In this document: piece by piece, positions 1-64,000 of the stretch | How the letters are laid out: each line of letters starts with the position of its first letter | Numbering within the stretch: the stretch's first letter is position 1 | Program-made: the position numbers and the translations under genes | Assembly (NCBI GenBank): GCA_003020985.1 | Contig: PXRM01000022.1 | Span: 62,001 to 126,000 of the forward strand | Length of the DNA stretch: 64,000 nt | Reading direction: 5' to 3' | Source: Halobacteriales archaeon QS_4_70_19 | GTDB lineage: Archaea; Halobacteriota; Halobacteria; Halobacteriales; Haloarculaceae | Notes under the pieces: model-generated | Seen by the model: only the letters and a program-made list of their open reading frames with translations | Databases searched by the model: none | What the model was told of the DNA's origin: nothing

Positions 1-474
<474 letters not shown>

Positions 475-1078
475 ACCCCGCTCGTCGGACGCCTCACACT
501 AAGGGATTCGTGTGCGGGAACTGGCACGACCCGTCGCCGTCGAGGGCTGTCCGGAGGAGCAGTGCTGACCCGCGGCCGGTCGTCGTGTGTCGAGTTCCCC
601 AGAGATTCGGAGGAGAGCGAAGTCACCAAGCATCCCGGCGAGATAGCCGGAGGAATCGACCGGAACGGGGTCGGAGTTTCGCCGTGTGCCCCGCCTGAGC
701 GGAACGGATCGGCTCCCGGTCGAAACTCGACCCTCTCCGCAGCGTCGCCACTCCTGACCAGCGAACCCATCCGCGAGCCGAACTACCCGCAGGGGACGAG
801 AATGCAGGCGAACGGTTTGATGGTCTCGCCCGCGGTCACGACCGGTCGGTCCCGGACAGGCCCGTCGACTTCCGCGGCCTCTTTTGAATGGACTGGAGCG
901 TTCGAATTAGAGGCGGGACGTTCTCGCGACGTTCGGCGGGCGCTTTGATCTACAACGTTCCGGAGGCACCACCTACCGGATTCGGTCGGACCAGGTGAGT
1001 ACCACCGCCGAGATGACGCCGGCGCGTGTCCGGATGGAGCCGTACGGACCGCGTTCTATCGGTTCTGGACCGTACCTC
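475..1078. other. Intergenic stretch, no convincing gene
   Basis: About 600 bases between divergent trpB and the next lipoprotein gene. Open frames exist on both strands but are rich in Arg/Ser/Pro with no recognisable motif, as expected of GC-rich noncoding sequence. The only protein-like reading is on the minus strand, ending at TAG 783-785 (reads DRPVVTAGETIKPF then ACILVPCG). It has no credible start and may be a small gene remnant. No RNA gene or clear repeat was seen. Confidence 0.4.
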
Positions 1079-1663
1079 TCAGCCGTCCGTAGTGTCGGTT
1101 TCCGTCCCGGGATTCAGGGTCTCGTAGCGGTTCTCGCGGATGTATTCTTCAGTGAGTGCAGGTGAGTGGCTTAGAAGCTCGATACCGGCTTCGTCGCCGC
1201 CCTCGGTGAACGTGCCACGAGGAAGTGGGGGGTGGCCGGGTGTCGGCGTCGGTTCTGGCCGTCCCGACTCGCCCCAACTGACGGCGAACGAGTAGCGCCC
1301 TTTGGCGACGAACAGTTCCCAGCCCAACTCCTTCCAACGTACGCCCGCCTTATTGCCGCTATCGGCCTCGACGGGATATCGGACGACTATTACTACGTGT
1401 TCGTCTCCGTTCGGTGACTCGTAATACGTTTCGTATCCCTCAACCTCGCCTAAATCCCCGACTGATGCGTATCCCTCACTCTCGACAGTCCAGCCATTCG
1501 GTGCCGTGGGCATCAATACCTTCGGTGGCTGTGCCGTTGCGGTGGGACTCTTCTCGGTGTGCGACCGGGGTTTGGTTTTCGACGTGTTGCTATCCCCTGA
1601 TGTGTTTGTACATCCTGTGAGTGTGAAGACAGCAGAACAGGCGAGGAGTTCCCTGCGTCTCAT
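1079..1663 (-). CDS. Predicted secreted lipoprotein, function unknown
   Basis: A 194-residue protein with an RR-containing signal (MRRRELLACSAVFTLTGC) ending in a lipobox, so it is probably exported, perhaps through Tat, and lipid-anchored on the cell face. A Ser/Thr-rich linker follows, then a compact acidic domain of about 110 residues with the pattern NGWTVESEGYASVGDL and the strand VVIVVRYPVEA. A proline-rich PEPTPTPGHPP segment lies in the middle. No family was recognised. The start lies 13 bases after the stop of the decayed PQQ-like gene upstream on the same strand, so the two may once have been one transcription unit. Confidence 0.7.
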   Translation of the reverse strand: MRRRELLACSAVFTLTGCTNTSGDSNTSKTKPRSHTEKSPTATAQPPKVLMPTAPNGWTVESEGYASVGDLGEVEGYETYYESPNGDEHVVIVVRYPVEADSGNKAGVRWKELGWELFVAKGRYSFAVSWGESGRPEPTPTPGHPPLPRGTFTEGGDEAGIELLSHSPALTEEYIRENRYETLNPGTETDTTDG

Positions 1664-1676
1664 CGTAGGAGTCGAA

Positions 1677-2150
1677 TCAGTGATTATGGTTTTCTGCTGA
1701 ATGGTCAGCGCCGTACTGCATCGCCTCCATCTCGCACTGGGATGGTTTTGACGTCATCTTATTCGTGGCTCCCGAGACGTTATAGTAGTCTCCTTGGATA
1801 ATACTGTTATCACCTTTACCCAGCGCCGTCTCCCATCGTTTCCCGTTCCCGTACAAGTTCTCGAAGAACGTTCCAAGTGAGTGCTCTTCGTAACGAACAC
1901 CGTGTTCTGTGCAACGACCGGCTGGGAAATCCGGACGGCACCGAACTCGTACCGTTGTCGCGCCGTGCCGTCCTCGTAATCGAGAACAACGAGTCGACCG
2001 TTGGGTGCCGGCCGAGTCGTGCCATCGTCGAGTGCGGTCTTCTCAGCCGGGGATCCGCCGACCGACACGTCCTTTCGTTCGTCGTAGACGAAGATTACAA
2101 CCGCTTGATTCGGAACAGTCTTGTCGATACTGTGAGCGGGCTTGCTCGGA
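1677..2150 (-). pseudogene. Frameshifted remnant with a PQQ-like beta-propeller repeat
   Basis: One minus frame reads NGRLVVLDYEDGTARQRYEF followed by a strand ending QNTVFV. This fits one blade of a PQQ-like propeller (GxLxALDxxDGxxxWxYxxG). At about 1890-1895 the coding frame changes. The continuing frame reads YEEHSLGTFFENLYGNGKRW then ETALGKG and runs to TGA 1677-1679. The 5' part beyond about 2150 is AT-rich and does not look coding, so the N terminus is missing. This is seen directly; the PQQ assignment is inference from the repeat shape. A sequencing error could explain the shift but not the missing front. Confidence 0.5.
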
Positions 2151-2235
2151 ATTAGCCCGAAATATATGAAACAAAAATGATAAGATAGAGTAGTAGTGAC
2201 AGAAGGCCTATTATTCACTTCCATCCACGAAGGGT

Positions 2236-2634
2236 ATGCGCCGGAGAACAGTTGTCACAGCAATGGGAGCAGGTATCGTCTCGGTTTCTGGTTGTAGTGG
2301 TCAGGTCCTCAATGCCGGTTCGTCGGACTCAAAAGGCGCTTCCGACCTTCGAGTGTCGAACGAAACCAGTAACTCACTCACTGCTACAATCAGTGTCGAT
2401 ACCGACGGTGAGGAGACGTTCGATGAAACGATTGACCTCGAATCAAACGACGAGCAGAACGCGAACACGAAAGAGTTCGAAGACGTGGTCGAAGATGAAA
2501 CAGCCACTATCACGGTCAGTGTAGAGGATGGTCCGGAGGCCGAACACGAGTTCACCGACGAGAGTAGTGATGCACATGGGGTATTCGTAGATATCTACGC
2601 TGATCGAATCGAATTCCAGAACTACAGCAGATGA
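2236..2634 (+). CDS. Small secreted lipoprotein, island family member
   Basis: A 132-residue protein with signal MRRRTVVTAMGAGIVSVSGC (RR motif plus lipobox), then a Ser/Asp-rich linker and an acidic beta-rich domain. The domain contains SNETSNSLTATISVDT, DGEETFDETIDLES and the C-terminal motif VFVDIYADRIEF. The last two reappear in the lipoprotein at 58404-58898, and the final motif also in the one at 3519-4052, so these look like distant paralogues. Function is unknown. An extracellular beta-sandwich, perhaps binding a partner or ligand, is only a guess. The start ATG is 11 bases beyond the 5' end of the minus-strand remnant, so the two are divergent. Confidence 0.75.
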   Translation: MRRRTVVTAMGAGIVSVSGCSGQVLNAGSSDSKGASDLRVSNETSNSLTATISVDTDGEETFDETIDLESNDEQNANTKEFEDVVEDETATITVSVEDGPEAEHEFTDESSDAHGVFVDIYADRIEFQNYSR

Positions 2635-2662
2635 ATGAACCGCAGAGGCGAGCTTCCGGATG

Positions 2663-2830
2663 TTACTCGCTATCCGGTTGTGAAACCTCGATAGCGAAGC
2701 TCCAGTCGACTCCGTCGACGGCGTAGGTCTGTGAGAATCGGTACGTCCTTGTCCGGATACCCCTCGGTCCGGTAGTCGTCCCAGACGTGGGACTCTCTCA
2801 CAACTCGGAGATTGATGCTGTTACCCTTCT
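2663..2830 (-). pseudogene. Decayed C-terminal fragment of an unrecognised gene
   Basis: On the minus strand, codons ending at TAA 2663-2665 read RTYRFSQTYAVDGVDWSF then AIEVSQPDSE. Just upstream, but in another frame, the sequence reads VRESHVWDDYRTEGYPDKD. Together they look like one protein tail split by a frameshift near 2745. There is no start codon and no recognisable family. It lies in the first AT-richer island among other fragments. Confidence 0.35.
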
Positions 2831-2842
2831 ACTGAACCACCT

Positions 2843-2874
2843 GATTTGTAGCTCGGTGCCCTCCGAAGCTCTGA
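2843..2874 (+). repeat. Dispersed short repeat, copy A
   Basis: Reads GATTTGTAGCTCGGTGCC then CTCCGAAGCTCTGA. It closely matches 6885-6914 (same strand) and the complement of 27887-27912. The complement of about 59318-59342 is a weaker match. See the findings entry on island boundaries. Confidence 0.5.
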
Positions 2875-3036
2875 GAACTACACAGTTTCGGAGGATGGGC
2901 TAGTTTCGGGTTGAATCGGCGACTACTTGGGAAGATTGCGTACGGTTCGCATCCGGAATCAGCACTGATTGGCCTCGGATACCGAGCGTACACCAACAAT
3001 TGCGCGGAATTTGGCGATTCTGGACAGCGTTGCCAC

Positions 3037-3420
3037 TCAGCCACGACGAGCGCGAGTGTGTTCGCTCGGCCAGTCGGGCGGTATCAGTGCCGAGGCGACA
3101 ATCTCGATACACTCGCCGGCAGTTAACACGGGCGCGTAGTCCATCTCGCCTTCGGGGAAGACCTTTTCATACTCCTTATGGCTACCCGGTGAAACTTCCA
3201 CAGATGTGGAAAATAATACATCACGAGTTATCCGATCAACTACTTCAATTGTGTAATTTTCAGTGGCGGAGCTATAACTATCAACCATTATATCTGCTGA
3301 GAACCCAGGATTGGATTCTTCAGCATTAACAGTATTCACGGGGGCTAATCCACCTGTAATAACACTACCACTTATTGATTTTGATACTGCTCTCCGCCCA
3401 TGGGATGAGTTAACATCCAC
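3037..3420 (-). CDS. Small predicted exported protein, C-terminus possibly frameshifted
   Basis: A 127-residue ORF. The N terminus has SSHGRRAVSKSISGS, a weak RR signal-like stretch, then a beta-rich region (NYTIEVVDRITRDVLFST, then SVEVSPGSHKEYEKVF). The reading ends abruptly with Arg-rich TRARRG, where composition changes, suggesting the original C terminus was lost. It lies in the AT-richer island between lipoprotein genes and may share their small beta-sandwich style. No family was recognised. Confidence 0.5.
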   Translation of the reverse strand: MDVNSSHGRRAVSKSISGSVITGGLAPVNTVNAEESNPGFSADIMVDSYSSATENYTIEVVDRITRDVLFSTSVEVSPGSHKEYEKVFPEGEMDYAPVLTAGECIEIVASALIPPDWPSEHTRARRG

Positions 3421-3518
3421 ACTTATCTCTCAGAGAGAAATGCCTTGCCTTATGCGTTCTTAAGGGAATAATTATTTTGTCATAGATACATAAAAATACG
3501 TATTTGAACGACCATTAT

Positions 3519-4052
3519 CTATGCACATCGAGTCGACAATCCATACTCTGATTTACTAAATGTAATTTTATCTTTGTTAATATCAACATATATTGCATTT
3601 GTGCCTTCCCAGTCCTTTTGATCTACGGTCTCTCCTGCTACTCTTTGCTCATTTACGGTTATTTCCAGATATTGAGAGGATTCAACATCTGGCAAATTAG
3701 TGTATTCCTTTGACATCTTTGCTTCAATCGAGACCCTATCCTCAAAAGTAGTATTAGATGTTTCAGTCGGGGAACGCTCCATATTCTTGGTATCCGTTGT
3801 ATGAGGTCCTCCGCTATCGATTAGAGATATTTCTACATTTATTTCTTCATTTGTAGAGTTGTGTATGGTTATATTTGGAATTGTGCAATCATTTTCCGTC
3901 TCTGATGCAATATCAGTCGGTGATGAAGTGTGAGGATCCTTAGATGATTGCTCTTCATCCGTTGGCGAATTGGCCTCCCTGGGAGTGATCTCAGTACAAC
4001 CAGCGCACCCAACCGACCAGCCTATTGCCGCGATTAATTCCCTTCGTTCCAT
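3519..4052 (-). CDS. Secreted lipoprotein, island family member
   Basis: Starting at the ATG at 4050-4052 gives MERRELIAAIGWSVGCAGC, an RR signal with two possible lipid-acceptor cysteines; an ATG four codons earlier is possible. A Ser/Thr/Asp-rich linker follows, then a domain with PNITIHNSTNEEINVEISL and a late strand AIYVDINKDKITFS. That last motif matches VFVDIYADRIEF of the 2236-2634 lipoprotein and VHIYAETIEF of the 58404-58898 one. The gene is clearly lower in GC than the chromosome average here, fitting recent acquisition. Role unknown; cell-surface location is inferred. Confidence 0.7.
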   Translation of the reverse strand: MERRELIAAIGWSVGCAGCTEITPREANSPTDEEQSSKDPHTSSPTDIASETENDCTIPNITIHNSTNEEINVEISLIDSGGPHTTDTKNMERSPTETSNTTFEDRVSIEAKMSKEYTNLPDVESSQYLEITVNEQRVAGETVDQKDWEGTNAIYVDINKDKITFSKSEYGLSTRCA

Positions 4053-4889
4053 AGTACAAATCAATAGAGGCTCGTATTAGAGATTATGATTGGAAAAGTG
4101 GTCATTATACTGTTTTTGGATACATGAACAGGCGCCAATGGAACCTCCATTGACGGATTGATGTACCTCGTGATACAATTACCGTCTCGGAGAGAATGTT
4201 AGATTATTAACAAATAACATGTAATGACCTTATCTTTGGGCCATTATTATCTGGGGATGCGACGAAGAGGAGAGGGAAATTCGAGGTTAACAACCGTTCG
4301 GACGCCATACAGTGTGTTCCAGAGGGCCCTATTCCACGCAGAGAATTTTATGGGGAATGTAGAAGCCGGTGAATCGTTCAGAGTTTCGGAGTTTGGGTTG
4401 TGATGCGTGCCTTTATTTCACGTCGAATGGATTTAGTTTGGCTTCTATCAGGGGATTTTCGAATTCACATCTGGTATGTGAGCTAGAAAAGTTTTCTGGG
4501 TGATAAGAAATTGAAATCGCCATACTGCTCCTATTTCGCACTCGTACACAGAGAACAAAAGGCACGCATCGAATCCATCCTCCGAGGTTGTGGGAACTAC
4601 TGCCGAGAGATTCGATATCGTCGTAACTGGTTTATCGTGGTCCGTGACTGGATTCGAGAAGGCCGTCTGTAGATGGCGAATTATCAGATACTTCGTCTTT
4701 TTTCGATATATGCCCGTGTTTTTTAATTAAGTCTAGTCATTTGTCCTTAAAACTCGTCGTAAGACTTCTCTATCGACGCCCGAGCAGTGAGCCCGGAACG
4801 AGGAGTCGAACGCAGTGGGAAACCGACTTGTCGACGACCCCAGTACGGGTCGCCATGCAAGAGGCAATCACCTGCCGGGGAGTCGAGCG
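4053..4889. other. AT-rich intergenic region with one coding-like scrap
   Basis: More than 800 bases with no full gene. A plus-strand frame closed by TAG at 4670-4672 reads REQKARIESILRGCGNYC then REIRYRRNWFIVVRDWI, which looks like the tail of a real protein. It has no ATG and an in-frame stop lies a few dozen codons upstream. The composition shifts back to high GC at about 4780, marking the right edge of the first island. Confidence 0.4.
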
Positions 4890-5615
4890 ATGAGCCCGGA
4901 GATCGGCGCGGGCCTGACGGGCGCGCTCGCCACGGCCGCCCTGCTGGGGGTCACGCACGCGGTCGAACCGGACCACGTCGCCGGCATCACGTCGCTCACG
5001 GGGCGGTACGCGGACGCACGCCTCTCCGCACTCGTGGGAGCCTGCTTCAGCCTGGGGCACGTGGCGCTGGTCGTGGGCTGGCTGGGGGTCGCCGTACTCG
5101 TCGGCCGGACGGCGTTCCCGGCGGTGCTGGAGCCGCTGGGCACCGTCGGCGCCGCGCTGCTGCTGGGTGCGGTCGGCGCGGGGATGGGGGTCGGTGGCCT
5201 CCGGAGGCTCGCCCGCGGCCACGCGCGCGGACACGCCGACGACGCCGACCCCCACGTCCACCTGCCGCTGGGGGACCGCATCGGCCTCGGCGACGCGGAC
5301 CACGCCCACGGCGTCGGGACCTACCTCCGGACGGGGCTGGTGGGGGCGCTGTTCACGCTCTCGCCGCCGCTGTCGATGATGGCGCTCTCGTCGGCGCTGT
5401 TCGGGGAGTACGGCGGGCGCACGGTGGGACTGGCGGTCCTGGTGTACGCGGTCGCCATCACGGCGACGATGGGGCTGGTCGGGGCGGGCGTGGGGGCGAC
5501 GCTCGGCCAGTTCGAGGACCGACGGCTCCGCAGCGGGCTGCGCGCGGTGGCCGGCGGGCTCGCCGTCGCGCTCGCGGGCGTCATGCTCGCGGGGGCGCTC
5601 CCAGCACTCGTCTGA
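4890..5615 (+). CDS. NicO/RcnA-like nickel-cobalt transporter family membrane protein
   Basis: A 241-residue polytopic protein starting at MSPEIGAGLTGALATAALLG. The motif GVTHAVEPDHVAGITSL has the HxxxxDH arrangement typical of the high-affinity nickel/cobalt (NicO, HoxN, UreH-like) superfamily, where it forms the metal path in the membrane. The protein has about six hydrophobic segments, and a His/Asp-rich loop (HARGHADDADPHVHLPLGD, later DADHAHG) may bind metal. The reading extends upstream to 4815, but those residues are not hydrophobic and the internal ATG at 4890 fits better. Substrate (Ni, Co or other) is inferred from family only. Confidence 0.8.
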   Translation: MSPEIGAGLTGALATAALLGVTHAVEPDHVAGITSLTGRYADARLSALVGACFSLGHVALVVGWLGVAVLVGRTAFPAVLEPLGTVGAALLLGAVGAGMGVGGLRRLARGHARGHADDADPHVHLPLGDRIGLGDADHAHGVGTYLRTGLVGALFTLSPPLSMMALSSALFGEYGGRTVGLAVLVYAVAITATMGLVGAGVGATLGQFEDRRLRSGLRAVAGGLAVALAGVMLAGALPALV

Positions 5616-5659
5616 CCCGGGGACCACACCACTTTGCCGCCCGGCCCACACGGGGGGCC

Positions 5660-6558
5660 ATGGACGACACGACCGACGACCTCGACCCGGACTGTGCGCG
5701 CATGGTGCGCGAGTTCCAGGCCGAGGGGCTCCCGGCGTGGCACACGCTCTCGGTCGCCAGCGCGCGCCGGCTGGAGGACGAGCTCTTCTCCGCGGGCGAC
5801 GGCCCCGCGCTGGCCGCCGTCCGCGATATCGGCATCGAGGGGCCCGCAGGCGACGAGCTGCCGCTGCGCGCGTACCGCCCCGAGCGCCGGCCCCCGGACG
5901 GCGATAAACCACATGTCGCGATATCGAATCGGCCGACCGTGGTGTTCTGCCACGGCGGCGGCTGGACGCTCGGGACGCTCGACTCGGCGGACGACGTCTG
6001 CCGGGAACTGGCGGCTCGGACCGGCTCGCTCGTGATCTCGGTCGACTGCCGGCTCGCGCCGGAGCACCCGTTCCCCGCCGCACTGGACGACGTCTATCGG
6101 GCAACCGAGTGGGCCGCCGCGCACGCCGACGCACTGGGCGGTGGCGGGCCGCTGGCGGTCGCCGGCACGTCGGCGGGCGGCGGGCTGGCGGCCGGGGTGG
6201 CCCTCCGGGCGGCCCTCGACGGCGGGCCCGAGCTGGCCGCGCAGGCGCTGCTGTACCCGATGCTCGCCCGGCCCGGCGCGGACCCGCCGGACTCGTACGC
6301 GGAGTGTGACGGCCCCCTCCTGACGGCGGCCGACGTGCGGTGGTTCTGGGCGCAGTACTGCCGTTCGCCCGTTGACGCCCACAACCCGTTCGCGGCGCCG
6401 CTCCGCGCCGGCGACGACCGGCTCGCGGACGCGCCGCGGTCAAGCGCGTCCACGAACCCGGGCTGTGTCACGGCTTCTGCTCGCTCACGGAGGAGGTGCC
6501 CGCCGCGGACGCCGCGACGGACGCGGTCTGCGCAGCCCTCCGCGACCGGCTGGCGTGA
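5660..6558 (+). pseudogene. Alpha/beta-hydrolase (HSL-type esterase), broken near its 3' end
   Basis: Encodes the hormone-sensitive-lipase type of esterase: oxyanion motif HGGGW and nucleophile motif GTSAGG, with the usual segment DCRLAPEHPFPAALDDVYRA between them. Reading is clean until about 6436 (DRLADAP). After that the true frame is shifted and reads VKRVHEPGLCHGFCSLTEE to TGA 6556-6558, carrying the catalytic histidine (CHGF). The stretch that normally holds the catalytic Asp (xDPLRDEG-like) is missing, so this is a deletion plus frameshift, not a single base error. A 26-bp repeat lies inside the gene at 5904-5929, just before HGGGW. Confidence 0.8.
5904..5929 (+). repeat. 26-bp repeat, partner in inverted orientation at 6927-6952
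   Basis: Reads ATAAACCACATGTCGCGA then TATCGAAT. The complement of 6927-6952 is the same except two bases. This copy sits inside the esterase coding frame and adds residues (DKPHVAISN) just before the oxyanion loop. Confidence 0.6.
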
Positions 6559-6884
6559 GCGGTGTAGCGACGAGACGAGGGTGGTCAGGAAGGTCGTGGC
6601 GGCCAGTACGCTGGAACTCGGAGAGTGTGGTCTGCCGGTCGCCGGGCGTGCCGAGTTGTTTTATCGCGCGGAGGTGCGTGTCGCCATGCGGTGTCTGGTC
6701 GCGGTGGCTCGTCCGGGCGAAGCGGTCCGCCCCCTGCGCGGTGCCGCAGTTGGCGAGACTGAGATACGACTGTATCGAGAGGATGCACTCGTCGGAGTGG
6801 CGTTGCCAGCCCGACCCGTTTCGAACGCCGAGAATACGTGTATTCCCGCCGCCCGTACCGTCTCCCGGATTGTACCCTCCGGAT

Positions 6885-6914
6885 ATTTGTAGTCGGTATC
6901 CTCCAAAGCTCTGA
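6885..6914 (+). repeat. Dispersed short repeat, copy B
   Basis: Reads ATTTGTAGTCGGTATCCTCC then AAAGCTCTGA; it differs from copy A at 2843 by a few bases. Confidence 0.5.
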
Positions 6915-6926
6915 CTGGACGACGGA

Positions 6927-6952
6927 ATTCGATATCGCGACATTCGGTTTAT
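6927..6952 (-). repeat. 26-bp repeat, inverted partner of 5904-5929
   Basis: Complement reads ATAAACCGAATGTCGCGA then TATCGAAT. With the copy inside the esterase it brackets the broken gene and the following spacer in inverted orientation. Confidence 0.6.
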
Positions 6953-7023
6953 TGGCGGCCGCCGGCCGGAGGGAGGCACCGTCGAGAGGTGGTCCTTTTG
7001 CCCATTGATGCGCTACGGCCGCT

Positions 7024-7929
7024 ATGGTCCGGAACGTGGCCGGCGAGATGGCCGAACTCGAGCCGGAGGACTTCCACCTGCTCTCCGGGCTGGAACACGG
7101 GATGCGGTTCTCGCGCTGGGTGGCCGAGGGGAAGCTCCCGGAGTTCGCCGGGCTGGACCCGGAGGACGTCGACTACCGGCTGGACCGCTGCGAGCGCCGC
7201 GGCCTGGTCGAGCGCAAGACCATCCAGTACACCGGCTACCGGCTCACGTTCGAGGGGTACGACGCGCTCGCGCTGCACACGTTCGCCGAGCGCGACACCA
7301 TCGACGGCGTCGGCGGCCCGCTCGGCGTCGGCAAGGAGTCCGACGTCTACGAGGTCCGGAGCTTCCAGCCGCTCGCACTGAAGTACCACCGCGAGGGCTA
7401 CACGAACTTCCGCGAGGTCGATAAGGAGCGCGATTACACGAGCGATAACCAGCACATCTCCTGGTTCTACACCGCGCGCAAGGCCGCCGAGCGCGAGTAC
7501 GAGGCCCTGGAGACCCTCTACCCGGACGTGCAGGTCCCACGGCCGGTCGACCAGAACCGCCACGCCATCGTGATGGCGAAGATGGACGGTGTCGAACTCT
7601 CGCGGGCCGGGCTCACGGACCAACAGGTCGTCCCCGTCCTCGACCTCGTCCTCGAGGAGATGACGGGTGCCTACCGGGAGGGGTTCGTCCACGCGGACAT
7701 GTCCGAGTACAACGTCTTCGTCGGGACCGGCGGCGTGACCGTGTTCGACTGGCCCCAGGCCGTCCCGACGGACCACGAGAACGCCGTGGAACTGCTCGCC
7801 CGCGACATCGAGAACCTCGTCGGCTACTTCCGCCGGAAGTACCCCCGACAGACGCCCGAGATCGACGAGGCCGTGCTCGCGGACGCCGTGCGCGCGGACG
7901 AGTTCGAGACGGTCCGCGCGTTCGACTGA
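7024..7929 (+). CDS. rio2: RIO2-type serine/threonine protein kinase
   Basis: Atypical kinase/ATPase of the RIO2 family, which acts in small ribosomal subunit maturation in archaea and eukaryotes. The 301 residues comprise an N-terminal winged helix (about 1-85, including DVDYRLDRCERRGLVERK) and a RIO kinase domain. Visible elements are the glycine-poor P-loop GVGKESDVYEVRS, the lysine in ALKYHREG, the catalytic loop FVHADMSEYNVFV (Asp and Asn) and the metal motif VFDWPQA. The flexible loop between the P-loop and the hinge region carries NFREVDKERDYTSDN. Length is normal and no lesion is seen. It is transcribed alone. Confidence 0.95.
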   Translation: MVRNVAGEMAELEPEDFHLLSGLEHGMRFSRWVAEGKLPEFAGLDPEDVDYRLDRCERRGLVERKTIQYTGYRLTFEGYDALALHTFAERDTIDGVGGPLGVGKESDVYEVRSFQPLALKYHREGYTNFREVDKERDYTSDNQHISWFYTARKAAEREYEALETLYPDVQVPRPVDQNRHAIVMAKMDGVELSRAGLTDQQVVPVLDLVLEEMTGAYREGFVHADMSEYNVFVGTGGVTVFDWPQAVPTDHENAVELLARDIENLVGYFRRKYPRQTPEIDEAVLADAVRADEFETVRAFD

Positions 7930-8022
7930 GTTCCGGCAGCGACGCAGGACGTTTTCCAGTAATCTCTCGATTCCAAGCCGCAGGAGTCGTATTTCCAGCC
8001 TATCCGGCCCTCGGTTCGGATA

Positions 8023-8421
8023 TCACTCCTTCAGGTCGCTGAGACGGATGCCGTCGCCGACCAGCCGCCGGTTCCCCTCGCGTTCGAGATGGTCGGCCAG
8101 TCCCTCGTGCGAGGTCAGCTGGCGGATGAGGTCGGCGTAGAGGTCCCGCCAGGCGATGGCGTAGGCGGGCGACTGGCCCCACGCCCGGAGTTCGGGGACG
8201 AAGTCGTCGTAGGTCTCCATCCGTGCCTCCAGGTGCTCGACCACATCCAGGACCTCCGCGGCGACCTCGGCCTCGTCGTCGGCGGTCTCGATGGTCGCGT
8301 TGACGTGACGCTCGAAGCCGGCGACCGCCCGCTCCATGTCGCGGGCGGCGTTCTCGCCGTCCGCCGGCAGCAGGTCGACGACCGGTTCGGGGATGGTCAG
8401 CTCCACCTCGTCGATGTCCAT
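8023..8421 (-). CDS. Conserved-looking acidic protein, function unknown
   Basis: Starting at ATG 8419-8421 gives 132 residues (MDIDEVELTIPEPVVDLLPA...). It is a soluble, acidic, mostly helical protein with no signal, no cysteines and no recognised motif; it ends DGIRLSDLKE. The ORF extends eight codons further upstream, but the shorter start avoids an Arg-rich leader. It lies 177 bases from the adk stop on the same strand. No function assigned. Confidence 0.6.
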   Translation of the reverse strand: MDIDEVELTIPEPVVDLLPADGENAARDMERAVAGFERHVNATIETADDEAEVAAEVLDVVEHLEARMETYDDFVPELRAWGQSPAYAIAWRDLYADLIRQLTSHEGLADHLEREGNRRLVGDGIRLSDLKE

Positions 8422-8598
8422 ACCCGGGCTACGGCGGCCGTCCACATGAAGCCTCGTCGGGAAAGAACGGTTCGGATGACCCGGCGGCGGGTCCCACGGC
8501 TACGACCCGGGTAAAGTCGAGCCTGCCCCACCGCCGGTTCCGGAGCGTTCCGAATTCGCCCTATTGAGAATGGTGCCGGATATATGGGGAGGGGGTGG

Positions 8599-9246
8599 TC
8601 AGGTCCGCTCCTCGATGGCGGTGTGGAGCCGCTCCCACACCTCGTCGGGCGAGCCCTCGCCGTCGATGCGGGAGAGCTCGCCCTGCTCGTCGTAGTGCTC
8701 GATGACGGGCCGGGTGTTCTCGTCGTAAACGGAGAGGCGCTCGCGGACCGTCTCCTCGGTGTCGTCGTCGCGCTGGACCAGCTCGCCGCCACACTCGTCG
8801 CAGACGCCGGCCTCCTCCGGCGGGCTGAACTCGACGTGGTAGTTGGCGCCACACTCGTCGCAGATACGGCGGCCGGTGAGCCGTTCGACCAGCTCCTCGC
8901 GGGGCACGTCCAGGAACGCCACCACGTCCAGGCCCGTGATCCCGTCGAGGTACTCGGCCTGGTCGAGGTTGCGCGGGTAGCCGTCGAGCACGTAGCCGTC
9001 GGCCTCCCGCAGCGCCGTCTTGACGATCTCGTTGACGACCGCGTTGGGGACGAGTTCGCCGGCGTCCATGAACCCGCCCGGGGTGTCGTACTCGACGTCG
9101 AGGTCCGAGATGTCCATCCCCTTGTTCGACCGGAGCGCGTCGCCGGTGGTCACGTGCTCGACGCCGTACGTCTGGACGATGTTGCTGGACTGCGTACCCT
9201 TGCCCGCGCCCGGCGGCCCGAGCAGCAGGACGTTCGGCTGGCTCAT
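8599..9246 (-). CDS. adk: Adenylate kinase
   Basis: Converts ATP + AMP to 2 ADP in the cytoplasm. The 215-residue protein is the long form: P-loop [10 protein letters not shown] near the N terminus, AMP-binding region (TGDALRSN), [15 protein letters not shown], and a LID domain carrying a zinc-type four-cysteine set (CDECGANYH and CDECGGEL, about residues 130-160). The R(T/S)-E-E-T-V-R-E-R-L segment after the LID is typical. Length is normal and no lesion is seen. In many haloarchaea adk neighbours the DUF106 gene, but here that gene lies 44 kb away. Confidence 0.95.
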
Positions 9247-9349
9247 GGGGCGCCGTTCGGACTACCGGGTTAAAACCTTGCAGAAAGCGTTCTGGTCGCG
9301 TTCCCCGACACGTCCGGCCACGCGCTCTCGCGGGTGGCCCGCAAGGGGC

Positions 9350-9410
9350 GCTCGCGGTCGTCAGCGTCGAGGGCGAGGAGGACCCGGAGATGTTCGACCT
9401 CGGGGAGTAG
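9350..9410 (+). pseudogene. Possible 3' scrap of a lost gene
   Basis: In the 278-base gap between adk and the glutaredoxin gene, one plus frame reads GGPQGALAVVSVEGEEDP then EMFDLGE and a stop at 9408-9410. This is protein-like, with the typical acidic haloarchaeal ending. No start and no family were recognised. Confidence 0.25.
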
Positions 9411-9524
9411 TGCGGGCGCCGCTCCGGGGGTCGCGATTTCTTCTCGCTGTGCCAGTGACGGTGCCGGCGCTTCCGGCGCACGCCACCGTCGCGCATTTAC
9501 CACCCGCGCACGTACCGTGTTGCG

Positions 9525-9782
9525 ATGACGGATCTGGAACTGTACGAACTGGAGGGGTGTCCCTACTGCGCGAAGGTCGTCAGCAAGCTCGAGGAACTCG
9601 GGCTCGACTACGAGTCCCACATGGTGCCCCGCTCGCACAGCGAGCGGACCGAGGTGGAGGAGATCTCCGGACAGACGGAGGTGCCCGTCCTCGCCGACCA
9701 CGAGAACGGCATCGAGGGGATGAACGAGTCGGCCGACATCATCGAGTACCTCGAGGAGACGTACGGCAGCGGCGCGGCCTGA
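9525..9782 (+). CDS. Glutaredoxin / thioredoxin-fold small redox protein
   Basis: An 85-residue single-domain thioredoxin-fold protein. The dithiol active site is GCPYCAKVV at residues 11-19, and the cis-proline region is TEVPVLAD, followed by ESADIIEYLEETYG. The latter resembles the N-terminal domain of GST and the NrdH/glutaredoxin class. It probably reduces disulfides or mixed thiols (haloarchaea use gamma-glutamylcysteine). The start ATG gives a normal length and no partner gene is adjacent. Confidence 0.85.
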   Translation: MTDLELYELEGCPYCAKVVSKLEELGLDYESHMVPRSHSERTEVEEISGQTEVPVLADHENGIEGMNESADIIEYLEETYGSGAA

Positions 9783-9827
9783 GCGGTCCCGACTCTTCTG
9801 CCGTTCGCCACGTCCGGGAGCGACAGC

Positions 9828-10331
9828 TCAGGCCGGGTACGCGAGGACGGCAGCCATGAGGAACAGAGGGACGCCGTACAGCACCGCGAACCAGGCGCTC
9901 CCGGTGCCGAGTAGCGCCCACGTCCCGGGGCCGTAACCGGTCGGGTCCCAGTCGCGGCCGAACCGTGGGAGTGCCACGCCGGCCACGAGCGGCCCGGCGA
10001 CGACGTACGCGACCGAGACGCCGACCACGACGTCGAGCAGCGCGTTCACGGCCACGGCGTCGCCACCCGGGGGTCCCCGCGAGAGCGCCCACAGCCCGCC
10101 GACGACGTACGGGAGCGCGCCGCCGACGGCCACGGGGAGGTAGCTCGCGACGAGGCCGTCACGTGGCGGGAGGGCTCGGAATAGCGCGCACAGGCGGTCC
10201 GATAGCAGGAACGGGCTCCACAGCAGCGCCGCGACCAGTCCCGGGACGAGTAGCACCGCGAGCAGGAGGGCCAGCGTCGTGGTCTCCCCCAACTGGACGG
10301 TCGAGGCGGCGGGTCGGAGGGCGACGTCCAT
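9828..10331 (-). CDS. Polytopic membrane protein, function unknown
   Basis: 167 residues with about four to five hydrophobic segments (LALLLAVLLVPGLVAALLW, LPVAVGGALPYVVGGLWAL, VVVGVSVAYVVAGPLVAGVA and a C-terminal one). Start chosen at MDVALRPAAS; the ORF continues 9 codons further with a Pro-rich leader. No family was recognised. It lies downstream of and convergent with the glutaredoxin gene. Confidence 0.55.
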   Translation of the reverse strand: MDVALRPAASTVQLGETTTLALLLAVLLVPGLVAALLWSPFLLSDRLCALFRALPPRDGLVASYLPVAVGGALPYVVGGLWALSRGPPGGDAVAVNALLDVVVGVSVAYVVAGPLVAGVALPRFGRDWDPTGYGPGTWALLGTGSAWFAVLYGVPLFLMAAVLAYPA

Positions 10332-10391
10332 GTGCAGGCGGGGCGCCGGGGGTGGCAAGTGTCTTCCGCCGGCCTGCCACAGCCACCCGCG

Positions 10392-10649
10392 TCAGCGCCA
10401 CACGCGGGGGTCACCCCCACCGAGCCGGACGCCGACGAGCAGTCCGATGCCCAGGAGTCCGATGACCGCGGGCGACGTCGCGACCGTCACCGCCCGGAGG
10501 CTCCCCACGAGCCCGTAGGCGACCGCGAGCCAGCCCGCCCACGCCGCGCTCGCGAGTCCGTTCGATGGCCACGGCGCGGCCGCGCGGTCGCCGGCATCCG
10601 CGGGCAGGGGCGGGTCGTCCCACTCCCCGTCGTCGTCGGGGGAGCCCAT
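10392..10649 (-). CDS. Small membrane protein downstream of hemL
   Basis: 85 residues: acidic N terminus (MGSPDDDGEWDDPPLPAD), then two hydrophobic stretches (AWLAVAYGLVGSL region and AVIGLLGIGLLVGVRLGG). The ATG lies 4 bases after the hemL stop codon, so it is very likely co-transcribed with hemL. Function unknown. Confidence 0.6.
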   Translation of the reverse strand: MGSPDDDGEWDDPPLPADAGDRAAAPWPSNGLASAAWAGWLAVAYGLVGSLRAVTVATSPAVIGLLGIGLLVGVRLGGGDPRVWR

Positions 10650-10653
10650 CACC

Positions 10654-11994
10654 TCAGAGGCAGGTCCTGTAGGCCTCCAGGGTCCGCTCGACGTTCGCCT
10701 CCGTGTGGCCCCAGGAGACGAAGTTACACTCGTACTGGTTCTGCGAGACGAGCACGCCCTCGTCGAGCATCCGGGGGCGGAAGATACGGGCGTAGCGGTC
10801 CGTAGCGGCGTCGTCCGTGTCGGTCCCGCGCTTCGGACACGCGTCGTAGCGGTCGCAGGAGGGGTCCTGCCGGCAGCCGTCCGCACAACACTCGCTCTGG
10901 GGTGGCCCGTCCGCGCGCGTGAAGATGATCTTGAACATCGAGTCCAGCCCCGTGACCGTGTAGGCGGGCGCCTGGTCGGCGACGATCTCCGCGAGGCCCT
11001 CGCGGAGCTGCCGGCCGAGCCCGTTCACGTGGTCGTAGACGTCGTTCTCGGCACAGAAGCGTAGCGTCTCCAGCCCCGCGGCCATCGTCACCGGATGCCC
11101 GGAGAAGGTCCCGGCCTGGAACACGTCGCCGGAGGGTGTGAACTGCTCGATGTACTCCGTCTTGCCGCCGATGGCGCCGACCGGGTAGCCGCCGCCGATG
11201 ATCTTGCCGAACGTCGTGATGTCCGGGTCGATGCCGTACTTCCCCTGGGCGCACTGGAGGCCGCCGACACGGAACCCCGTGATGACCTCGTCCCAGACCA
11301 GCAGCGCACCGTGGTCCTCGCAGATGTCCGCGACGGCCTCGTGGTAGTCCTCCTCCGGCGTGACGATGCCCATGTTCGCCTGCACCGGCTCGATGAGGAC
11401 GCCCGCGATGTCGTCGCCGTGGGCCTCGAACACCGCCTGCATCGCTTCCTCGTCGTTGAACGGCACGGGGAGGGTGTGCTCCGAGAACGACTGCGGGATA
11501 CCCGCCGTCGAGGGGCGGGGGTGGTCGGCGTCCCCCTCGACGAGCGTGGACTCCTGGGCGCCGTGGTAGCCGCCCTGCATCACGACGATCTTGTTCCGAC
11601 CGGTCACCGCGCGTGAGAGGCGGACGGCCGAGACGGTCGCCTCCGTCCCGCTGTTGACGAACCGCAGCATCTCGACGGAGGGGACGTGCCGGCAGACGAA
11701 CTCCGCGTGCTCGACCTCGACCTCCGTGGGCATCCCGTACATCGGTCCCTCGCTGGCGTGGGACTGCACGGCTGCCCGGACCGGGTCGGGCATGTCGTGG
11801 CCCATCAGCATCGGGCCCAGGCCCATCACCCAGTCGACGAGCCGGTTCCCGTCGGCGTCGACGACGTGCCCGCCGTCGCCACGCTCGACGAACGTGGGGT
11901 ACGGCTGGGGGGCGGCCCGCACCGCGCTGTTCACGCCGCCCGGCAGCACGGACAGCGCACGGTCGTAGAGGTCCCGCGAGCGCTCGCGATTCAT
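10654..11994 (-). CDS. hemL: Glutamate-1-semialdehyde 2,1-aminomutase
   Basis: PLP enzyme that makes 5-aminolevulinate for heme and cobalamin. 446 residues with the class-III aminotransferase fold: [13 protein letters not shown], the Asp of [12 protein letters not shown] and the Schiff-base lysine in [15 protein letters not shown]. Near residues 375-400 there is a cysteine-rich insert ([20 protein letters not shown]) before the usual RYARIF/MLDEGV segment; similar inserts are remembered from other haloarchaeal HemL proteins. The next pathway enzyme, HemB, is at 17.5 kb on the same strand. Intact. Confidence 0.95.
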
Positions 11995-12707
11995 ACCCCG
12001 CCCTACTGACGGGGGGCGAAAGTAGCTTGCTCACCGGAGCGCGGCCGGCCCGGCCGGCGCCCGCTGCGAACTGGCGGATGCGGTGGAGAGTCCAGTCCGG
12101 ACCAACCGATAGGTGGCGACCGGCCGTCCGGCCCCGCCCGAGGGGACGAGTCGGAGAGTTACATGTCTACCTTTTTCTCCGTATTCGATATCCAATCGTC
12201 CATCTCTATTCGACAGAAATGAGTATATTGCCACTACGGACCGTATTATATTCCCACACGCCGGACAGGGAGATGCGAGGTAACGGAGCACGAGAGAGTC
12301 CAGGACAGGAGCAAACACCACTCCCACGGCGGTGTCGTATCGCATCGGTCCGACGCCGGGCGGGCCAGGCTGGTGCCATGCGTCGTGCGTCGTATGGCCA
12401 TTCCTTCATTCACGAACCCGGCTCCGCCGACCGTTCCACCGCGGTCGGCCCGTTCCTGCAGGCGTCGGCGGGCACTCCCCGCCGACCGCTCCACTACTGG
12501 TCCGTGGTCCCCCCGGACCGCGGCACCACAGTATTCGGTCCGTTTGAGTAGTTGCGTTCGTATATATACGATACGGAAGTAATAGCTGGTATTTCGCCGT
12601 TATCTGCCGTATTCGAGAGAAAGAGGACTGCTCACAGCAGATGCTCGCGCCGCTGACCGCGAGAAGGAGACGGACCGGTCAGCAGGGACCGGGACTCGCT
12701 CGTCGCG
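11995..12707. other. Long intergenic region, nothing assigned
   Basis: About 700 bases between hemL and the Amt-PII gene. It mixes AT-rich patches (around 12165-12260 and 12545-12625) with GC-rich sequence and some inverted repeats, such as GCCGACCG 12426-12433 with CGGTCGGC 12442-12449. Open frames here are Arg/Ser/Pro-rich and not convincing. The hemL promoter should lie near 12000-12040. Confidence 0.4.
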
Positions 12708-14432
12708 TCAGACCGCCTCGCGGCCCTCCTTGCCGGTACGGATCTGGTGTGCGCCCTCGACGGGGAGGACGAAGACCTTGCCGTCGCCGGGTTCGCCGGT
12801 CTTCGCGGCGTCCGCGATGGCCCCGGCGACCTCGTCGGCGGGCACGTCCGCGACCACGCACTCGACCTTCACCTTCTGGTGGAGGTCGACGGTGTACTCC
12901 TCGCCGCGCCACTGGCCCTTCTTCGCGGGCTGGCTCCCCCGGCCGGAGACGTTCGTCACTGTGATCGAGGGGGCATCCACGTCCACCAGCGCCGACTTCA
13001 CGTTCGAGAGGGCGTCCGGACGGATGTAAGCCATGACGAGCTTGATGCCGCCGTCGTTCGGCATCCCGCCGTCGGGGCGGACGACGCCGCGACCGTCCTC
13101 GACGAAGCCGCCGTCCGTGGCGGTCTCGGGGCGGCCGAACTCGGGGTAGGTGTCGACGCCGTGCTCGGCGACGTCCAGCCCCTCCAGTTCGTGCTCGCGG
13201 GAGACGCGGGCCTCGCCGACGGCCTTCAGGAGGCCGAAGACGGCGGCGGTCGCCGCGACCGTCCACGCGGTGATGACGGCCACGAGGGCGACCTGGCCGA
13301 CGAGCGCGTCGACGAAGAACGCGGTGTCGAAGCCGCTCGCCCAGGTGTCGGTGGCGACGAACGGGAACAGCAACGCGCCGAGCATCCCGGCGCTCCCGTG
13401 GACCGGGAAGACCGCGCAGACGTCGTCAATCTTCAGCCGCTTCTCGACGAAGCCGAAGACGAGGGGGAGCTGCGCGCCGGCCAGCAGACCGACCGCGAGC
13501 GCGCCCACCCAGAGGATGCCGTCCGTGATGGAGGTGATACCCACCAGTCCGGCGAGCATCCCGTTGGCGACGTACAGCGTGTCGACCTTGCCGGTCTTGT
13601 ACAGCGCCATGGCACCGGCACCGATGGCACCCGCGGCCATGCCCAGCGTCGTGGTCAGGGCGACGCGACCGACGTAGTCGAAGGCACCCAGCGAGAGGAT
13701 GCCCTCGTTGGCGGCGGCCGTCGCGTCGAAGACGGAGGCGGCGGTGCCGACGTTGAAGCCGTACCAGCCGAAGGCCAGGATGAGCGTCCCCAGCACCGCG
13801 AAGGTCAGCGAGTGGCCGGGGACGACGTTGACGCTCCCGTCGCTGTTGTAGCGGTCGATGCGCGGGCCGAGGATCCACGCCGCCGTGAGGCCGGCGACGC
13901 CGCCCATGCCGTGGACGATGACGCCGCCCGCGAAGTCGTGGAAGCCGAACTCCGCGAGGAAGCCACCGGCCCAGGTGAACCCGACGACGACCGGGTAGAT
14001 GACCGCCGCGAGCAGGACGGTGTACGTAACGTACGCGCGGAGCTTCGCGCGACCGGCGACGGCCCCGGAGACGATGGTCGCCGCGGTCATCGCGAACACC
14101 GCGCCGAACAGCCAGCTGACCCAGCCCGACGAGTCGGCGCTCCACGTCGCGATCAGGTCACCGAGCGCGTAGTCGCCGCCGCCGGTGAGGCCGCCGACGA
14201 GCGAGGAGACGCCCGCACCCAGCAGGAAGAACGCGACGACGCCGATGCTCCAGGTGAGCATGTTCTTCGTCAGCTGGTTGGCGACGTTCTTCGAGCGGAC
14301 CTGACCCGCCTCCAGCATCGCGAAGCCGGCGTGCATGAAGAAGATGAGGAAGGTCACCGTCAGCACCCACAGCAGGTTGATCCCCTCTGCCAGCGCCGCG
14401 ACGTCCACGCCGGACTGGAGTACGCCCATCAC
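12708..14432 (-). CDS. Ammonium transporter fused to a PII (GlnK) domain
   Basis: A 574-residue fusion. Residues 1 to about 410 form an Amt/MEP channel with about 11 membrane segments. Motifs include [37 protein letters not shown] (pore His) and [12 protein letters not shown] (second pore His). Residues about 457-574 are a full PII domain starting [17 protein letters not shown], with T-loop [10 protein letters not shown] and the GKVFVLPVE strand. Gating an Amt by PII is well known; here the regulator is covalently attached. The internal ATG at 13062-13064 could be an ancestral or alternative glnK start. The PII part is almost identical at DNA level to the separate glnK in places. Confidence 0.9.
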
Positions 14433-14917
14433 GAACTGTCCACCTCACGTTCCGACCGCGTGTCCATCTCGGAATCGAATTCTGCAACGTTCATTGCGTA
14501 TCTCACGTCCCGTCGTCAGCAGAGACTACTACATAAACTTTTGACTTTAGTATGTCCAGTTTTAGCAGAATATCAGGACGGTCGTCCGATTTTGGGTAGA
14601 ATAATATCGATATAAGGTCGTAATTCGTCCAGCGATTCGCCGTTCGGCGACCGCCCAGTGGACGAACGTCCGGGGCAGAACGCACCGTTCGGACGGGTTT
14701 CGTCCCTCGCGCGCCACGTTCGTCCAGCCACTCGGGGTGCCATCACGGGGATCCAGGTCGCCGCTCGACGCTGGTGGGGGCGAGCCGCTGTCGAACAGCG
14801 AGAGCTGGCAGCGGCGGACATCGCCTCCGCTGTGGACCCGCGGAGGGAGCATCGTACCGAGAACTGTGGAGGGAGGAGCGCAGCGAGAACCGTGACGGGG
14901 ACCGCGGACGGACGGAG
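14433..14917 (-). promoter_or_regulatory. Upstream region of the Amt-PII gene with motifs shared with the other amt
   Basis: No gene. The minus strand has AAAGTTTATGTAGTAG near 14528-14542 (TATA-like), and farther upstream a segment whose plus strand reads GGGTAGAATAATATCGATAT (14597-14616). The other amt gene has matching AAGTCTTATGTAG and GGGCAGAATATTATGGATAT elements in the same order. The match suggests common nitrogen-responsive control, which is inferred. Confidence 0.5.
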
Positions 14918-15391
14918 TCAGTCGCCGTCGCCCACGACGTCGAGCGGGCCGTCCTCGACGACGGCGTGGCGGGCCACCGCGACGCGGTGGCCCCGGACGC
15001 GGGGGTCGCTCGCCAGCCGGGTCGCGGTCCGTTCGAGCGCGGCCGTGGAGGGGAACCGGCAGACGGCCACCACGTCGAACCGGCCGCAGGTCCGGTAGAC
15101 CGCCATCCCCGGGCCGTCACGCAGGTCGTCGGCGACGGTGGTGCCGTTGCCGTGGTGGGCGTCGACCCGGAGGAGGGCCGTCCGGAGCCCGAGCGCGTCG
15201 TAGTCGACGTGTGGGACGTACCCCTCGACCGCGCCCGCTCTTTCGAGGGCGGCGAGCCGGTCGGCGGTCGCAGCGTCGGCCGCCGTGACGGTGGCCCGGT
15301 CGTGGGGGTCGCCCCGGATCGCGTCCAGGGGCGGCTCCCCGTCCTCCCGCCCGTCCTCCGACCCCCCGTCGCTGGAGTCGGTGTCGGCCAC
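14918..15391 (-). CDS. Lrp/AsnC-type regulator
   Basis: 157 residues. The C-terminal two thirds fit the Lrp/AsnC ligand-binding (RAM) domain (GLRTALLRVDAHHGNGTTVA, AVYRTCGRFDVVAVCRF). The N-terminal third has only a weak winged-helix pattern ending ERAGAVEGYVPHVDYDALGL, after a very acidic leader. It lies 3 bases after glnK in the same operon. In haloarchaea Lrp-type proteins near glnK/glnA are linked to nitrogen control. A role sensing an amino acid such as glutamine is inferred from context. Confidence 0.75.
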   Translation of the reverse strand: MADTDSSDGGSEDGREDGEPPLDAIRGDPHDRATVTAADAATADRLAALERAGAVEGYVPHVDYDALGLRTALLRVDAHHGNGTTVADDLRDGPGMAVYRTCGRFDVVAVCRFPSTAALERTATRLASDPRVRGHRVAVARHAVVEDGPLDVVGDGD

Positions 15392-15394
15392 GGC

Positions 15395-15760
15395 CTACAC
15401 CGCGTCCGATCCCGTCACCCCGGTGCGGATCTGGTAGACCTCGTCGACGGGCGAGACGAACACCTTGCCGTCGCCGGGCTCGCCGGTCTTCGCGGCCTCG
15501 ACGATGGCCTCGGCGACCTCGTCGGCGGGCACCTCGGCCACGTAGCACTCGACTTTCACCTTCGAGTGCAGGTCGACGGTGTACTCCTCGCCGCGCCACT
15601 GGCCCTTCTTCGCGGGCTGGCTCCCCCGGCCGGAGACGTTCGTCACCGTGATTGAGGGCGCGCCCACGTCCACCAGTGCTGTCTTCACCTCGCCCAGCCG
15701 GTCCGGGCGGATGAACGCCGTTACCAGTTTGACCTCGCCGTCGTTGGGTTCGTCACTCAT
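15395..15760 (-). CDS. glnK: PII nitrogen regulatory protein
   Basis: A 121-residue PII trimer-forming signal protein that senses 2-oxoglutarate and ATP/ADP and blocks Amt channels. The signature is complete: [31 protein letters not shown]-loop [11 protein letters not shown] with the tyrosine that some relatives modify, and [17 protein letters not shown]. The start overlaps the stop of amt by 8 bases, showing translational coupling in an amt-glnK-lrp operon. Its T-loop DNA is identical over long stretches to the PII part of the 12.7 kb fusion. Confidence 0.95.
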
Positions 15761-17165
15761 CGTCGGTCACCTCGGTGATCGCAGGGGTCGGCTCCGTTGC
15801 CTCGCCGCCGTCGGTCCGGATCTCGTCGGTCGCACCCGGGACGGTACCGCCGTCGGCGACCGCGCGGTCCGGGCCGGAGTCGTCCGTGAACTCGGGGTAG
15901 GCGTGCATCCCGTGCTCGGACGGGTCGAGGCCGGCGACCTCGTCCTCGTCGGAGACGCGCAGGCCGACGACCGCGTCGACTACCAGCAGCACGGCCATCG
16001 TCCCGAGGACGGTGAACGTGCCGATGAGCGCCGACCCGACGACCTGCATGATCAGCTGGTTGAGCGAGAAGCCGGCCACGTCGAAGAACGGGATGAGCAT
16101 CGTCCCGATGAAGCCGGCGCTCCCGTGGACCGCGAAGACGCCACAGACGTCGTCCACCTTCAGCGAGTCCACGACCCAGCGGTAGACGAACGGCGTCTGG
16201 ACGCCGCCGATGACGCCGATCACGATGGCGCCCCACCAGGAGACGTGGGCACAGGCGCCGGTGATGGCGACCAGCCCCGCGAGGAGGCCGTTCGCGCCGA
16301 ACAGCGGGTCCGGCTTCCCCTCCCACGCCGCCGTGGTCAGGGTGGAGAACACCATACCGGCACCCATGGCCAGCGTGGTGTTCAGCGCGACGCGGCCCAG
16401 CGCGGCCTCGTTGAAGGAGCCGTCCGTCGTCAGCACGGTCGCCTGGGTACCGACGTTGAACGCGTACCAGCCGAAGGCCAGGATGAGCGTCCCGATGACC
16501 GCGAACAGGACGCTGTGGCCGGGGATGGGCTGTGCATCGCCGTTCTCGTCGAAGCGGCCCTTGCGCGGCCCGACCATGTACGCCGCCGTGAGGCCGGCGA
16601 TGCCACCCATCGCGTGGACGACGGTCGCGCCGGCGAAGTCCTTGTAGCCGACGCCGAGTGCCTCGCCGATGTAGCCGGTGCCGGAGAGGAGCCCGGTACC
16701 CCCCCACGTCGAGCCGGCGACGACGGGGTACAGCACCGCGACCAGGACGAACGCGTAGGCGACGTAGGCACCGAACTTCATCCGCTCGGCGATGGCCCCG
16801 GAGACGATGGTCGCCGCGGTCATCGCGAACACCGCGCCGAACAGCCAGCCGACCCACGCCGTCGGGTCGTTGATGTGGCCGAACGCCGCCGAGACGGAGA
16901 ACTCGACGCCCGGCGACCCGAGCATCCCCGCCATGGCGGAGACCGCGGCGCCGACGAGGAAGAAGACCAGCACCCCCATCGACCAGTCGGTCATGTTCTT
17001 CATCACGACGTTCCCGGCGTTCTTCGCGCGGACCTGCCCGGCCTCCAGCAGCGCGAAACCGGGCTGCATGAAGAAGATCAGGAACGACACCATCAGCACC
17101 CACACCGCGTTGACGCTGTCCGCGATGGCGGTGATGTCACCCTGGAGCGGCACGAGTCCGAACAT
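15753..17165 (-). CDS. amt: Ammonium transporter
   Basis: Amt/MEP/Rh channel, 470 residues from [10 protein letters not shown]. The ORF opens further upstream, but that leader is polar and the ATG at 17163-17165 fits better. Motifs match the fusion protein: [42 protein letters not shown] and [12 protein letters not shown]. The C-terminal tail after about residue 400 is acidic and disordered ([14 protein letters not shown]). It is first in the operon with glnK and the lrp-like gene, giving uptake, gating and sensing in one transcript. Confidence 0.95.
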
Positions 17166-17508
17166 CAGTCGTGTACCCCCACGTTTGCTTCCGTTTCTGA
17201 ACTCATTTCGCTGTATTTCCACGTCATCGTTTATCTCTGCGCACCAGATGCGAGTGCCCTTCCACTACATAAGACTTGTCTTGAAAAGACATCCATATTA
17301 CCGGGATAAGAGGACGAGCGTCGAAAATAGGGCAGAATATTATGGATATAATGGCGCCGTTCGTCAGGAAAGACACCCGTTCGTGGACGACGTTCCGGAC
17401 GTTCGTGGACCGCCCGCAGGGGCGTCCGGTCGGGTGTTCGGTCGCGCGCGCCCCATCCAGCGTACTCACGACCGGCGGCCGGAGCGTCTCACGGCCGGTC
17501 GTGTCGCC
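17166..17508 (-). promoter_or_regulatory. Upstream region of amt with motifs shared with the Amt-PII gene
   Basis: No gene. The minus-strand TATA-like AAGTCTTATGTAGTGG lies near 17259-17274. The plus strand reads GGGCAGAATATTATGGATAT then AATGG near 17331-17355, closely matching 14597-14616. The HemB stop bounds the right side. Confidence 0.5.
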
Positions 17509-18504
17509 TCACAGCCGGTCGGCCAGGTCCTCGGCGAAGTAGGTGACGATGAGGTCCGCGCCGGCCCGCTTGATCGGGAGGAGCGACTCGTGGGCCGCCG
17601 CCTCCAGGTCAAGCCACCCCTTCTCGGCGGCGGCGTGGACCATCGCGTACTCGCCGCTGACGTTGTACGCCGCGACCGGGCGGTCGAACTCCCGGCGCAC
17701 GTCCGCGACGACGTCCAGATACGGGAGCGCCGGCTTGACCATCAGCACGTCCGCACCCTCGGCGGCGTCCCGCGCGACCTCGCGGCGCGCCTCGCGGGCG
17801 TTGGCGGGGTCCATCTGGTAGTGGCGGCGATCGCCGAAGGCGGGGGCGCCGTCGGCGGCGTCGCGGAACGGGCCGTAGAACGCGGAGGCGTACTTCGCGG
17901 CGTAGGCCATGACGGGCACGTCCCCGTGTCCGGCCCCGTCGAGCGCCTCGCGGATGGCGGCGACCTGCCCGTCCATCATCCCGGAGGGGGCGATCATGTC
18001 CGCGCCGGCCGCGGCCTGGGAGACGGCGACCGAGCGGTACCGCTCCAGGGTGGCCTCGTTGCGCACGGTCAGGTCCGGGTCGTCGGTCGCGTCCGCCTCC
18101 AGGATGCCGCAGTGGCCGTGGTCGGTGTACTCGCAGAGACAGAGGTCGGTGACGAGGTAGGCGTCGGTCTCGGCGGCGATGGCGCGGGTCGCACGCTGGA
18201 CGACGCCGTCCTCGGCGTCCGCACGGGACCCCTCCGGGTCCTTCGACTCCGGGATGCCAAAGAGCATGACCGCCTCCACCCCGGTCTCCATGACCTCGCG
18301 GACGCGGGGGACCGCCTCGGCCACGGGGACGCGCTCGTGGCCCGGCATCGAGGGGATGGGCCGGCGCTCGTCGGTCGTCGCGTCGACGAAGACGGGCGCG
18401 ACGAGATCGCTCGCCCGTACCTCCGTCTCGCTCACCAGGTCGCGGACGCCGTCGGCGCGGAGTCGCCGCGGGCCGAGGTGCGTGGGTGCGTCGTGGCCGC
18501 TCAT
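17509..18504 (-). CDS. hemB: Porphobilinogen synthase (ALA dehydratase)
   Basis: Condenses two 5-aminolevulinates to porphobilinogen. 331 residues with the complete family pattern: N-terminal PTHLGPRRLRAD, metal-site cysteine cluster TDLCLCEYTDHGHCG (zinc-type site), first lysine region MAYAAKYASAFYGPFRDA, and second active lysine in DVLMVKPALPYLD, then PVAAYNVSGEYAM. Intact. It precedes the nitrogen operon and lies about 6 kb from hemL on the same strand, but not in one operon. Confidence 0.95.
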   Translation of the reverse strand: MSGHDAPTHLGPRRLRADGVRDLVSETEVRASDLVAPVFVDATTDERRPIPSMPGHERVPVAEAVPRVREVMETGVEAVMLFGIPESKDPEGSRADAEDGVVQRATRAIAAETDAYLVTDLCLCEYTDHGHCGILEADATDDPDLTVRNEATLERYRSVAVSQAAAGADMIAPSGMMDGQVAAIREALDGAGHGDVPVMAYAAKYASAFYGPFRDAADGAPAFGDRRHYQMDPANAREARREVARDAAEGADVLMVKPALPYLDVVADVRREFDRPVAAYNVSGEYAMVHAAAEKGWLDLEAAAHESLLPIKRAGADLIVTYFAEDLADRL

Positions 18505-18585
18505 ACGTACCAGTTGGCAGTCGAAGGCTAAGACGTGTCGACTCCGCGCCGCCGCCGGACCGCGTCGGCGGTGCAGGGCGGCAGG

Positions 18586-19623
18586 TCACGCCACCTCCGC
18601 GACGCGCTCGACGGCTCGCTCCACGCCGGCCCGCTCCACGTCCAGGTGCGTACAGAAGCGGACCTGCCGGTCGGCGAACGGTACCCCCAGCACGCCGGCC
18701 GACTCGCAGTCCGCCAGGAAGGCCTCGGCGGGCCGGTCCGTGTCGACCAGCACGATGTTCGTCTCCGGGTCGTGGGCGTCCAGCCCGTCGAGGTCGTCGA
18801 GGCCAGCGGCCAGCCGCCCGGCGTTCCGGTGGTCGTCGGCCAGGCGGTCACGGTTCTCCAGGGCACGCAGTCCCGGGGCGGCGATGATGCCGGCCTGGCG
18901 CATCCCACCGCCGAACAGCTTCCGGACGCGTCTGGCGGCCTCGATGAATGCCTCGTCGCCGGCGAGGACCGACCCCACGGGCGCGCCCAGCCCCTTCGAG
19001 AGACAGCACATCACGGAGTCGACCTCGCGCGCGATGCGGGCGGCCGGGACGTCCAGTGCAGCGGCCGCGTTGAACAGGCGCGCGCCGTCGAGGTGGACCG
19101 GCACGTCGTGCTCGTGGGCGGCCGCGGCAGCAGCGTCGATGCGCTCGGGCGCGATGGCGGTCCCCCCCTTCGAGTTGTGGGTGTTCTCCAGGCAGAGGAG
19201 CCCGGTCCCCGGCCGGTGGCCGTCCTGCTCGACGTAGCCCGCGTGGACCTGTTCGGGGGTCACGACGCCGCGCTCGCCGCCGTCGACCGTGCGGACCTGG
19301 AGCCCGGCGTGCTGGGCGAGGCCGGCGAGCTCCCACTTGTAGACGTGGCTCTCGCGCTCGACAAGCGCCTCCTGGCCCCGCCCGGTGTGGGTGCGGGCGG
19401 CGATCTGGTTGCCCATCGTCCCCGTCGGGACGTAGAGCGCGGCCTCGAAGCCGAGGACGTCGGCGGCCCGGGCCTCCAGTTTGTCGACGGTCGGGTCCTC
19501 GCGGTAGACGTCGTCGCCGACGGCGGCCTCGTGGGCGGCGTCGCGCATCGCGTCGCTCGGGCGGGTGACCGTGTCCGACCGGAGGTCGATGGCGTCGGCT
19601 GCGTCTGCGTCGGTGTCGGGCAT
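18586..19623 (-). CDS. ltaE: Low-specificity threonine aldolase
   Basis: PLP enzyme splitting threonine/allo-threonine to glycine and acetaldehyde. 345 residues from MPDTDADAADAIDLRSDTVT. Motifs are DLRSDTVTRPSDAMRDA, GDDVYREDPTV, VPTGTMGNQIA, HNSKGGTAI, VHLDGARLFNAA and the lysine motif CLSKGLGAPVGS. The start ATG at 19621-19623 is close to the divergent aminopeptidase gene. Intact and of normal length. Confidence 0.92.
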   Translation of the reverse strand: MPDTDADAADAIDLRSDTVTRPSDAMRDAAHEAAVGDDVYREDPTVDKLEARAADVLGFEAALYVPTGTMGNQIAARTHTGRGQEALVERESHVYKWELAGLAQHAGLQVRTVDGGERGVVTPEQVHAGYVEQDGHRPGTGLLCLENTHNSKGGTAIAPERIDAAAAAAHEHDVPVHLDGARLFNAAAALDVPAARIAREVDSVMCCLSKGLGAPVGSVLAGDEAFIEAARRVRKLFGGGMRQAGIIAAPGLRALENRDRLADDHRNAGRLAAGLDDLDGLDAHDPETNIVLVDTDRPAEAFLADCESAGVLGVPFADRQVRFCTHLDVERAGVERAVERVAEVA

Positions 19624-19719
19624 GCCCCCCGTTTCGGGTCGAGCGCCAAAGGCACGGTGGGTGCGAGGCCGGGAGTCGGTTGCGGAAACGGTATGCCGGC
19701 GCCCGTCGAATCCGGGCGC

Positions 19720-20752
19720 ATGGACCCGCGCATCCGAGAGCACGCGCAGACCCTCGCGGAGGCCATCGACCTCGACGAGGGCGACCACCTCCTCATCAAG
19801 TCCGAGCCCGCCGCCGGGGACCTCGTCGTGGCGCTGTACGAACTCGCCGGCGACCGCGGCGCGCACCCGCTCCACATCACGACCAACCGGAGCGGCCGCG
19901 CCATCCGGGCCTACCTGCGGGCCGCCGGGGAGTCGAGCGTGGAGTTCGAGACGCCCGCTCACGAGCGCGACCTGGTCGAGGCGGCGGACTGCCACGTCGT
20001 CATCCGGTCGCACGGCAACGTCGCGGAGATGGTCGACGTCGACGACGAGGTCAACGCCGCCTACGAGAAGGCCCACAGCCCCATCCTCGACGAGCGGCTC
20101 ACCGACCGCTGGACGCTAACCCAGCACCCCTCGCCGGCCGACGCGCAGCTCGCGGAGATGAGCTTCGAGGCCTACCAGAACTTCGTCTACGACGCCATCC
20201 TCAAGGACTGGGGCGAGCAGCGCGAGTTCCAGGAGCAGATGGTGGAGATCCTCGACGCGGGCGAGGAGGTCCGCATCGTCTCGGGTGACACGACGGACGT
20301 GACCATGTCCATCGCCGGCAACGAGACCCTCAACGACACCAACTCCCACAACCTCCCCGGCGGGGAGGTGTTCACCGCCCCCGTCCCCGACAGCGTCGAG
20401 GGCGAGGTCCTCTTCGACAAGCCGGTCTACCGCCGCGGCAAGGAGGTCAACGGGGCCCGGCTGGTCTTCGAGGACGGCGAGGTCGTCGACTACAGCGCCG
20501 AGAAGAACGAGTCGTTCCTCGGGAGCATCCTCGACACGGACCCCGGCGCGCGCCGCCTGGGGGAGCTGGGCATCGGGATGAACCGCGACATCGATCGGTT
20601 CACCTACAACATGCTGTTCGACGAGAAGATGGGCGACACCGTCCACATGCGACATGATCGTGGACATGAGCGAGGACTCGCGCATCGAGGCCGACGGCGA
20701 GGTCGTCCAGCAGGACGGGACGTTCGTGTTCGAGGACGGGTTCGAGGGGTAG
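19720..20752 (+). pseudogene. M29-family aminopeptidase with a 3' deletion and frameshift
   Basis: Metallo-aminopeptidase of the AmpS/aminopeptidase T family, start MDPRIREHAQTLAEAIDLDE. The frame is clean through MGDTVHM at about 20649. The correct ending is then in another frame: DMIVDMSEDSRIEADGEV to EDGFEG and TAG 20750-20752. Relative to the family, roughly 25 residues between VHM and DMIVDM are missing, i.e. the ALGxAY...GxNxSxxH block that supplies several metal and catalytic residues. So the product would be inactive as read. A downstream paralogue at 21320 has nearly the same lesion. Confidence 0.75.
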
Positions 20753-20790
20753 TCCGGACCCGGACTCGAGTGCCGCGACGCCCGGACCGC

Positions 20791-21231
20791 CTACCCGGTT
20801 TCGTACGCCGCCGGGTTCAGGTGGCGCTCGACCCGACGCCGGACGCGGCCCCAGGGGACGCCGAACGCCAGTAGCGCCGCGAGCACGATCGACACGCCCC
20901 GGACGACGACCCCTGCCCATCCGTCGACGGTGACGCCGAGCCCCGAGAGCGGTAGAACAAGCGTCAACCCGAGGACGATCTGGAGGAGGAAGAAGCCGAA
21001 GCACAACCATAGCCGAGACCGCACGTCGAGGACCCACAAGATCGCGGCGACGCTCGTCCCGAACAGCAGCCCGAACCCGAGGTCCGAGAGCGGGACGACC
21101 GGGCCCAGAGCCTCGGCGAGTGTCGCACCGGCCCCGAACAGCGGGAAGCCGACCAGCAGCCGGAACGCGAGCAACCGGACGAACGAGTCGCGCTCCGGCG
21201 CCGCCGTGGGCCCGTCTCCGGTCGCTGCCAT
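20791..21231 (-). CDS. Small four-helix membrane protein, function unknown
   Basis: 146 residues from MAATGDGPTAAPERDSFVRL. Four hydrophobic segments can be seen (LAFRLLVGFPLFGAGATL, FGLLFGTSVAAILWVL, LCFGFFLLQIVLGLTLVL, GVVVRGVSIVLAALLAFGV), then a basic tail RRRVERHLNPAAYE. It lies between the two M29 genes on the opposite strand. No family recognised. Confidence 0.6.
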   Translation of the reverse strand: MAATGDGPTAAPERDSFVRLLAFRLLVGFPLFGAGATLAEALGPVVPLSDLGFGLLFGTSVAAILWVLDVRSRLWLCFGFFLLQIVLGLTLVLPLSGLGVTVDGWAGVVVRGVSIVLAALLAFGVPWGRVRRRVERHLNPAAYETG

Positions 21232-21319
21232 GCCCCGGCTCGAACCCCTGCCGGCAGGAGCGTTGGGCCGGACCACCGGCTTGACCACGCTTTTGCCGGT
21301 CACGCCCGGACCCGAGGAC

Positions 21320-22333
21320 ATGGACCCCCGCATCAAGGACCACGCACGGGTACTCGTGGACGACTGCGCCGGGATCGAGGCCGGCGACCAGGTGGCCGTC
21401 CGGGCCTCGCCGGAGAGCGAGGACCTGACGGTAGCGGTAGCCGAGCTGGTCGGCGAACGCGGCGGCGTGGTGAGCGTCTCCTTCGGTAGCAAGCGCGCCA
21501 GCAGGGCGCACTCGCTGGCCGCCGACGAGGAGACGCTGGCGACCGAGAACGCGATGGCCCTGGCGAAGTACGAGGCCGCGGACGCCGTGGTCCAGATTCG
21601 CGGCGGCGCCAACCTCAACGAGACAGGCGACGTGCCGCCCGCGAAGAACGCGGCGAGCAAGCGCGCCAACCAGGCCGTCCAGGAGGCCCTCCTCGACTCG
21701 AAGTGGGTGCTCACGCAGTGGCCCTCCACCGGTTACGCCCAGAAGGCCGAGATGTCAACCGAGGCCTACGAGGACTTCGTCTGGAACGCCGTCAACAAGG
21801 ACTGGGACGCGGTCCGGGAGCACCAGGCCCAGCTCGTCGAACTGCTCGACCCCGCCGACGAGGTCCGCATCGTCTCGGGCGACGCGACGGACGTGACGAT
21901 GTCCGTCGCCGGCAACCCCGCCAGGAACGACGCCGACGACAACAACATGCCCGGGGGGGAGGTGTTCACCGCCCCCGTCCCCGACAGCGTCAAGGGCGAG
22001 GTCCTCTTCGACAAGCCCGTCATCATCCAGGGCCGGGAGGTGCTCGACGTCCGGCTCGTCTTCGAGGGCGGCGAGGTGGTGGAGCACGAGGCCTCGAAGA
22101 ACGAGGAACTCCTGACCAGCCTGCTGGAGACCGACGAGGGGGCCCGCCGCCTGGGGGAGCTGGGCATCGGGATGAACCGCGACATCGATCGGTTCACCTA
22201 CAACATGCTGTTCGACGAGAAGATGGGCGACACCGTCCACATGGACATGAGCGAGGACTCGCGCATCGAGGTCGACGGCGAGGTCGTCCAGCAGGACGGG
22301 ACGTTCGTGTTCGAAGACGGGTTCGGGGAATGA
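21320..22333 (+). CDS. M29-family aminopeptidase, shortened in the active-site region
   Basis: Paralogue of the gene at 19720. 337 residues, start MDPRIKDHARVLVDDCAGIE. The reading frame is open to the end, but the C-terminal part goes directly from MGDTVHM to DMSEDSRIEVDGEV. The normal ALGxAY...NxSxxH block of about 25-30 residues is absent in frame, leaving the protein short for the family and without several expected metal or catalytic residues. The final roughly 100 bases before the lesion are identical to those of the first copy, pointing to gene conversion or an assembly collapse. Activity is doubtful. Confidence 0.75.
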   Translation: MDPRIKDHARVLVDDCAGIEAGDQVAVRASPESEDLTVAVAELVGERGGVVSVSFGSKRASRAHSLAADEETLATENAMALAKYEAADAVVQIRGGANLNETGDVPPAKNAASKRANQAVQEALLDSKWVLTQWPSTGYAQKAEMSTEAYEDFVWNAVNKDWDAVREHQAQLVELLDPADEVRIVSGDATDVTMSVAGNPARNDADDNNMPGGEVFTAPVPDSVKGEVLFDKPVIIQGREVLDVRLVFEGGEVVEHEASKNEELLTSLLETDEGARRLGELGIGMNRDIDRFTYNMLFDEKMGDTVHMDMSEDSRIEVDGEVVQQDGTFVFEDGFGE

Positions 22334-22458
22334 CGGGCGACGACCACGGAGAGGGACCGGCGCTGTCGCGCCTCGCGGCTGACGGTTCGTGACGACCGGT
22401 TCACGGAGGCCGCGCAGATGGTCGCTGTCCGGTAGTCGACCGAGGGGGAGGAAAGGGG

Positions 22459-22779
22459 CTAGGTCGGGAGAACAGGCCGGAACTCCGAGTTCCCACAGTG
22501 GCAGGACCCGTTCTCGAGGCCGATGGGTCGAAGCCCGCCCCCGTCGGTCATCTGTGTGGGGTAGACGCTGCCGCACTCGCGACACACCCCGAGCTGCTGT
22601 GGTTTCCCTCCCTGGTCCGGGTCAGCGGGGTCCGTCTGCACGACACCGGTGACGAACTCCCTCTCCCCGAACTCGCTCAGGCAGGCCTCGCACAGCTTCA
22701 GGCCCGCCGCTCCGTCCCCCTCGTACGTCACCCACACAGTACACGCAGTATCTGCGCCACACTCTTGACACGTTATCAT
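22459..22779 (-). CDS. Multi-zinc-ribbon small protein
   Basis: Taking the ATG at 22777-22779 gives MITCQECGADTACTVWVTYE and about 106 residues; a longer frame to 22869 adds a Ser/Pro-rich leader. Cysteine pairs CQECG, CEACL, CRECG and CHCGN indicate two zinc-ribbon modules. Such proteins are common in haloarchaea as small adaptors. Function not assigned. Confidence 0.6.
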   Translation of the reverse strand: MITCQECGADTACTVWVTYEGDGAAGLKLCEACLSEFGEREFVTGVVQTDPADPDQGGKPQQLGVCRECGSVYPTQMTDGGGLRPIGLENGSCHCGNSEFRPVLPT

Positions 22780-22876
22780 AGGCTCATCCCCGCTCGGAGT
22801 ATTCACCCTCGCCGGGGATGGACTAACAGAGGGAGACCCACCTACTGAGGGTTCATTTTGTCCATACAATGCCCTT

Positions 22877-23023
22877 TTATCCCTCTCCCCGGTTCGAGCC
22901 CCCCGTCTCCGAGAGCGTATTCCCGAGGACGTGTCTGATTCCCCGTCGGAGGCGGGACGCGACGGCCTGCTGAGAGATGCCGAGTTCGTTCCCGATCTCC
23001 TCCACCGTCACGGGGGGGCGGGG
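22877..23023 (-). pseudogene. C-terminal fragment of a bat-type (HTH_10) regulator
   Basis: The minus strand reads PRPPVTVEEIGNELGISQ then QAVASRLRRGIRHVL. This is the recognition half of the haloarchaeal HTH_10 domain (E-L/I-A/G-xxLGIS-x-xx-(x)-RLRRG). The sensor part and the first HTH helix are absent; upstream sequence is noncoding-like up to the peroxiredoxin start. A remnant of a truncated regulator gene. Confidence 0.55.
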
Positions 23024-23094
23024 ACGCCGGCGATCAGGGGCAACCGGCGGTCGGGACCGGCAGTCGTATCCCGGCCGCGGGCCGACCGGGAGGT

Positions 23095-23541
23095 ATGCTC
23101 GAACCGGGCGACCCCGCACCCCAGGTCAGCGCGCCCAACCAGCACGGCGAGACGGTCACCCCCGACTACGAGGGGGTGACGGTCGTCTACTTCTACCCGG
23201 AGGACGAGACACCGGGCTGTACAGTCGAGGCACAGCAGTTCACGGCCGAGGCCGAGAGCTACGCGGACGCCGGCGTGACGGTGTACGGCGTCTCCACGGA
23301 CGATGTCGAGAGCCACGCCGACTTCGCCGAGAAGGAGGGCATCGAGTTCGACCTGCTGGCCGACCCGGACGAGGGGGTCTGCGAGGCGTTCGGCGTGCCC
23401 CGCATCACCGGTCGCGCGAAGCGGACCACGTTCGTCGTCGTCGACGGCACCGTCGAGCGCGTCTACGAGGGGGTCGACCCCGACGGGCACGCGCGGGATC
23501 TGCTGCTCGATCTGATGGACGACGGCCTGGTGGCGCTCTGA
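23095..23541 (+). CDS. Peroxiredoxin, Bcp/PrxQ type
   Basis: Thiol peroxidase that reduces H2O2 and alkyl hydroperoxides. 148 residues. The peroxidatic site is VVYFYPEDETPGCTVEAQ (threonine and cysteine). Four residues further on, where PrxQ enzymes often have the resolving cysteine, there is none. Later motifs GVSTDDVESHADFAEKEG and VFEGVDP-like VYEGVDPDGHA are normal. A paralogue follows 61 bases downstream. Confidence 0.9.
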   Translation: MLEPGDPAPQVSAPNQHGETVTPDYEGVTVVYFYPEDETPGCTVEAQQFTAEAESYADAGVTVYGVSTDDVESHADFAEKEGIEFDLLADPDEGVCEAFGVPRITGRAKRTTFVVVDGTVERVYEGVDPDGHARDLLLDLMDDGLVAL

Positions 23542-23602
23542 GCGGGTCGACCAACGGTCCGCCGTGACCCACAACTATAGGTCCCCCGTCCGAACCCCGA
23601 GT

Positions 23603-24052
23603 ATGCTCGAAGCCGGCGACGCGGCACCCGCAGTCAGCGCACCGAACCAGCACGGCGAGACGGTCGAACTCACGTTCGACGAGCCGACGGTCGTCTACTT
23701 CTACCCGAAGGACTTCACCGGCGGCTGTACCATCCAGGCCAACGACTTCCAGGACCACCTCCCCGAGTTCCAGGAGGCCGGCGTCCACGTCTACGGCGTC
23801 TCGCTCGACGACGTGGAGAGCCACGCCGACTTCGCCGAGGAGGAAGGCGTCTCCTTCGACCTGCTGGCCGACACGGAAGGGGAGGTCGCTGCCGCGTTCG
23901 GCGTCCCCACCGACGAGGGGTACACGGACCGGCTCACCTTCCTGCTCGACGACGGCGAAGTCGTCGCGACCTACGACCCCGAACTGGCGGACCCGTCGGG
24001 ACACGCACGCGAGGTGCTGGAGGACGCGAGAGGGCAGGTCGCCGCCGACTGA
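23603..24052 (+). CDS. Peroxiredoxin, Bcp/PrxQ type, second copy
   Basis: 149 residues from MLEAGDAAPAVSAPNQHGET. The same fold and peroxidatic cysteine occur in FYPKDFTGGCTIQANDF, where the usual proline-threonine neighbour is replaced by Gly-Gly. The two genes are about half identical, with the same SAPNQHGETV start and DDVESHADFAE block, so this is a tandem duplication that has diverged. Start chosen at the ATG matching copy 1; an upstream in-frame ATG at 23564 would add 13 polar residues. Confidence 0.88.
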   Translation: MLEAGDAAPAVSAPNQHGETVELTFDEPTVVYFYPKDFTGGCTIQANDFQDHLPEFQEAGVHVYGVSLDDVESHADFAEEEGVSFDLLADTEGEVAAAFGVPTDEGYTDRLTFLLDDGEVVATYDPELADPSGHAREVLEDARGQVAAD

Positions 24053-24118
24053 TAGGATATCGAGTGAATTATCCAGATATAGTTGATATATTAGATTAAT
24101 ACCTGGTATTCGACACCT

Positions 24119-24592
24119 CTACCCACAACCAGCGATTTCTGCGACCGTCGCCGCGGCCTCGTCGACCGCCTCGCGCCAACCGTCGGGTCGTTCCCCGCCG
24201 CGCTTCGGCGGGTCGAGGGCGACCGTGACCGGGTGGTAGGAGAACCGTTCCAGCGTCCGCGCCGCCACCCGGCCGACGAACTCCGCGTTCTCCCGCTTCG
24301 CGGAGACGCCGCCACGGGCGAGGTCGTAGTAGCGGGTGAACAGGTGGACGACCACCACGCGGTCGGCGTCGACGGTCCCCTCCGCGAGGTGGCGAAACAG
24401 CTTCGCGGCGTTGTCCGACGGGTCCGCGCGCCGCCACTCCAGTTCGACGGCGACGAGGACACCGTCGCCGTCCCCGGCCACGTCGACGGGTGTCCCGGCG
24501 ACGGACCGCTCGGTGGACCACGCCAGGTCGGGGACCGCACTCGCGAGGTGGTCACACAGGAGGGCGCTGCCCTCGTCGGCGAAGCGACCCAT
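24119..24592 (-). CDS. Conserved-looking protein, possibly PD-(D/E)xK nuclease-like
   Basis: 157 residues (MGRFADEGSALLCDHLASAV). A middle segment TPVDVAGDGDGVLVAVELEW followed by NAAKLFRHLAEG resembles the D...ExK-type core of small nuclease-fold proteins, but the lysine is not clear. The remainder is helical. No confident family; the nuclease idea is inference only. It lies head to head with the leuS side. Confidence 0.55.
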   Translation of the reverse strand: MGRFADEGSALLCDHLASAVPDLAWSTERSVAGTPVDVAGDGDGVLVAVELEWRRADPSDNAAKLFRHLAEGTVDADRVVVVHLFTRYYDLARGGVSAKRENAEFVGRVAARTLERFSYHPVTVALDPPKRGGERPDGWREAVDEAAATVAEIAGCG

Positions 24593-24625
24593 AAGCTGGG
24601 GCGAGCGGCGCCCCGAGCTTGAGCG

Positions 24626-24712
24626 TTACGCCGCCCGTCGCACGAGGAGCGCAGCGCCGGGCAGCGCGACCATTACCGCGAGGACGACCGCTCGCGTACG
24701 CTCAGATTTCAT
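24626..24712 (-). CDS. Possible 28-residue membrane peptide
   Basis: Reads MKSERTRAVVLAVMVALPGA then ALLVRRAA. The composition is that of a single hydrophobic helix flanked by basic residues, like the signal segments of haloarchaeal secreted proteins. It starts upstream of and divergent from leuS. Without homology it may be a remnant of a signal sequence or chance. Confidence 0.3.
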   Translation of the reverse strand: MKSERTRAVVLAVMVALPGAALLVRRAA

Positions 24713-24853
24713 ACCCAATAGAGAACTTGTACACTGCTGACAGTTCTTCGGCCGGGGTATTCGCCGTTTTAACTGCGACGGGCGGGAACCCGCCTGCCAC
24801 GCGATGACACCGATGAGACGGGTATTTAGGTGCCGCCCTCTGCACCTTCGGGT

Positions 24854-27800
24854 ATGAGTTACGATCCCGCCGACATCGAGGCCCGCTGGCGCGAACGGTG
24901 GCGCCAGGAGGGGTACTACGAGGCCGACCCCGACGAGGAGGGGGACGCGACGTTCATCACCGTCCCGTACCCCTACCCCTCGGGGGGGATGCACGTCGGC
25001 CACGCGCGCACCTACACGGTGCCTGACGTGTACGCCCGCTACCGGCGACTCCAGGGTGACAACGTCCTGTTCCCCATCGCCTGGCACGTCACCGGCACGC
25101 CCATCATCGGCGCCGTCGAGCGGCTGAAGAAGGGCGAGGAGGAGCAGCTCTCCGTCCTGCGGGACACGTACGACGTTCCGGAGGAGACGCTGCAGGACCT
25201 GGAGACGCCGATGGGCTTCGCCCGCTACTTCATCGAGGAGCACTACAAGAAGGGGCTGCGCCAGCTCGGGCTGTCGGTGGACTGGCGCCGGGAGTTCACG
25301 ACGAACGACGAGCGCTACTCGAAGTTCATCACCTGGCAGTACGAGACCCTGCGCGACCGGGGGCTGCTGGAGAAGGGCCTCCACCCGGTCAAGTACTGCA
25401 CCAACGAGAACAACCCCGTCACCACGCACGACCTGCTGGAGGGCGAGGAGGCGGAGTTCCAGGAGTACACGCTCGTCCGCTTTCGCGACGGCGAGGGAAC
25501 CGTCCTGCCGATGGCGACCCTGCGCCCGGAGACCGTGCGGGGCGTGACGAACGCCTTCGTCGACCCCGACGGCGAGTACGTCCGCGCCGAGGTCGACGGT
25601 GAGGAGTGGGTCGTCTCCCGCGAGGCGACCGAGAAACTGCGGCTGCAGGACCATGACGTGGAGAGCATCGAGGAGCTGGCGGGCGCCGACCTGGTCGGCG
25701 AGCACGTCAGCAACCCCATCACGGAGGACGAGGTACTCATCCTGCCCGCCTCCTTCGTCGACACGGACAACGCGACGGGCGTCGTGATGTCCGTCCCGGC
25801 GCACTCGCCGGACGACTACGTCGCCCTGCGGGAGGCCAGGGAGCGGGCCGACGAGATAACCCAGTACGGCATCGACCCCGACGAGGTCCGGGCCATCGAG
25901 CCCGTCCCCATCCTCACCATCGAGGGGTACGGCGAGATTCCGGCCCGCGACGCCGTCGAGGAGTACGACGTGGAGAGCCAGGAGGACCCCGCCCTGGAGG
26001 AGGCGACCCAGGAGCTGTATAATCGCGAGTTCCACCAGGGCGAACTGCTCAACGCGTACGGCGAGTACGCCGGCGAGACCGTCGAGGACGTGCGCGAGCG
26101 GTTCCGCGACGACTACCGCGAGCGCGGCGCCTTCGACTCGATGCAGGAGTTCACCGGGGAGGTCGTCTGTCGCTGTGGCGGTGATGTCGAGGTCGCGAAG
26201 CAGGAAACGTGGTTCCTGCGCTACAACGACGAGGACTGGATGGCGAAGACGAAACGCGCCATCGAAGGGTTGGACGCCATCCCGGACAACACTCGCGAGC
26301 AGTACACCCACACCGTCGACTGGCTGAACGAGTGGCCCTGTATCCGCAACTACGGGCTGGGGACGCGCCTACCGTGGGACGAGGACTTCGTCATCGAGCC
26401 GCTGTCGGACTCGACCGTCTACATGGCCTACTACACCGTCGCCCACCGCATCCGGGATATCCCGCCGGAGGACCTCACCGTCGACTTCTTCGACACGCTG
26501 TTCTACGGCCCGGACGCGGCCGCGAACCCGGACGAGCGCGCCCTGGAGCTGCGCGAGGAGTGGGACCACTGGTACCCCGTCGACTACCGCGTCTCCGCGA
26601 ACGACCTCATCTCCAACCACCTCACGTTCTACCTCTACCACCACGCGGAGCTGTTCGACGAGGCCAACTGGCCCCGGGGCATCACCATCATGGGGATGGG
26701 CCTGCTGGAGGGCCGGAAGATGTCCTCCTCGAAGGGCCACGTCGTCCTGCCCGGCGAGGCCATCGACGAGTACGGCGCCGACACCGTCCGGTTCTTCCTG
26801 CTCAACAGCGCGGAGCCGTGGCAGGACTACGACTGGCGCGACGAGGCCGTCTCCTCGGCGCACACCCAGCTCCGGCGGTTCTACAACCGCGCGACGGAGG
26901 TGATCGAAGGGTCGCGGGGCGACCCGGACGGTCGAGCGGCGGAGTCGTCCGAGACGGCGGAGCCGTCTCGTGATGACGGAAATCGCGAAACGATTTCCGA
27001 ACCACCGCGAGACGAGCAGGACGCCCCCGACGACCAGCCCGACCTGCGCCCCATCGACGAGTGGCTCCTCTCCAGACTGCAGGGCGTCGTCCGCGAGTCG
27101 ACCGAGGCCCTGGAGGGCTTCGAGACCCGCACCGCCTCGCAGGCCGCCTTCTACGCGATGGAGGAGCACCTGCGCTGGTACCGGCGGCGCGCGGACCTGG
27201 ACCGCCCCGGCGCGCGCTGGACACTCCGGCACGTCCTCGCCCGGCGCCTGCGGCTGCTGGCGCCGTTCACGCCGTTCCTGGCGAACGAACTGCACGAGGC
27301 GCTGACCGGCGAGTCCGCCGAGGACGCCGGCTGGCCGGAGGTGGACGAGGCCCGGGAGGACCCGACCGTCGAGGTCCGGGAGTCGCTGGTCGAGTCGCTC
27401 ACGGACGACATCAACGACATCGTCAACGTGACCGGCACGGACCCCGACGTGGTCCAGGTCTACACCGCCGCGGACTGGAAGCGCAGCGTCTTCGAGCAGG
27501 TGGTCGAACAGGCGTCGCCCCGCGACGCCGACAGGTCGAACGGTGACAGCCGTGAGACGACGGGCCCGGACGTGGGCGCCGTCATGTCCGAAATCATGTC
27601 CGACCCGGACCTGCGCGAGCGCGGGAACGAGGTGAGCGACCTGGTGCAGGAGCTGGTCGAGTTCGTCCGCGAGCAGGAGGACGACCGGCTCGCCATCCTG
27701 GAGGCCGTCGACGAGGCCGACGTGTACGCCGACGCCGCCGGCTTCTACGAGCGCGAGTTCGACGCCGACGTGCGCGTCCTCGGCGAAACCGACGCCGAAG

Positions 27801-27856
27801 ACGCCGCCCGGGCCGATGGCGCGGTGCCGTTCCGGCCGGCCGTCCACATCGAGTGA
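24854..27856 (+). CDS. leuS: Leucyl-tRNA synthetase
   Basis: Class Ia synthetase, 1000 residues from MSYDPADIEARWRERW. The HIGH-like motif is in YPSGGMHVGHARTY and the KMSKS-like motif is RKMSSSKG. The CP1 editing domain lies in the middle (LRPETVRGVTNAFVDP and GVVMSVPAHSPDD). Zinc-type cysteines appear at VCRCGGDV. A hydrophilic insertion of about 45 residues (RGDPDGRAAESSETAEPSRD through DQPD) separates the catalytic body from the anticodon-binding domain; its DNA holds two perfect hairpins. The protein is otherwise complete. Confidence 0.95.
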   Translation: MSYDPADIEARWRERWRQEGYYEADPDEEGDATFITVPYPYPSGGMHVGHARTYTVPDVYARYRRLQGDNVLFPIAWHVTGTPIIGAVERLKKGEEEQLSVLRDTYDVPEETLQDLETPMGFARYFIEEHYKKGLRQLGLSVDWRREFTTNDERYSKFITWQYETLRDRGLLEKGLHPVKYCTNENNPVTTHDLLEGEEAEFQEYTLVRFRDGEGTVLPMATLRPETVRGVTNAFVDPDGEYVRAEVDGEEWVVSREATEKLRLQDHDVESIEELAGADLVGEHVSNPITEDEVLILPASFVDTDNATGVVMSVPAHSPDDYVALREARERADEITQYGIDPDEVRAIEPVPILTIEGYGEIPARDAVEEYDVESQEDPALEEATQELYNREFHQGELLNAYGEYAGETVEDVRERFRDDYRERGAFDSMQEFTGEVVCRCGGDVEVAKQETWFLRYNDEDWMAKTKRAIEGLDAIPDNTREQYTHTVDWLNEWPCIRNYGLGTRLPWDEDFVIEPLSDSTVYMAYYTVAHRIRDIPPEDLTVDFFDTLFYGPDAAANPDERALELREEWDHWYPVDYRVSANDLISNHLTFYLYHHAELFDEANWPRGITIMGMGLLEGRKMSSSKGHVVLPGEAIDEYGADTVRFFLLNSAEPWQDYDWRDEAVSSAHTQLRRFYNRATEVIEGSRGDPDGRAAESSETAEPSRDDGNRETISEPPRDEQDAPDDQPDLRPIDEWLLSRLQGVVRESTEALEGFETRTASQAAFYAMEEHLRWYRRRADLDRPGARWTLRHVLARRLRLLAPFTPFLANELHEALTGESAEDAGWPEVDEAREDPTVEVRESLVESLTDDINDIVNVTGTDPDVVQVYTAADWKRSVFEQVVEQASPRDADRSNGDSRETTGPDVGAVMSEIMSDPDLRERGNEVSDLVQELVEFVREQEDDRLAILEAVDEADVYADAAGFYEREFDADVRVLGETDAEDAARADGAVPFRPAVHIE
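26951..26998 (+). repeat. Two perfect hairpins inside the leuS linker
   Basis: GAGACGGC 26951-26958 pairs with GCCGTCTC 26962-26969 over a 3-base loop. GGAAATCG 26978-26985 pairs with CGATTTCC 26991-26998 over a 5-base loop. They encode part of a hydrophilic linker and resemble the hairpins of the 38.7 kb array. Confidence 0.6.
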
Positions 27857-28164
27857 GCCGGCAGCGGCGACTCCCTTCCGCCACAGTGTCGGAGGATACT
27901 GAGCTACAAATCATCCTGATTCTACATAGTCGAGCTATCGGCCAACCACCCCACTCAATTTAATGGAGGTAAGAACCAGCTGAGAGCGCCAGATGCCACG
28001 ATTCAATACGCCAAGATATACGCTTTTGATAGACCCAATATATAATTATTGATAGACGGAAATCGTAGTATTTTTTGAGTCTAAAGCCTCGGGTACAAAT
28101 TTCTGGCCCGTAACTGAGCATTCAATGAAAAACTAGATAGGAGGATTGCGGTATCGGCTTCTAA
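27857..28164. other. AT-rich spacer at the left edge of the second island
   Basis: No gene seen. Copy C of the dispersed repeat lies at 27887-27912 (complement strand), immediately downstream of leuS, and composition drops sharply in GC right after it. Confidence 0.5.
27887..27912 (-). repeat. Dispersed short repeat, copy C
   Basis: Complement reads GATTTGTAGCTCAGTATCC then TCCGACA. It matches copy A at 2843 over the first 25 bases with three or so differences, and marks the leuS/island junction. Confidence 0.5.
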
Positions 28165-28883
28165 TCATGTATCGTCATATACATCAAGAATGCCATAATC
28201 ACTCACCTGGAGATACATATCAACTTCATGGGACTCAACTTCCACTCGTTTTCTGACAACTTGGGTTTCTCCTGGCCGTCGACGATCATCTATCTCAATA
28301 AATTCATCGGGGCGAGTTCTCACAGGAACAGTTCTGCTACCTAGATTGAACATCTCCTCACTCCCTTTATCGACCTGATAGGTTTCTCCCTGATACTGTA
28401 TGCTGATGGCCGATTCTGACACATCATATCGGACTTTCGGAAACTGGAGAGTGCCATTTATTGAATACTCTCCGCCTAGATGTCCAGAGTTGGAGAGAAT
28501 TGGAAGGTGACTCGCTTTACGAGATTCTATTCTTGCTGGGAATGTGTGGACAGCATTATTTGAGTCTACTACTGCCTCCTCCGATTTCACCCTATCCTTA
28601 TTTGAATTTTCCATTCCTTTTTCAAGTGAACTTCTTTTGCCTCGCGGTTGATCCGGTATGGTTCAAAACCATCGATATGTGCAATCGAGTGGGGCGGAAG
28701 ATCCTCAAATGTAAACCTGCCCTGTGTGAATCTTACCGAGTTCTCTTTCTCTTGGTTTTCTGAAGCGGATACAGACTGGCTTGTGATAAATGAACCTGCG
28801 CCGCCGCTTATTAATTTCAACGTATTACGGCGATTAACACTTGTCAGGACACCATCGTCAGGCTCCGTTTCTGCTTCCTCCAT
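28165..28883 (-). pseudogene. Exported protein gene split by a frameshift (Tat-type signal)
   Basis: The first part, from ATG 28881-28883, reads through NRRNTLKLISGGAGSFI, a twin-arginine signal, and a short mature part (FEDLPPHSIAHIDGFEPYRI to EVHLKKEWKI), ending at TGA 28587-28589. The second part, in another frame, reads VHTFPARIESRKASHLPI, SISIQYQGETY-like strands and a C terminus VDMYLQVSDYGILDVYDD, ending at 28165. The two frames overlap around 28600-28614 beside A/T runs and look like one protein of about 230 residues. So either a frameshift mutation or a base-call error is present. Family unknown. It lies divergent from the metalloprotease-like gene, 81 bases apart. Confidence 0.6.
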
Positions 28884-28964
28884 ACGGCCTAACTAAATCC
28901 GCCCAGCGATAAAACTAGTTATTATCTGCTTCCCTATATATTACGCCAGCAAATAGGTTGGTGT

Positions 28965-29750
28965 ATGGCAATCCAGTATGTTTGTACGGCTTGTCATGGC
29001 AATATTAAAGGAAATAACGGCGGCGATACTGAACGCAGGGCGAGCGAAGGGGCTGATCGATTTGCGGACCAAATGAACACATATTCCGGTACAAACTCAT
29101 ACGACACATATGGATATTCTGGGTTTGGACTAGATTATTCCCACAACTGGCATCCAAGTACCGCGGATTTCAAATCAGATGGCTCAGACAAATCAGAATC
29201 AGAATACATTGATGATTTAGCTACAGAGATTGGCCAAGCAGACAAGAATGATGAAATTATTGTCAGTCAGGGCGATGTCTGGATTGTCTCCGATGCATAT
29301 GAACAATACGGATATGGACGTTCAGAAATAAAGACGGTAGATACCTAGGATGGGACATACGAAATCGGGGTCGGGAGAGTTCTAGATCTGAACGAAACAC
29401 TAAGTTCAGATCCCAATTTTCTGCAGTATTCCTTCCATATTCACGAAGCAGCTCACCTGTTTATTCAGCAAGGGATTAGAGAAGAACATGGAAAGGGGAC
29501 GTACAGTGTGGACACTGATGGATTTATTTACGATGTCACTCCGATGGCGAGCGCATACGTAGAAACCGCGAATGGTAGTTCGGACACCTGCGTCGGTGGT
29601 ACCGGTGGCTTCCCCTCTACATTTTGCAATTATAAAAACAACTATCCTAATAATTTCATTTGCGGTTTTAATTGTGGTGCGAATTGTCGCCATACAACTC
29701 AAATGACAAACTGTACCAAGAGGGCAACCGATAGCAACGCCCCACTATAA
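28965..29750 (+). pseudogene. Metalloprotease-like gene interrupted by an in-frame TAG
   Basis: A continuous frame of 261 codons from ATG 28965 with a single TAG at 29346-29348 (codon 128). Before it: MAIQYVCTACHGNIKGNN... IVSQGDVWIVSDAYEQYGYG. After it: DGTYEIGVGRVLDLNETL, then a zinc-protease-like FHIHEAAHLFIQQG (HExxH), a TPMASAY segment resembling a Met-turn, and a cysteine-rich tail (TFCNYKN, CGFNCGANC). Both sides look coding. Low GC and amber interruption suggest a decaying acquired gene; suppression at TAG cannot be excluded from sequence. No clear export signal at the annotated start. Confidence 0.6.
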
Positions 29751-29795
29751 TCATTCCGCAGAAGGCACTTATATCTGAATTTCGAAAATATTGTT

Positions 29796-30203
29796 ATGGA
29801 ACTATGTACTCGCCGTCAGGTACTAGCAAAGGGTAGTGTTGGACTTACAGGCTGCGTTGTTACTTCTGGATGCTTTTTTGATAGCGCGGGACGCCGCGGC
29901 GTTAACAAGATTCTAGCGGTTGAAAACAATTCAGTAAATCAGGTCCAATTACACATTCTCGTTGAAAAAAACCGACCACCAGGATCCCAGAATCTGAGGA
30001 CTACTTTTGAGAACAAAATTCCAATCCAGTCAAATCAAGTGAGGGAACTGGAGGTTCTGGGGGAAGATCAATTCCGTATAACCGTCACTGGTCTGGGCCA
30101 AAAAACTGTTTTCTGGACGAGACCGATTTGTAACACAGCAAGTACGAGAGCTATCGTAAAAAGAGATGAAAAAATAATTTCCGAAGTTGAGTGGTGCGAG
30201 TGA
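29796..30203 (+). CDS. Small lipoprotein with RR signal
   Basis: 135 residues. The signal CTRRQVLAKGSVGLTGC has a twin-arginine pattern and lipobox, with a second cysteine six residues on (VTSGCFFDS). The mature part is beta-rich (NKILAVENNSVNQVQLHILV, then FRITVTGLGQKTVFW) and ends SEVEWCE, with a cysteine pair that could bond. In layout it resembles the other island lipoproteins but lacks their VDIxxDxIxF ending. It starts 45 bases after the metalloprotease-like gene, so the two are probably co-transcribed. Confidence 0.7.
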   Translation: MELCTRRQVLAKGSVGLTGCVVTSGCFFDSAGRRGVNKILAVENNSVNQVQLHILVEKNRPPGSQNLRTTFENKIPIQSNQVRELEVLGEDQFRITVTGLGQKTVFWTRPICNTASTRAIVKRDEKIISEVEWCE

Positions 30204-30348
30204 TTCCATGCACTGACTAACATAGTTGACTCAGCGACAACCACCTCTCATAAACCAAGTAAAATATATTTCTATATTCAAATCTTAGTTTTATTTCACA
30301 ATGGACCACAATTCTGCTTGCTTCTGATTAGTGTAGGCTATATGGGAG

Positions 30349-31398
30349 TTATCTGACCTCCGTGTCCACCAGGTCGAACGGGTAACCGTTGTCGTTCTCG
30401 TCGGCATGCCCGTAGACGACGTGTGCGGCCGCGATGTCCTGGATGGCGAGGCCGGTGGAGTCGAACAGGGTGATGCCGTCGTCGGGCTCGCGGCCGGGCG
30501 TCTCGCCGGTGACGACCTCGCCGAGTTCGCCGTAGAGGTCGCCGTCGTCCAGCCGGCCCGCGCTCCAGGGGACGTTGATCTCGCCGGAGTGCGTGCACTG
30601 CTCGTAGTCGTCGATGACGAGCTTCGCGTCCAGCAGGGTCTCGTCGGCGTGTTCGTGCTTGTCGGGGGCGTCGGCACCCATCGCGTTGACGTGGGTGTGC
30701 TCGCCGAGCGCGTCCCGGGGGACGATGGGCTCCTCGACGGGCGTCACCGTCGAGAGCACGTCGCACGCGGCGGCCTCCTCGATACTGCCCCCGCGCACGT
30801 CGAACTCGTCCTCGTAGCGCGCGACGAACTTCGCGACCGCCTCCCCGCGCACGTCGGAGACGACGACCTCCTCGATGTCCCGGACGCAGGCGATGCCCTC
30901 CAGCTGGGTGTACGACTGGACCCCGGCGCCGACGATACCCAGCGAGCGGGCGTCCCGGACGGCGAGGTGGTCGGTGGCGACGGCAGCGGCCGCGCCCGTC
31001 CGCAGGCGGGTGAGCGTCGTGCCGTCCATGATGGCCAGCGGGAAGGCGTTGCGCGGGTCGGAGTAAATCATCGTCCCCAGCACCGTGGGGAGGTCGTGCT
31101 CCGCGACGTTGTCCGTGTGGACGTTGACCCACTTGATGCCGGCCGCGTCCCACTCCTCGGCCTCGCGGGTGTCGGCCTCCTCGCGGCCACCGGCAGCCAG
31201 CGTCCCGCCGCGGACGGCCATGTAGGCGGGCATCGACCGGAAGTCGCCGTCGTACTGTGGCAGGTCGATGTAGGATTTGGCGGGCATCTGCGTGTCGCCG
31301 CGCTGGTAGGCGGCGAACGCGTCCTCGACGGCCCGGATGACCGCCGGCATCCGGGCGTTCTCGCGCACGTCCGAGGCGTTCAGGAGGAGTGTCTGCAT
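30349..31398 (-). CDS. Ornithine cyclodeaminase / mu-crystallin family, likely alanine dehydrogenase
   Basis: 349 residues from MQTLLLNASDVRENARMPAV. The Rossmann motif GIVGAGVQSYTQLEGIACV is clear. Substrate-side elements are GIKWVNVHTDN (active lysine region), DGTTLTRLRTGAAAAVAT and the late FDSTGLAIQDIAAA. Archaeal members of this family include NAD-dependent alanine dehydrogenase (Ala) as well as true cyclodeaminases; sequence alone does not decide. An extra loop RGGTLAAGGREEADTREAEE sits before the lysine motif. Complete. Confidence 0.85.
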   Translation of the reverse strand: MQTLLLNASDVRENARMPAVIRAVEDAFAAYQRGDTQMPAKSYIDLPQYDGDFRSMPAYMAVRGGTLAAGGREEADTREAEEWDAAGIKWVNVHTDNVAEHDLPTVLGTMIYSDPRNAFPLAIMDGTTLTRLRTGAAAAVATDHLAVRDARSLGIVGAGVQSYTQLEGIACVRDIEEVVVSDVRGEAVAKFVARYEDEFDVRGGSIEEAAACDVLSTVTPVEEPIVPRDALGEHTHVNAMGADAPDKHEHADETLLDAKLVIDDYEQCTHSGEINVPWSAGRLDDGDLYGELGEVVTGETPGREPDDGITLFDSTGLAIQDIAAAHVVYGHADENDNGYPFDLVDTEVR

Positions 31399-31549
31399 GA
31401 GCGGCAATTCTTGCTACCCCCACTTGCCTGTTCCCCTCGCCGGTTCCGGGCTGCCCGGGCCCCCTGGCACGGCACCGTCTGCTGGGCCGGGCGGGGACGC
31501 GGCCCACCCCGCCGGAACCGGTATCCCGGACGCGACCGAATGTCCAGGT

Positions 31550-32431
31550 ATGTACCGGCCCTGGGTCGTCACACTCTGTGCCCTGCTCGTACTCGCGGGG
31601 TGCAGCGCGGTCCCCGGTGGAGGTGGGGACGGGGACACGACGGAGACACTGACGCCGGTGGCGGTCCCGGAGGCGGCCGACACGCCCGAACGGCTCGCCC
31701 CCGGACTCACGGAGGCGGGCGTGACGGGGCCGCTCGCGCTGGCGAACGCGCACGGGGCAGCGCTCGAGGACAGCCACCGGTTCCACTCGAACTGGACGGT
31801 CCGCCACCGCGACGGCTCGCTGTACGCGCTCGCGAACCAGTCGACCGTCGTCGCGCCGAACGGCTTCACCACGCGCGTGACCGTCGCCGGGCGGCCCGGC
31901 TTCCTCACCACGGGGCCGCGGCTGACCGCCGACCTCTGGTCGAACGGGAGCGTCCTCGCCGAGCGCATCGAGCGCGGCGACGGCGTCGGTTACCGCTACC
32001 TCGGCGCGGCGACGTACAACGCCGGCACCGGGTTCTACACCTCGCTCCGGCGGCCGAAGCCGTGGCGCGACCACTACGCCCTGTTCGCCGCGGTGGAGAC
32101 CCGGGTGGTCGACGAGCGGGCGGGCGGCCCGGGGCCGGCCCGCTACACCGTGGTCGGGACACGCCTGCGGGACCCGACGACGTTCGGGGCGGCCACGGAT
32201 GTCCGCGAGCCGAGGAACGTCTCGCTCCGGGCCACGATCGACGAGCGTGGCGTCGTCCGGTCGCTCCGGCTCTCGTACGCTGGGCGGCTCCCCAGGGGCG
32301 AGCCGGTCCGCGTTTCCCGGCACATCCGCTACACGACAGTCGGCGGAGTCGGGTCCGTCGACCGGCCGCCGTGGTTCGACACGGCGCTGAACGGGAGCCG
32401 TGACAGCCGCGGGAGCATCCCGAACCCGTAG
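31550..32431 (+). CDS. Predicted lipoprotein of a haloarchaeal surface family
   Basis: 293 residues. The signal MYRPWVVTLCALLVLAGCSA ends in a lipobox, followed by a Gly/Asp/Thr linker and a domain beginning PGLTEAGVTGPLALANAHGA then HSNWTVRHRDGSLYA, with repeated beta strands. This arrangement matches haloarchaeal lipoproteins of the DUF7537 kind (assignment from memory, moderate certainty). Function unknown. Its 3' end overlaps the opposing 32329-32697 frame by about 100 bases. Confidence 0.7.
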   Translation: MYRPWVVTLCALLVLAGCSAVPGGGGDGDTTETLTPVAVPEAADTPERLAPGLTEAGVTGPLALANAHGAALEDSHRFHSNWTVRHRDGSLYALANQSTVVAPNGFTTRVTVAGRPGFLTTGPRLTADLWSNGSVLAERIERGDGVGYRYLGAATYNAGTGFYTSLRRPKPWRDHYALFAAVETRVVDERAGGPGPARYTVVGTRLRDPTTFGAATDVREPRNVSLRATIDERGVVRSLRLSYAGRLPRGEPVRVSRHIRYTTVGGVGSVDRPPWFDTALNGSRDSRGSIPNP

Positions 32432-32697
32432 TGTCGTCGATCCCGACCGGCGACCTGCTTCCTGCTGCCGGCCAGTGTCGGGAGCACCCTGTCGACGGTG
32501 AGGAGGTACGCGAACCCGAGACGGACCAGCCCGGGGACGACGGCCCAATAGCCGAACGTCGCCTCACCGCTCCCCTGCACGGTCACGACGGCCAAGTACT
32601 CGATGTACACACCCAGGACAGAGAGGAAGGCGGCACCCAGGACGGAGACGAGTAGCTCGAACGGTTCCGGGAGGGGGCCGAGTAGTTCCGGTTTCAC
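32329..32697 (-). CDS. Small membrane protein, C-terminus uncertain
   Basis: 122 codons. Two to three hydrophobic segments occupy residues 12-70 (FELLVSVLGAAFLSVLGVYI, FGYWAVVPGLVRLGFAYLLT). After residue about 75 the sequence is polar and overlaps the coding region of the convergent lipoprotein, so the true stop may have been lost by frameshift. Function unknown. Confidence 0.5.
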   Translation of the reverse strand: MKPELLGPLPEPFELLVSVLGAAFLSVLGVYIEYLAVVTVQGSGEATFGYWAVVPGLVRLGFAYLLTVDRVLPTLAGSRKQVAGRDRRHYGFGMLPRLSRLPFSAVSNHGGRSTDPTPPTVV

Positions 32698-32820
32698 GTC
32701 GCCTCGACGGGTGAGTGGCGGCGCTAACCCCGGCCGCCGTTCCTACGGGCAGGAGCGACGGCAAGCGGTGCGTACCGTAACCTGGAGTCCGCTACGCCAT
32801 AATTTCTTCCCCTCATGGGT

Positions 32821-32834
32821 AGGCCGTAAGGCCT
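32821..32834. promoter_or_regulatory. Inverted repeat in front of the wHTH/PIN pair
   Basis: AGGCC (32821-32825), spacer GTAA, GGCCT (32830-32834), 26 bases before the ATG. A candidate autoregulatory operator for the winged-helix protein; position and symmetry are seen, function inferred. Confidence 0.4.
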
Positions 32835-32860
32835 TAGCCGTGCTGGACATAGACGTAGCC

Positions 32861-33211
32861 ATGAGCCGCAACCGAGACGAATCCGGCCAGTACGCCGAAG
32901 AGGTCACTCTGGACGACGTGCTCGCTGTGTTCAGCGAGGTCGACGGCCCGGTGGTCACGACGGGAGATGTTGCGGGGATCACGGGCTGTTCCGACGACAC
33001 GGCCCGCCGGAAGCTCTCAACACTCCGCGAGCGCGGGCTCCTCGCACGGAGAAAGACAGCGGGGCGGATGCTGTACTGGCTACTCAAGCCAGCGGACCCG
33101 ACCCCCGTCGACCCTGACGACCCGATTTTCACCGACCGCCCATCGTTCAGTTCCGGGCAGGAGAACCTCTCGGAACGTGCGGATGAACTCCTCTACGGCG
33201 AGAAAGCGTGA
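32861..33211 (+). CDS. Winged-helix antitoxin/regulator of a PIN toxin
   Basis: 116 residues from MSRNRDESGQYAEEVTLDDV. A winged helix is visible in the middle: GPVVTTGDVAGITGCSDDTARR as recognition part, then LSTLRERGLLARRK wing. Its stop overlaps the start of the PIN gene (GTG/TGA overlap), the usual architecture for archaeal toxin-antitoxin pairs in which a wHTH protein replaces VapB. An in-frame GTG at 32840 is an alternative start. It probably binds the PIN protein and represses the operon. Confidence 0.75.
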   Translation: MSRNRDESGQYAEEVTLDDVLAVFSEVDGPVVTTGDVAGITGCSDDTARRKLSTLRERGLLARRKTAGRMLYWLLKPADPTPVDPDDPIFTDRPSFSSGQENLSERADELLYGEKA

Positions 33212-33648
33212 CACAGGCGCGCCCTCTGTTCGTCGATACGAATGCGTTCGTCGCTGTGTTCGACGAGGACGACGACCACTACGAACGTGCGAATACCGTC
33301 CTCGACGGTATTGAAGATGGGAGCCTACCCTATGGGCCGCTCTACACCAGCCGCTACGTCCTCTCGGAAACGGCAACCGTCCTTCTCTACGGGAGCAGTC
33401 ACGGGGACGCAGTCAAGGCACTCGCGTCGATCCGCGGGTCGGCGAGTCTGAACGTGCTTGAAGTCACGGAGCAGCTATTCGACAAGACCGCCGACCAGTT
33501 CGCACAGTACGACGACCAGGAGATTTCGTTCGTCGACCACATGAACAGCGTCCTGAGTGAGGAGTACGGGATTGAGCATATCTTCGCGTTCGAGGAGGAT
33601 TTCCGCACTCTCGGTCTCACGCGGGTCCCGGTCGACACTGGGGAGTGA
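33208..33648 (+). CDS. PIN-domain RNase, VapC-like toxin
   Basis: 146 residues starting at GTG. PIN catalytic acidic residues are visible: FVDTNAFVAVFDEDDDHY (first Asp), SRYVLSETATVLL (Glu), and SFVDHMNSVLSEEYGIEHIF with a final acidic FEEDFRTLG. VapC-family PIN proteins cut RNA such as initiator tRNA or rRNA; the target here is unknown. Translationally coupled to the upstream wHTH gene. Confidence 0.85.
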   Translation: MTQARPLFVDTNAFVAVFDEDDDHYERANTVLDGIEDGSLPYGPLYTSRYVLSETATVLLYGSSHGDAVKALASIRGSASLNVLEVTEQLFDKTADQFAQYDDQEISFVDHMNSVLSEEYGIEHIFAFEEDFRTLGLTRVPVDTGE

Positions 33649-33669
33649 TCGGCCGGCACAGCCGCTGGC

Positions 33670-34290
33670 TCAGAAGAACTTGAACAGGTCGTCCCGCTCG
33701 GCCTCGTGGAGGTGGTGGCGGACGGCCTGGTTCAGGGGCTCGATGCGGCCCTGCTTGGCGACGATGGGCGCGATGGTCTCCGCCTCCCACTGCTGCCAGG
33801 GCGGGTAGAGACCGAACCGGTCGGCGACGTCGTCGAGCCGGTCGTCCGCGTCGTCGACCTTGTCCATCTTGTTGACCGCCAGGACCGCCGGGATGCCGAG
33901 CTCCTGGAGGAACCCGAACAGCTCGACCGTGTGGGGGATCTCGTCCGGGCCGGAGTGGCGGTCGATGATGTCGACCGCGGCCTTCCCGTCCAGCACGACG
34001 ACGCCGACGAGGACGTTGTCGGCGTACTGCTCCAGGTAGCGGACGATGTCGGTCTTGATTGCCTCGCGGCGCCCCTCGTCGACGCCGGTCATGAACCCGA
34101 ACCCGGGCAGGTCGGTGATGACGAAGTCCTCGGGGACCCAGTCGTAGTGGTTCGGCTCGCGCGTGACGCCCGGCTTCCCTCCGGTGTCGAACGAGTGGCC
34201 GGTGAGCTTCCGCATCAGCGTCGACTTGCCCACGTTCGACCGCCCGAGGAGGACGACCTCCGCGTCACGGTCCGGGCGTGTCTCGAACAT
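33670..34290 (-). CDS. engB: EngB-type (YihA) GTP-binding protein
   Basis: GTPase linked to ribosome assembly. 206 residues taking the ATG at 34288-34290 ([16 protein letters not shown]); an in-frame start 27 codons earlier would add a Pro/Ala-rich leader. G motifs are complete: P-loop [12 protein letters not shown]2/G3 region [12 protein letters not shown] and [16 protein letters not shown] as NKxD. Ends DDLFKFF. Intact. Confidence 0.92.
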
Positions 34291-34403
34291 GTTCGTGTGG
34301 AGTCGGTTGCCGGGGATAAGCCGTGCGGGTGCCGGCTCGGCGGCGGGGCGGTCAGACGGCTCGTCCGACACCGTGAGGAGCCTCCGGGCCGTTCGGTCGA
34401 CCG

Positions 34404-34637
34404 ATGCCCAACGCCCTCGCCGGGCCGTTCCTGCTCGACGTGATGCTGGGCAAGCTCGCGACGTACCTCCGGATGTGTGGCCACGACGCGACCTACGCGC
34501 TCGACGAGCGCGCGCCCTACGCCCCCGACGACCGGTCGGTCTGGCGGTGCAACCGCTGCGGTCAGCAGTTCTGGCGGGGGAGCCACTGGGACCGGGTGGC
34601 CGAGACGCTCGCGGCGGTCCGTGGCGAGGACGAGTGA
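34404..34637 (+). CDS. Mut7-C RNase domain protein missing its core
   Basis: 77 residues. The N terminus [20 protein letters not shown] is the start of the Mut7-C (PIN-like) domain, and the C terminus [20 protein letters not shown] is its final zinc-finger half. In complete relatives about 70 residues lie between them, including further acidic residues and the first cysteine pair. Here the text goes from TYAL straight to [10 protein letters not shown] in frame. So this looks like an internal deletion; only two of the four zinc cysteines remain. Function probably lost. Confidence 0.7.
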
Positions 34638-34751
34638 TGGCGGAGAGCGTCGGATAACGGATAAAAGCGTCGGATAACGAACCTGATCGGGCGGGGAGTC
34701 AGAAACATCCGGGATTATCCGAGGGAGCGACGGATACGTCGGAAACCCGGA

Positions 34752-35642
34752 TCAGCCGTTATTCGGCGCCCACTCCTCGCAGGCGTCCATGTCGTCCATG
34801 ATCTCGCTGTGGAGCCCACAGTACGGCTGCATCCCCTGGTCCGTGCGGACGTAGCGGAAGTGCGAGCAGTTGCCACAGTAGAGGTCCTGGTTGGGGTGGG
34901 GGTCGGTACTGGCGGCCACGAACTCGGCGTCGTCGGTGGTCGTGCCCCCGTCGCTCGTGGCGCCGGCGGGACGGTCCCCGAACCGCTGGTTCCGACCGGC
35001 CCCGGAGCGGGCCTGCTCGGTGAGCGAGTCCGTGTCGGCCGACGCCCCGGACTGTCCGCCCGGCGAGGACATGACCTCGGCACCCCCATCGGTTGTCGAG
35101 GCGGCGGTCCCGGAGGCCGACCCGGAGCCGGCAGTCTGCGTCTCGACGTTGCCGTCGGGCGTGCCACCCACGAGGCCGATGCCGCCGAGCTTCCGGGCGA
35201 GGCCCTGGTTCGACACCTCGACGACGCGTGTCTCGCCGCCCTCGGTGACCCGGAGTTCGACGGTGCCGCCGGGGTCGTTGCGGGTCTTGAAGCTCGCGAC
35301 GGCGCTGAACAGCGCCCAGAGCGTCGTCATCGCGCCGAGGAAGTAGACCGCGACCACGGGGAAGGCGTTCGAGAACCAGGCCTGCGGGTAGACCTGCGTG
35401 AACAGGACGACGCCGCCGAGGGCGACCAGGCTCCCGAGGACGGCCGCCCAGTCGACCCGGCGGGTCGTCTGCGGGAGGACGACTACGACGCCGAGGAAGG
35501 TGACCGGGAGGCCGACCCCGGCGGCGATGCCCGCCGCCTCGCGGGCGTCCTTGTAGGCCTCGTAGATCTCCCGGTACTGCTTGTTGCCGGAGGCGTTGTC
35601 TTCCAGGGTCTGTGTCGTGATCTCCTGCGCCCGTGAGGCTAG
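34752..35642 (-). CDS. Membrane protein with cysteine-rich C-terminus; start frameshifted
   Basis: The open frame reads TQTLEDNASGNKQYREIYEA, then two or more membrane segments (GVGLPVTFLGVVVVLPQT, VLGSLVALGGVVLFTQ, VVAVYFLGAMTTLWALFSAV), a cytosolic-type linker rich in Ser/Gly/Asp, and a C-terminal metal-site-like YCGNCSHFRYVR...PYCGLH. The frame has no ATG/GTG at its 5' end: the natural ATG at 35644-35646 is one base out of frame, so a frameshift near the start is likely. The protein family looks conserved in haloarchaea but has no assigned role. Confidence 0.6.
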   Translation of the reverse strand, partial: LASRAQEITTQTLEDNASGNKQYREIYEAYKDAREAAGIAAGVGLPVTFLGVVVVLPQTTRRVDWAAVLGSLVALGGVVLFTQVYPQAWFSNAFPVVAVYFLGAMTTLWALFSAVASFKTRNDPGGTVELRVTEGGETRVVEVSNQGLARKLGGIGLVGGTPDGNVETQTAGSGSASGTAASTTDGGAEVMSSPGGQSGASADTDSLTEQARSGAGRNQRFGDRPAGATSDGGTTTDDAEFVAASTDPHPNQDLYCGNCSHFRYVRTDQGMQPYCGLHSEIMDDMDACEEWAPNNG

Positions 35643-35789
35643 TCATGGCGTAGCCTGCGGGCTCCTCCCACAAAACTCCGCGTCAGACGCCCGCACGACG
35701 GATGTCTCGGCCGTCCCGGGATGTCGGTCCACGAGCGCGGGGTGACTCCCGAACGACACCCTTTCGGCCGCGACCCTCGTCGGTCGGGC

Positions 35790-37433
35790 ATGGACGAGGC
35801 CGCAGCCGCGACGCTCGTGGAGTGGCGCGAGTGGGGTGCCGAGGCGCTCGACGCCGCCGACGCACGAGCCTGCCCCGTGTTGCTCTCCGTGACGGCGCCG
35901 TGGTGCACCCACTGCCGGGAGATGGACGAGGAGACCTACGCCGAGCCGCGGGTAGCCGCGCATCTCTCGGACGGGTTCGTCCCCGTCCGGGTCGACGCCG
36001 ACCGCCAGCCCCGGGTCCGCGAACGCTACAACGTTGGCGGGTTCCCCGTGACCGCCTTCCTCACCCCCGACGGCGAGGTGCTCACGGCCGCGGGCTACCT
36101 CGGGCTGGAAGGGTTCCGCGGCATCCTCGACTCCGTCCGGCGCACCTGGGACGCCAGGGGAACGACGGCGGGGACGGTACCCCGTGCCCTGGGTGACGAG
36201 CCGCCGGCCGGCGAGGTCACCTCGCAGGTGGAGGCGCACATGATCGACCGCGTCACCGGCGGTTTCGACGAGGAGTTCGGCGGCTGGGGCGAGGGCGCGA
36301 AGTTCCCCCTCCCGCACGCGGTCGAGTTCGCGGCCAAGCGCGAGCGCACCCGGGACCACGCGACCCGGACGCTGGAGGCCATCCACGCCCACCTGCTCGA
36401 CACCTACGACGGCGGCTTCTACCGCTACGCCGACAGCCGCGACTGGTCCGGCCTCCACCGCGAGAAGCTCACCGACGAGAACGCCGCGCTCGTCCGGGCG
36501 TTCGCGACGGGCTACCTCTACACCGGCGAGGAGACCTACCGGGAGGCCGCCGAGGCCACCGTCGACTACCTCACGAGGGACCTCTGGACGGACACGGGCG
36601 AACGGGGCGCCTTCGCCGGCAGCCAGGCCGGGGGCGACTACTACACCCTGTCGGCCAGCGAGCGCGAGGACGCCGACCCGCCCCACGTCGACCCCACCGT
36701 CTTCGCGGACCGGAACGGCCTCGCCGCCGACGCGCTGCTCCGGTTCCACGCCGTGACGGACCACCACCCCGCGGCGAGGCACGCCGAGCGCGCGCTCGAC
36801 ACCGTCCTCGACGAACTCGTCGACGACGGGGAGGTGACACACTTCCCGCCCGCCGCGGCCGACGAGGGAGAGGCCGTCGAGTCGGGACTGCTCGTCGACG
36901 GGGCGCGGCTCCTCACGGGCCTGACGACCGCCGCGCAGGTGCTCGGCGACGACCGCTGGCTCGCCGCCGCCCGCGAGGTGGCCGACCGGACACTCGACCT
37001 GCGGGACGGGACCGGCGCGTTCCGCGACGGCCCCGACGAGGGGCCGGGGCTGCTGGCCCGGTCGCTGCGACCGCTGGACACGAACGTCGAGGTCGCCGAC
37101 GCCCTCATCGACCTGGCCGTGCTGACCGGCGACGGGGCGTACCGCGAGGCCGCGGCGGACGCGCTCGCGGCATTCGCGGGCGCGGCCGGCCGGATGGGTG
37201 TCGAGGTGGCGGGCTACGCGACCGCCTGCGCCCGACAGGTCAACGACCCGCTCGTGGTCGAGACTCCGCCCGCCGACAGCGACCTCCACCGCGCCGCGCT
37301 CCGGCTCGCCGACCACGAGAAGGTAGTCGTCCCGGGCGAGCGCGACCCCGCCGTGGCCCGCCGGGGGGAGACGACGACCGACCCCGCGAGCGGCCCGGAG
37401 GAGCTGGCCGAGGCGGTGGCGGGGCTGGACTGA
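35790..37433 (+). CDS. Thioredoxin-domain protein, YyaL/DUF255 type
   Basis: 547 residues from MDEAAAATLVEWREWG. An N-terminal thioredoxin-like domain (about 1-115) has the active-site motif TAPWCTHCREMDEETY and cis-Pro GGFPVTAFLTPDG. The rest is an alpha/alpha barrel-like region with GGFDEEFGGWGEGAKFPLPH, typical of the YyaL/SPATA20 family. Biochemical role is unsettled; a thiol-linked function is likely. Complete. Confidence 0.85.
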   Translation: MDEAAAATLVEWREWGAEALDAADARACPVLLSVTAPWCTHCREMDEETYAEPRVAAHLSDGFVPVRVDADRQPRVRERYNVGGFPVTAFLTPDGEVLTAAGYLGLEGFRGILDSVRRTWDARGTTAGTVPRALGDEPPAGEVTSQVEAHMIDRVTGGFDEEFGGWGEGAKFPLPHAVEFAAKRERTRDHATRTLEAIHAHLLDTYDGGFYRYADSRDWSGLHREKLTDENAALVRAFATGYLYTGEETYREAAEATVDYLTRDLWTDTGERGAFAGSQAGGDYYTLSASEREDADPPHVDPTVFADRNGLAADALLRFHAVTDHHPAARHAERALDTVLDELVDDGEVTHFPPAAADEGEAVESGLLVDGARLLTGLTTAAQVLGDDRWLAAAREVADRTLDLRDGTGAFRDGPDEGPGLLARSLRPLDTNVEVADALIDLAVLTGDGAYREAAADALAAFAGAAGRMGVEVAGYATACARQVNDPLVVETPPADSDLHRAALRLADHEKVVVPGERDPAVARRGETTTDPASGPEELAEAVAGLD

Positions 37434-37509
37434 TCCCCCGGCCGCGGGGCCCGGTCCCGACGGAGCGACGCGCGAGGGGGACGCGGCCGGCCGTGAACCC
37501 CGGGGCCGA

Positions 37510-37552
37510 GTAAACAACCCCCGAGAGGGGTAAACTTCCTCGGTGTTTATGG
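37510..37552 (+). promoter_or_regulatory. TATA box and candidate operator of the trmB-like gene
   Basis: Two direct GTAAAC hexamers (37510-37515, 37530-37535) and an inverted near-copy GTTTAT (37545-37550) that also serves as TATA box about 25 bases before the ATG at 37575. Spacing suits binding by the TrmB dimer itself; inferred. Confidence 0.4.
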
Positions 37553-37574
37553 TAGGTGACCGTGAGGACCAGAC

Positions 37575-38381
37575 ATGGCGAACCTCAGGGACCTCGGCCT
37601 GTCGGAGTACGAGGCGCGGGCCTACCGGTCGCTCCTGAAGACGGGCCCCACGACGGCCAAGGAGCTCTCGCGGGTGAGCGACGTGCCGATGGGGCGCATC
37701 TACGACGTGCTCAACAGCATCGAGCAGTACAACCTCGTGCGGTCGCAGTCGGCCAGCCGGCCGAAAAAATACGTCGCCGTCGAGCCGGAGACGGCGCTCG
37801 ACCGGCTGCTGGAGGACAAGAAACGAGAGCTCGAGGAGAAGGCAAAGCAGTACGAGTCCATCGTCGACGAGCTGGAGGGGGAGCTTGAGACGGCCGAACC
37901 CGTCGAGGAGCGGTTCTGGACCGCCGCCGTCGGGGCCGACGAGGCCGCCGACCTCCTGCTCGAACGCATCGCCGCCGCCGACTCGCGCATCGTCATCGTC
38001 CTCTCGACGTACACGGAGCGGTACTTCGACATCCGCGAGGTCGGCAACGCGCTGCTCGACGGGTTGCAGGAGGCGCTCGAACGCGGCGTCGACGTGGACT
38101 TCCTGATGAAGCCGGCGCTGGTGCCGACGCTCCCGCCGGAGTTCGGCGACCGCTACCGCGAGACGCTCAGCGAGTACAGGGGGTTCGAGGTCCGTACGGT
38201 CGAGGACGTCTCGGGCACGTTCACCCTCGTCGACCAGAACGAGGTCGTCATCGAGGTCCCCCACCCGCTCCAGAGCGAGGAGGTGTTCGCCATGCTCAAC
38301 CTCAAGGACCAGGAGTTCGCCGCCAACGTCCGCGAGGAGTTCCGGCCCCGCTGGGAGGCGGCGGAGGAACTGACCCTCTGA
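37575..38381 (+). CDS. TrmB-family transcriptional regulator
   Basis: 268 residues. The N-terminal winged helix reads LGLSEYEARAYRSLLKTG then TAKELSRVSDVPMGRIYDVL, a classic TrmB HTH. A coiled-coil (LEDKKRELEEKAKQYESIVD) and a PLD-like TrmB C-terminal domain (RIVIVLSTYTERYFDI, DVDFLMKP) follow. Many haloarchaeal TrmB proteins control sugar metabolism or redox genes; the ligand is not known. The stop TGA is part of the TGACATCC end of a transposon scar, so the last residues may have been altered by insertion. Confidence 0.88.
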   Translation: MANLRDLGLSEYEARAYRSLLKTGPTTAKELSRVSDVPMGRIYDVLNSIEQYNLVRSQSASRPKKYVAVEPETALDRLLEDKKRELEEKAKQYESIVDELEGELETAEPVEERFWTAAVGADEAADLLLERIAAADSRIVIVLSTYTERYFDIREVGNALLDGLQEALERGVDVDFLMKPALVPTLPPEFGDRYRETLSEYRGFEVRTVEDVSGTFTLVDQNEVVIEVPHPLQSEEVFAMLNLKDQEFAANVREEFRPRWEAAEELTL

Positions 38382-38583
38382 CATCCTCCCACGGCTAAAG
38401 CCGTGGGGTTTCCGGTCACAGACCGGGCAGGCCACGGCGGGAGGTTCCCCACTCGTCCGCGGTGGGGTTGTCGGACTCGGCATCACAACCGGCGTGCGCC
38501 TCGATATTCAACGTTACGCCGGCTGTCGGCTCCATCCCACGACTAACGTCGTGGGCTTTCGCCTCGAACCACTGTAAGTTATA
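38379..38583 (-). mobile_element. IS200/IS605-family scar: tnpB 3' fragment plus right-end hairpin
   Basis: The minus strand reads LQWFEAKAHDVSRGMEPTAG then VTLNIEAHAGCDAESDN, ending RRGLPGL and a stop at 38416-38418. This is recognisable as the C-terminal end of haloarchaeal IS1341-type TnpB. After the stop comes the typical end hairpin CCCACGGCTTTAGCCGTGGG and the terminal GGATGTCA at 38379-38386. Only about 55 codons remain, so the nuclease is dead. The hairpin region is where the omega RNA 3' end would lie in a complete element. Confidence 0.75.
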
Positions 38584-38689
38584 TATACCGCCAGTATCAC
38601 GATCGTAACGGATTTCGTTCAGAAATACTCGCTTCGAGCCAGAAAACCGCCGGAGGGGTACGTTCTGAGAGTGGCTCCGCGCGAGCAGG

Positions 38690-38954
38690 GCGGGACTCCG
38701 TCCCGCTTGCAGTCGGGTGTAACCCGACGACGAAGCGAGCGCGTTTCTCCGGGACGAGGGCGCGCAGCGCCCGAGTGCCGGCGTTTTCTCTGAACGTTTC
38801 TTGCGACATCAGAACGCGGCGCGTTCTGATTGCCCGTGGAATCGCTTCGCGATTCCACAACCGCGGGTGGTTCGTCGGCTCCGCCGACGAACGAATAGCT
38901 GGCCGGCAACGCCGGCCAGCCGGCTCCCGCAGGCTCGCCCCGGAGGCGCGAGCC
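38690..38954. repeat. Array of eight short perfect hairpins, mostly with 3-base loops
   Basis: Consecutive inverted repeats: GCGGGAC/GTCCCGC (38690-38706), GTCGGGT/ACCCGAC (38712-38728), GGGCGC/GCGCCC (38758-38772), TCAGAACGC/GCGTTCTGA (38809-38829), GTGGAATCGC/GCGATTCCAC (38836-38858), TTCGTCGGC/GCCGACGAA (38871-38891), GCTGGCCGGC/GCCGGCCAGC (38898-38920), GGCTCGC/GCGAGCC (38932-38954). Seven have exactly three bases in the loop; the last has nine. Arms differ in sequence, so this is repeated structure, not a repeated sequence. No convincing gene overlaps it. Confidence 0.75.
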
Positions 38955-38985
38955 GAGGACACCCGAGCCGTCGGAGAAGCCCCTG

Positions 38986-40371
38986 TTAGTCGTCGGTTGC
39001 GGGCTGTCGGTCCGGTTCCGACTCGTCCGGTGCGCCCGACCGGGAGGTCGTGATGTAGACCGCCTCCTGGTCGAAAACGAACTCGTCGAGGAAGGCGACG
39101 AGGTAGACGATGCTCTGGAAGAAGAAGTAGAACCAGAGCGTGAACGCCGCGACGTACTCGGCGGGGTGGTGCGAGTAGCCCTCGCGGTAGTCCCGGGCGA
39201 AGATGAGGTACGAGCAGACGGCCGGGGCGGCCCCGATTACGGTCCAGAGGTGGCCGCCGGAGGGGAGGTAGGTGCCACCGTCGAGGACGACCTGGTCGAG
39301 GACGAACAGGGGGGCGACCAGGACTAGCAGGACCGGCACCAGGGCGTAGCTGAAGGTGTAGATGGCGTCGGCGCGCTGGCGGAGGCCGAGCGTGCGGTTG
39401 CGCGAGAGGGGCCCCAGGTGCCGGACGGCGACCTGCATCCAGCCGCGAGCCCAGCGCGAGCGCTGGCTCCACCAGCCCGAGAGGGTCACGGGGTTCTCCT
39501 CGAACGTGAGGATGTAGGGGTCGACCTGGAGGCGCTTGCCGTGGGCGTGGATGCGCGCGGACATGTCGATGTCCTCGACGAGGATCTCCTCGTCGAAGCT
39601 GCCGAGTTCGTCGAACAGCTCGGCGCGGAAGAACGCCTGGCCGCCGCCGAAGATGGTGAACCCGCCGAACACCTGCCGGCCGAACAGGTCCGCGAGTTCC
39701 GCGATGTGGCGTTCGACGGTGGCGTGGAGCGCGAGCACGGAGTCGGTCGGGTTCCGGCCGTAACAGCGGCCCTTGACGCACCAGATGTCCTCGTCCGCCT
39801 CGAACCAGCGGACGGCGCGGTCGACGGCGTCCGGGGCGAACTCGTGGTCGGCGTCGATGCTGGCGATGAGGTCGCCGCTGGCGTACTGGAGCGCGTAGTT
39901 GGTCGCCTTCGCCTTTCCGCCGCCGGGTTCGTCCCGCTCGACGGCCACGACCGCGCCGTACGCCTGCCCGTACCGCCGGGCGATGGCGGCGGTACGGTCG
40001 GTGGAGTCGGCCTCGTAGCAGACGACGATCTCGAGACGGTCGCGGGGGTAGTCGAGGGCGAGGGCGGCCTCGATGGTGTCCGCGAGCACCGGTTCCTCGT
40101 TGTACGCGGGGATGACGACGCTCACCAGCGGCAGGTCGTCGGGCAGGCCGCCGGGCGGGTCGGTCCGGGCGAACGCGAGCAGCGAGCTGAGGTAGGTGCG
40201 GCCTACGAGCCCCAGCAGCAGCAACAGGAGGACAGTCCGGAGGGTCCGCTCGTAGGCGACGGAGACGAACACCGGGAGGACGAGGCCGCCGATCAGGAGC
40301 GTCGCGGTCAGCCCGTAGACCACGACCTTGCGGAGGGAGACGCCGGCCGCATCCGCCGTCTGGACTTTCAT
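38986..40371 (-). CDS. Family-2 membrane glycosyltransferase
   Basis: 461 residues. Two membrane helices at the N terminus (about 18-60), a GT-A domain, and further membrane helices after residue 310. Processive-type GT2 motifs: VVIPAYNEEPVLADTI, the DxD-like ASIDADHEF, the EDIDMSARIH acidic motif, and QRSRWARGW as Q(Q/R)xRW. This set is shared by cellulose/hyaluronan-synthase-like enzymes. It probably makes or exports a surface polysaccharide from a nucleotide sugar; the sugar is unknown. Acidic tail. Complete. Confidence 0.88.
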   Translation of the reverse strand: MKVQTADAAGVSLRKVVVYGLTATLLIGGLVLPVFVSVAYERTLRTVLLLLLLGLVGRTYLSSLLAFARTDPPGGLPDDLPLVSVVIPAYNEEPVLADTIEAALALDYPRDRLEIVVCYEADSTDRTAAIARRYGQAYGAVVAVERDEPGGGKAKATNYALQYASGDLIASIDADHEFAPDAVDRAVRWFEADEDIWCVKGRCYGRNPTDSVLALHATVERHIAELADLFGRQVFGGFTIFGGGQAFFRAELFDELGSFDEEILVEDIDMSARIHAHGKRLQVDPYILTFEENPVTLSGWWSQRSRWARGWMQVAVRHLGPLSRNRTLGLRQRADAIYTFSYALVPVLLVLVAPLFVLDQVVLDGGTYLPSGGHLWTVIGAAPAVCSYLIFARDYREGYSHHPAEYVAAFTLWFYFFFQSIVYLVAFLDEFVFDQEAVYITTSRSGAPDESEPDRQPATDD

Positions 40372-40536
40372 TGACGGCGATATCCTCGGCCCGGCCCATA
40401 GTGGTTTTCATGCCGCCAGGGAGCCATTCTTCCGACCGGGGGAGACGAAAGATGGCCGCAGTGAGGCGGTTCCCGCGAGCGGCTGCTCGGGGTGAGCGGT
40501 CCGGTCGGCGGCCAGGGAGGTCGGGTGCTCCGGGAA

Positions 40537-42519
40537 CTACGCCCCGTCGAACTTCGCCAGCAGGTCGTCGTAGAAGCCGTCGGCGGCGTCCTCGGCGAGC
40601 TTCTCGACGATGAGCTCGGGGGTCGACCGCGCGAGGTGGTCCTTCTTCGGCGAGCGCTCGACGACGAGCTCCCCGTCCGCCAGCCCGACGGCCTCGATGC
40701 CGTCGACGGTCACGTCGATGGCACACTCGTCGCGGATCTCGGCGGCCAGGTGGGAGACGAAGACGGCGGTGGAGTCGCCGCGGGCGAGCGCCTCCAGAAT
40801 GCCCGCGATGATGACCCCGGAGGCCCCGGGTTCGGTGATGGACTCCAGCTCGTCGACGAGAACGAGCCGCCGGTCCCCGCCGGTGACGAGGTCGCCGAAC
40901 TCCCGGAGCGTGGCCTCGAACGCCCCCGCGTCCAGTGTGCCCTGCGATTTGGCCTGGTAGTGGAGCGCCTCGAACCGCTCCAGCCGGGCTGACGCGGCCG
41001 GCACGGGGAGCCCCATCTGCGCCAGGACGACGACCACCCCCACGAGGTCGAGCGTCGAGGTCTTGCCGCCGGAGTTGACGCCGGAGAGGAGCGCCACGCC
41101 CGCGACCCCGTAGTCGACGGGCTCCACCGCCTCGAACGGGATGTCCAGCAGCGGCGAGCGCCCACCCTCCACGGCGAACCCCTCGCCGGGGTCGAGGAAG
41201 GTGGGCATCGTGCAGTCGAAGTCGTGGGCGAAGCGCGACACGGCGAGTTCGACGTCCAGTTCCAGTGCCGCGTCCACGAGTTCGTGGGCGGGCTCGCGGA
41301 GGTCCGCCAGCCGCTCCGCGAGGTCGCGCTTGCGGGCGGTCGCGCGGCGGTCGCGCGCGGCGGTCAGCTCCTCGCGGAGGCGCGAGACGGCGCGCTCGTC
41401 GTGCTCGACCGGGAACGTCGGGTCGCTCCCGAACGCCCGGCGGGCGAGGTCGGCGTGGTCCGCCAGTTCGAGCGCGTCGACGAGGTGGTCGCGCGCGGCG
41501 TCGACCGCGGCGGCGTACTCGTCGGACAGCTCCCGTTCGAGCAGCGAGTCGACGCCGGCGCCCCGCTCGACCAGCGAGAGCAGGTCCGCACCCTCCACGG
41601 TCACGTCCCGGTCCTCGATGGCCTCGCGGAGGCGGTCGTTGGCGACGTTCTCGGCCATCCCCACCGCGGCGTCGAGGTCGTCGACGGCGTCGACCAGCCG
41701 CCGGAACTCCTCGTCGCCCGCGACGCTGCCGTCCTCGTTGAGGTCCGCGAGCGCCGCGTCCAGCCGGTCCGGGTCCAGCGGCACGTCGAGGTCGGCGGCC
41801 CGGGCGACCGCAGCGGCCGCGCGGAGCGGGTCGCGGTTCCGCGCGAAGAAGGCCAGCGTCCGCTCGGGGACGACGCTCTCGGGGTCCTCCAGCGCGCGCG
41901 GCTCGATGCGGACGTCGCCCTCCACCTCGATGCCGGCGAACTTCGCGTCCAGCGCGACGACGGTGGAGTACCCCCGCGCCAGCTCGGCGAGGCCGCGGGC
42001 ATCGTCGACGAGTTCGACGCTCAGCTCCGGCACCGCCTCGCGGGCCCGCGAGTACGTCCCGGCGTCAGTCGTCGCGAGGCAGCGGTCCCGGACCCGCACG
42101 TCGCCCGGCCGCTCCAGCGGCTCGACCCCTTCCAGCGCCTCCAGGACCGCCGGGTCGGGTTCGCGGTCCATCGCGCGCTCGGCGAACTCGCGCACCTCCG
42201 CGATGCGGGACTCACTCGTCGACGGGTACAGCGTCTCCAGCCGCCGCGCGGCGTAGTCGGTGACGGCCCGCTCCTGCAGCAGGTCGAGCGCGTCCCGGTA
42301 GAGTTCGCGCGCCCGGTCGGTCCCGAGGAACTCGCCGTCGTCGCCGTGGCGGTGCCGAACCGCGGCCCGTGCGATGCGGGCCGCCCGGCCGTCGCTGATG
42401 CCCGGCGCGCGGGCGATGGCCGCGACGTCGCCCGCCTCCAGGGCGGCCTCGGGGTCGTCCAGCTCGGCGAGGCGGTCGGCGGTCTTCTCACCGACGCCCG
42501 GCACCTCGCGTACGTCCAT
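40537..42519 (-). CDS. MutS-family ATPase with N-terminal HhH domain
   Basis: 660 residues. Residues 1-60 hold two helix-hairpin-helix elements (REVPGVGEKTADRLAELDD, RAPGISDGRAARIARA). The long central region is helical (MutS core/clamp-like), and the C-terminal ATPase shows Walker A SGVNSGGKTSTLD, Walker B RRLVLVDELESITEP and STAVFVSHLAAEI. This matches the archaeal MutS2/MutS5-like group, not MutS1: no mismatch-recognition domain is present. It may act on branched or recombining DNA. NucS lies 2.6 kb away but on the other strand. Confidence 0.85.
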   Translation of the reverse strand: MDVREVPGVGEKTADRLAELDDPEAALEAGDVAAIARAPGISDGRAARIARAAVRHRHGDDGEFLGTDRARELYRDALDLLQERAVTDYAARRLETLYPSTSESRIAEVREFAERAMDREPDPAVLEALEGVEPLERPGDVRVRDRCLATTDAGTYSRAREAVPELSVELVDDARGLAELARGYSTVVALDAKFAGIEVEGDVRIEPRALEDPESVVPERTLAFFARNRDPLRAAAAVARAADLDVPLDPDRLDAALADLNEDGSVAGDEEFRRLVDAVDDLDAAVGMAENVANDRLREAIEDRDVTVEGADLLSLVERGAGVDSLLERELSDEYAAAVDAARDHLVDALELADHADLARRAFGSDPTFPVEHDERAVSRLREELTAARDRRATARKRDLAERLADLREPAHELVDAALELDVELAVSRFAHDFDCTMPTFLDPGEGFAVEGGRSPLLDIPFEAVEPVDYGVAGVALLSGVNSGGKTSTLDLVGVVVVLAQMGLPVPAASARLERFEALHYQAKSQGTLDAGAFEATLREFGDLVTGGDRRLVLVDELESITEPGASGVIIAGILEALARGDSTAVFVSHLAAEIRDECAIDVTVDGIEAVGLADGELVVERSPKKDHLARSTPELIVEKLAEDAADGFYDDLLAKFDGA

Positions 42520-42581
42520 TGGGCGTATGTGGGGTCGGCACGGCCCAAAACGCTAGCGGGTTCACGGTCGTCCACGGACGG

Positions 42582-43376
42582 TCAGGGATTGAACGGCGAG
42601 CGCTCCTCCAGCGACCACCGAAGCGGGTTGCCGTCGGTAAGTTCGACAGACCGCTCGGCGGTTATCTCGACGAGTCGCTCGGCGCCCTCGTACTGCGCGA
42701 TGCGGGCCTCGTCCCGGACGACGTCGGCGCGGCCGGTCACCTGCAACGTCCGGCCGTCGGAGAAGTCGACGAACAGGAGCCCGACCCGCCCGTGGGCCTC
42801 GACGCTGCCTAGCGTGCAGAACATGCTGTTCCCGGAGGAGTCGGGGGAGACGATGCGGTCCCCGTCCACGTCGACGAAACCCGGGTCGCCCCCGCGGTGG
42901 GAGGCGTCCGCGCCGGCGCACTCCTCCAGCACCCGCTCGACGGAGGGCCGCCAGACGGCCCGCTGAGTCGTGAGGGCCTCCCTGTCCAGCCGCATCCCCG
43001 ATCGGATATCGAGCGACCCGGGGTTCTTCAGCTCCACGTTGAGGCGGCCGTCGGCCGGGCAGGCGTCGACGACGGCCGCCAGCGTGGGGACCGTCTCGCC
43101 CGAGCCCAGCACCTCGGCGGCCGTCACGGCCGTCAGTGGCGTCTCGTGGACGACGCCCTCGCCGTCCATCAGGCCCGCTGCCCCGCCGTCGCCGGCCCCC
43201 AGCCGCGTGTCGTAGAAGACGACCGGCGTCCCGTCGGCCGCGGGCCGGACGTCCACCTCCACCATCCCCGTGTCTGAGTGGGCGGCGGCCCGTGCGACCG
43301 CGAGCACGGTGTTCTGCGGGAGGCTCCCGGCGAAGCCGCGATGCGCGACGAGCGTGGGCGTGAACGTGGCCATCAC
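42582..43376 (-). CDS. Chimera: N-terminal half of a GDPD joined to C-terminal half of a PNPOx-like flavoprotein
   Basis: 264 codons. Residues 1 to about 145 are a glycerophosphodiester phosphodiesterase (LVAHRGFAGSLPQNTVLAV, MVEVDVRPAADGTPVVF, RLNVELKNPG), but the family's second half is absent and the usual His in VVFHD is Tyr. From about residue 155 the text becomes a PPOX-fold FMN protein (SHRGGDPGFVDVDGDRIV, GLLFVDFSDGRTLQVTGRA), lacking its own N terminus. The join is near 42905-42945. Most likely a deletion fused two neighbouring same-strand genes, or an assembly error; a designed bifunctional enzyme is unlikely. Confidence 0.75.
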   Translation of the reverse strand: MMATFTPTLVAHRGFAGSLPQNTVLAVARAAAHSDTGMVEVDVRPAADGTPVVFYDTRLGAGDGGAAGLMDGEGVVHETPLTAVTAAEVLGSGETVPTLAAVVDACPADGRLNVELKNPGSLDIRSGMRLDREALTTQRAVWRPSVERVLEECAGADASHRGGDPGFVDVDGDRIVSPDSSGNSMFCTLGSVEAHGRVGLLFVDFSDGRTLQVTGRADVVRDEARIAQYEGAERLVEITAERSVELTDGNPLRWSLEERSPFNP

Positions 43377-43466
43377 CCGGGCGTCCGCGCGGCGAGCCCT
43401 TCAACGGGCCGGGGACGATATGACAGACAGGGACCGATTTATCCCGCCCGCGCCCGACGCGGCGGT

Positions 43467-44246
43467 ATGGCATCCATGCGACTCGCCGACAGGACCGTCC
43501 TCGTCACGGGGGCCGGGTCGGGTATCGGCCGCGAGACCACCATCCGCTGCGCAGAGGAGGGCGCCACCGTCATCGCCACCGACGTCGACTCCGAGGGCGG
43601 GCAGGAGACCGTCGACATAGTCCGCGAGGCCGACCCCGACGGCGTCGTGGAGTTCGAGAAACTCGACGTAACGAACAGGGCGAAGTTCCGGGAGGTCGCC
43701 GACGAGACCGCCGACCAGTACGGCCTGGACTGCGTCGTCAACAACGCCGGCATCGGCCACCCGCCCAACGAGGTCGAGGACGTGAGCGACGGCACGCTCC
43801 AGTACGTCATCGACGTGAACCTGAAGGGCGTCTGGAACGGCTGCCACACGACGCTCCCGCACCTGAAGGAGGGTGACGACGACGCGGCCATCGTCAACGT
43901 CTCCTCGCTCGCCGGCTTCCTGGGCTTCCCGAAGCAGTCGGTCTACTCGCTGACGAAGGGCGCGGTGCTGAACTTCTCGCGGGCCGTGGCGGCCGAGGCC
44001 GGCCCCGACGGCGTCCGCTGCAACGCGGTCTGCCCGGGCTTCACGGACACGCCGCTGGGCCGCCAGTACTTCGCAGAGTTCGACGACGAGGAGGCCGCCA
44101 TGGAGAAGGCCGCACAGCAGTACCCGCTCCGCCGCCTGGGCGAACCCAACGAGATCGCCGAACCCATCCTGTTCCTGCTGAGCGAGGACGCCTCGTGGAT
44201 CTCCGGACACGGGCTGGTCGTCGACGGCGGATTCTCCATCTCGTAA
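43467..44246 (+). CDS. SDR-family oxidoreductase
   Basis: 259 residues from MASMRLADRTVLVTGAG (an ATG three codons later is possible). The classical short-chain dehydrogenase set is complete: cofactor motif TGAGSGIGRE, NNAGIGHPP, catalytic Ser in NVSSLAGFLG and YSLTKGA (Tyr-x3-Lys), ending WISGHGLVVDGG. An Asp after the second strand (ATDVDSEG) suggests NAD(H) preference. Substrate unknown. Transcribed alone. Confidence 0.9.
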   Translation: MASMRLADRTVLVTGAGSGIGRETTIRCAEEGATVIATDVDSEGGQETVDIVREADPDGVVEFEKLDVTNRAKFREVADETADQYGLDCVVNNAGIGHPPNEVEDVSDGTLQYVIDVNLKGVWNGCHTTLPHLKEGDDDAAIVNVSSLAGFLGFPKQSVYSLTKGAVLNFSRAVAAEAGPDGVRCNAVCPGFTDTPLGRQYFAEFDDEEAAMEKAAQQYPLRRLGEPNEIAEPILFLLSEDASWISGHGLVVDGGFSIS

Positions 44247-44398
44247 CCGGCGCAGCGGCGGCGAACCCCTCCGTTTCCGGTCGAACTCGACGAGTGAGAG
44301 GCGATGCTCAAGGCCACCGGGCGGAGATTCAAACCGGAAGCCGCAGCACCGTCCCCGATGCCAGCCCTCCACCCGAGCCGCCGAGTCAGGAGTCGTCC

Positions 44399-45049
44399 AT
44401 GAGCGACCGCGCCCTCGTCGCCTACGAGCGCCCGGACGGGCGGTACAACCTCCACTACGTTCACGACGCGACCAGCGACCTCGCTGCCCGGCTCACCCCC
44501 GCGACGCCCTTCGGCGGGGCGGACCCGCGCGCAGAGTGGGCCGCCGGCCTGCTGCGGGACCTCCTCACCGCCACCACCGCCGAGGCTCCGCGCGTGGCGA
44601 GTCGGGTGCCGGATGGCGCGGTGACGGCCGTCGACCCGGCGCCGCTGGCGGTGGGCGTTCGAGTGGAAACGCTCCCCGACCACGTCGTCTTCGGGAGCCA
44701 CGAGGCGGTGTTCCTCGTGGACCGGTCGTTCGAGGTCGGCCCGTACGTCGCCGTGCCGTTCGACCTCGGCCCCGTCGCGGACGCGCTGGCGGGGACCCGT
44801 CTCGACCCGGAGGCAGGCGGCGCGCTCGTCCCCGTGGACCCCGGAAGTTCCGTGGAAGGGCTGCGCGAGCGGGCGGCGGGCGCCCGGGAGGCGCTCGGTG
44901 CGGCCATCGACCACGCCGACGGGTCGGGGCACGGGTTCACGGCCGCCGCCGCACGGGTCACGCTCCGCGAGACGCTCGGGCGCTGGGTCGGCCGCGACCG
45001 CCTGCTCGTGGCCGACGGCGGCCACGGACGGACCGAGACGGGCCCCTGA
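44399..45049 (+). CDS. Haloarchaeal protein of unknown function (possibly DUF6735)
   Basis: 216 residues, start MSDRALVAYERPDGRYNLHY. The N-terminal pattern and the later VETLPDHVVFGSHEAVFLVD resemble a haloarchaeal family I recall as DUF6735; this is not certain. Soluble, acidic, no signal. It lies 51 bases upstream of nucS on the same strand, so the two may be co-transcribed. Confidence 0.6.
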   Translation: MSDRALVAYERPDGRYNLHYVHDATSDLAARLTPATPFGGADPRAEWAAGLLRDLLTATTAEAPRVASRVPDGAVTAVDPAPLAVGVRVETLPDHVVFGSHEAVFLVDRSFEVGPYVAVPFDLGPVADALAGTRLDPEAGGALVPVDPGSSVEGLRERAAGAREALGAAIDHADGSGHGFTAAAARVTLRETLGRWVGRDRLLVADGGHGRTETGP

Positions 45050-45100
45050 CCGCGCCGCGACCGTAACGGGGTTGACCCGGGCGGCGCTACCGGTGCGACA

Positions 45101-45976
45101 GTGACCGACGGGACCGGAGACGAGGAGCCCGGTGGCGGGGACACCGACGGCGACGAGGAGTCGCTCCCGCCGGCGCCCGAGGGCGCCGTGACGGGGCGGG
45201 GTGTCGAGACGGTCGTCGCGCCGACGGCCGGAGCGGCGCTGGCGGTCTGCGAGCGCGCGCTCGCCGGGGACGCCCTGCTCACGGTGTCCGGGCGGTGCAG
45301 CGTCGAGTACGAGGGGCGCGCCTCGTCGTCGCTCGGTCCCGGCGACCGGCTGCTCGTCTGCAAGCCCGACGGGAGCGTCCTCGTCCACACGGACGAGGGG
45401 CAACAGCCCGTCAACTGGCAGCCGCCCGGCTGCACCGTGGAGCCGGCGCTGGTCGAGTCCGCGGGCGAGGCCGGGGACACCGACGACGAGGCCGCGGGCG
45501 ACGTGGACCGGGAGCCCCGGCTGCGCGTCCGGAGCGAGCGCACGACGCCGGCCGAGGAGCTCGTCGTCGAGTTCGCCTCGGTCGCGCAGGTCTCCGCGTA
45601 CGACGCCGTCGACCCCGGGGAGCTGGCGCTGACCGGCACGGAGGAGGACCTCCGCGAGCGGATCCTCGCGGAGCCCGAACTCGTCGAACCGGGATTCACG
45701 CCGCTGGCCACCGAGCGCGGGACGCCCGCCGGCGCGGTGGACATCTACGGCGAGGACGCCGACGGCCGGACCGTGATCCTCGAACTGAAGCGCCGGCGCG
45801 TCGGGCCCGACGCGGTGGGACAGCTCTCGCGGTACGTGGATGCCCTCCGGCGCGACCTCCACGAGGACGCCGCGGTCCGGGGTGTGCTGGTCGCGCCCTC
45901 CGTCACCGACCGGGCGCGGCGGCTGCTCGCCGAGCAGGGCCTGGAGTTCGTCGCGCTCGAACCGCCGAATACGTGA
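45101..45976 (+). CDS. nucS: Endonuclease NucS / EndoMS
   Basis: Mismatch-specific/branched-DNA endonuclease of archaea and actinobacteria. GTG start, 291 residues with an acidic leader of about 30. The N-terminal domain has beta strands (LLTVSGRCSVEYEGRASSS, GDRLLVCKPDGSVLVHT). The C-terminal nuclease domain has the catalytic set GAVDIYGEDADGRTVILELK (Asp, then ExK) and VGQLSRYV. In actinobacteria and archaea it drives a non-MutSL mismatch repair pathway with PCNA. Complete. Confidence 0.92.
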   Translation: MTDGTGDEEPGGGDTDGDEESLPPAPEGAVTGRGVETVVAPTAGAALAVCERALAGDALLTVSGRCSVEYEGRASSSLGPGDRLLVCKPDGSVLVHTDEGQQPVNWQPPGCTVEPALVESAGEAGDTDDEAAGDVDREPRLRVRSERTTPAEELVVEFASVAQVSAYDAVDPGELALTGTEEDLRERILAEPELVEPGFTPLATERGTPAGAVDIYGEDADGRTVILELKRRRVGPDAVGQLSRYVDALRRDLHEDAAVRGVLVAPSVTDRARRLLAEQGLEFVALEPPNT

Positions 45977-46126
45977 CGAATGGCGAGAATTGTCGACTTA
46001 CCCCGCCCCTAAGTCATTTAGGAAGTATATAAACATTTCATATAGAACGTAAGTCAGCTGTTCGCGTCCCCGTCGCGCCGCGCAGCCGAAGAAAGACCGA
46101 TACGTACCGCGGCCGAGCCATCACGC

Positions 46127-46687
46127 ATGAGCCGGTCGGACGAGGCGGAGTACGACTCCGACGTGGACATCGACGCGCTCCTCTCGGAGGAGCCACACGC
46201 CGACCGGCAGGGACACGTCGGCCGGGGCGAGCGGCAGGAAGCGGCCGGGCGGGGCGAGCGGGCCGACGAGTCCACCGAGGAGCGGTCCGGGCTCCGGGGG
46301 CGACTGCCGTCGCCCTCGCGTCCCTCGGCCCCGGTCTCGCTCCCGCGGTTCACCGCCCGCGGAGTCGGCCTCGCGCTGGTGGTCTGTGTGGGAGCGTTCC
46401 TGGCAGCGAGCGCCGTCGTCCCCCTCGGCGGTGTCGCGGGACTCGTGGGCGTCTTCGTCGGGGCGTTCCTGCTCGCGCTCGCCGGGCGCGGCCGCTACCT
46501 CGAACTGGCGGTCGCGGGGACGGGAACGGCCGCCGTGGGGTCGCTGCTCGACCGACTCCTGTTCGCGACGCTGGCCGACGTGGCGGTCCCGCTGACCGTC
46601 GTCGGCGGGTCGGCCGGGTTGCTCGCGGCCGTGCTCGGCTGTTACTTCGGGCGTGACCTGCGGGCGGGGCTGACCCGGAGCGTGTGA
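46127..46687 (+). CDS. Membrane protein with long acidic N-terminal tail
   Basis: 186 residues. The first 80 are hydrophilic and low in complexity (SDVDIDALLSEEPHADRQG), followed by about four membrane helices (GLALVVCVGAFLAASAVVPL, GLVGVFVGAFLLALAG, ELAVAGTGTAAVGSLL, VVGGSAGLLAAVLG). No family recognised. Confidence 0.6.
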   Translation: MSRSDEAEYDSDVDIDALLSEEPHADRQGHVGRGERQEAAGRGERADESTEERSGLRGRLPSPSRPSAPVSLPRFTARGVGLALVVCVGAFLAASAVVPLGGVAGLVGVFVGAFLLALAGRGRYLELAVAGTGTAAVGSLLDRLLFATLADVAVPLTVVGGSAGLLAAVLGCYFGRDLRAGLTRSV

Positions 46688-46694
46688 GTCCGGC

Positions 46695-47390
46695 TCACTC
46701 CTCGGCGCCGACCAGCCGCCAGCCGTCGTCCGTCCGCTCGATGACCTCGTGCTCGGCGAGCAGCCGGAGCGCGTCGTCGACGACCTCGGGCGAGGCGTCG
46801 ATCTTCCGGGCGATCCGCTCGGGGATCGAGATGCCGTTGGCGACGACCGCCGCGACCTCCGCGTAGAACCGGCCGTCCATGCCCCCGATGTCGTCGAAGC
46901 GGTCGCTGAGGTCGTCCATCACGTCGGTCAACCGGCCCTGCACCCACCGCTGAGCCATCGACAGCTCGTTCTCGAGCCCCTCCAGCTGGGCCAGTTCGCT
47001 CGCCAGCGCCGCGAGGTCCCCGTCCCGGTCGACGTCCTCCCGTTCGGTCTCGGGGTCGACCGTCATGTGCAGCGAGAGGTAGCGACAGCGGGGCATGTCG
47101 AACCCGCGGCTCGCGGGGTAGGCCGACTTCGTCCCGAAGCTGTACGGCGACACCGACACCTCCAACCGGAGGTTCCGGGCGATGGAGAAGTACTTGCGAC
47201 GCTGGTTGTCGACGCGCGATTCGACGAGGCCCGCCTCCTCCAGTTTCCGGAGGTGGTCGATGACGGCCTTCGGGCTCACGCCGAGGTACTCGGAGATCTC
47301 GGTGACGTAACACGGCTTGCGCGCGAGCAGACGGAGGATGCGCCGCCGGTTCTCGTTCCCGAGCAGATCGAGCAGCGCCGCCGAATCCAT
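46695..47390 (-). CDS. ArsR-type regulator with two winged helices
   Basis: 231 residues. The N-terminal ArsR winged helix reads LGNENRRRILRLLARKPCYV then TEISEYLGVSPKAVIDHLRK. A central region (NLRLEVSVSPYSFGTKSAYP) is conserved in haloarchaeal homologues, and a second winged-helix-like part follows at 175-225 (ERIARKIDASPEVVDDALRL). Convergent with the membrane protein at 46127. Ligand and targets unknown. Confidence 0.82.
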   Translation of the reverse strand: MDSAALLDLLGNENRRRILRLLARKPCYVTEISEYLGVSPKAVIDHLRKLEEAGLVESRVDNQRRKYFSIARNLRLEVSVSPYSFGTKSAYPASRGFDMPRCRYLSLHMTVDPETEREDVDRDGDLAALASELAQLEGLENELSMAQRWVQGRLTDVMDDLSDRFDDIGGMDGRFYAEVAAVVANGISIPERIARKIDASPEVVDDALRLLAEHEVIERTDDGWRLVGAEE

Positions 47391-47455
47391 TACCCGAGTG
47401 GAGGTCGTCCAGAGGAAAAAGGGTGTCTACCGGGCTCGCTCACCGGGTCGCTGTG

Positions 47456-48496
47456 TCACTGGTCGCTCGTGTCGGCACCGCTGCCGCCGTCACCGTTCCC
47501 ACTGGAGCCGTCGCCGCCGTCACCGTTCCCACTGGAGCCATCGCCGCCGTCACCGTTCCCACTGGAGCCGTCGCCGCCGTCGCCACTCCCGTCAGCGGGG
47601 GCGGGGTCGCCCGACTGGCCACTCGACCCGTTGCCGTTGGACTGGCCACCCGACTCATTGCCGTCGGACTGACCACCCGACCCGTTGCCGTTGGACTGGC
47701 CACGGTCGCTGGGTGCTCCGTCACTGCCACCAGCGCCCGGCGGATCGGCGTCACCCCCCGTCCCGTTTCCCGGGTCGGAGGCACCGCGCTCGCCTGCGGA
47801 CTCGTTCCCGCTCGCGGAGTTCCGTTCTGATCGTCCCGGCTCCCCGTCCTGTCCCGGCGCACCGGGGTTCTCGCCGGCGCCGGGCGACTCGCCCACGGCG
47901 GGTCCGACGGGCGTCGCCGGCACCGAGGAGAGTCCTCGTGCCATCTCGGTGACCTCGGGGCCGGTGAGCTGGTCGCCTTCCGCGCGGAGCTGTGTCAGGC
48001 CGGTGGTGTCGACGCCGACGCGTCGTGCGATGTCGCTCGTCTCGTTCACGTTCTCCTCGAGCTGGTCGGCGCGGGTCGCGAGTCGCGCCGCCCGGGCCCG
48101 TTCGGCGAACGTGAGGCTGCTATCGTTGAGGAGCGCCGCGCGCTCGGCGCGGAGTTCGGCCACCCGTTCGCTGATCTGGCCCGTCCGCTGCCGCACCACG
48201 TTGGCACGGGCCTCCCCTTCGCTCCGGTTGACGGCGGCCTCGAACATGCCGTGTTCGACCTCGGCCTCGGCCTCGGCCGCGTTGGCCTGGGCGAAGGAGG
48301 CCACCGTCAGCCCGAACGAGGCGTTCTCGTCCGGGCCACTCTCGTTTCCGGTCGCGTTCGTCTCCGCTGCGGTCGGCGTCGGCGTGCCGTCCTGCACGGC
48401 GGCCGACGAGAGCGACCCGCTGGCCCCGGCGACTGCGCCGGTCCCGACGGCGGCGAGTACCACCAGGACCGCGACCAGTATCGACGCTTGTCTCAT
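47456..48496 (-). CDS. Secreted protein with tandem-repeat Gly/Ser/Asp tail
   Basis: 346 residues. A Sec signal at the N terminus (MRQASILVAVLVVLAAVGTG) precedes a conserved helical domain (SFGLTVASFAQANAAEAEAE, RQRTGQISERVAELRAERAA) up to about residue 190, then a disordered tail. The tail holds degenerate GNGSGGQSDGNES units and three copies of a 10-residue GDGGDGSSGN unit encoded by 30-base DNA repeats. Likely a cell-surface protein; the tail could be a spacer or a site of glycosylation. Function unknown. Confidence 0.7.
   Translation of the reverse strand: MRQASILVAVLVVLAAVGTGAVAGASGSLSSAAVQDGTPTPTAAETNATGNESGPDENASFGLTVASFAQANAAEAEAEVEHGMFEAAVNRSEGEARANVVRQRTGQISERVAELRAERAALLNDSSLTFAERARAARLATRADQLEENVNETSDIARRVGVDTTGLTQLRAEGDQLTGPEVTEMARGLSSVPATPVGPAVGESPGAGENPGAPGQDGEPGRSERNSASGNESAGERGASDPGNGTGGDADPPGAGGSDGAPSDRGQSNGNGSGGQSDGNESGGQSNGNGSSGQSGDPAPADGSGDGGDGSSGNGDGGDGSSGNGDGGDGSSGNGDGGSGADTSDQ
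47491..47580 (-). repeat. Three tandem 30-bp repeats inside the secreted-protein gene
   Basis: Units at 47491-47520, 47521-47550 and 47551-47580 read CACCGTTCCCACTGGAGCC[G/A] plus TCGCCGCCGT, with one base difference in the middle unit. A candidate site for length variation by slippage. Confidence 0.8.
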
Positions 48497-48621
48497 CACC
48501 AGTTCGTATCCACTGGGTGACGTAAAACCCGGAGGGTCGTTCTGATGGTTCACGGGCGTGTGGACGCGTAAACGGAATGAACGGGGCCACGAAAGGAGCC
48601 ATTTAGCGCGCCCGAAACCGT

Positions 48622-49263
48622 TTATGCAGCCGTCTCGTCGCCGATACGCTCGAAGGCGAGCGCCGCGAGCAGGACGGCGAGGACGGACGTGCCGATCGAC
48701 GCCACCGCCAGTCCGACCCCGGGGTCGTAGCGCAACGGGGGATGGAGGCCGAACACGTAGTCGGTGATGTCGTTCGCGAGCGTGCAGGCCAGCGCGAACG
48801 CGAGCGCACCCCGGGTCGTGCGCGCGGCGTGCGGGAGGAGGTACGCGGCGGCGACGAACGCCAGGTGGCTTCCGATGACCCCGAAGTAGGCGAACGGATC
48901 GGGGAAGTAGGCGCCGAACCCGAGGTTGAGCGCGACGGCGGTCCAGAGGGCGGTCTCGACCAGCCAGACGAACGCCAGCGTGTGGAGGTACGCGAGCGGC
49001 CGGTTGATCGGAACGGTCTCGAGCGGGCGGCCGAGCGCCGGGAGGAGGGTGGCAAAGGCCAGCGCCCCCAGCACCGCGGCGGCCGGCGAGTCGGCGAACA
49101 CCGGCCACGCGAACGTCGACACCGACGCCAGTCCGCGGTCGACGTACCAGCGCAGGCCGATGACACCAATGCCGAGGCTGCCGGCGACGAGCCAGACCAG
49201 CGTCGGCGCCGCCTCCAGGTACTCGCGGGCGTACCGCCGCGGGATGGGGTTGAACCGGCGCAC
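48622..49263 (-). CDS. DUF1405-type membrane protein
   Basis: From the GTG at 49261-49263 this gives 213 residues (…RRFNPIPRRYAREYLEAAPT); the frame runs on to a TTG at 49356. About six membrane helices. The pattern YLEAAPTLVWLVAGSLGIGV and YFGVIGSHLAFVAAAYLL fits the DUF1405 family found in archaea and Firmicutes, of unknown function. Divergent from arcS. Confidence 0.7.
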   Translation of the reverse strand: MRRFNPIPRRYAREYLEAAPTLVWLVAGSLGIGVIGLRWYVDRGLASVSTFAWPVFADSPAAAVLGALAFATLLPALGRPLETVPINRPLAYLHTLAFVWLVETALWTAVALNLGFGAYFPDPFAYFGVIGSHLAFVAAAYLLPHAARTTRGALAFALACTLANDITDYVFGLHPPLRYDPGVGLAVASIGTSVLAVLLAALAFERIGDETAA

Positions 49264-49387
49264 GACTCCGGCGACGCGGGCGGACGGGAAATGCGTGCCG
49301 GGGACGGGGCGGAACGGCGAACGGGCGGCCGGGCGTGAGCCACCCACGGAACGCAAGAGGGTTGACGCACGGTCCGCGAGAGGAGGT

Positions 49388-51123
49388 ATGACCGACTACT
49401 TCGAGGTCCACGCCCGGGACGGAGCGGCCCGGATCGGCGAACTCCGCCTCTCGGAGTCGCTCCGGACGCCCGGACTCGTGGGGGAGTACCTCGACGACGC
49501 CGGGAGCGAGTGGGCCGCCGCCCGCGAGACGCCCGCGGGCGACCCGGCCGTACTGACGGTGCTCCCCCACCGGTCGCTGCCGCCGGGGACGCCCGACGAG
49601 GTCCGCGAGACGTTCGGCGGGGCCGGGAACGCGGCGACGGGCGACGCGGCGGCCCCAGCTCGGCCCCGACACGGCTGCTGACCACGGCGCCGACGCGTAC
49701 GTACTGTCCGGCGGGCCGTCGCTCGTCGGGCACGCCGAGCGGTTCGTCGAGGCCGTCATCTCGGTCCGCCGGGCGGTTCCGGACGACAGCGCCCTCTACC
49801 TGGCTGGCGCCGCCACGCCGGCGAACGTCACCACGCTCGTCTACGCCGGTGTCGACCTCGTGGACGCCGACCGCGCGTACGTCCGCGGGACGGAGGGGTT
49901 CTACCTGACGACCGACGGCGGGTACTTCCTGGAGGACCTCGACGAGTTGCCGTGTGCCTGCCCGGCCTGTCAGGGCGGGCGCGACGGGTTCGACCGCCGG
50001 GGCTGTGCGGAGCACAACGTCCACGCGCTGGAGGCGGCGCTGGCGACCGTCCGCACCCGCATCCGTGACGGGCGGCTCCGGGACTACCTGGAAGGGCAGG
50101 GCCGCCACGAGTCGTTCCCGACGAGCGTGCTCCGCCGGCTCGACGGGGAGTACGCCTACGTCGAGGAGCGGGCCCCGCTGTTCCGGCGGGAGTCGCTGCT
50201 CGCGGCCACTCCCGCGGTTCGACGACCAGCCGCTCCTGCTGGTGCCGTGCTCGGCGACGAAGCCGTACAGCGAGTCCCGGAGCCACGCGCAGTTCCACCG
50301 CGCCGTCGACTACCGTGCCCACACCGTCTCGATGACATCGCCCATCGGCGTCGTGCCCCAGGAACTGGAGACGACCTACCCCGCCCAGCACTACGACTCG
50401 GTGGTAACGGGCCGGTGGACGGAGACGGAGTACGAGTTCGTCGCCGCGGTGCTGCGTCGCTACCTCGACCGGGCGGACTACCCCCGCGTCGTGGCCCACC
50501 TGCCCGACGACTACCGCCCCGTCGTCGAGCGGGCGGCCGAGCGCGTCGACGACGACCTCGACATCGCGTTCACGGTCACGGACCACCCGACGACGGACGA
50601 CTCGCTCGCCAACCTGGCGGGCGCGCTGGAGGGCGAGGACCGCTTCTCGAAGCGCGAGCGCGAGCACCGCACCGTCCGCGCGCTCGCGGACTACGTCTTC
50701 GGCGAGGGCGCGGGGGACCAGCTCTTCCGCGAGCTGCGGACGGGCAGCCGCTACCCGAAGCTGCGCGCGATGGACGCCGGTATCGAGGCCCGGCCCGGCG
50801 ACGACACGGACGACCACGACGCCGTCCACGTCGCGACGATGGTCCCCAACTACGGGACGCTGTCGCTGTCGCTGGCGGGTGCGCGCCGCTGGGTCGACAG
50901 CGGCGTGCCCACGAAGCGCGTCGAGATCGACGCGTTCGTGCCCCAGGGGAGCGTGCTCGCGCCGGGTGTCGTCGACGCGGACCCCGACATCCGCGTCGGT
51001 GACGAGGTGGTCGTCGAGGGGCCGGAGGCGTTCGCCGTGGGGCGGGCGCAGGTCCACGGCCGCGCCATGGTCGACTCGACGCGCGGCATCGTGGTGCAGG
51101 TCCGCCACTCCCGGGAGAAGTAG
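49388..51123 (+). pseudogene. arcS: Archaeosine synthase ArcS (TgtA2), two frameshifts
   Basis: ArcS converts preQ0 at tRNA position 15 toward archaeosine. The start MTDYFEVHARDGAARIGEL follows an AGGAGGT right before the ATG. Three consecutive frames are needed: frame 1 to about 49655, frame 2 with DHGADAYVLSGG, ELPCACPACQGG and CAEHNVHALEAAL to about 50212, then frame 3 with PLLLVPCSATKPYSESRSH and the C-terminal PUA domain (RVEIDAFVPQGSVLAPGVVD). At the second join about 20-25 residues usual in the family are also absent. Archaeosine is near-universal in haloarchaea, so a consensus error should be ruled out first. Confidence 0.8.
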
Positions 51124-51205
51124 CCGGTCGGCCCCGTCCGCGCCGCACTAGCTGCCTGCCGGGTCACCCCACCGCTCATCATCCCGCCGGCCGAGGGACG
51201 GACCG

Positions 51206-51604
51206 ATGACCGATCTCGCACCGGCCGACCTCGCACCGGGCACGACCGTCGCCCACGAGCGCACGTTCACGCCCGAGGACGTGCGCACGTTCACGACCGT
51301 CTCGGGCGACGCGGGCGTCCATCACGTCGAGACCGACGACGAGGGGCGCCTCCTCGTGCAGGGGCTGCTGACGGCGACGCTCCCGACGAAGGTGGGGGGC
51401 GACCTCGACGTGCTCGCCTCCCGGATGGAGTTCGACTTCCGGCGGCCCGTCTACACGGGCGAGCACATCGTCTGCGAGGTGGAGTTCACCGAGGTCGACC
51501 ACGGTGACGACCGCGTCTCCGTGACGGCGGACTTCGCGGCCACGCGCACGGACGACGATACGGTGGTCATGACCGGGGTGTTCGAGGGCATCATTAGACA
51601 GTAA
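51206..51604 (+). CDS. MaoC-like hot-dog domain protein
   Basis: 132 residues. The hot-dog pattern FTPEDVRTFTTVSGDAGVHH, GRLLVQGLLTATLPTKVGGD, MEFDFRRPVYTGEHIVCEVE is that of R-specific hydratase/MaoC-like proteins, but the Asp/His catalytic pair is atypical (GDAGVHHV in place of GDxNPxH). It could be a dehydratase or a non-catalytic binding relative. Complete. Confidence 0.78.
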   Translation: MTDLAPADLAPGTTVAHERTFTPEDVRTFTTVSGDAGVHHVETDDEGRLLVQGLLTATLPTKVGGDLDVLASRMEFDFRRPVYTGEHIVCEVEFTEVDHGDDRVSVTADFAATRTDDDTVVMTGVFEGIIRQ

Positions 51605-51696
51605 TCCGATCCTCATACGAGATGTATGGATCATTTTCCTATTAGGAATTATTTTCGACAGTTGTACGGGCAGTATCTCTGCCTCCGCGAGACCGC

Positions 51697-53562
51697 TCAC
51701 CGGTCGGGGTGACACTGCTCGATGGCCCGGTGGACGTCGTCCCGGCGGCCGACGAAGGTCAGGTGGTCGCCGTGCTGGATCGTCTGTTCCGGGTCGGGGA
51801 TCTGGGAGTCGCCGTCGCGGCTGACCAGCGCGATGAGGACCCCGTCCGGGAGGTGGTCGTCGAGGTCGCGGATGGACCGGCCGATCAGCGACTCGGCGGT
51901 CATCTCCGTCTCCTGGACGTCGCCGGTCCGGCCGAGTTCGGTCATCCACTCCGAGAGCGCGGGCCGCTCGATGGCGTTGTCCATCTCGTGGGCGATGGCG
52001 TCGTTGGCCGAGATTGCCCGGACGCCGAGCTCCTCGAACGCCGCGAGGTTGGCCGGGGTGTTCACGCGCGAGATGACCGTCTCCACGTCGTACTTCGCGC
52101 TCGTGAGCTGTGCGATGAGGAGGTTCGCGTCGTCGTTCGCGGTCGCTGCCGCGACGATCTTCGCGTTCTCGACCCCCGCGGCCTCCAGGGTGTCGGTGTC
52201 GGTCCCGTCGCCTTGGTGGGCGTTGAACCCCTCCTCCCGGGCGCGTTCGACGGCGTCCGGGTCCCGGTCGACGATGACGACGTTCTCCCCTCTGTCCTCC
52301 AGTCGTTCGGCGAGGCCACGGCCGACGCGGCCGCCGCCAACTACGATCACGCGCATGGGTAGTACGTTGAGTATCTGGGCGATGTGGCGGGCGAACCCCC
52401 CCTCCAGTACGACGGTCGTGAGGATAACCAGGAACACCGTCCCGACGAGGACGGTCGCCTGCTCGGGGGCCGCCGCGCGCAGCTCGAGCGCGAACAGCGT
52501 GGCGACGCTCGCCGGGATGATGCCCCGGGGCGCCACCGCGCTCATGAACAGCTGCTCCCGGAGGGTGAACCGCTCGCTGTGGGTGCAGAGTAGCACGGCC
52601 AGCGGCCGGACCACGGCGACCACCACAACCACGACTACGAGTCCCCCGGGGCCGAGCGAGACGAGGTCGTCGAACGACAACAGCGTGGCCAGCGAGATGA
52701 AGACGAAGGAGAGGACGATCAGCGTGAGATCGCCCTTGAACGCCTCGATCTCCCCCTCGTGCGGGAGGTCGAGGTTCCCCAGCAGGACGCCCGCGGTCGC
52801 GACCGCCGCGATGCCGGCCTCGGAGGCGATCCACTCCGCCGTCCCGTACGTGGCGATGGCGCCGACGAGGACGATGAGCCGCGCGTTCTGCACCGCGTTC
52901 GAGGGGGTGAGGTCGACGTGTTCGAGGAGGTACCAGACGACCCCGGCGGCGACCGACCCGACGAGCACGCCGGCCCCGAGGCGAGTGAGGAACGACTCGA
53001 CGAGCAGCGAGGGCGCGGTGGCGTCAGTGACCGCGAGGTCGAAGATGACGACCGCGAGGATGGCAGCCGTGACATCGTTGACGATGCCCTCCGTCTCCAG
53101 CACCGCCCCGACCTGGTCGCGGACGGGTACGACGCTCAGGATGGGCGTGATGACCGTCGGGCCGGTCGCGACCAGCAGGGCCCCGATGAGGAAGGCGAGC
53201 GACCACGAGGTCCCCAGCGTGACCCGGACGACCCCGGCGGTGCCGACGAGCGTGATCAGCGCGCCGACCGTGACGAGCCGGAACGCCTCGCTGGGGGCCT
53301 GGCGGAGCTTCCCGAGCCGGAGGTGGAACGCGCCCTCGAAGATGATGATGGAGACGGAGAGACCCACGACGGCCGACAGCGGTTCCGGCCCGCCGAACGA
53401 CGACAGTCCCACGAGGTCGAGCCCCTCGGGGCCGACGGCGATGCCGGCCAGGATCAGAAACAGCACGCTCGGGATTGCGAACCGGTCCGCGAGGACCTGC
53501 GCGAGGACCCCGAGACCGAGCACGATCACGACGAGCGAGAGGATGCCAGTCCCGGTAGCCAC
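51697..53562 (-). CDS. CPA1-type Na+/H+ antiporter with C-terminal TrkA domains
   Basis: 621 residues. About 12 membrane helices up to residue 400, with a CPA1 core: FEGAFHLRLGKLR, ATGPTVITPIL, LETEGIVNDVTAAI (Asn-Asp pair for cation binding) and APRGIIPASVATL. Then a TrkA-N Rossmann domain (MRVIVVGGGRVGRGLAERLE) and a TrkA-C domain (HLPDGVLIALVSRDGD, GDHLTFVGRRDDV). The soluble domains imply gating by nucleotides. Important for Na+/pH balance in a halophile. Complete. Confidence 0.9.
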   Translation of the reverse strand: MATGTGILSLVVIVLGLGVLAQVLADRFAIPSVLFLILAGIAVGPEGLDLVGLSSFGGPEPLSAVVGLSVSIIIFEGAFHLRLGKLRQAPSEAFRLVTVGALITLVGTAGVVRVTLGTSWSLAFLIGALLVATGPTVITPILSVVPVRDQVGAVLETEGIVNDVTAAILAVVIFDLAVTDATAPSLLVESFLTRLGAGVLVGSVAAGVVWYLLEHVDLTPSNAVQNARLIVLVGAIATYGTAEWIASEAGIAAVATAGVLLGNLDLPHEGEIEAFKGDLTLIVLSFVFISLATLLSFDDLVSLGPGGLVVVVVVVAVVRPLAVLLCTHSERFTLREQLFMSAVAPRGIIPASVATLFALELRAAAPEQATVLVGTVFLVILTTVVLEGGFARHIAQILNVLPMRVIVVGGGRVGRGLAERLEDRGENVVIVDRDPDAVERAREEGFNAHQGDGTDTDTLEAAGVENAKIVAAATANDDANLLIAQLTSAKYDVETVISRVNTPANLAAFEELGVRAISANDAIAHEMDNAIERPALSEWMTELGRTGDVQETEMTAESLIGRSIRDLDDHLPDGVLIALVSRDGDSQIPDPEQTIQHGDHLTFVGRRDDVHRAIEQCHPDR

Positions 53563-53748
53563 GGGGGCTCACCAGCGCCACCTACAGACGGATGGTATAA
53601 AACCGCCGGGGGCAGGGGGCCAGCGTCGGCAGCCGACGACGGCAGGCGCCACACGGGGGCCCCGGGACCGCTGCCGACCAGCGGGGCCGTGCGCCAGCGG
53701 ACACGGAACGTGAAAGGTTGATTAGCGGTGGTTTGTTATGAACGGGCA

Positions 53749-54684
53749 ATGGCACGGACCGCAAAGCGAGCGGAGTCCCTCATCGAGGAGGACCCGGACA
53801 TGCGCGACGCACTCCGGACGGTCCTCGACCGGGCCGAGGACGGCCGGGTGACGTGGGGGGACGTGAGCGACGACCTCACGAGCGGGCAGTGGGGGCGGCT
53901 CATCGAACGGGGCGTCCTCGAGAAGACCGACGGCGAGGGCTGCGAGATCGCGGACCCGGACGAGGTGGCCGCCGTGGTCGGCGGCGCGAGCGCCGCGAGC
54001 ATCGCCGACGGCGGCACCGCGACCGCGACCAGTACCACCCCCTCCTCGTCGACCGACATCGACGACGAGGACTCCTCGTGGTCGATGTACGACAAGATGG
54101 CCGCCGTGGGCGCGCTGGCCCTGTTCGCCGGCTACTCCCTCTCCAACGTCCGGAACGCCATCGCCGGCGTCCTCGACCTCGGACTCGGGCCGCTGGAGCA
54201 GGCGCTCCCGTTCTACGCCGTCATCCTCGTCCTCTCGCTGTTCACCGGCCTCTACTCCACCATCCTGCAGGACAACCTGATGGACACCTCGAAGATGGCC
54301 AAGTACCAGGAGCGCCTCCAGGAGATCCAGGAGCGCGAGAAGGAGGCCCGCGAGCGCGACGACGAGGAGGCGCTCGACCGGATCCAAGAGGAGAAGATGG
54401 AGGCCATGGGCGACAACCTCGGAATGTTCAAAGAACAGTTCCGCCCGATGGTCTGGATCATGCTGCTCACCATCCCGGTGTTCCTCTGGATGTACTGGAT
54501 GATTCTCGTACACCCGGAGGAACTCGGCCAGGTCGTCCTCCCGCTTATCGGGCCGGTCGATTGGACCAGTGGTGTCCTCGGGCCGCTCCAGGCGTGGATC
54601 CTCTGGTACTTCATCTGCTCGATGGGGTTCACCCAGGTCATCCGGAAGACGTTCAACATCCAGACGACGCCGTCGTCGAGCTGA
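53749..54684 (+). CDS. EMC3/DUF106-family membrane insertase with N-terminal winged-helix-like domain
   Basis: 311 residues. Residues about 12-80 form a small domain (DPDMRDALRTVLDRAEDGRV, SGQWGRLIERGVLEKTDG, ADPDEVAAVV) that also heads the STT3-type protein at 60136. A Ser/Thr linker follows, then the DUF106 core of the YidC/Oxa1/EMC3 superfamily: a first helix (FYAVILVLSLFTGLYSTILQ), a charged coiled-coil hairpin (MAKYQERLQEIQEREKEARE, EKMEAMGDNL) and two more helices (MVWIMLLTIPVFLWMYWMI, WILWYFICSMGFTQV). It likely helps insert membrane proteins at the ribosome/Sec exit. Complete. Confidence 0.88.
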   Translation: MARTAKRAESLIEEDPDMRDALRTVLDRAEDGRVTWGDVSDDLTSGQWGRLIERGVLEKTDGEGCEIADPDEVAAVVGGASAASIADGGTATATSTTPSSSTDIDDEDSSWSMYDKMAAVGALALFAGYSLSNVRNAIAGVLDLGLGPLEQALPFYAVILVLSLFTGLYSTILQDNLMDTSKMAKYQERLQEIQEREKEARERDDEEALDRIQEEKMEAMGDNLGMFKEQFRPMVWIMLLTIPVFLWMYWMILVHPEELGQVVLPLIGPVDWTSGVLGPLQAWILWYFICSMGFTQVIRKTFNIQTTPSSS

Positions 54685-54860
54685 CCGGGCCCGTTCGACG
54701 GGTCGCAGTCCGCGGTCTGCGGTCTTCTACTCCGCCGAGAGTACCGTTCCGGCGGATATCACAGTTGTTCGAGGTACCTTTTCACTATACCACACACAGC
54801 TATTATACGCCCAGATAGTCGGGCGATTTCGTCACTGGTGGGGGCTCGGAACTGGCCGAC

Positions 54861-55451
54861 TCAGAACCAGCCGCCACCATCCTGTCGCCGGCGGCGGCGA
54901 CGGCGGACCCGCTCGCGGTCGACCCGCCGAGGGAGCCGTGCGGTGGCGCGCCGGGTGTGGTACTCGGCGCCGCCGAGAACGAGCAGGCTGGCGGCGAACG
55001 CGGCGGTACTCGTCGTCCCGGCGAGGTCGCCGGTGGCGCGGCCGATGACGACGCCGGCCAGCAGGAGGGCGACGCCCGCGCCCGCCGCGAGCGCGAGCGT
55101 GGCGTCCGGCGAGAGGGGGGTGACCGACTCGGCGTGAGTCGCGTGGAACAGTGCCGCCGGCACCACGAGGACCAGCGCGATCAACAGGCCGAGAAACGGC
55201 CGGAACGTCGCCAGCCCGTACGCGAACACGAGGCCACCGGCGAGGGTGGCGGCCGCGAGCGTCGGGTCGGGCACCAGCGTCGCGGCCGGGTCGTCGTCGA
55301 CACGGACCGCGTAGCCGACGAAGACGTAGAGGACGAGGACGCTCACCAGCGTCGTCGAGAGCGGGTCCCCGAACAGGACCCCGTACAGCGCGAACGACAG
55401 CGACAGCACCACCCCCACCAGGACGGCGGCCTCCGGGACGCGGCGGCTCAT
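54861..55451 (-). CDS. Polytopic membrane protein, function unknown
   Basis: 196 residues from MSRRVPEAAVLVGVVLSLSF with about six hydrophobic segments and a very basic C terminus (RRVDRERVRRRRRRRQDGG). No family recognised. It lies convergent with the DUF106 gene across an AT-rich spacer of about 175 bases. Confidence 0.6.
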   Translation of the reverse strand: MSRRVPEAAVLVGVVLSLSFALYGVLFGDPLSTTLVSVLVLYVFVGYAVRVDDDPAATLVPDPTLAAATLAGGLVFAYGLATFRPFLGLLIALVLVVPAALFHATHAESVTPLSPDATLALAAGAGVALLLAGVVIGRATGDLAGTTSTAAFAASLLVLGGAEYHTRRATARLPRRVDRERVRRRRRRRQDGGGWF

Positions 55452-55547
55452 ACCCCCGCTGGGTGGCGAAGCCGCAAACGGGCGTCGGTTCCGGGGCGGG
55501 GAAGTGGAGCGACGGGCGCCAGCTCGCCCGGCCCGGGGCGACGGCTC

Positions 55548-56170
55548 TCAGTCCGTCCGGAGCGCGTACTGGAGCACGCCGAGCGCGGAGCGCCCGTCGC
55601 GCATCCCGCCGCCGAGTGCGGCGGCCCGGAGTTCGTCGAACGCCGCGGTCGTCACGCGGATGGACTCGTTGTCGTCGAGATCCTGCTCGCCCGTGGGCGC
55701 ACAGCCGTGCGCGACGAAGTAGTGGTATGTGGCATCGAGCAGGCCGTTCGAGGGCTCGTGGGCGACGAGGAACTCTACGGCGGCGGCCTCGTAGCCGGTC
55801 TCCTCGGCCAGTTCGCGGCGGGCGGCCTCGGCCAGCGGCTCGTCGGCCTCGACGTTGCCGGCCGGCAGGCCGCGGTGACACGCCCGACCGCCTGCCGCCA
55901 CTCCTCGACGAGGACGACGTCGCCGTCCTCGGTGAACGGGAGGACGATGACGGAGGGGCCGTTCTCGACGCTGTGGAACTCGGTCTCTGTGCCGTCGGGC
56001 AGCCGAACCGCGTCGCGGCGGACGCTGAAGCCGGGGCAGTCGTAGTCGGTCGTCGAGTCGAGCGTCTCCCACGCCAGCGGGTCCGCGGCGTCTTCGGTCG
56101 CGCCACGGGAGTGTTCGTCGCGAGGCTCGTCGGTGGCGGGACCGTCGGCGGGGTCGCCATCGTCGCTCAT
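55548..56170 (-). pseudogene. Nudix hydrolase (ADP-ribose pyrophosphatase-like), frameshifted
   Basis: Start MSDDGDPADGPATDEPRDEH, then FHSVENGPSVIVLPFTEDG and VVLVEEWRQAVGR in one frame. After about 55880 the continuation RGLPAGNVEADEPLAEAARR and ELAEETGYE (Nudix box GxxxxxExxxxxxxREUxEExGU) is in another frame, then VAHEPSNGLLDATYHYF to the stop. The lesion sits inside the loop just before the Nudix box. One or two bases added or lost would explain it, so a sequencing error is quite possible. Substrate probably ADP-ribose or related. Confidence 0.75.
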
Positions 56171-56323
56171 ACCGGCCCCCGGGCGGGCGCGGGCAAAAGC
56201 CCGACGGCGGCGCGACGGGTCACTGCGGGACCGGGGGAGCGGGGCGTCTCCGCACGCTCGCCGGCGACTGGTGGGGCTCGCCCGAGAACAAGAACGAAGT
56301 GACCGGGGCGTCCACGGGCGGCC

Positions 56324-57190
56324 ATGTCCGTCCAGCAGCACCTGGAGCGCCTGTTCACCTGGGAGAGCCTCGAGAACACGGAGCGCGGGGTGGAGTTCGA
56401 ACTGAAGAACCGGCTCATCGAAGGGGAGCTCCACGATGTCGGGGGCTGGATGCTTGACGGCGAGGACGTCGCTCCTGAGAAGATCACGCTGGAGCTGTCG
56501 GACGGGACGCTGCTGGAGGCCGAGGCAGTCTCGCCCGACAACCCCGTCCCGTTCGACCTCGCGGAGACGGTGCAGGTCATCGCCGACGTGCCCCGGCTCC
56601 GCAAGGGGACCCACACCCTCGGGATCGAGATCGACATCGGGGGGTTCGGCATGGTCGGGTTCGAGACGGACGACGACGTCACCGAGGCGGACCTCGTCGA
56701 TATCGACCCGGCCGACTACACGGTCGCGGAGCTAGAGGACCTCGTCACGGACCTGCGGGAACCCGCCGAGCTGGAACGGCTCCTCGAGCGCGAGCGGGGC
56801 GGCAAGGACCGGAAGACCGCCGTCGAGGCCATCGAGGAGCGCCTGGAGACGGCCCGCGAGGAGGCCCCCGACGAGGAGGAGATCGAGTACACCGCCGAGA
56901 ACGCCGCCCCCGGCGGCAGCCTGGTCGAGGAACTGCTGGTCGACATCCTCGAATCACCCCAGCGCGTCACCGTCTACCTCACCGCGCTCCGCCTCCAGCC
57001 CACGACGCCCGGGGCGGTCGCGGGGCAGACGCTGTTCACCGAGGAGACCGTCGAGGACACGCTGGGCGACTTCGAGATGGAGGGCATCGCCGACCGCAAC
57101 GACGACGGCGAGTACGAGGTCGTCTCGCCCGTCACTGTCATCCGGAAGCGACAGAACCGGCTCTGGAACCTGCTGAGTCGCGGGCTGTGA
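56324..57190 (+). CDS. Protein of unknown function, beta domain plus helical tail
   Basis: 288 residues. The N-terminal half (VEFELKNRLIEGELHDVGGW, DGTLLEAEAVSPDNPVPFDL, RKGTHTLGIEIDIGGFG) is a beta-rich domain loosely like the C-deglycosidase beta subunit/DUF6379 kind. The second half is helical and acidic with LEDLVTDLREPAELERLLER, ending in SPVTVIRKRQNRLWNLLSRG. Assignment is weak. Complete as a frame. Confidence 0.55.
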   Translation: MSVQQHLERLFTWESLENTERGVEFELKNRLIEGELHDVGGWMLDGEDVAPEKITLELSDGTLLEAEAVSPDNPVPFDLAETVQVIADVPRLRKGTHTLGIEIDIGGFGMVGFETDDDVTEADLVDIDPADYTVAELEDLVTDLREPAELERLLERERGGKDRKTAVEAIEERLETAREEAPDEEEIEYTAENAAPGGSLVEELLVDILESPQRVTVYLTALRLQPTTPGAVAGQTLFTEETVEDTLGDFEMEGIADRNDDGEYEVVSPVTVIRKRQNRLWNLLSRGL

Positions 57191-57206
57191 GGGCGGTCCG
57201 CAGTTC

Positions 57207-57480
57207 TTACTCGCTTTCCGGCGGCGCCGCCTCGGCCTCCACGAGTTCGAACAGGTTCCCCCACCCCTCGTCCTCCGGGAGCTGGTCCCGGAAGTCATCA
57301 ATGTCGGACCGGGAGACGACCTCGCTCACGAGGTCCATCACCACCTGAGCGTGGGACGCCGCGTCCGACCGGTCGATGCCCTCGGTCTCGGCGACCCGGT
57401 CGAGGTACTCGTTCCAGTCAAACCGCTGGCCGTGCTCCGCGACGGGACCCGTCAGGTACTACTTGATCTCCAGCGGTAAT
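57207..57480 (-). pseudogene. C-terminal half of a DUF2267 protein, with an in-frame TAG
   Basis: The minus strand, ending at TAA 57207-57209, reads HGQRFDWNEYLDRVAETEGI, SHAQVVMDLVSEVVSRSD and DQLPEDEGWGNLFELVEA, the second repeat of DUF2267. Immediately before it comes LPLEIK, a TAG at 57459-57461 where relatives have Trp, then YLTGPVAEHG. The first repeat of the domain is absent: upstream of about 57480 the sequence belongs to the AT-rich island. So the gene is cut by the island and also carries a nonsense codon. Confidence 0.7.
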
Positions 57481-57792
57481 TCGGTGTTTGAGTTGTAGGC
57501 GCTCCGCCGTTCGCTCCCCGATACCTGGTAACGCCACCAATTCGTCTGTGACGTGCAACGCACGGTCTCGAAGTTCCTCTGCTGCTCGTTCGACCGCTTC
57601 TTCGGCCGTTAGCCCGGACGCTAGCGTCTCCGGCTTTCCGTACTTGCAATCGGATTCAGGGTCCTCCCCGTCTGGCAACCACCCCCGAACGACAAACGTC
57701 GCACCTCCTTCCTCAGCCGACTCTCCTACCGTCACGGTCAGTAGATAGACCGTGTCCATCCACCACCGAATCGTGCTGCCCATCGATTCCAC
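57418..57792 (-). CDS. Small protein with C-terminal helix-hairpin-helix
   Basis: GTG start at 57790-57792, or ATG three codons later (MGSTIRWWMDTVYLLTVTVG). The first 60 residues are a beta-rich domain (GGATFVVRGWLPDGEDP); then LTAEEAVERAAEELRD and a canonical HhH DELVALPGIGERTAERLQL. After that the frame runs into DUF2267 DNA, giving an artificial Arg-rich tail, so the original C terminus is lost. Its start overlaps the stop of the next upstream gene by one base (operon). Confidence 0.5.
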   Translation of the reverse strand: MESMGSTIRWWMDTVYLLTVTVGESAEEGGATFVVRGWLPDGEDPESDCKYGKPETLASGLTAEEAVERAAEELRDRALHVTDELVALPGIGERTAERLQLKHRITAGDQVVPDGSRRGARPAV

Positions 57793-58058
57793 TAACTCCC
57801 CCCCGGGATCGACTCTGGAACGTCTACCGTCCGAAAATCGGCTAATGGTTGGTCTTCTGACCCGCTTGTGAACACGGGGATATCCAGTCCCGCTTTCGCC
57901 TGGTCGCGAAGTTTCTCTGCTCGCTCTTTCGGGGTGTGGCCACTCTTGGCAAGGGCTTTGGTAGATGTGTTCGCCACATCCCTAAGCGTCGTGATGCCAC
58001 TCTCGTTCAGATCCGAGCGCTGGGTCTCTGTGAGTGGCAGGTCTTCCAGATTACTCAT
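57792..58058 (-). CDS. Small protein with N-terminal HhH-like motif
   Basis: 88 residues from MSNLEDLPLTETQRSDLNES; a longer frame adds 17 residues. GITTLRDVANTSTKALAKSG fits a helix-hairpin-helix of the type used in RNA polymerase or DNA-binding proteins. The remainder (HTPKERAEKLRDQAKAG) is helical. Paired in an operon with the other HhH protein. Role unknown; nucleic-acid binding inferred. Confidence 0.55.
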   Translation of the reverse strand: MSNLEDLPLTETQRSDLNESGITTLRDVANTSTKALAKSGHTPKERAEKLRDQAKAGLDIPVFTSGSEDQPLADFRTVDVPESIPGGS

Positions 58059-58240
58059 CGCCACTGCCTTCTCCAGAGGTGATTGTATATTTTTCTGCTT
58101 CCTCTCCATACTTAAGCGCGTTCGATAACTATATCGGGAGAAGAAAGGGATTTAATCTGCAATAATCCGACAATTCACCACAACTCAAAACTTATCTCCC
58201 AGATGATGCCAAACTACCTATCTTTTTTGAAGGCGAGAAT

Positions 58241-58268
58241 CCCGCCGTTCACGGCGGGGAGGATGTCA
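58241..58268 (+). mobile_element. Orphan IS200/IS605-type right end
   Basis: Hairpin CCCGCCGT/ACGGCGGG followed by GAGGATGTCA, the same terminal signature as in the 38.38 kb scar (GGGAGGATGTCA). No tnpA or tnpB remains, so this is a solo end. A second hairpin GCCATCAGG/CCTGATGGC lies just downstream at 58295-58323. Confidence 0.65.
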
Positions 58269-58403
58269 CCCGGCCTCTGCGGTTAATGGAGATTGCCATC
58301 AGGGAGACACCCTGCCTGATGGCTACGAAGAAACGCTCACAACTTGCACCATCGAAACTGTTGAGTACTCCTACGATCACGTACAGAACGACGGAAACCA
58401 CTA

Positions 58404-58898
58404 ATGACCAAGAAAACCAGACGGTCCGTGCTTGCGGCTGGCGTCTCCACCATCTGGTTAGCAGGTTGCGCAGAATATTCTACGAGTAAAGGCGCCTCAG
58501 AAGAGTCCCCGACCTCACAAACACGTTCCCCTACGGAGACGCCTTCAAATGGTGGGAGAGTGGACACCACTACCTCTGATGCCGAGCCTGATCTGGTGGT
58601 TTACAACGAATCCGAGAAGGAGCAACCGACTGAACTTCTCGTTCGAAATCCGGATGGCGAGGAAACGTTTGAGAAACAGCTGAGCTTAAATCCGGAGGGC
58701 ACCGATGGGGATCGATGGTTCCGTTCAAACACGTTCTCAAGGGACTCTGGTGTACTATCGGAGAACCAGAAGGATGAGTGGACCATCGAGGCATCGACGG
58801 AAGCTGCACGCGATGCCTTCGAGTTCATCTACAATGACGGAAAGCGAGCGCACGTCCATATCTATGCCGAAACCATTGAATTCGGAGTGATTGAGTGA
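58404..58898 (+). CDS. Secreted lipoprotein, island family member
   Basis: 164 residues. Signal KKTRRSVLAAGVSTIWLAGC with RR and lipobox, a Ser/Thr-rich linker, then a domain starting PDLVVYNESEKEQPTELLV, with DGEETFEKQLSLNPEG and a C terminus HVHIYAETIEFGVIE. The DGEETF block and the VxIxxxxIEF ending match the lipoprotein at 2236, 56 kb away. This points to a mobile or repeatedly acquired family. Located in the third AT-rich island. Confidence 0.75.
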   Translation: MTKKTRRSVLAAGVSTIWLAGCAEYSTSKGASEESPTSQTRSPTETPSNGGRVDTTTSDAEPDLVVYNESEKEQPTELLVRNPDGEETFEKQLSLNPEGTDGDRWFRSNTFSRDSGVLSENQKDEWTIEASTEAARDAFEFIYNDGKRAHVHIYAETIEFGVIE

Positions 58899-58947
58899 AG
58901 TCTCTCTGCCAAGTCTAAGAGGGCTCTGTGCAGGACTAGTTGGAGTA

Positions 58948-59337
58948 TTACGACTCTGTCAGCGGAGTAATCTCGGGCAGAATGAGGCCCTCTTCTGATG
59001 TTTGTGGCGGACGATCCGTTTCCCAGAGGAGCACGTCGATATAGTCCGTGATCTCGTCAGTATCTTGGAGCTGTGGGGCGTCCTTCAGATAGCCTCCTGT
59101 GCCCTCCTCGTAGGTGAACCGGGCGGTCTAAGTCCGATACTCGGAAGACTGCTGAATCTGGGTTTGCTCAATGGTGCCAACAATGGTTGTCTGTCTTCTG
59201 TCACTCGGGAGGTCGGTCCCTGCGACTTCGGTGGTGAGCCACGGACTCGTCAGTAGCAGGGTGAGAAACGTGGGAAGAAGTGGGCCGGCACGAATTTGAA
59301 TCGTGGTTACGGCCACCCGAAGGCCGAAGGATACCAA
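58948..59337 (-). pseudogene. Decaying ORF with an in-frame TAG
   Basis: One minus frame from about 59337 to TAA 58948-58950, broken once by TAG at 59128-59130. Before the stop: LPTFLTLLLTSPWLTTEVAG (membrane-like), RRQTTIVGTIEQTQIQQSSE. After it: TARFTYEEGTGGYLKDAPQL, ITDYIDVLLWETDRPPQTSE, LILPEITPLTES. Both sides look like one protein, perhaps membrane-anchored. There is no ATG (TTG at the 5' end), so the front is probably lost. Family not recognised. Confidence 0.45.
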
Positions 59338-59342
59338 GCTAC
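59318..59342 (-). repeat. Dispersed short repeat, weak copy D
   Basis: Complement reads GGTAGCTTGGTATCCTTCGG. It shares GTAGCTxGGTATCCTxCG with copies A-C and lies at the right edge of the third AT-rich island. The match is short and could be chance. Confidence 0.35.
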
Positions 59343-59443
59343 CCCACCGGCCCGCAGTGGGAGGAAGACGCCTGCTCGGTAAAACCGTTGCGGACCGGGG
59401 CGCCGCGGGGGGGAGCGTGCCCTCCTTGCTCGGCGCCGTCGGG

Positions 59444-60031
59444 TCAGTACGTCCGGTAGCCGTCCGTGTCGAGCCAGTTGTGGGCCACCGTCACGGTCTG
59501 GTCGGCGTGGAGCCGCTCGGGGCCCACGGAGACGCGGGCGTCGGCGCGCTCGGCGAGCAGGTCGCCCTCCGCGTCGGTGAAGTCCCGGTGGTCCGACAGC
59601 ACGAACGTCGGGTCGTCGGGGACGGACTGCTCGGCCAGGGGCGTGCCGTCCTCGTGGAGCTGGACGAGCGGGCCGTCGAGCCGGTCGAGGGTGGCCGCGA
59701 GGTCGAACCGGCCGACGTGGACACCGGGGGAGGGCTCGGCCTCCTGGTGGCCGATGGCGGACTCGCGGGCGTCGAGCGCGTCCCGAATGCGGGCGGCGGT
59801 CGAGCGCTCGTCCGGGCGGAGGTTGCGGACGGCTCCGCCGTCGACCCGGACCGTCAGTTCGTCGCGGACGACGAGGTGGGCGGCCGCGTCCTCGCGGACG
59901 CCGTGGGAGGTGAGCAGCGCGCCGGTGACGAACCGGCTTAGGAGGTCGAGCCGGCCGGTACCGGGCAGGTCGTCCAGCGACACCGCCGCGTCGAGCGGCA
60001 GCTCGTGGGCGAGGCAGACGAAGTCGCGCAT
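59444..60031 (-). CDS. trmY: tRNA pseudouridine-54 N1-methyltransferase
   Basis: SPOUT-class methyltransferase making m1-pseudouridine at tRNA position 54. 195 residues from MRDFVCLAHELPLDAAVSLD. Knot region and SAM site: TPLAEQSVPDDPTFVLSDHR and ERLHADQTVTVAHNWLD. The family's N-terminal LPLDAAVSLDDLPGTGRLDLL and FVTGALLTSHGVR are normal. Complete; it lies 104 bases from the divergent STT3-type gene. Confidence 0.9.
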   Translation of the reverse strand: MRDFVCLAHELPLDAAVSLDDLPGTGRLDLLSRFVTGALLTSHGVREDAAAHLVVRDELTVRVDGGAVRNLRPDERSTAARIRDALDARESAIGHQEAEPSPGVHVGRFDLAATLDRLDGPLVQLHEDGTPLAEQSVPDDPTFVLSDHRDFTDAEGDLLAERADARVSVGPERLHADQTVTVAHNWLDTDGYRTY

Positions 60032-60135
60032 ACGGGGGAGAGACGGGGGGTCCACAAAACCGATTCGGCGCGCCCGTCTGGCGGTTCAGCGACGGTAGCG
60101 GTGGCTTTATTCGAGGCCGAGGCCGAACGCCGTCC

Positions 60136-62598
60136 ATGACCGACGCGCGCGAGGTCCGGGCCCTGCTCGACGACCGCCCGGACCTCGAACCCGCGCTCGA
60201 GTCCCTCCTGGAGACGGACGCGGCTCACGAGACCTGGACCTTCGACCGGATCGGCCTCGACTCGGGGACGTTCGGGGAACTCGTCTCCGCGGGCGTCGTC
60301 GAGAAGGCGGACGGCGCGTACCGGCTGGCCGACCCCGGCGCCGTCGAGCGGGCGCTGTCGGGGACGGTCGCGGCGGAGTCGAGCGCCGGACCCTCGCTGT
60401 CGGCCGTCGACATCGATCTCGACGTCGACCGGCGGGTCGCCGCGGCGCTGGCCGGGGCGCTGGTGCTGGTGTTGTGCTTTCGCGTGTTCACGTTCGACAC
60501 CATCTTCCGCGACGGACAGGTCGTCCTCTCGGGGAACGACCCGTACTTCTACCTCTACTGGACGGAGGAGCTGAGCCGGCAGTCGGGCGGGGTGCTCGGT
60601 CTGAGCGCACTGACCGCCGGGTCGTTCGGTCTGCTGAAGGGCGAGCCGCTGCTCGTCGCCGTCCTCTGGGCGGCGACGGGGCTGGCCGGCGGCGTCGAGC
60701 AGGCACCGCTCGTCCTCGCGTGGTATCCGGTCGCCGCGGGCGTCGTCACCGGCGCGTTCACCTACCTCGTCGCGACCGGGCTGACCGACGACGAGCGGGT
60801 CGGCATCGCGGCGGTGGTCATGCTCGCGGTGATGCCGGCGCTGGCGTTCCGCTCCGGGCTGGGGTACGCCGACCACCACGCCTTCGACTACCTCTGGCTG
60901 TCGCTGACGGCAGCCGGCGCGGTCCGGCTGGTGCGGACGCCCGCGAGCCGAGCAGCCGTGACGAGCCCGCGGACGCTCGCCTGGGCGGGCGTGACGGGCG
61001 CCGCCATCGCGGCCCAGCTCCTCTCGTGGGACGCCGGACCGCTGTTGCTGTTCCCGCTCGCGCTGTTCGTCCCGCTGTCCGCGCTGGTCGCCCTCGACGG
61101 GGACGAGTCGCCGGCACTGACCCTGGCGCCGCTGGCGAGTGGGCTGGCCGTCGCGGCGGTCCTCGCGGCGATTCCACATCTCACTCTCGGCTGGCAGACG
61201 CCGGTCGTGGCGTTCACGCCGGTCCTGCTGCTCGTCGGGACGGGGGTCGTGGCAGTCGCCGGCGAGGCGGTTGACCGCGCACCGTCGCTGCCGCTGTCGC
61301 GGCTCCGGGCCATGGCCGCCATCGAGGTGCTGGGCGGCCTCGTCGCACTGGGGGTGCTCACGGTGGGTCTGCCGACGTACGGGGACCGGCTGTTCGAGCG
61401 GCTCGGGCAGGTCGGCACCCGGGGCGGCATCGTCGAGGGGAACTCGCTGTTCGCCGCGGACACGTTCGGCTGGCTGTTCCTGTTCGGCCTGCTGCTCTTC
61501 CTCGGCCTCCCGTACATGGGGTGGGCGCTCCTCCGGGCGACCCGGGGCGAGGACCGGCACGGCTGGTTGCTCGGCGGCGGCTACGCGTGGTTCTTCCTCG
61601 GGCTCGCGGCCCTGCAGATGCGGTTCGCCGGCGAGTTCTCCACGTTCCTCGCCGTCTTCACCGGGCTCGGGTTCGTCCACATCGCCGAGCGCGTCGACCT
61701 GGCGCGGGCCCCCGTCCCGTTCCGGGCGGCGACGCCGGCCAGGGACGACGGCGAGGCACAGGAGCCGGCCTTCACGCGCCCGTCGCTACGCACCGCCGGC
61801 TCGCTCCTCTTCCTCTTCCTGCTGCTGAGCGGGCTGAGCATCGCCCAGGCACCGGTCAAGGCACGCCAGGTCCCCATCGCGGAGCACAAGTACGAGACCG
61901 CGGTGTGGGTCGACGGCTACGCCGCGGAACAGGGGCTCGAGTACCCCGAGAACTACGTCTTCAGCCAGTGGGGCCGCAACCGGATGTACAACTACGTCGT
62001 CAGTGGCCAGTCGCGGTCGTACGGGTTCGCCCAGTCGAACTACGGGGCGTTCCTCAAGTCGACCGAACCGGACGTCTGGTACGAGCGGTTGCGCGGGCGG
62101 GTCGGGTTCGTCGTGCTGAACAGCGCGCCCTCCGGGAACGCGACACTCCACGCCCGGCTCACGAACGGGTTCGGCGGTCGGTACGCCGGGTACGCGGGAT
62201 CGGGCCACTACCGGGCCGTCCGGGTGACCGACCGGCAGCAGGTCCACCGGGTCGTCCCCGGCGGCAACCTCACCGGGACGGTCCAGAACGGGACGGCAGC
62301 GGCCGGGAACGCGACGGTCAGGCTCCACACCGAGGTCACCGTCTCCGGCCGCGACGACCCCGTCACGTACGTCCGGCACGCTCTGACCGACGGCGACGGC
62401 GACTACCACGTCCGGGTCGCGTACCCCGGCGAGTACGAACTCCGCCACCCCGACGGGACCGCGGCCACGGTGACGGTGCCGGAGTCGGCGGTCGTCGAGG
62501 GGACCGCCGTCGACGCCGGGACGCTCCGGGGTGAGAACGCGACGAGTGCCGCGCAGCAGCGGCTCCGGACGGTGTCGGCTCCGCGCGCTGCCGCGTGA
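60136..62598 (+). CDS. STT3-type oligosaccharyltransferase-like protein with N-terminal winged-helix-like domain
   Basis: 820 residues. Residues about 9-78 form a small domain (RPDLEPALESLLETDAAHET, SGTFGELVSAGVVEKADG, ADPGAVERAL) shared with the EMC3-like protein at 53749. About 13 membrane helices follow, with STT3 signatures: acidic GNDPYFYLYWTEELSRQSG in the first loop and GLGYADHHAFDYLWLSL. The C-terminal soluble part contains FSQWGRNRMYNYVVSGQSRS in place of the usual WWDYG, so it is a divergent member, and ends in a beta-rich carboxypeptidase-regulatory-like domain (ALTDGDGDYHVRVAYPGEYE). A role in N-glycan transfer to surface proteins is inferred. Tail to tail with aglM. Confidence 0.8.
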   Translation: MTDAREVRALLDDRPDLEPALESLLETDAAHETWTFDRIGLDSGTFGELVSAGVVEKADGAYRLADPGAVERALSGTVAAESSAGPSLSAVDIDLDVDRRVAAALAGALVLVLCFRVFTFDTIFRDGQVVLSGNDPYFYLYWTEELSRQSGGVLGLSALTAGSFGLLKGEPLLVAVLWAATGLAGGVEQAPLVLAWYPVAAGVVTGAFTYLVATGLTDDERVGIAAVVMLAVMPALAFRSGLGYADHHAFDYLWLSLTAAGAVRLVRTPASRAAVTSPRTLAWAGVTGAAIAAQLLSWDAGPLLLFPLALFVPLSALVALDGDESPALTLAPLASGLAVAAVLAAIPHLTLGWQTPVVAFTPVLLLVGTGVVAVAGEAVDRAPSLPLSRLRAMAAIEVLGGLVALGVLTVGLPTYGDRLFERLGQVGTRGGIVEGNSLFAADTFGWLFLFGLLLFLGLPYMGWALLRATRGEDRHGWLLGGGYAWFFLGLAALQMRFAGEFSTFLAVFTGLGFVHIAERVDLARAPVPFRAATPARDDGEAQEPAFTRPSLRTAGSLLFLFLLLSGLSIAQAPVKARQVPIAEHKYETAVWVDGYAAEQGLEYPENYVFSQWGRNRMYNYVVSGQSRSYGFAQSNYGAFLKSTEPDVWYERLRGRVGFVVLNSAPSGNATLHARLTNGFGGRYAGYAGSGHYRAVRVTDRQQVHRVVPGGNLTGTVQNGTAAAGNATVRLHTEVTVSGRDDPVTYVRHALTDGDGDYHVRVAYPGEYELRHPDGTAATVTVPESAVVEGTAVDAGTLRGENATSAAQQRLRTVSAPRAAA

Positions 62599-62628
62599 CG
62601 CCTCGCGGTGAGGTGGTGCCGCCCGCGC

Positions 62629-63930
62629 CTACCAGGTCAGTCCCTCGTAGGTGAGTCCCTCGCGCCGCGAGATGATGCGGCGCCCGTCCACGACCACTGG
62701 CTCGGCCATCGCGTCGAACTCGTCGTCCAGCGCGGCGAACTCGTCCCAGTCCGTCACGACCAGCGCGCCGTGGGCCCCCTCCAGCGCCGCACTCGCGCCG
62801 TCGACGTACTCGACATCGGGGTACTCGGCGACCATCGCGTCGCTCGCCAGCGGGTCGTACGCGACCACGTCGGCGCCACGCGCCTCGAGCCCCTCGATGA
62901 CGGGCTTCGCGCGGGACCCGCGGATGTCGTCCGTGCCGGACTTGAACGCCAGCCCCAGCACGGCGACGCGCTTCCCGTCCACGTCGACGTGGTCGTCGAG
63001 CAGCCCCAGCAACCGCTGTGGCTGCTTCTCGTTGACGCCGACGACGGACTCTAGCAGGTCCGGCTCGTAGCCGACCTGCCGGGCGGCGGCGATGATGGCG
63101 GCCGTGTCCTTCGGGAAACAGGACCCGCCCCACCCGACCCCGCTCCGGAGGAACTTCGCGCCGATGCGGTCGTCCATGCCGACGGCGTCGGCCACCGCGT
63201 ACGAGTCCACGCCGTACTCCTTGCAGACGTTGCCGAGTTCGTTGATGAGCGATATCTTCGACGCCAGGAAGACGTTGTTGGCGTACTTCACCATCGCGGC
63301 CTCGCGGCGGCCGGTCTCGACGACCGGCGTCTCCCACTCGGCGACGAGCGGCTCGTACAGCCGGGCGAACAGGTCCAGCGCGCGCTCGTCGCCGTCGGTC
63401 CCGAGGACGATCTTGTCCGGGCTCATGAAGTCGTCCACCGCCGAGCCCTGGGACTGGAACTCGGGGTTGACCGCGACGCCGAACTCCTCGCCCTCCCGCT
63501 TCCCGGAGGCCGCCTCCAGCACCGGAATCAGCTCCTCCTCGGTCATCCCGGGGGTGACCGTCGACTTGACGACGACCAGCGTGTAGTCGTCGGCGTCCGC
63601 GAGCGCCGCGCCCACGTCCTCGGCGGCGGCCCGCAGCGGTCCCACGTCGATGCTGCCGTCCTCGCGGGCGGGCGTCTGGATGGTGAGGAACACCACGTCC
63701 GAGTCGGGGACGCTGTCGTACGCCGTGCTCGCCCGGAGCGAGTTCCCGGCGTACGCCGTCAGCAGCGGGCTCAGCCCGGGTTCGTGGATGGGGGACTCCC
63801 CGGCGTTCAGCTGCTCGACGATGGCCTCGTCGATGTCGATGGCGGTCACGTCGTGCCCCAGGTCCGCGAGACAGGCCGCCAGCGTCGTCCCCACGTAGCC
63901 GCTCCCCACGACCGAGACGTCCAGACTCAT
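62629..63930 (-). CDS. aglM: UDP-glucose 6-dehydrogenase (AglM type)
   Basis: Makes UDP-glucuronic acid, a precursor of haloarchaeal N-glycans. 433 residues from [20 protein letters not shown]; six more codons are possible upstream. Rossmann motif [39 protein letters not shown]-type block [20 protein letters not shown], catalytic cysteine in [15 protein letters not shown], and C-terminal [17 protein letters not shown]-mannose/GlcNAc-type relatives look alike, so the exact sugar is inferred, helped by the STT3-type neighbour. Complete. Confidence 0.88.
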
Positions 63931-64000
63931 TGCCGTCCCGTGGGTCACGGCCGGATTTAGGGGTTCGGGTCGCAGGTAAGGGTGAAGAGCTCCTTGTTCT

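Follow-up and report, generated by a model that had tools for sequence, protein, structure and literature searches.

A dispersed, structure-conserved gene-end element of Halobacteria as a candidate bidirectional transcription terminator

Bacterial REP and BIME sequences are dispersed, mosaic extragenic palindromes that often lie just behind stop codons (PMC12306157), traits shared by the haloarchaeal element reported below. For archaeal T-tract terminators, T5C in a reporter ended 95% of transcripts in Haloferax volcanii (PMC7237163), and the likeness to the element lies in a T5 tract that has C or G after it and comes immediately behind genes. Fungal mitochondria contain double-hairpin elements and GC clusters, which are small two-hairpin units in non-coding and structured sites and resemble the modules described here. 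Paired DNA-uptake sequences, which Kingsford et al. in 2007 reportedly found to double as terminators, are likewise repeated inverted gene-end sequences that go with gene exchange. The integron attC site, which has paired RYYYAAC and GTTRRRY core sites, is comparable as a folded site that has a variable end, follows a stop codon directly, and occurs in units of a gene piece plus the site.

The DNA analysed here, referred to as the window, is a stretch of 64,000 nucleotides from Halobacteriales archaeon QS_4_70_19 (GCA_003020985.1, contig PXRM01000022.1). It contains a row of hairpins that is one enlarged, partly decayed copy of a dispersed haloarchaeal element. The best explanation, moderately probable from sequence comparison, is that this structure-conserved gene-end element serves as a bidirectional transcription terminator and spreads by recombination.

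The hairpin row and the element it belongs to

An earlier note on this DNA had described eight consecutive perfect hairpins at 38690-38954, seven with three-base loops, lying before the stop codon of a glycosyltransferase gene. The location, the row and the seven three-base loops stand, and the stop codon of that gene, which lies on the minus strand, is indeed just to the right of the array; "eight perfect" is slightly overstated because the last hairpin is imperfect (90% complementary). The number of hairpins greatly exceeds chance. Six perfect three-base-loop hairpins (arms of at least 6) were observed, against a mean of 0.152 and a maximum of 3 in 1000 sequences simulated from a first-order Markov model of the 326-base array stretch, and the RNA folding z-scores of the array, -6.0 on the + strand and -5.1 on the - strand, were equalled by none of 100 shuffles. 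Elsewhere in the 64 kb there were never more than three such hairpins per 330 bases. Chance or composition as the source of the row was rejected on the Markov sequences and on the hairpin density of elements relative to flanks, given below. Two more strong hairpins, with 9-bp arms and loops of 3 and 5 bases, lie close together at 26950-26999.

A DNA search of the source genome (82% complete) with 38381-38990 returned 52 matches in two independent groups, one to the array, whose copies are mosaic, and one to 38381-38577. The latter is a separate multicopy repeat of two blocks (query 1-94 and 91-197) that lie about 70 bp apart in other copies; it has several copies in this genome, is found partly on plasmids of many haloarchaea, and is presumably IS200/IS605-like, judged by its hairpin ends. 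This repeat is the adjoining tnpB scar of the earlier note, and a link between it and the hairpins is not supported, because other copies of the array lie elsewhere without it.

In family orientation, insert-free copies of the element begin with GCATAC or GCATCC, hairpin P1, TTTCA, and hairpin P2, in which a tandem G.A step is frequent. There follow a T-tract, CTGAACG, a second T-tract that forms the 5' arm of P3, and a CGAG/CGAG step. Hairpin P4, the A-tract-bearing 3' arm of P3, and GCTC complete the element. One arm of the long P3/P4 stem contains T5, the opposite arm A5. The plan is the same in other genera (CCGGCCTTTTTCATGAACGTTTTTCGAGGAG-P4-CCCGACGATGAAAAAGGTTC), and the outer P3 arm varies in paired fashion (GAAC/GTTC, CGAC/GTCG, CCAC/GTGG, CAAC/GTTG). 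In the window copy (Table 1) the left end is degenerate and 3 nt separate the right end from the stop codon of the glycosyltransferase gene, and the uniform row of hairpins arises because three double-hairpin modules are inserted into the simpler element. Its hairpins are intact and no intact T5 tract is left, so termination there is probably weak; among 18 copies in the same genome, + strand T5 tracts number two in 6, one in 6, and none in 6. The persistence of intact hairpins despite T-tract loss may mean that another feature is kept, or that the decay is recent.

Table 1. Features of the window copy and its neighbours (window coordinates)
Feature	Position	Strand	Basis
TrmB-type regulator gene, convergent left neighbour	37575-38381	+	Pfam PF01978
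Whole element copy	38678-38982	+ (family orientation)	own-genome and genus matches; model R1, 71.9 bits
P1 outer stem with CGAG/CGAG step, enclosing module 1	38678-38686/38735-38743 (38678-38743)	+	sequence; simple P1 in 59 other copies
Module 1, double hairpin, just before P1 GNA loop	38687-38731	+	same junction in 14/15 filled copies; orthologous gene ends with and without; also in another repeat family
Module 1, perfect hairpin, arms at least 6, loop TCC	38690-38706		sequence analysis
Module 1, perfect hairpin, arms at least 6, loop GTA	38712-38728		sequence analysis
P2 hairpin, tandem G.A step, GCA loop, one mismatched pair here	38749-38781	+	compensatory P2 stem changes
P2, perfect hairpin, arms at least 6, loop GCA	38758-38772		sequence analysis
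T-tract core, decayed here, T5 gone	38783-38803	+	sequence
Module 2, double hairpin, in P3 arm	38808-38858	+	P3 module in 22/102 copies
Module 2, hairpin readable as 11-bp arms with one-base loop; folds as 10 bp, loop GGC	38808-38830		sequence analysis
Module 2, perfect hairpin, arms at least 6, loop TTC	38836-38858		sequence analysis
Module 3, double hairpin, in P4	38870-38920	+	P4 module in 14/102 copies
Module 3, perfect hairpin, arms at least 6, loop TCC	38870-38892		sequence analysis
Module 3, perfect hairpin, arms at least 6, loop AAC	38898-38920		sequence analysis
Distal P4 hairpin, imperfect	38932-38954	+	sequence
P3 3' arm and tail; A-tract and GCTC decayed (GGAGAAGCCC)	38955-38982	+	comparison with other copies
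GT2 glycosyltransferase gene, stop codon abutting element right end	38986-40371	-	Pfam PF13641/PF00535

The stems of the element are conserved through compensatory change, which does not tell RNA from DNA. An unfitted alignment of 15 sequences (A3) gave a covariation of 0.263 (shuffles, 0.080) and a fitted one of 139 matches (A4) gave 0.469 (shuffles, 0.097). Fitted alignments lean to their own structure, and a few A4 rows are weak matches; a MAFFT alignment (A1) was left out for misaligning the short P4 stems. The earlier note was thus right that structure matters more than arm sequence, and that the hairpins sit at a gene end; compensatory changes were far above shuffles in both alignments. 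Unpaired stretches between the stems are conserved as well. Loops at one position can occur in either orientation between identical arms, as TTC and GAA do in P2. As a separate observation, two core sequence types (GGTGCAGATTTTTT and CTGAACGTTTTTT) were found at the same gene end in different species, as if one had replaced the other (L096, L097, L223, L224 versus L013, L214, L198).

Double hairpins are inserted as a unit at different sites, that is, in P1 (15 of 102 Haloglomus copies), P3 (22), P4 (14), and an unrelated repeat. The P1 module sits exactly before the GNA loop, which is retained, in 14 of the 15; orthologous gene ends occur with and without it (L080/L069, L096/L013, L206/L032), and members of a repeat family unrelated to the element (L071-L073, L076) contain it with 94-95% identity. 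The same modules are carried by a larger, second dispersed family of Haloglomus (L071, L072, L073, L076, L029, L030, L099, L100), several copies of which have CCCTGCCCTTCCCC..GGTCGCGCGG. C-GNA-G is an unusually stable DNA mini-hairpin. Three-base-loop hairpins reach 5.7 per kb in elements (149 distinct in 26.2 kb) versus about 0.5 per kb in flanks (178 in 361 kb); GNA or TNC loops account for 121 of the 149, 140 of which have a C-G closing pair, and for 28 of the 178. On the + strand, simple P1 loops are GNA in 56 and TNC in 3 of 59 cases, a preference found in P1 and P2 and less so in P4, where loops occur in both orientations. A reading of GNA/TNC loops as a sign of DNA-hairpin selection only was dropped for this bias, with which RNA as well as DNA is possible. 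Since the modules land beside hairpin loops, insertion into folded DNA becomes directly testable.

Distribution and placement at gene ends

Model R1, a covariance model of P2 and the T-tract core built from 36 copies, gave at least 28, 35, 37 and 42 matches (E ≤ 0.01) in four Haloglomus genomes (G000-G003), the array being present in three others of the genus besides its own; the per-genome counts are lower bounds in places, and the E-values rough. Model R2, covering P2, P3 and P4, matched 321 of 391 Halobacteria genomes and 77 of 86 genera (E ≤ 1e-4), and in a sample of the phylum matches occurred in 33 of 43 Halobacteria and in none of about 203 other genomes. Of 24 chosen genomes, 23 had at least 4-46 matches each (E ≤ 0.01) and one had none. 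Eighteen cross-genus R1 matches and 28 R2 matches, 26 of the latter outside Haloglomus and some of the two sets being the same places, were inspected, and all follow the plan, a few with a departure in one stem. These covariance models overturned the idea of a Haloglomus-only family, which had come from an exact-pattern core scan (16 of 18 stretches from Haloglomus, and two unrelated bacterial matches); that scan also identified Haloglomus as the genus of the source genome. The element is apparently unrecorded: comparison with Rfam gave no relevant family match, and no description was found in a literature search that most subscription papers lay outside, so that absence is unproven.

Gene context was determined with a gene caller that uses codon scores and had six genes of the window as its training set, for 102 Haloglomus copies (105 R1 matches less 3 second views of the same place), with the right end approximate in 9 of them, window copy included, where the tail was not detected automatically. 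By these gene calls, 96 of the 102 adjoin the 3' end of an opposing gene on the right, with its stop codon at -2 to +5 nt from the tail in 78. On the left, 67 copies adjoin the end of a gene and 32 the start of one, with no gene there in 3, and the left neighbour is convergent at 67 of 99 element sites compared with 29 of 97 control gene ends having a gap of at least 100 nt (p about 1e-7). Of 96 genes that end at an element, 68 have a sense-strand T5 tract beginning no more than 15 nt from the stop codon, as do 3 of 178 other genes. Gene-end clusters are common to two or more Haloglomus species in 26 of 61 cases, e.g., EF-2 (PF00679, L115) and PhoU (PF01895, L201), with stems, loops and modules largely replaced. 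Two genes once named thermosome by eye proved to be FKBP-type by Pfam. At L111:2532-2904 a convergent gene pair has two copies between its members, arranged head to head, and the tail of each copy lies at the stop codon of its respective gene.

Outside Haloglomus, 109 copies were retained from 139 matches once weak matches, echoes on the opposite strand and duplicate views of one site had been removed. TTTTTC is on the + strand in 100 of these and an opposite-strand T5 near the right end in 95. A gene end lies on the right in 58 of 106 distinct copies, 40 of them at -4 to +9 nt, and a stop codon abuts on one side in only 61 of the 106 (gene calls). By inspection only, copies in other genera end at genes with similar-looking last codons. 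Four copies lie directly 3' of tRNA genes (L176, L235, L237, L251). One and the same gene end (..EQYPTYDG..VVERTPL.. when translated) has the element in three genomes (L233, L248 and L172), two of them with duplicated gene ends. A motif like GGGGAAGGGCAGGC, which is the reverse complement of part of the second Haloglomus dispersed family, was seen directly left of the element in six loci of other genera (L173, L182, L185, L242, L245, L246).

From this placement the element probably stops transcription from both sides. RNA polymerase on the right-hand gene would reach a T-tract a few bases past the stop codon, and transcripts from the left would meet the P1 and P2 hairpins and then one or two T-tracts; convergent messages would therefore end without overlap. 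Certain observations fit less easily. The window copy and others in its genome are without T5 yet keep perfect hairpins; in Haloglomus, 32 of 102 copies lack a convergent gene on the left, so a left-hand terminator often would have no gene to serve; and a T-tract alone is enough in Haloferax, so costly conserved stems need another reason. If the interpretation is correct, the element would be a class-wide, common and uncatalogued mark of transcription end between convergent genes (321 of 391 genomes), a poorly known matter in archaea, and would offer ready bidirectional terminators for haloarchaeal genetics.

Gain of copies and competing explanations

New copies of the element have arisen at single genes, in some cases along with a second copy of the 3' end of the gene on the left. 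Of the 109 copies outside Haloglomus, 19 lie between exact direct repeats of 17-74 bp (control maximum 13), whereas no repeats above control were found around Haloglomus copies. When extended, the flanking repeats are mostly duplicates, 32-234 bp long, of the 3' end of the left gene. They terminate at its stop codon or a few bases from it, and 0-9 nt separate the duplicate from the right end of the element; three loci (L316, L289, L256) do not fit this pattern exactly. Tandem arrays were found in G312 (3.3 units of 186 bp, each a gene end plus the element) and G066 (142-bp units). Some genes that have the element in G353 or other genomes are without it in G616 and G109, the empty sites being at two genes in G616, one of ileS type with DUF5915 and one M29 peptidase, and at an M29 peptidase gene in G109; in G230 a truncated element precedes the gene end that is resident at the empty site. 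The paired gene-end copies differ by 30 synonymous and 13 non-synonymous codons over 13 of 16 loci, 3 having been left out for gaps. For the ileS-type gene of G353 the two copies are sisters, 93.5% identical; the event is therefore recent or from a close relative, and a distant donor of the new gene end was rejected.

Copies would spread by recombination carrying a gene-end piece together with the element, the right end of which sets the junction. A more specific proposal is offered tentatively, as possible rather than probable: a transposase-free mobile gene-end cassette, consisting of a gene 3' piece and the bidirectional terminator and formed at the element's right end, would move between related haloarchaea, recombine via the gene piece, give the recipient gene a new terminated end, and push the old end downstream, with the hairpin loops as landing sites for double-hairpin modules. 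Were gene-end duplication the means of spread, non-coding DNA would move without a transposase and without disrupting the host gene.

Copy gain accompanied by gene-end duplication and tandem arrays, the empty sites in sister genomes, the nested modules, and the dozens of dispersed mosaic copies per genome are also consistent with mobile hairpins of the REP/BIME or MITE kind that a transposase mobilises in trans, for which the stop-codon site would reflect tolerance and termination would be a by-product. This is unlikely, however, as the distance to the stop, -2 to +5 nt in 78 of 102 copies, is narrower than would be expected from tolerance, the same gene ends are occupied in several species (26 of 61 clusters), and repeats of 17-234 bp are in general too long and variable for the usual transposases. 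Improbable as well is a non-coding RNA with a defined fold, or a folded stability or binding element in the 3' UTR of the left gene, expressed from the + strand. Strong folding, stem covariation, conserved unpaired stretches, and the GNA loops of P1 and P2 on that strand (56 to 3 TNC in 59 simple P1) point in its direction; against this, the element also occurs next to left genes that are transcribed away from it (32 of 102), is tied to the stop codon of an opposite-strand gene, has P4 loops in both orientations, and has no Rfam match. The "structured RNA" and "recombination site" proposed by the earlier note each hold for part of the element's nature. Functionless hairpins made and kept by template switching that perfects inverted repeats would account for the same-position P2 loops in both orientations (TTC/GAA, same arms) and for window hairpins that stay perfect as T-tracts decay, but are very improbable, since a shared plan, conserved unpaired stretches and stop-codon position recur across genera, flanks have about 0.5 hairpins per kb against 5.7 in elements, and templated mutation as sole cause, also suggested earlier, is insufficient because homologous copies recur at many loci in many genera.

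Comparison with known systems

Like REP/BIME, the element is dispersed as extragenic palindromes, many per genome (at least 28-42 in each Haloglomus genome; 96 of 102 at gene ends); it differs in being archaeal, in its larger fixed multi-stem plan and T-tracts, and in sharing no sequence head. Empty sites in relatives (G616, G109) are a trait of MITEs and transposons that was found, whereas the short fixed-length target duplication was not, repeats being 17-234 bp long in 19 of 109 copies outside Haloglomus. DNA-uptake sequences differ in having a fixed uptake word, whereas the element's stems vary freely with compensation. Unlike the fungal mitochondrial units, the modules are archaeal and GC-rich, with three-base loops, and land beside the hairpin loop of another element. 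The paired core sites of attC were not found, the outer arm varying and helix 3 showing CG/GC and AU/CG changes; the element lacks a conserved AAC/GTT core and carries only a gene piece. With archaeal T-tract terminators the element shares a sense-strand T5 close behind the stop, found in the family (68 of 96), lost in the window copy, and rare at other GC-rich gene ends (3 of 178 control genes); in contrast to those terminators, its tract sits in a conserved multi-stem, both-strand, dispersed family.

Follow-up and report, generated by a model that had tools for sequence, protein, structure and literature searches.

A predicted winged-helix domain common to the EMC3-type membrane insertase and a second STT3 paralog of haloarchaea

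In the eukaryotic endoplasmic reticulum there is a physical link between membrane insertion and glycosylation. Does the locus described here point to such a link in archaea? The window, by which we mean the whole 64,000-nucleotide stretch analysed, encodes an EMC3/TMCO1-like (DUF106, archaeal YidC) membrane insertase of 311 amino acids (53749..54684, +) and an STT3-type protein of 820 amino acids (60136..62598, +). A first-pass annotation had read the same small N-terminal domain at the head of both proteins, suggested a winged helix or a like adaptor on the cytoplasmic side with one shared docking site, and named a profile search and structure prediction as checks. The protein names were correct at the family level, as the insertase matches PF01956 (E 1.3e-45; 155.6 bits, passing the curated cut-off of 27.1) and 60KD_IMP/YidC (E 3.7e-6), and the STT3-type protein matches PF02516 (E 9e-9; 35.8 bits, passing the curated cut-off of 24.5) and PF18079 (E 3.4e-5).

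The two pieces lie where that annotation had placed them, as residues 1-79 of the insertase (EMC3-N; 53749..53985, +) and residues 1-76 of the STT3-type protein (60136..60363, +), here called AglB2 and its domain AglB2-N (or STT3-N). Over 75 residues, 33% of the positions are identical (BLASTP E 2.6e-10; phmmer 33 bits), and their local alignment scores 106, where shuffled sequences average 28 ± 5.4 (z 14.5). Family profiles built separately from 24 EMC3-N and 28 AglB2-N sequences align over 77 columns with an E of 2.9e-17 and a probability of 98.9, so this search puts both pieces in one family; conservation of the motif pieces first read by eye extends to about 100 sequences on either side. 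Both domains are acidic, as an artefact of low-complexity haloarchaeal composition would have it, but such an artefact is next to impossible, since the best of 5000 composition-preserving shuffles scored 63, W, G, S and aromatic positions are conserved, and the domain is still recognisable in a 40% GC lineage. Together, the shuffles and the profile-profile comparison rule out chance, composition and low complexity as the source of the similarity. EMC3-N and AglB2-N are one homologous domain family, which bears out the first reading.

Structure prediction gave the same order of elements in both domains, H1-H2-short helix-H3-beta hairpin-H, in two models that are not independent, as the AF2 alignment for EMC3-N (2 EMC3 and 31 AglB2 rows) includes AglB2 sequences like those used for AglB2-N (48 AglB2 rows). 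Mean pLDDT is 81 for AglB2-N (about 85-91 over residues 1-70) and 80 for EMC3-N, with a core of about 90 in both; the linker that follows the domain has low confidence, as expected of a flexible tether. In Foldseek searches of the PDB, winged-helix proteins were prominent but weak (E 0.1-1; best E 0.19 and 0.11). The predicted winged-helix class, which agrees with the first suggestion, draws mainly on the AF2 topology. This domain, common to EMC3 and the second STT3 paralog, is previously undescribed and outside the family databases searched. No covering family was found for either N-terminal domain in Pfam, NCBIfam or PDB sequence searches, and the shared domain is not described in the open-access literature, to which the search was confined (subscription papers fell outside it).

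We then asked which proteins carry the domain. A profile of the window pair alone, run on its own genome of 2.84 Mb, where the insertase is a single copy, matched no protein significantly other than these two, the next match standing at E 0.1. Across 57 genomes of the same family, every significant match was an EMC3 protein, an EMC3 paralog or an STT3-type protein, remnants having been checked. The domain was matched in 53 genomes of a 295-genome sample of the phylum, all of them within the window's own order and none outside it; the class sample held no other order, and the outer limit is therefore the order as sampled. Within the order, 77 of 79 genomes had EMC3 and all 79 had the domain, while a few divergent secondary EMC3 paralogs in this sample gave no match. 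On annotated plasmids, the domain matches above chance were labelled DUF106, EMC3/TMCO1 or STT3 domain-containing; the exceptions were two AglB2 genes labelled LamG and a handful of loci that are hypothetical or lack annotation. EMC3/DUF106 and STT3 (AglB2) proteins are the only carriers in these haloarchaeal genomes and plasmids. Several candidates for further carriers were rejected. Weak matches (E 0.005-0.1 and above) were partial and inconsistent and were set aside; a match on a viral contig (L299) was to a tape-measure-like phage protein and due to chance, and phage records held no domain match. Proteins of 300-340 amino acids that had looked like a third carrier class turned out to be EMC3 paralogs, and two other loci (L047 and L048) are AglB2 remnants, one fused to a UDP-sugar dehydrogenase fragment and one frameshifted.

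The STT3-type protein of the window is not the housekeeping oligosaccharyltransferase but a divergent second paralog. It scores 123 bits against the canonical AglB model TIGR04154 and fails its cut-off of 450, whereas the canonical AglB of the same genome lies on another contig (G000:C25:80774-83560) and scores 792 bits. In the order sample the second paralog scores roughly 60-150 bits. Of the 79 genomes, 74 have a canonical AglB (more than 450 bits with TIGR04154), and none of these 74 loci coincides with a domain match; the protein has a short N-terminal stretch ahead of its first membrane helix. At least 36 intact AglB2 genes occur in the same sample, and the domain is found on 35 of the 36 listed; the exception (L314) begins almost directly with the membrane part. 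Among named genomes, all of the best 80 AglB2 loci carry the domain, a choice that may favour full-length copies. Their genera include Haloarcula, Halorussus, Halorientalis, Halobaculum, Natrialba and Haloquadratum, and the nearest relatives of the window's protein among them are from Haloglomus (68-69%).

The 80 AglB2 sequences were aligned with 25 canonical AglBs. The catalytic and metal-binding residues of the membrane domain (N134, D135, H247, E434 and R496) are conserved in 100% of AglB2. D135, the catalytic Asp of the first external loop (SGNDPY; 60538..60540, +), aligns with the GNDPW motif of A. fulgidus AglB (5gmy/3waj) and is invariant in both groups, as is E434, the equivalent of the TIAE glutamate (61435..61437, +). 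The WWDYG motif is absent from all 80 AglB2 in this alignment; the second W is retained and the D is lost (75% G), and the window reads QWGRNR at this site (61966..61983, +). In established STT3 structures it is the WWDYG motif that recognises the sequon's Ser/Thr, and because of this the acceptor recognition of AglB2 should differ from that of canonical AglB. AglB2 sits in dedicated glycan gene clusters. An NDP-sugar epimerase gene is found at 39 of the 80 loci and a bacterial-type sugar phosphotransferase (PF02397) also at 39, mostly just downstream; other conserved neighbours belong to nucleotidyltransferase, UDP-sugar dehydrogenase, glycosyltransferase, sulfatase and flippase families, and in the window a UDP-sugar dehydrogenase gene (62629-63948) adjoins AglB2. 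We rejected an operon linkage with EMC3 as a general feature. An EMC3 gene lies within 10 kb at only one of the 80 named AglB2 loci, in a Haloglomus close to the window, and outside the window's genus the two genes do not lie close together. In many genomes the EMC3 gene is found in an adk-cmk-truB neighbourhood, which has been described in archaea as close to secY and ribosomal genes (PMC5898192).

On which side of the membrane does the domain lie? By established topology the N-terminus of STT3 is cytoplasmic, which supports the first-pass placement of AglB2-N. In the insertase, an extra hydrophobic segment, TM0 (54091..54141, +), is read from the sequence before the Oxa1-type core, the latter consisting of TM helices and a cytosolic coiled coil (PF01956 match, residues 145-304; 54184..54663, +). 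In the Oxa1 superfamily the helix ahead of the first core helix lies outside (PMC8675477), so that EMC3-N is cytoplasmic only if TM0 crosses the membrane. The hydrophobicity of TM0 is moderate in haloarchaea and clear in the EMC3 of another class of the phylum, and TM0 would be expected to put EMC3-N in the cytoplasm. The homology to AglB2-N makes this the consistent reading, again in line with the earlier placement.

In a tree of 84 domains, 51 EMC3 and 33 AglB2 rows are separated on one branch in all bootstrap trees (100/100), which indicates a single split and no later exchange in the sampled genomes. Four small genomes of one family (f34; 40% GC in the loci read), which from GC, size and net charge are probably a non-halophilic sister lineage, retain TSGHWGRLIETG intact in their EMC3-N. 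The search of these four gave no AglB2, and the one canonical AglB read there is without the domain. The presence of EMC3-N without AglB2 makes the EMC3 copy look older, and in the EMC3 of another phylum class the domain is absent and TM0 present. From these comparisons, EMC3 was probably the first carrier of the domain.

Conservation within the domain is highest in helix 3 (about 100 sequences per family). It reads S-G-Q-W-G-R-L-I-E in EMC3 (R 99%, E 92%) and D-S-G-x-F-G-E-L-V-S in AglB2 (E 93%, S 80%), which places Arg in the one family and Glu in the other at the same position. These near-invariant residues would be surface-exposed judging by the helix pattern, and they point to a binding surface. 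The domain has a mean net charge of -12 in haloarchaea and of -5 in the f34 example. An acidic charge, even in a low-GC lineage, fits protein binding better than binding of RNA or other nucleic acids.

With the homology, the predicted fold, the distribution, the restriction to two carriers, the identity of the paralog and the order of appearance as its basis, the explanation that we consider the best, and rather probable, is a haloarchaeal cytoplasmic winged-helix adaptor that binds proteins and served EMC3 first and AglB2 afterwards. The EMC3-type insertase, which carries the domain almost without exception, would have been its first owner, and a copy would later have come to head AglB2, which serves dedicated clusters of glycan genes. 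On either protein the domain would hang on a flexible linker on the cytoplasmic side, ahead of the first membrane helix, most likely as a protein-binding rather than a nucleic-acid-binding module. On EMC3 its role may be to bring in or position, where insertion takes place, a partner from the cytosol or the translocon. The diverged copy on AglB2 may tether that enzyme close to the insertase assembly or to a related partner. The cytoplasmic position of EMC3-N, the protein binding and any link between the two machines are what we infer here. Since the conserved surfaces differ between the families, the partner need not be common to both and may be a different but related or complementary one. 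The loss in L314 and the secondary EMC3 paralogs without a match indicate that the domain is not strictly required.

The strongest alternative, which we would put at somewhat below even chances, is reuse without any link, in which the winged helix has a stabilising role in each protein, or a different ligand in each, and the two machines are functionally unconnected. Winged helices are common in archaea, and this reading also suits the divergence of the EMC3-N and AglB2-N surfaces and the presence of AglB2 in under half of the genomes, with one copy lacking the domain. However, what is found on these two proteins, and on them only across whole genomes, is one specific homologous family and not merely a fold, and such exclusivity is hard to expect from random reuse.

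That both domains dock on one cytoplasmic partner (the ribosome, the SRP receptor or Sec), which would couple insertion with glycosylation, appears unlikely. It would agree with homologous domains placed alike on two membrane proteins that face the cytosol and act on exported proteins, and with the adk-cmk-truB neighbourhood of many EMC3 genes noted above. However, canonical AglB, on none of whose 74 loci the domain is found, leaves only the accessory AglB2 to be docked; EMC3-N is no less conserved where AglB2 is missing, f34 included; and AglB2 keeps company with glycan genes, not with sec genes. The acidic domain of the low-GC lineage argues against binding to rRNA, the genes lie close together only in the window's genus, and the change from W-G-R-L-I-E to F-G-E-L-V-S in helix 3, with its swap of charge, makes one identical docking site improbable. 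The first-pass proposal of a shared site joining insertion and glycosylation in general is therefore unsupported, and we conclude in favour of an adaptor with different or complementary partners.

Direct contact seems to us quite unlikely. Here the domain would have been a homotypic EMC3-EMC3 module at first, and AglB2-N would now pair with EMC3-N, the conserved Arg50 of EMC3 opposite the conserved Glu48 of AglB2. Paralogous domains often convert homodimers to heterodimers, and the opposite, almost invariable charges at one helix-3 position are what such a pair would show; but Arg50 is equally conserved in genomes without AglB2, and the exposure of the residues is read from the helix pattern. 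More doubtful still is a matched pair of EMC3-N and AglB2-N that tethers a WWDYG-less oligosaccharyltransferase to the insertase and provides a translocon-coupled route for a second glycan, at sites that are not necessarily Asn-X-Ser/Thr. If true, this tether would be an archaeal analogue, made from different parts, of the eukaryotic coupling of STT3A to the translocon.

Returning to the adaptor reading that we favour, the same domain on an insertase and on AglB2 hints at a physical link of the two machines, and it gives a sequence handle on whether membrane insertion and glycosylation are so linked in archaea. AglB2 itself defines a widespread second STT3 class in which the catalytic residues are intact and the sequon motif is gone. 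For Hfx. volcanii the literature reports an AglB-independent N-glycosylation (the Agl15 pathway) to which it assigns no enzyme, and for Hbt. salinarum a DolPP-linked glycan whose enzyme it leaves unsettled (PMC3871713, PMC8241124, PMC6591318). We rejected AglB2 as the missing enzyme of Hfx. volcanii, where AglB is the only Stt3 homolog reported (PMC3871713); in those species where AglB2 does occur, it is a candidate for glycosylation that does not depend on AglB. In keeping with the enzymes still sought in these two organisms, AglB2 is AglB-like yet separate from AglB, and in many genomes it adjoins a phosphoglycosyl transferase.

Compared with AglB/STT3 (PF02516, TIGR04154), AglB2 has the same GT-C membrane core, the C-terminal AglB_L1 domain and the invariant D135, H247, E434 and R496; it lacks WWDYG and gains an N-terminal winged helix, and both enzymes occur in one genome. 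The body of the window's insertase is a clear member of EMC3/TMCO1 (PF01956, arCOG02673). In another class of the phylum, EMC3 is encoded in frames of about 210-290 amino acids with TM0 first and no winged helix, to which the haloarchaeal protein adds a winged helix of about 80 residues and a linker. The winged helices of MarR, ArsR and CRP/FNR type regulators and of the cullin WHB, which figure among the weak PDB matches, have the order of helices and beta hairpin that is predicted for EMC3-N and AglB2-N, whereas the latter are acidic, sit on membrane proteins and have no sequence match to them (Foldseek E above 0.1).

The second STT3-type paralog, AglB2 (window 60136-62598, + strand; best 80 loci L219-L298, from named genomes), is widespread among haloarchaea, and its genes are located within glycan gene clusters. 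In these loci all of the catalytic residues of the membrane domain are retained, and the WWDYG sequon motif is absent from 80 of the 80 proteins. AglB2 is a candidate enzyme for a glycan-transfer activity that so far has no assignment.

Some AglB2 proteins carry a long C-terminal extension (L089 and L082; plasmid records NZ_CP085338 and NZ_CP085329), and for the two Haladaptatus plasmid proteins (same records) the public annotation of AglB2 is LamG-like only. Degraded copies also occur. At L047 (2405-2797, +) the AglB2 N-terminal domain shares one reading frame with part of a UDP-sugar dehydrogenase, and this fusion is a deletion remnant; compare the window, where the genes for these two proteins are adjacent and convergent. 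The AglB2 gene at L048 (2535-4170, +) has a frameshift, and the same genome also has a separate, intact AglB2.

The insertase EMC3 has paralogs in close pairs at L044 (2939-4787) and L041, with the winged helix on both members, and further diverged copies are borne by haloarchaeal plasmids, including those of Haloferax. In the window, a gene for a TrmY-like SAM-dependent RNA methyltransferase (59444-60055, -; PF04013) is oriented divergently to AglB2. Between the EMC3 and AglB2 genes, the protein encoded at 56324-57190 (+), which has an HMG-CoA_red_N match, also weakly matches another haloarchaeal winged helix, HVO_A0261_N.
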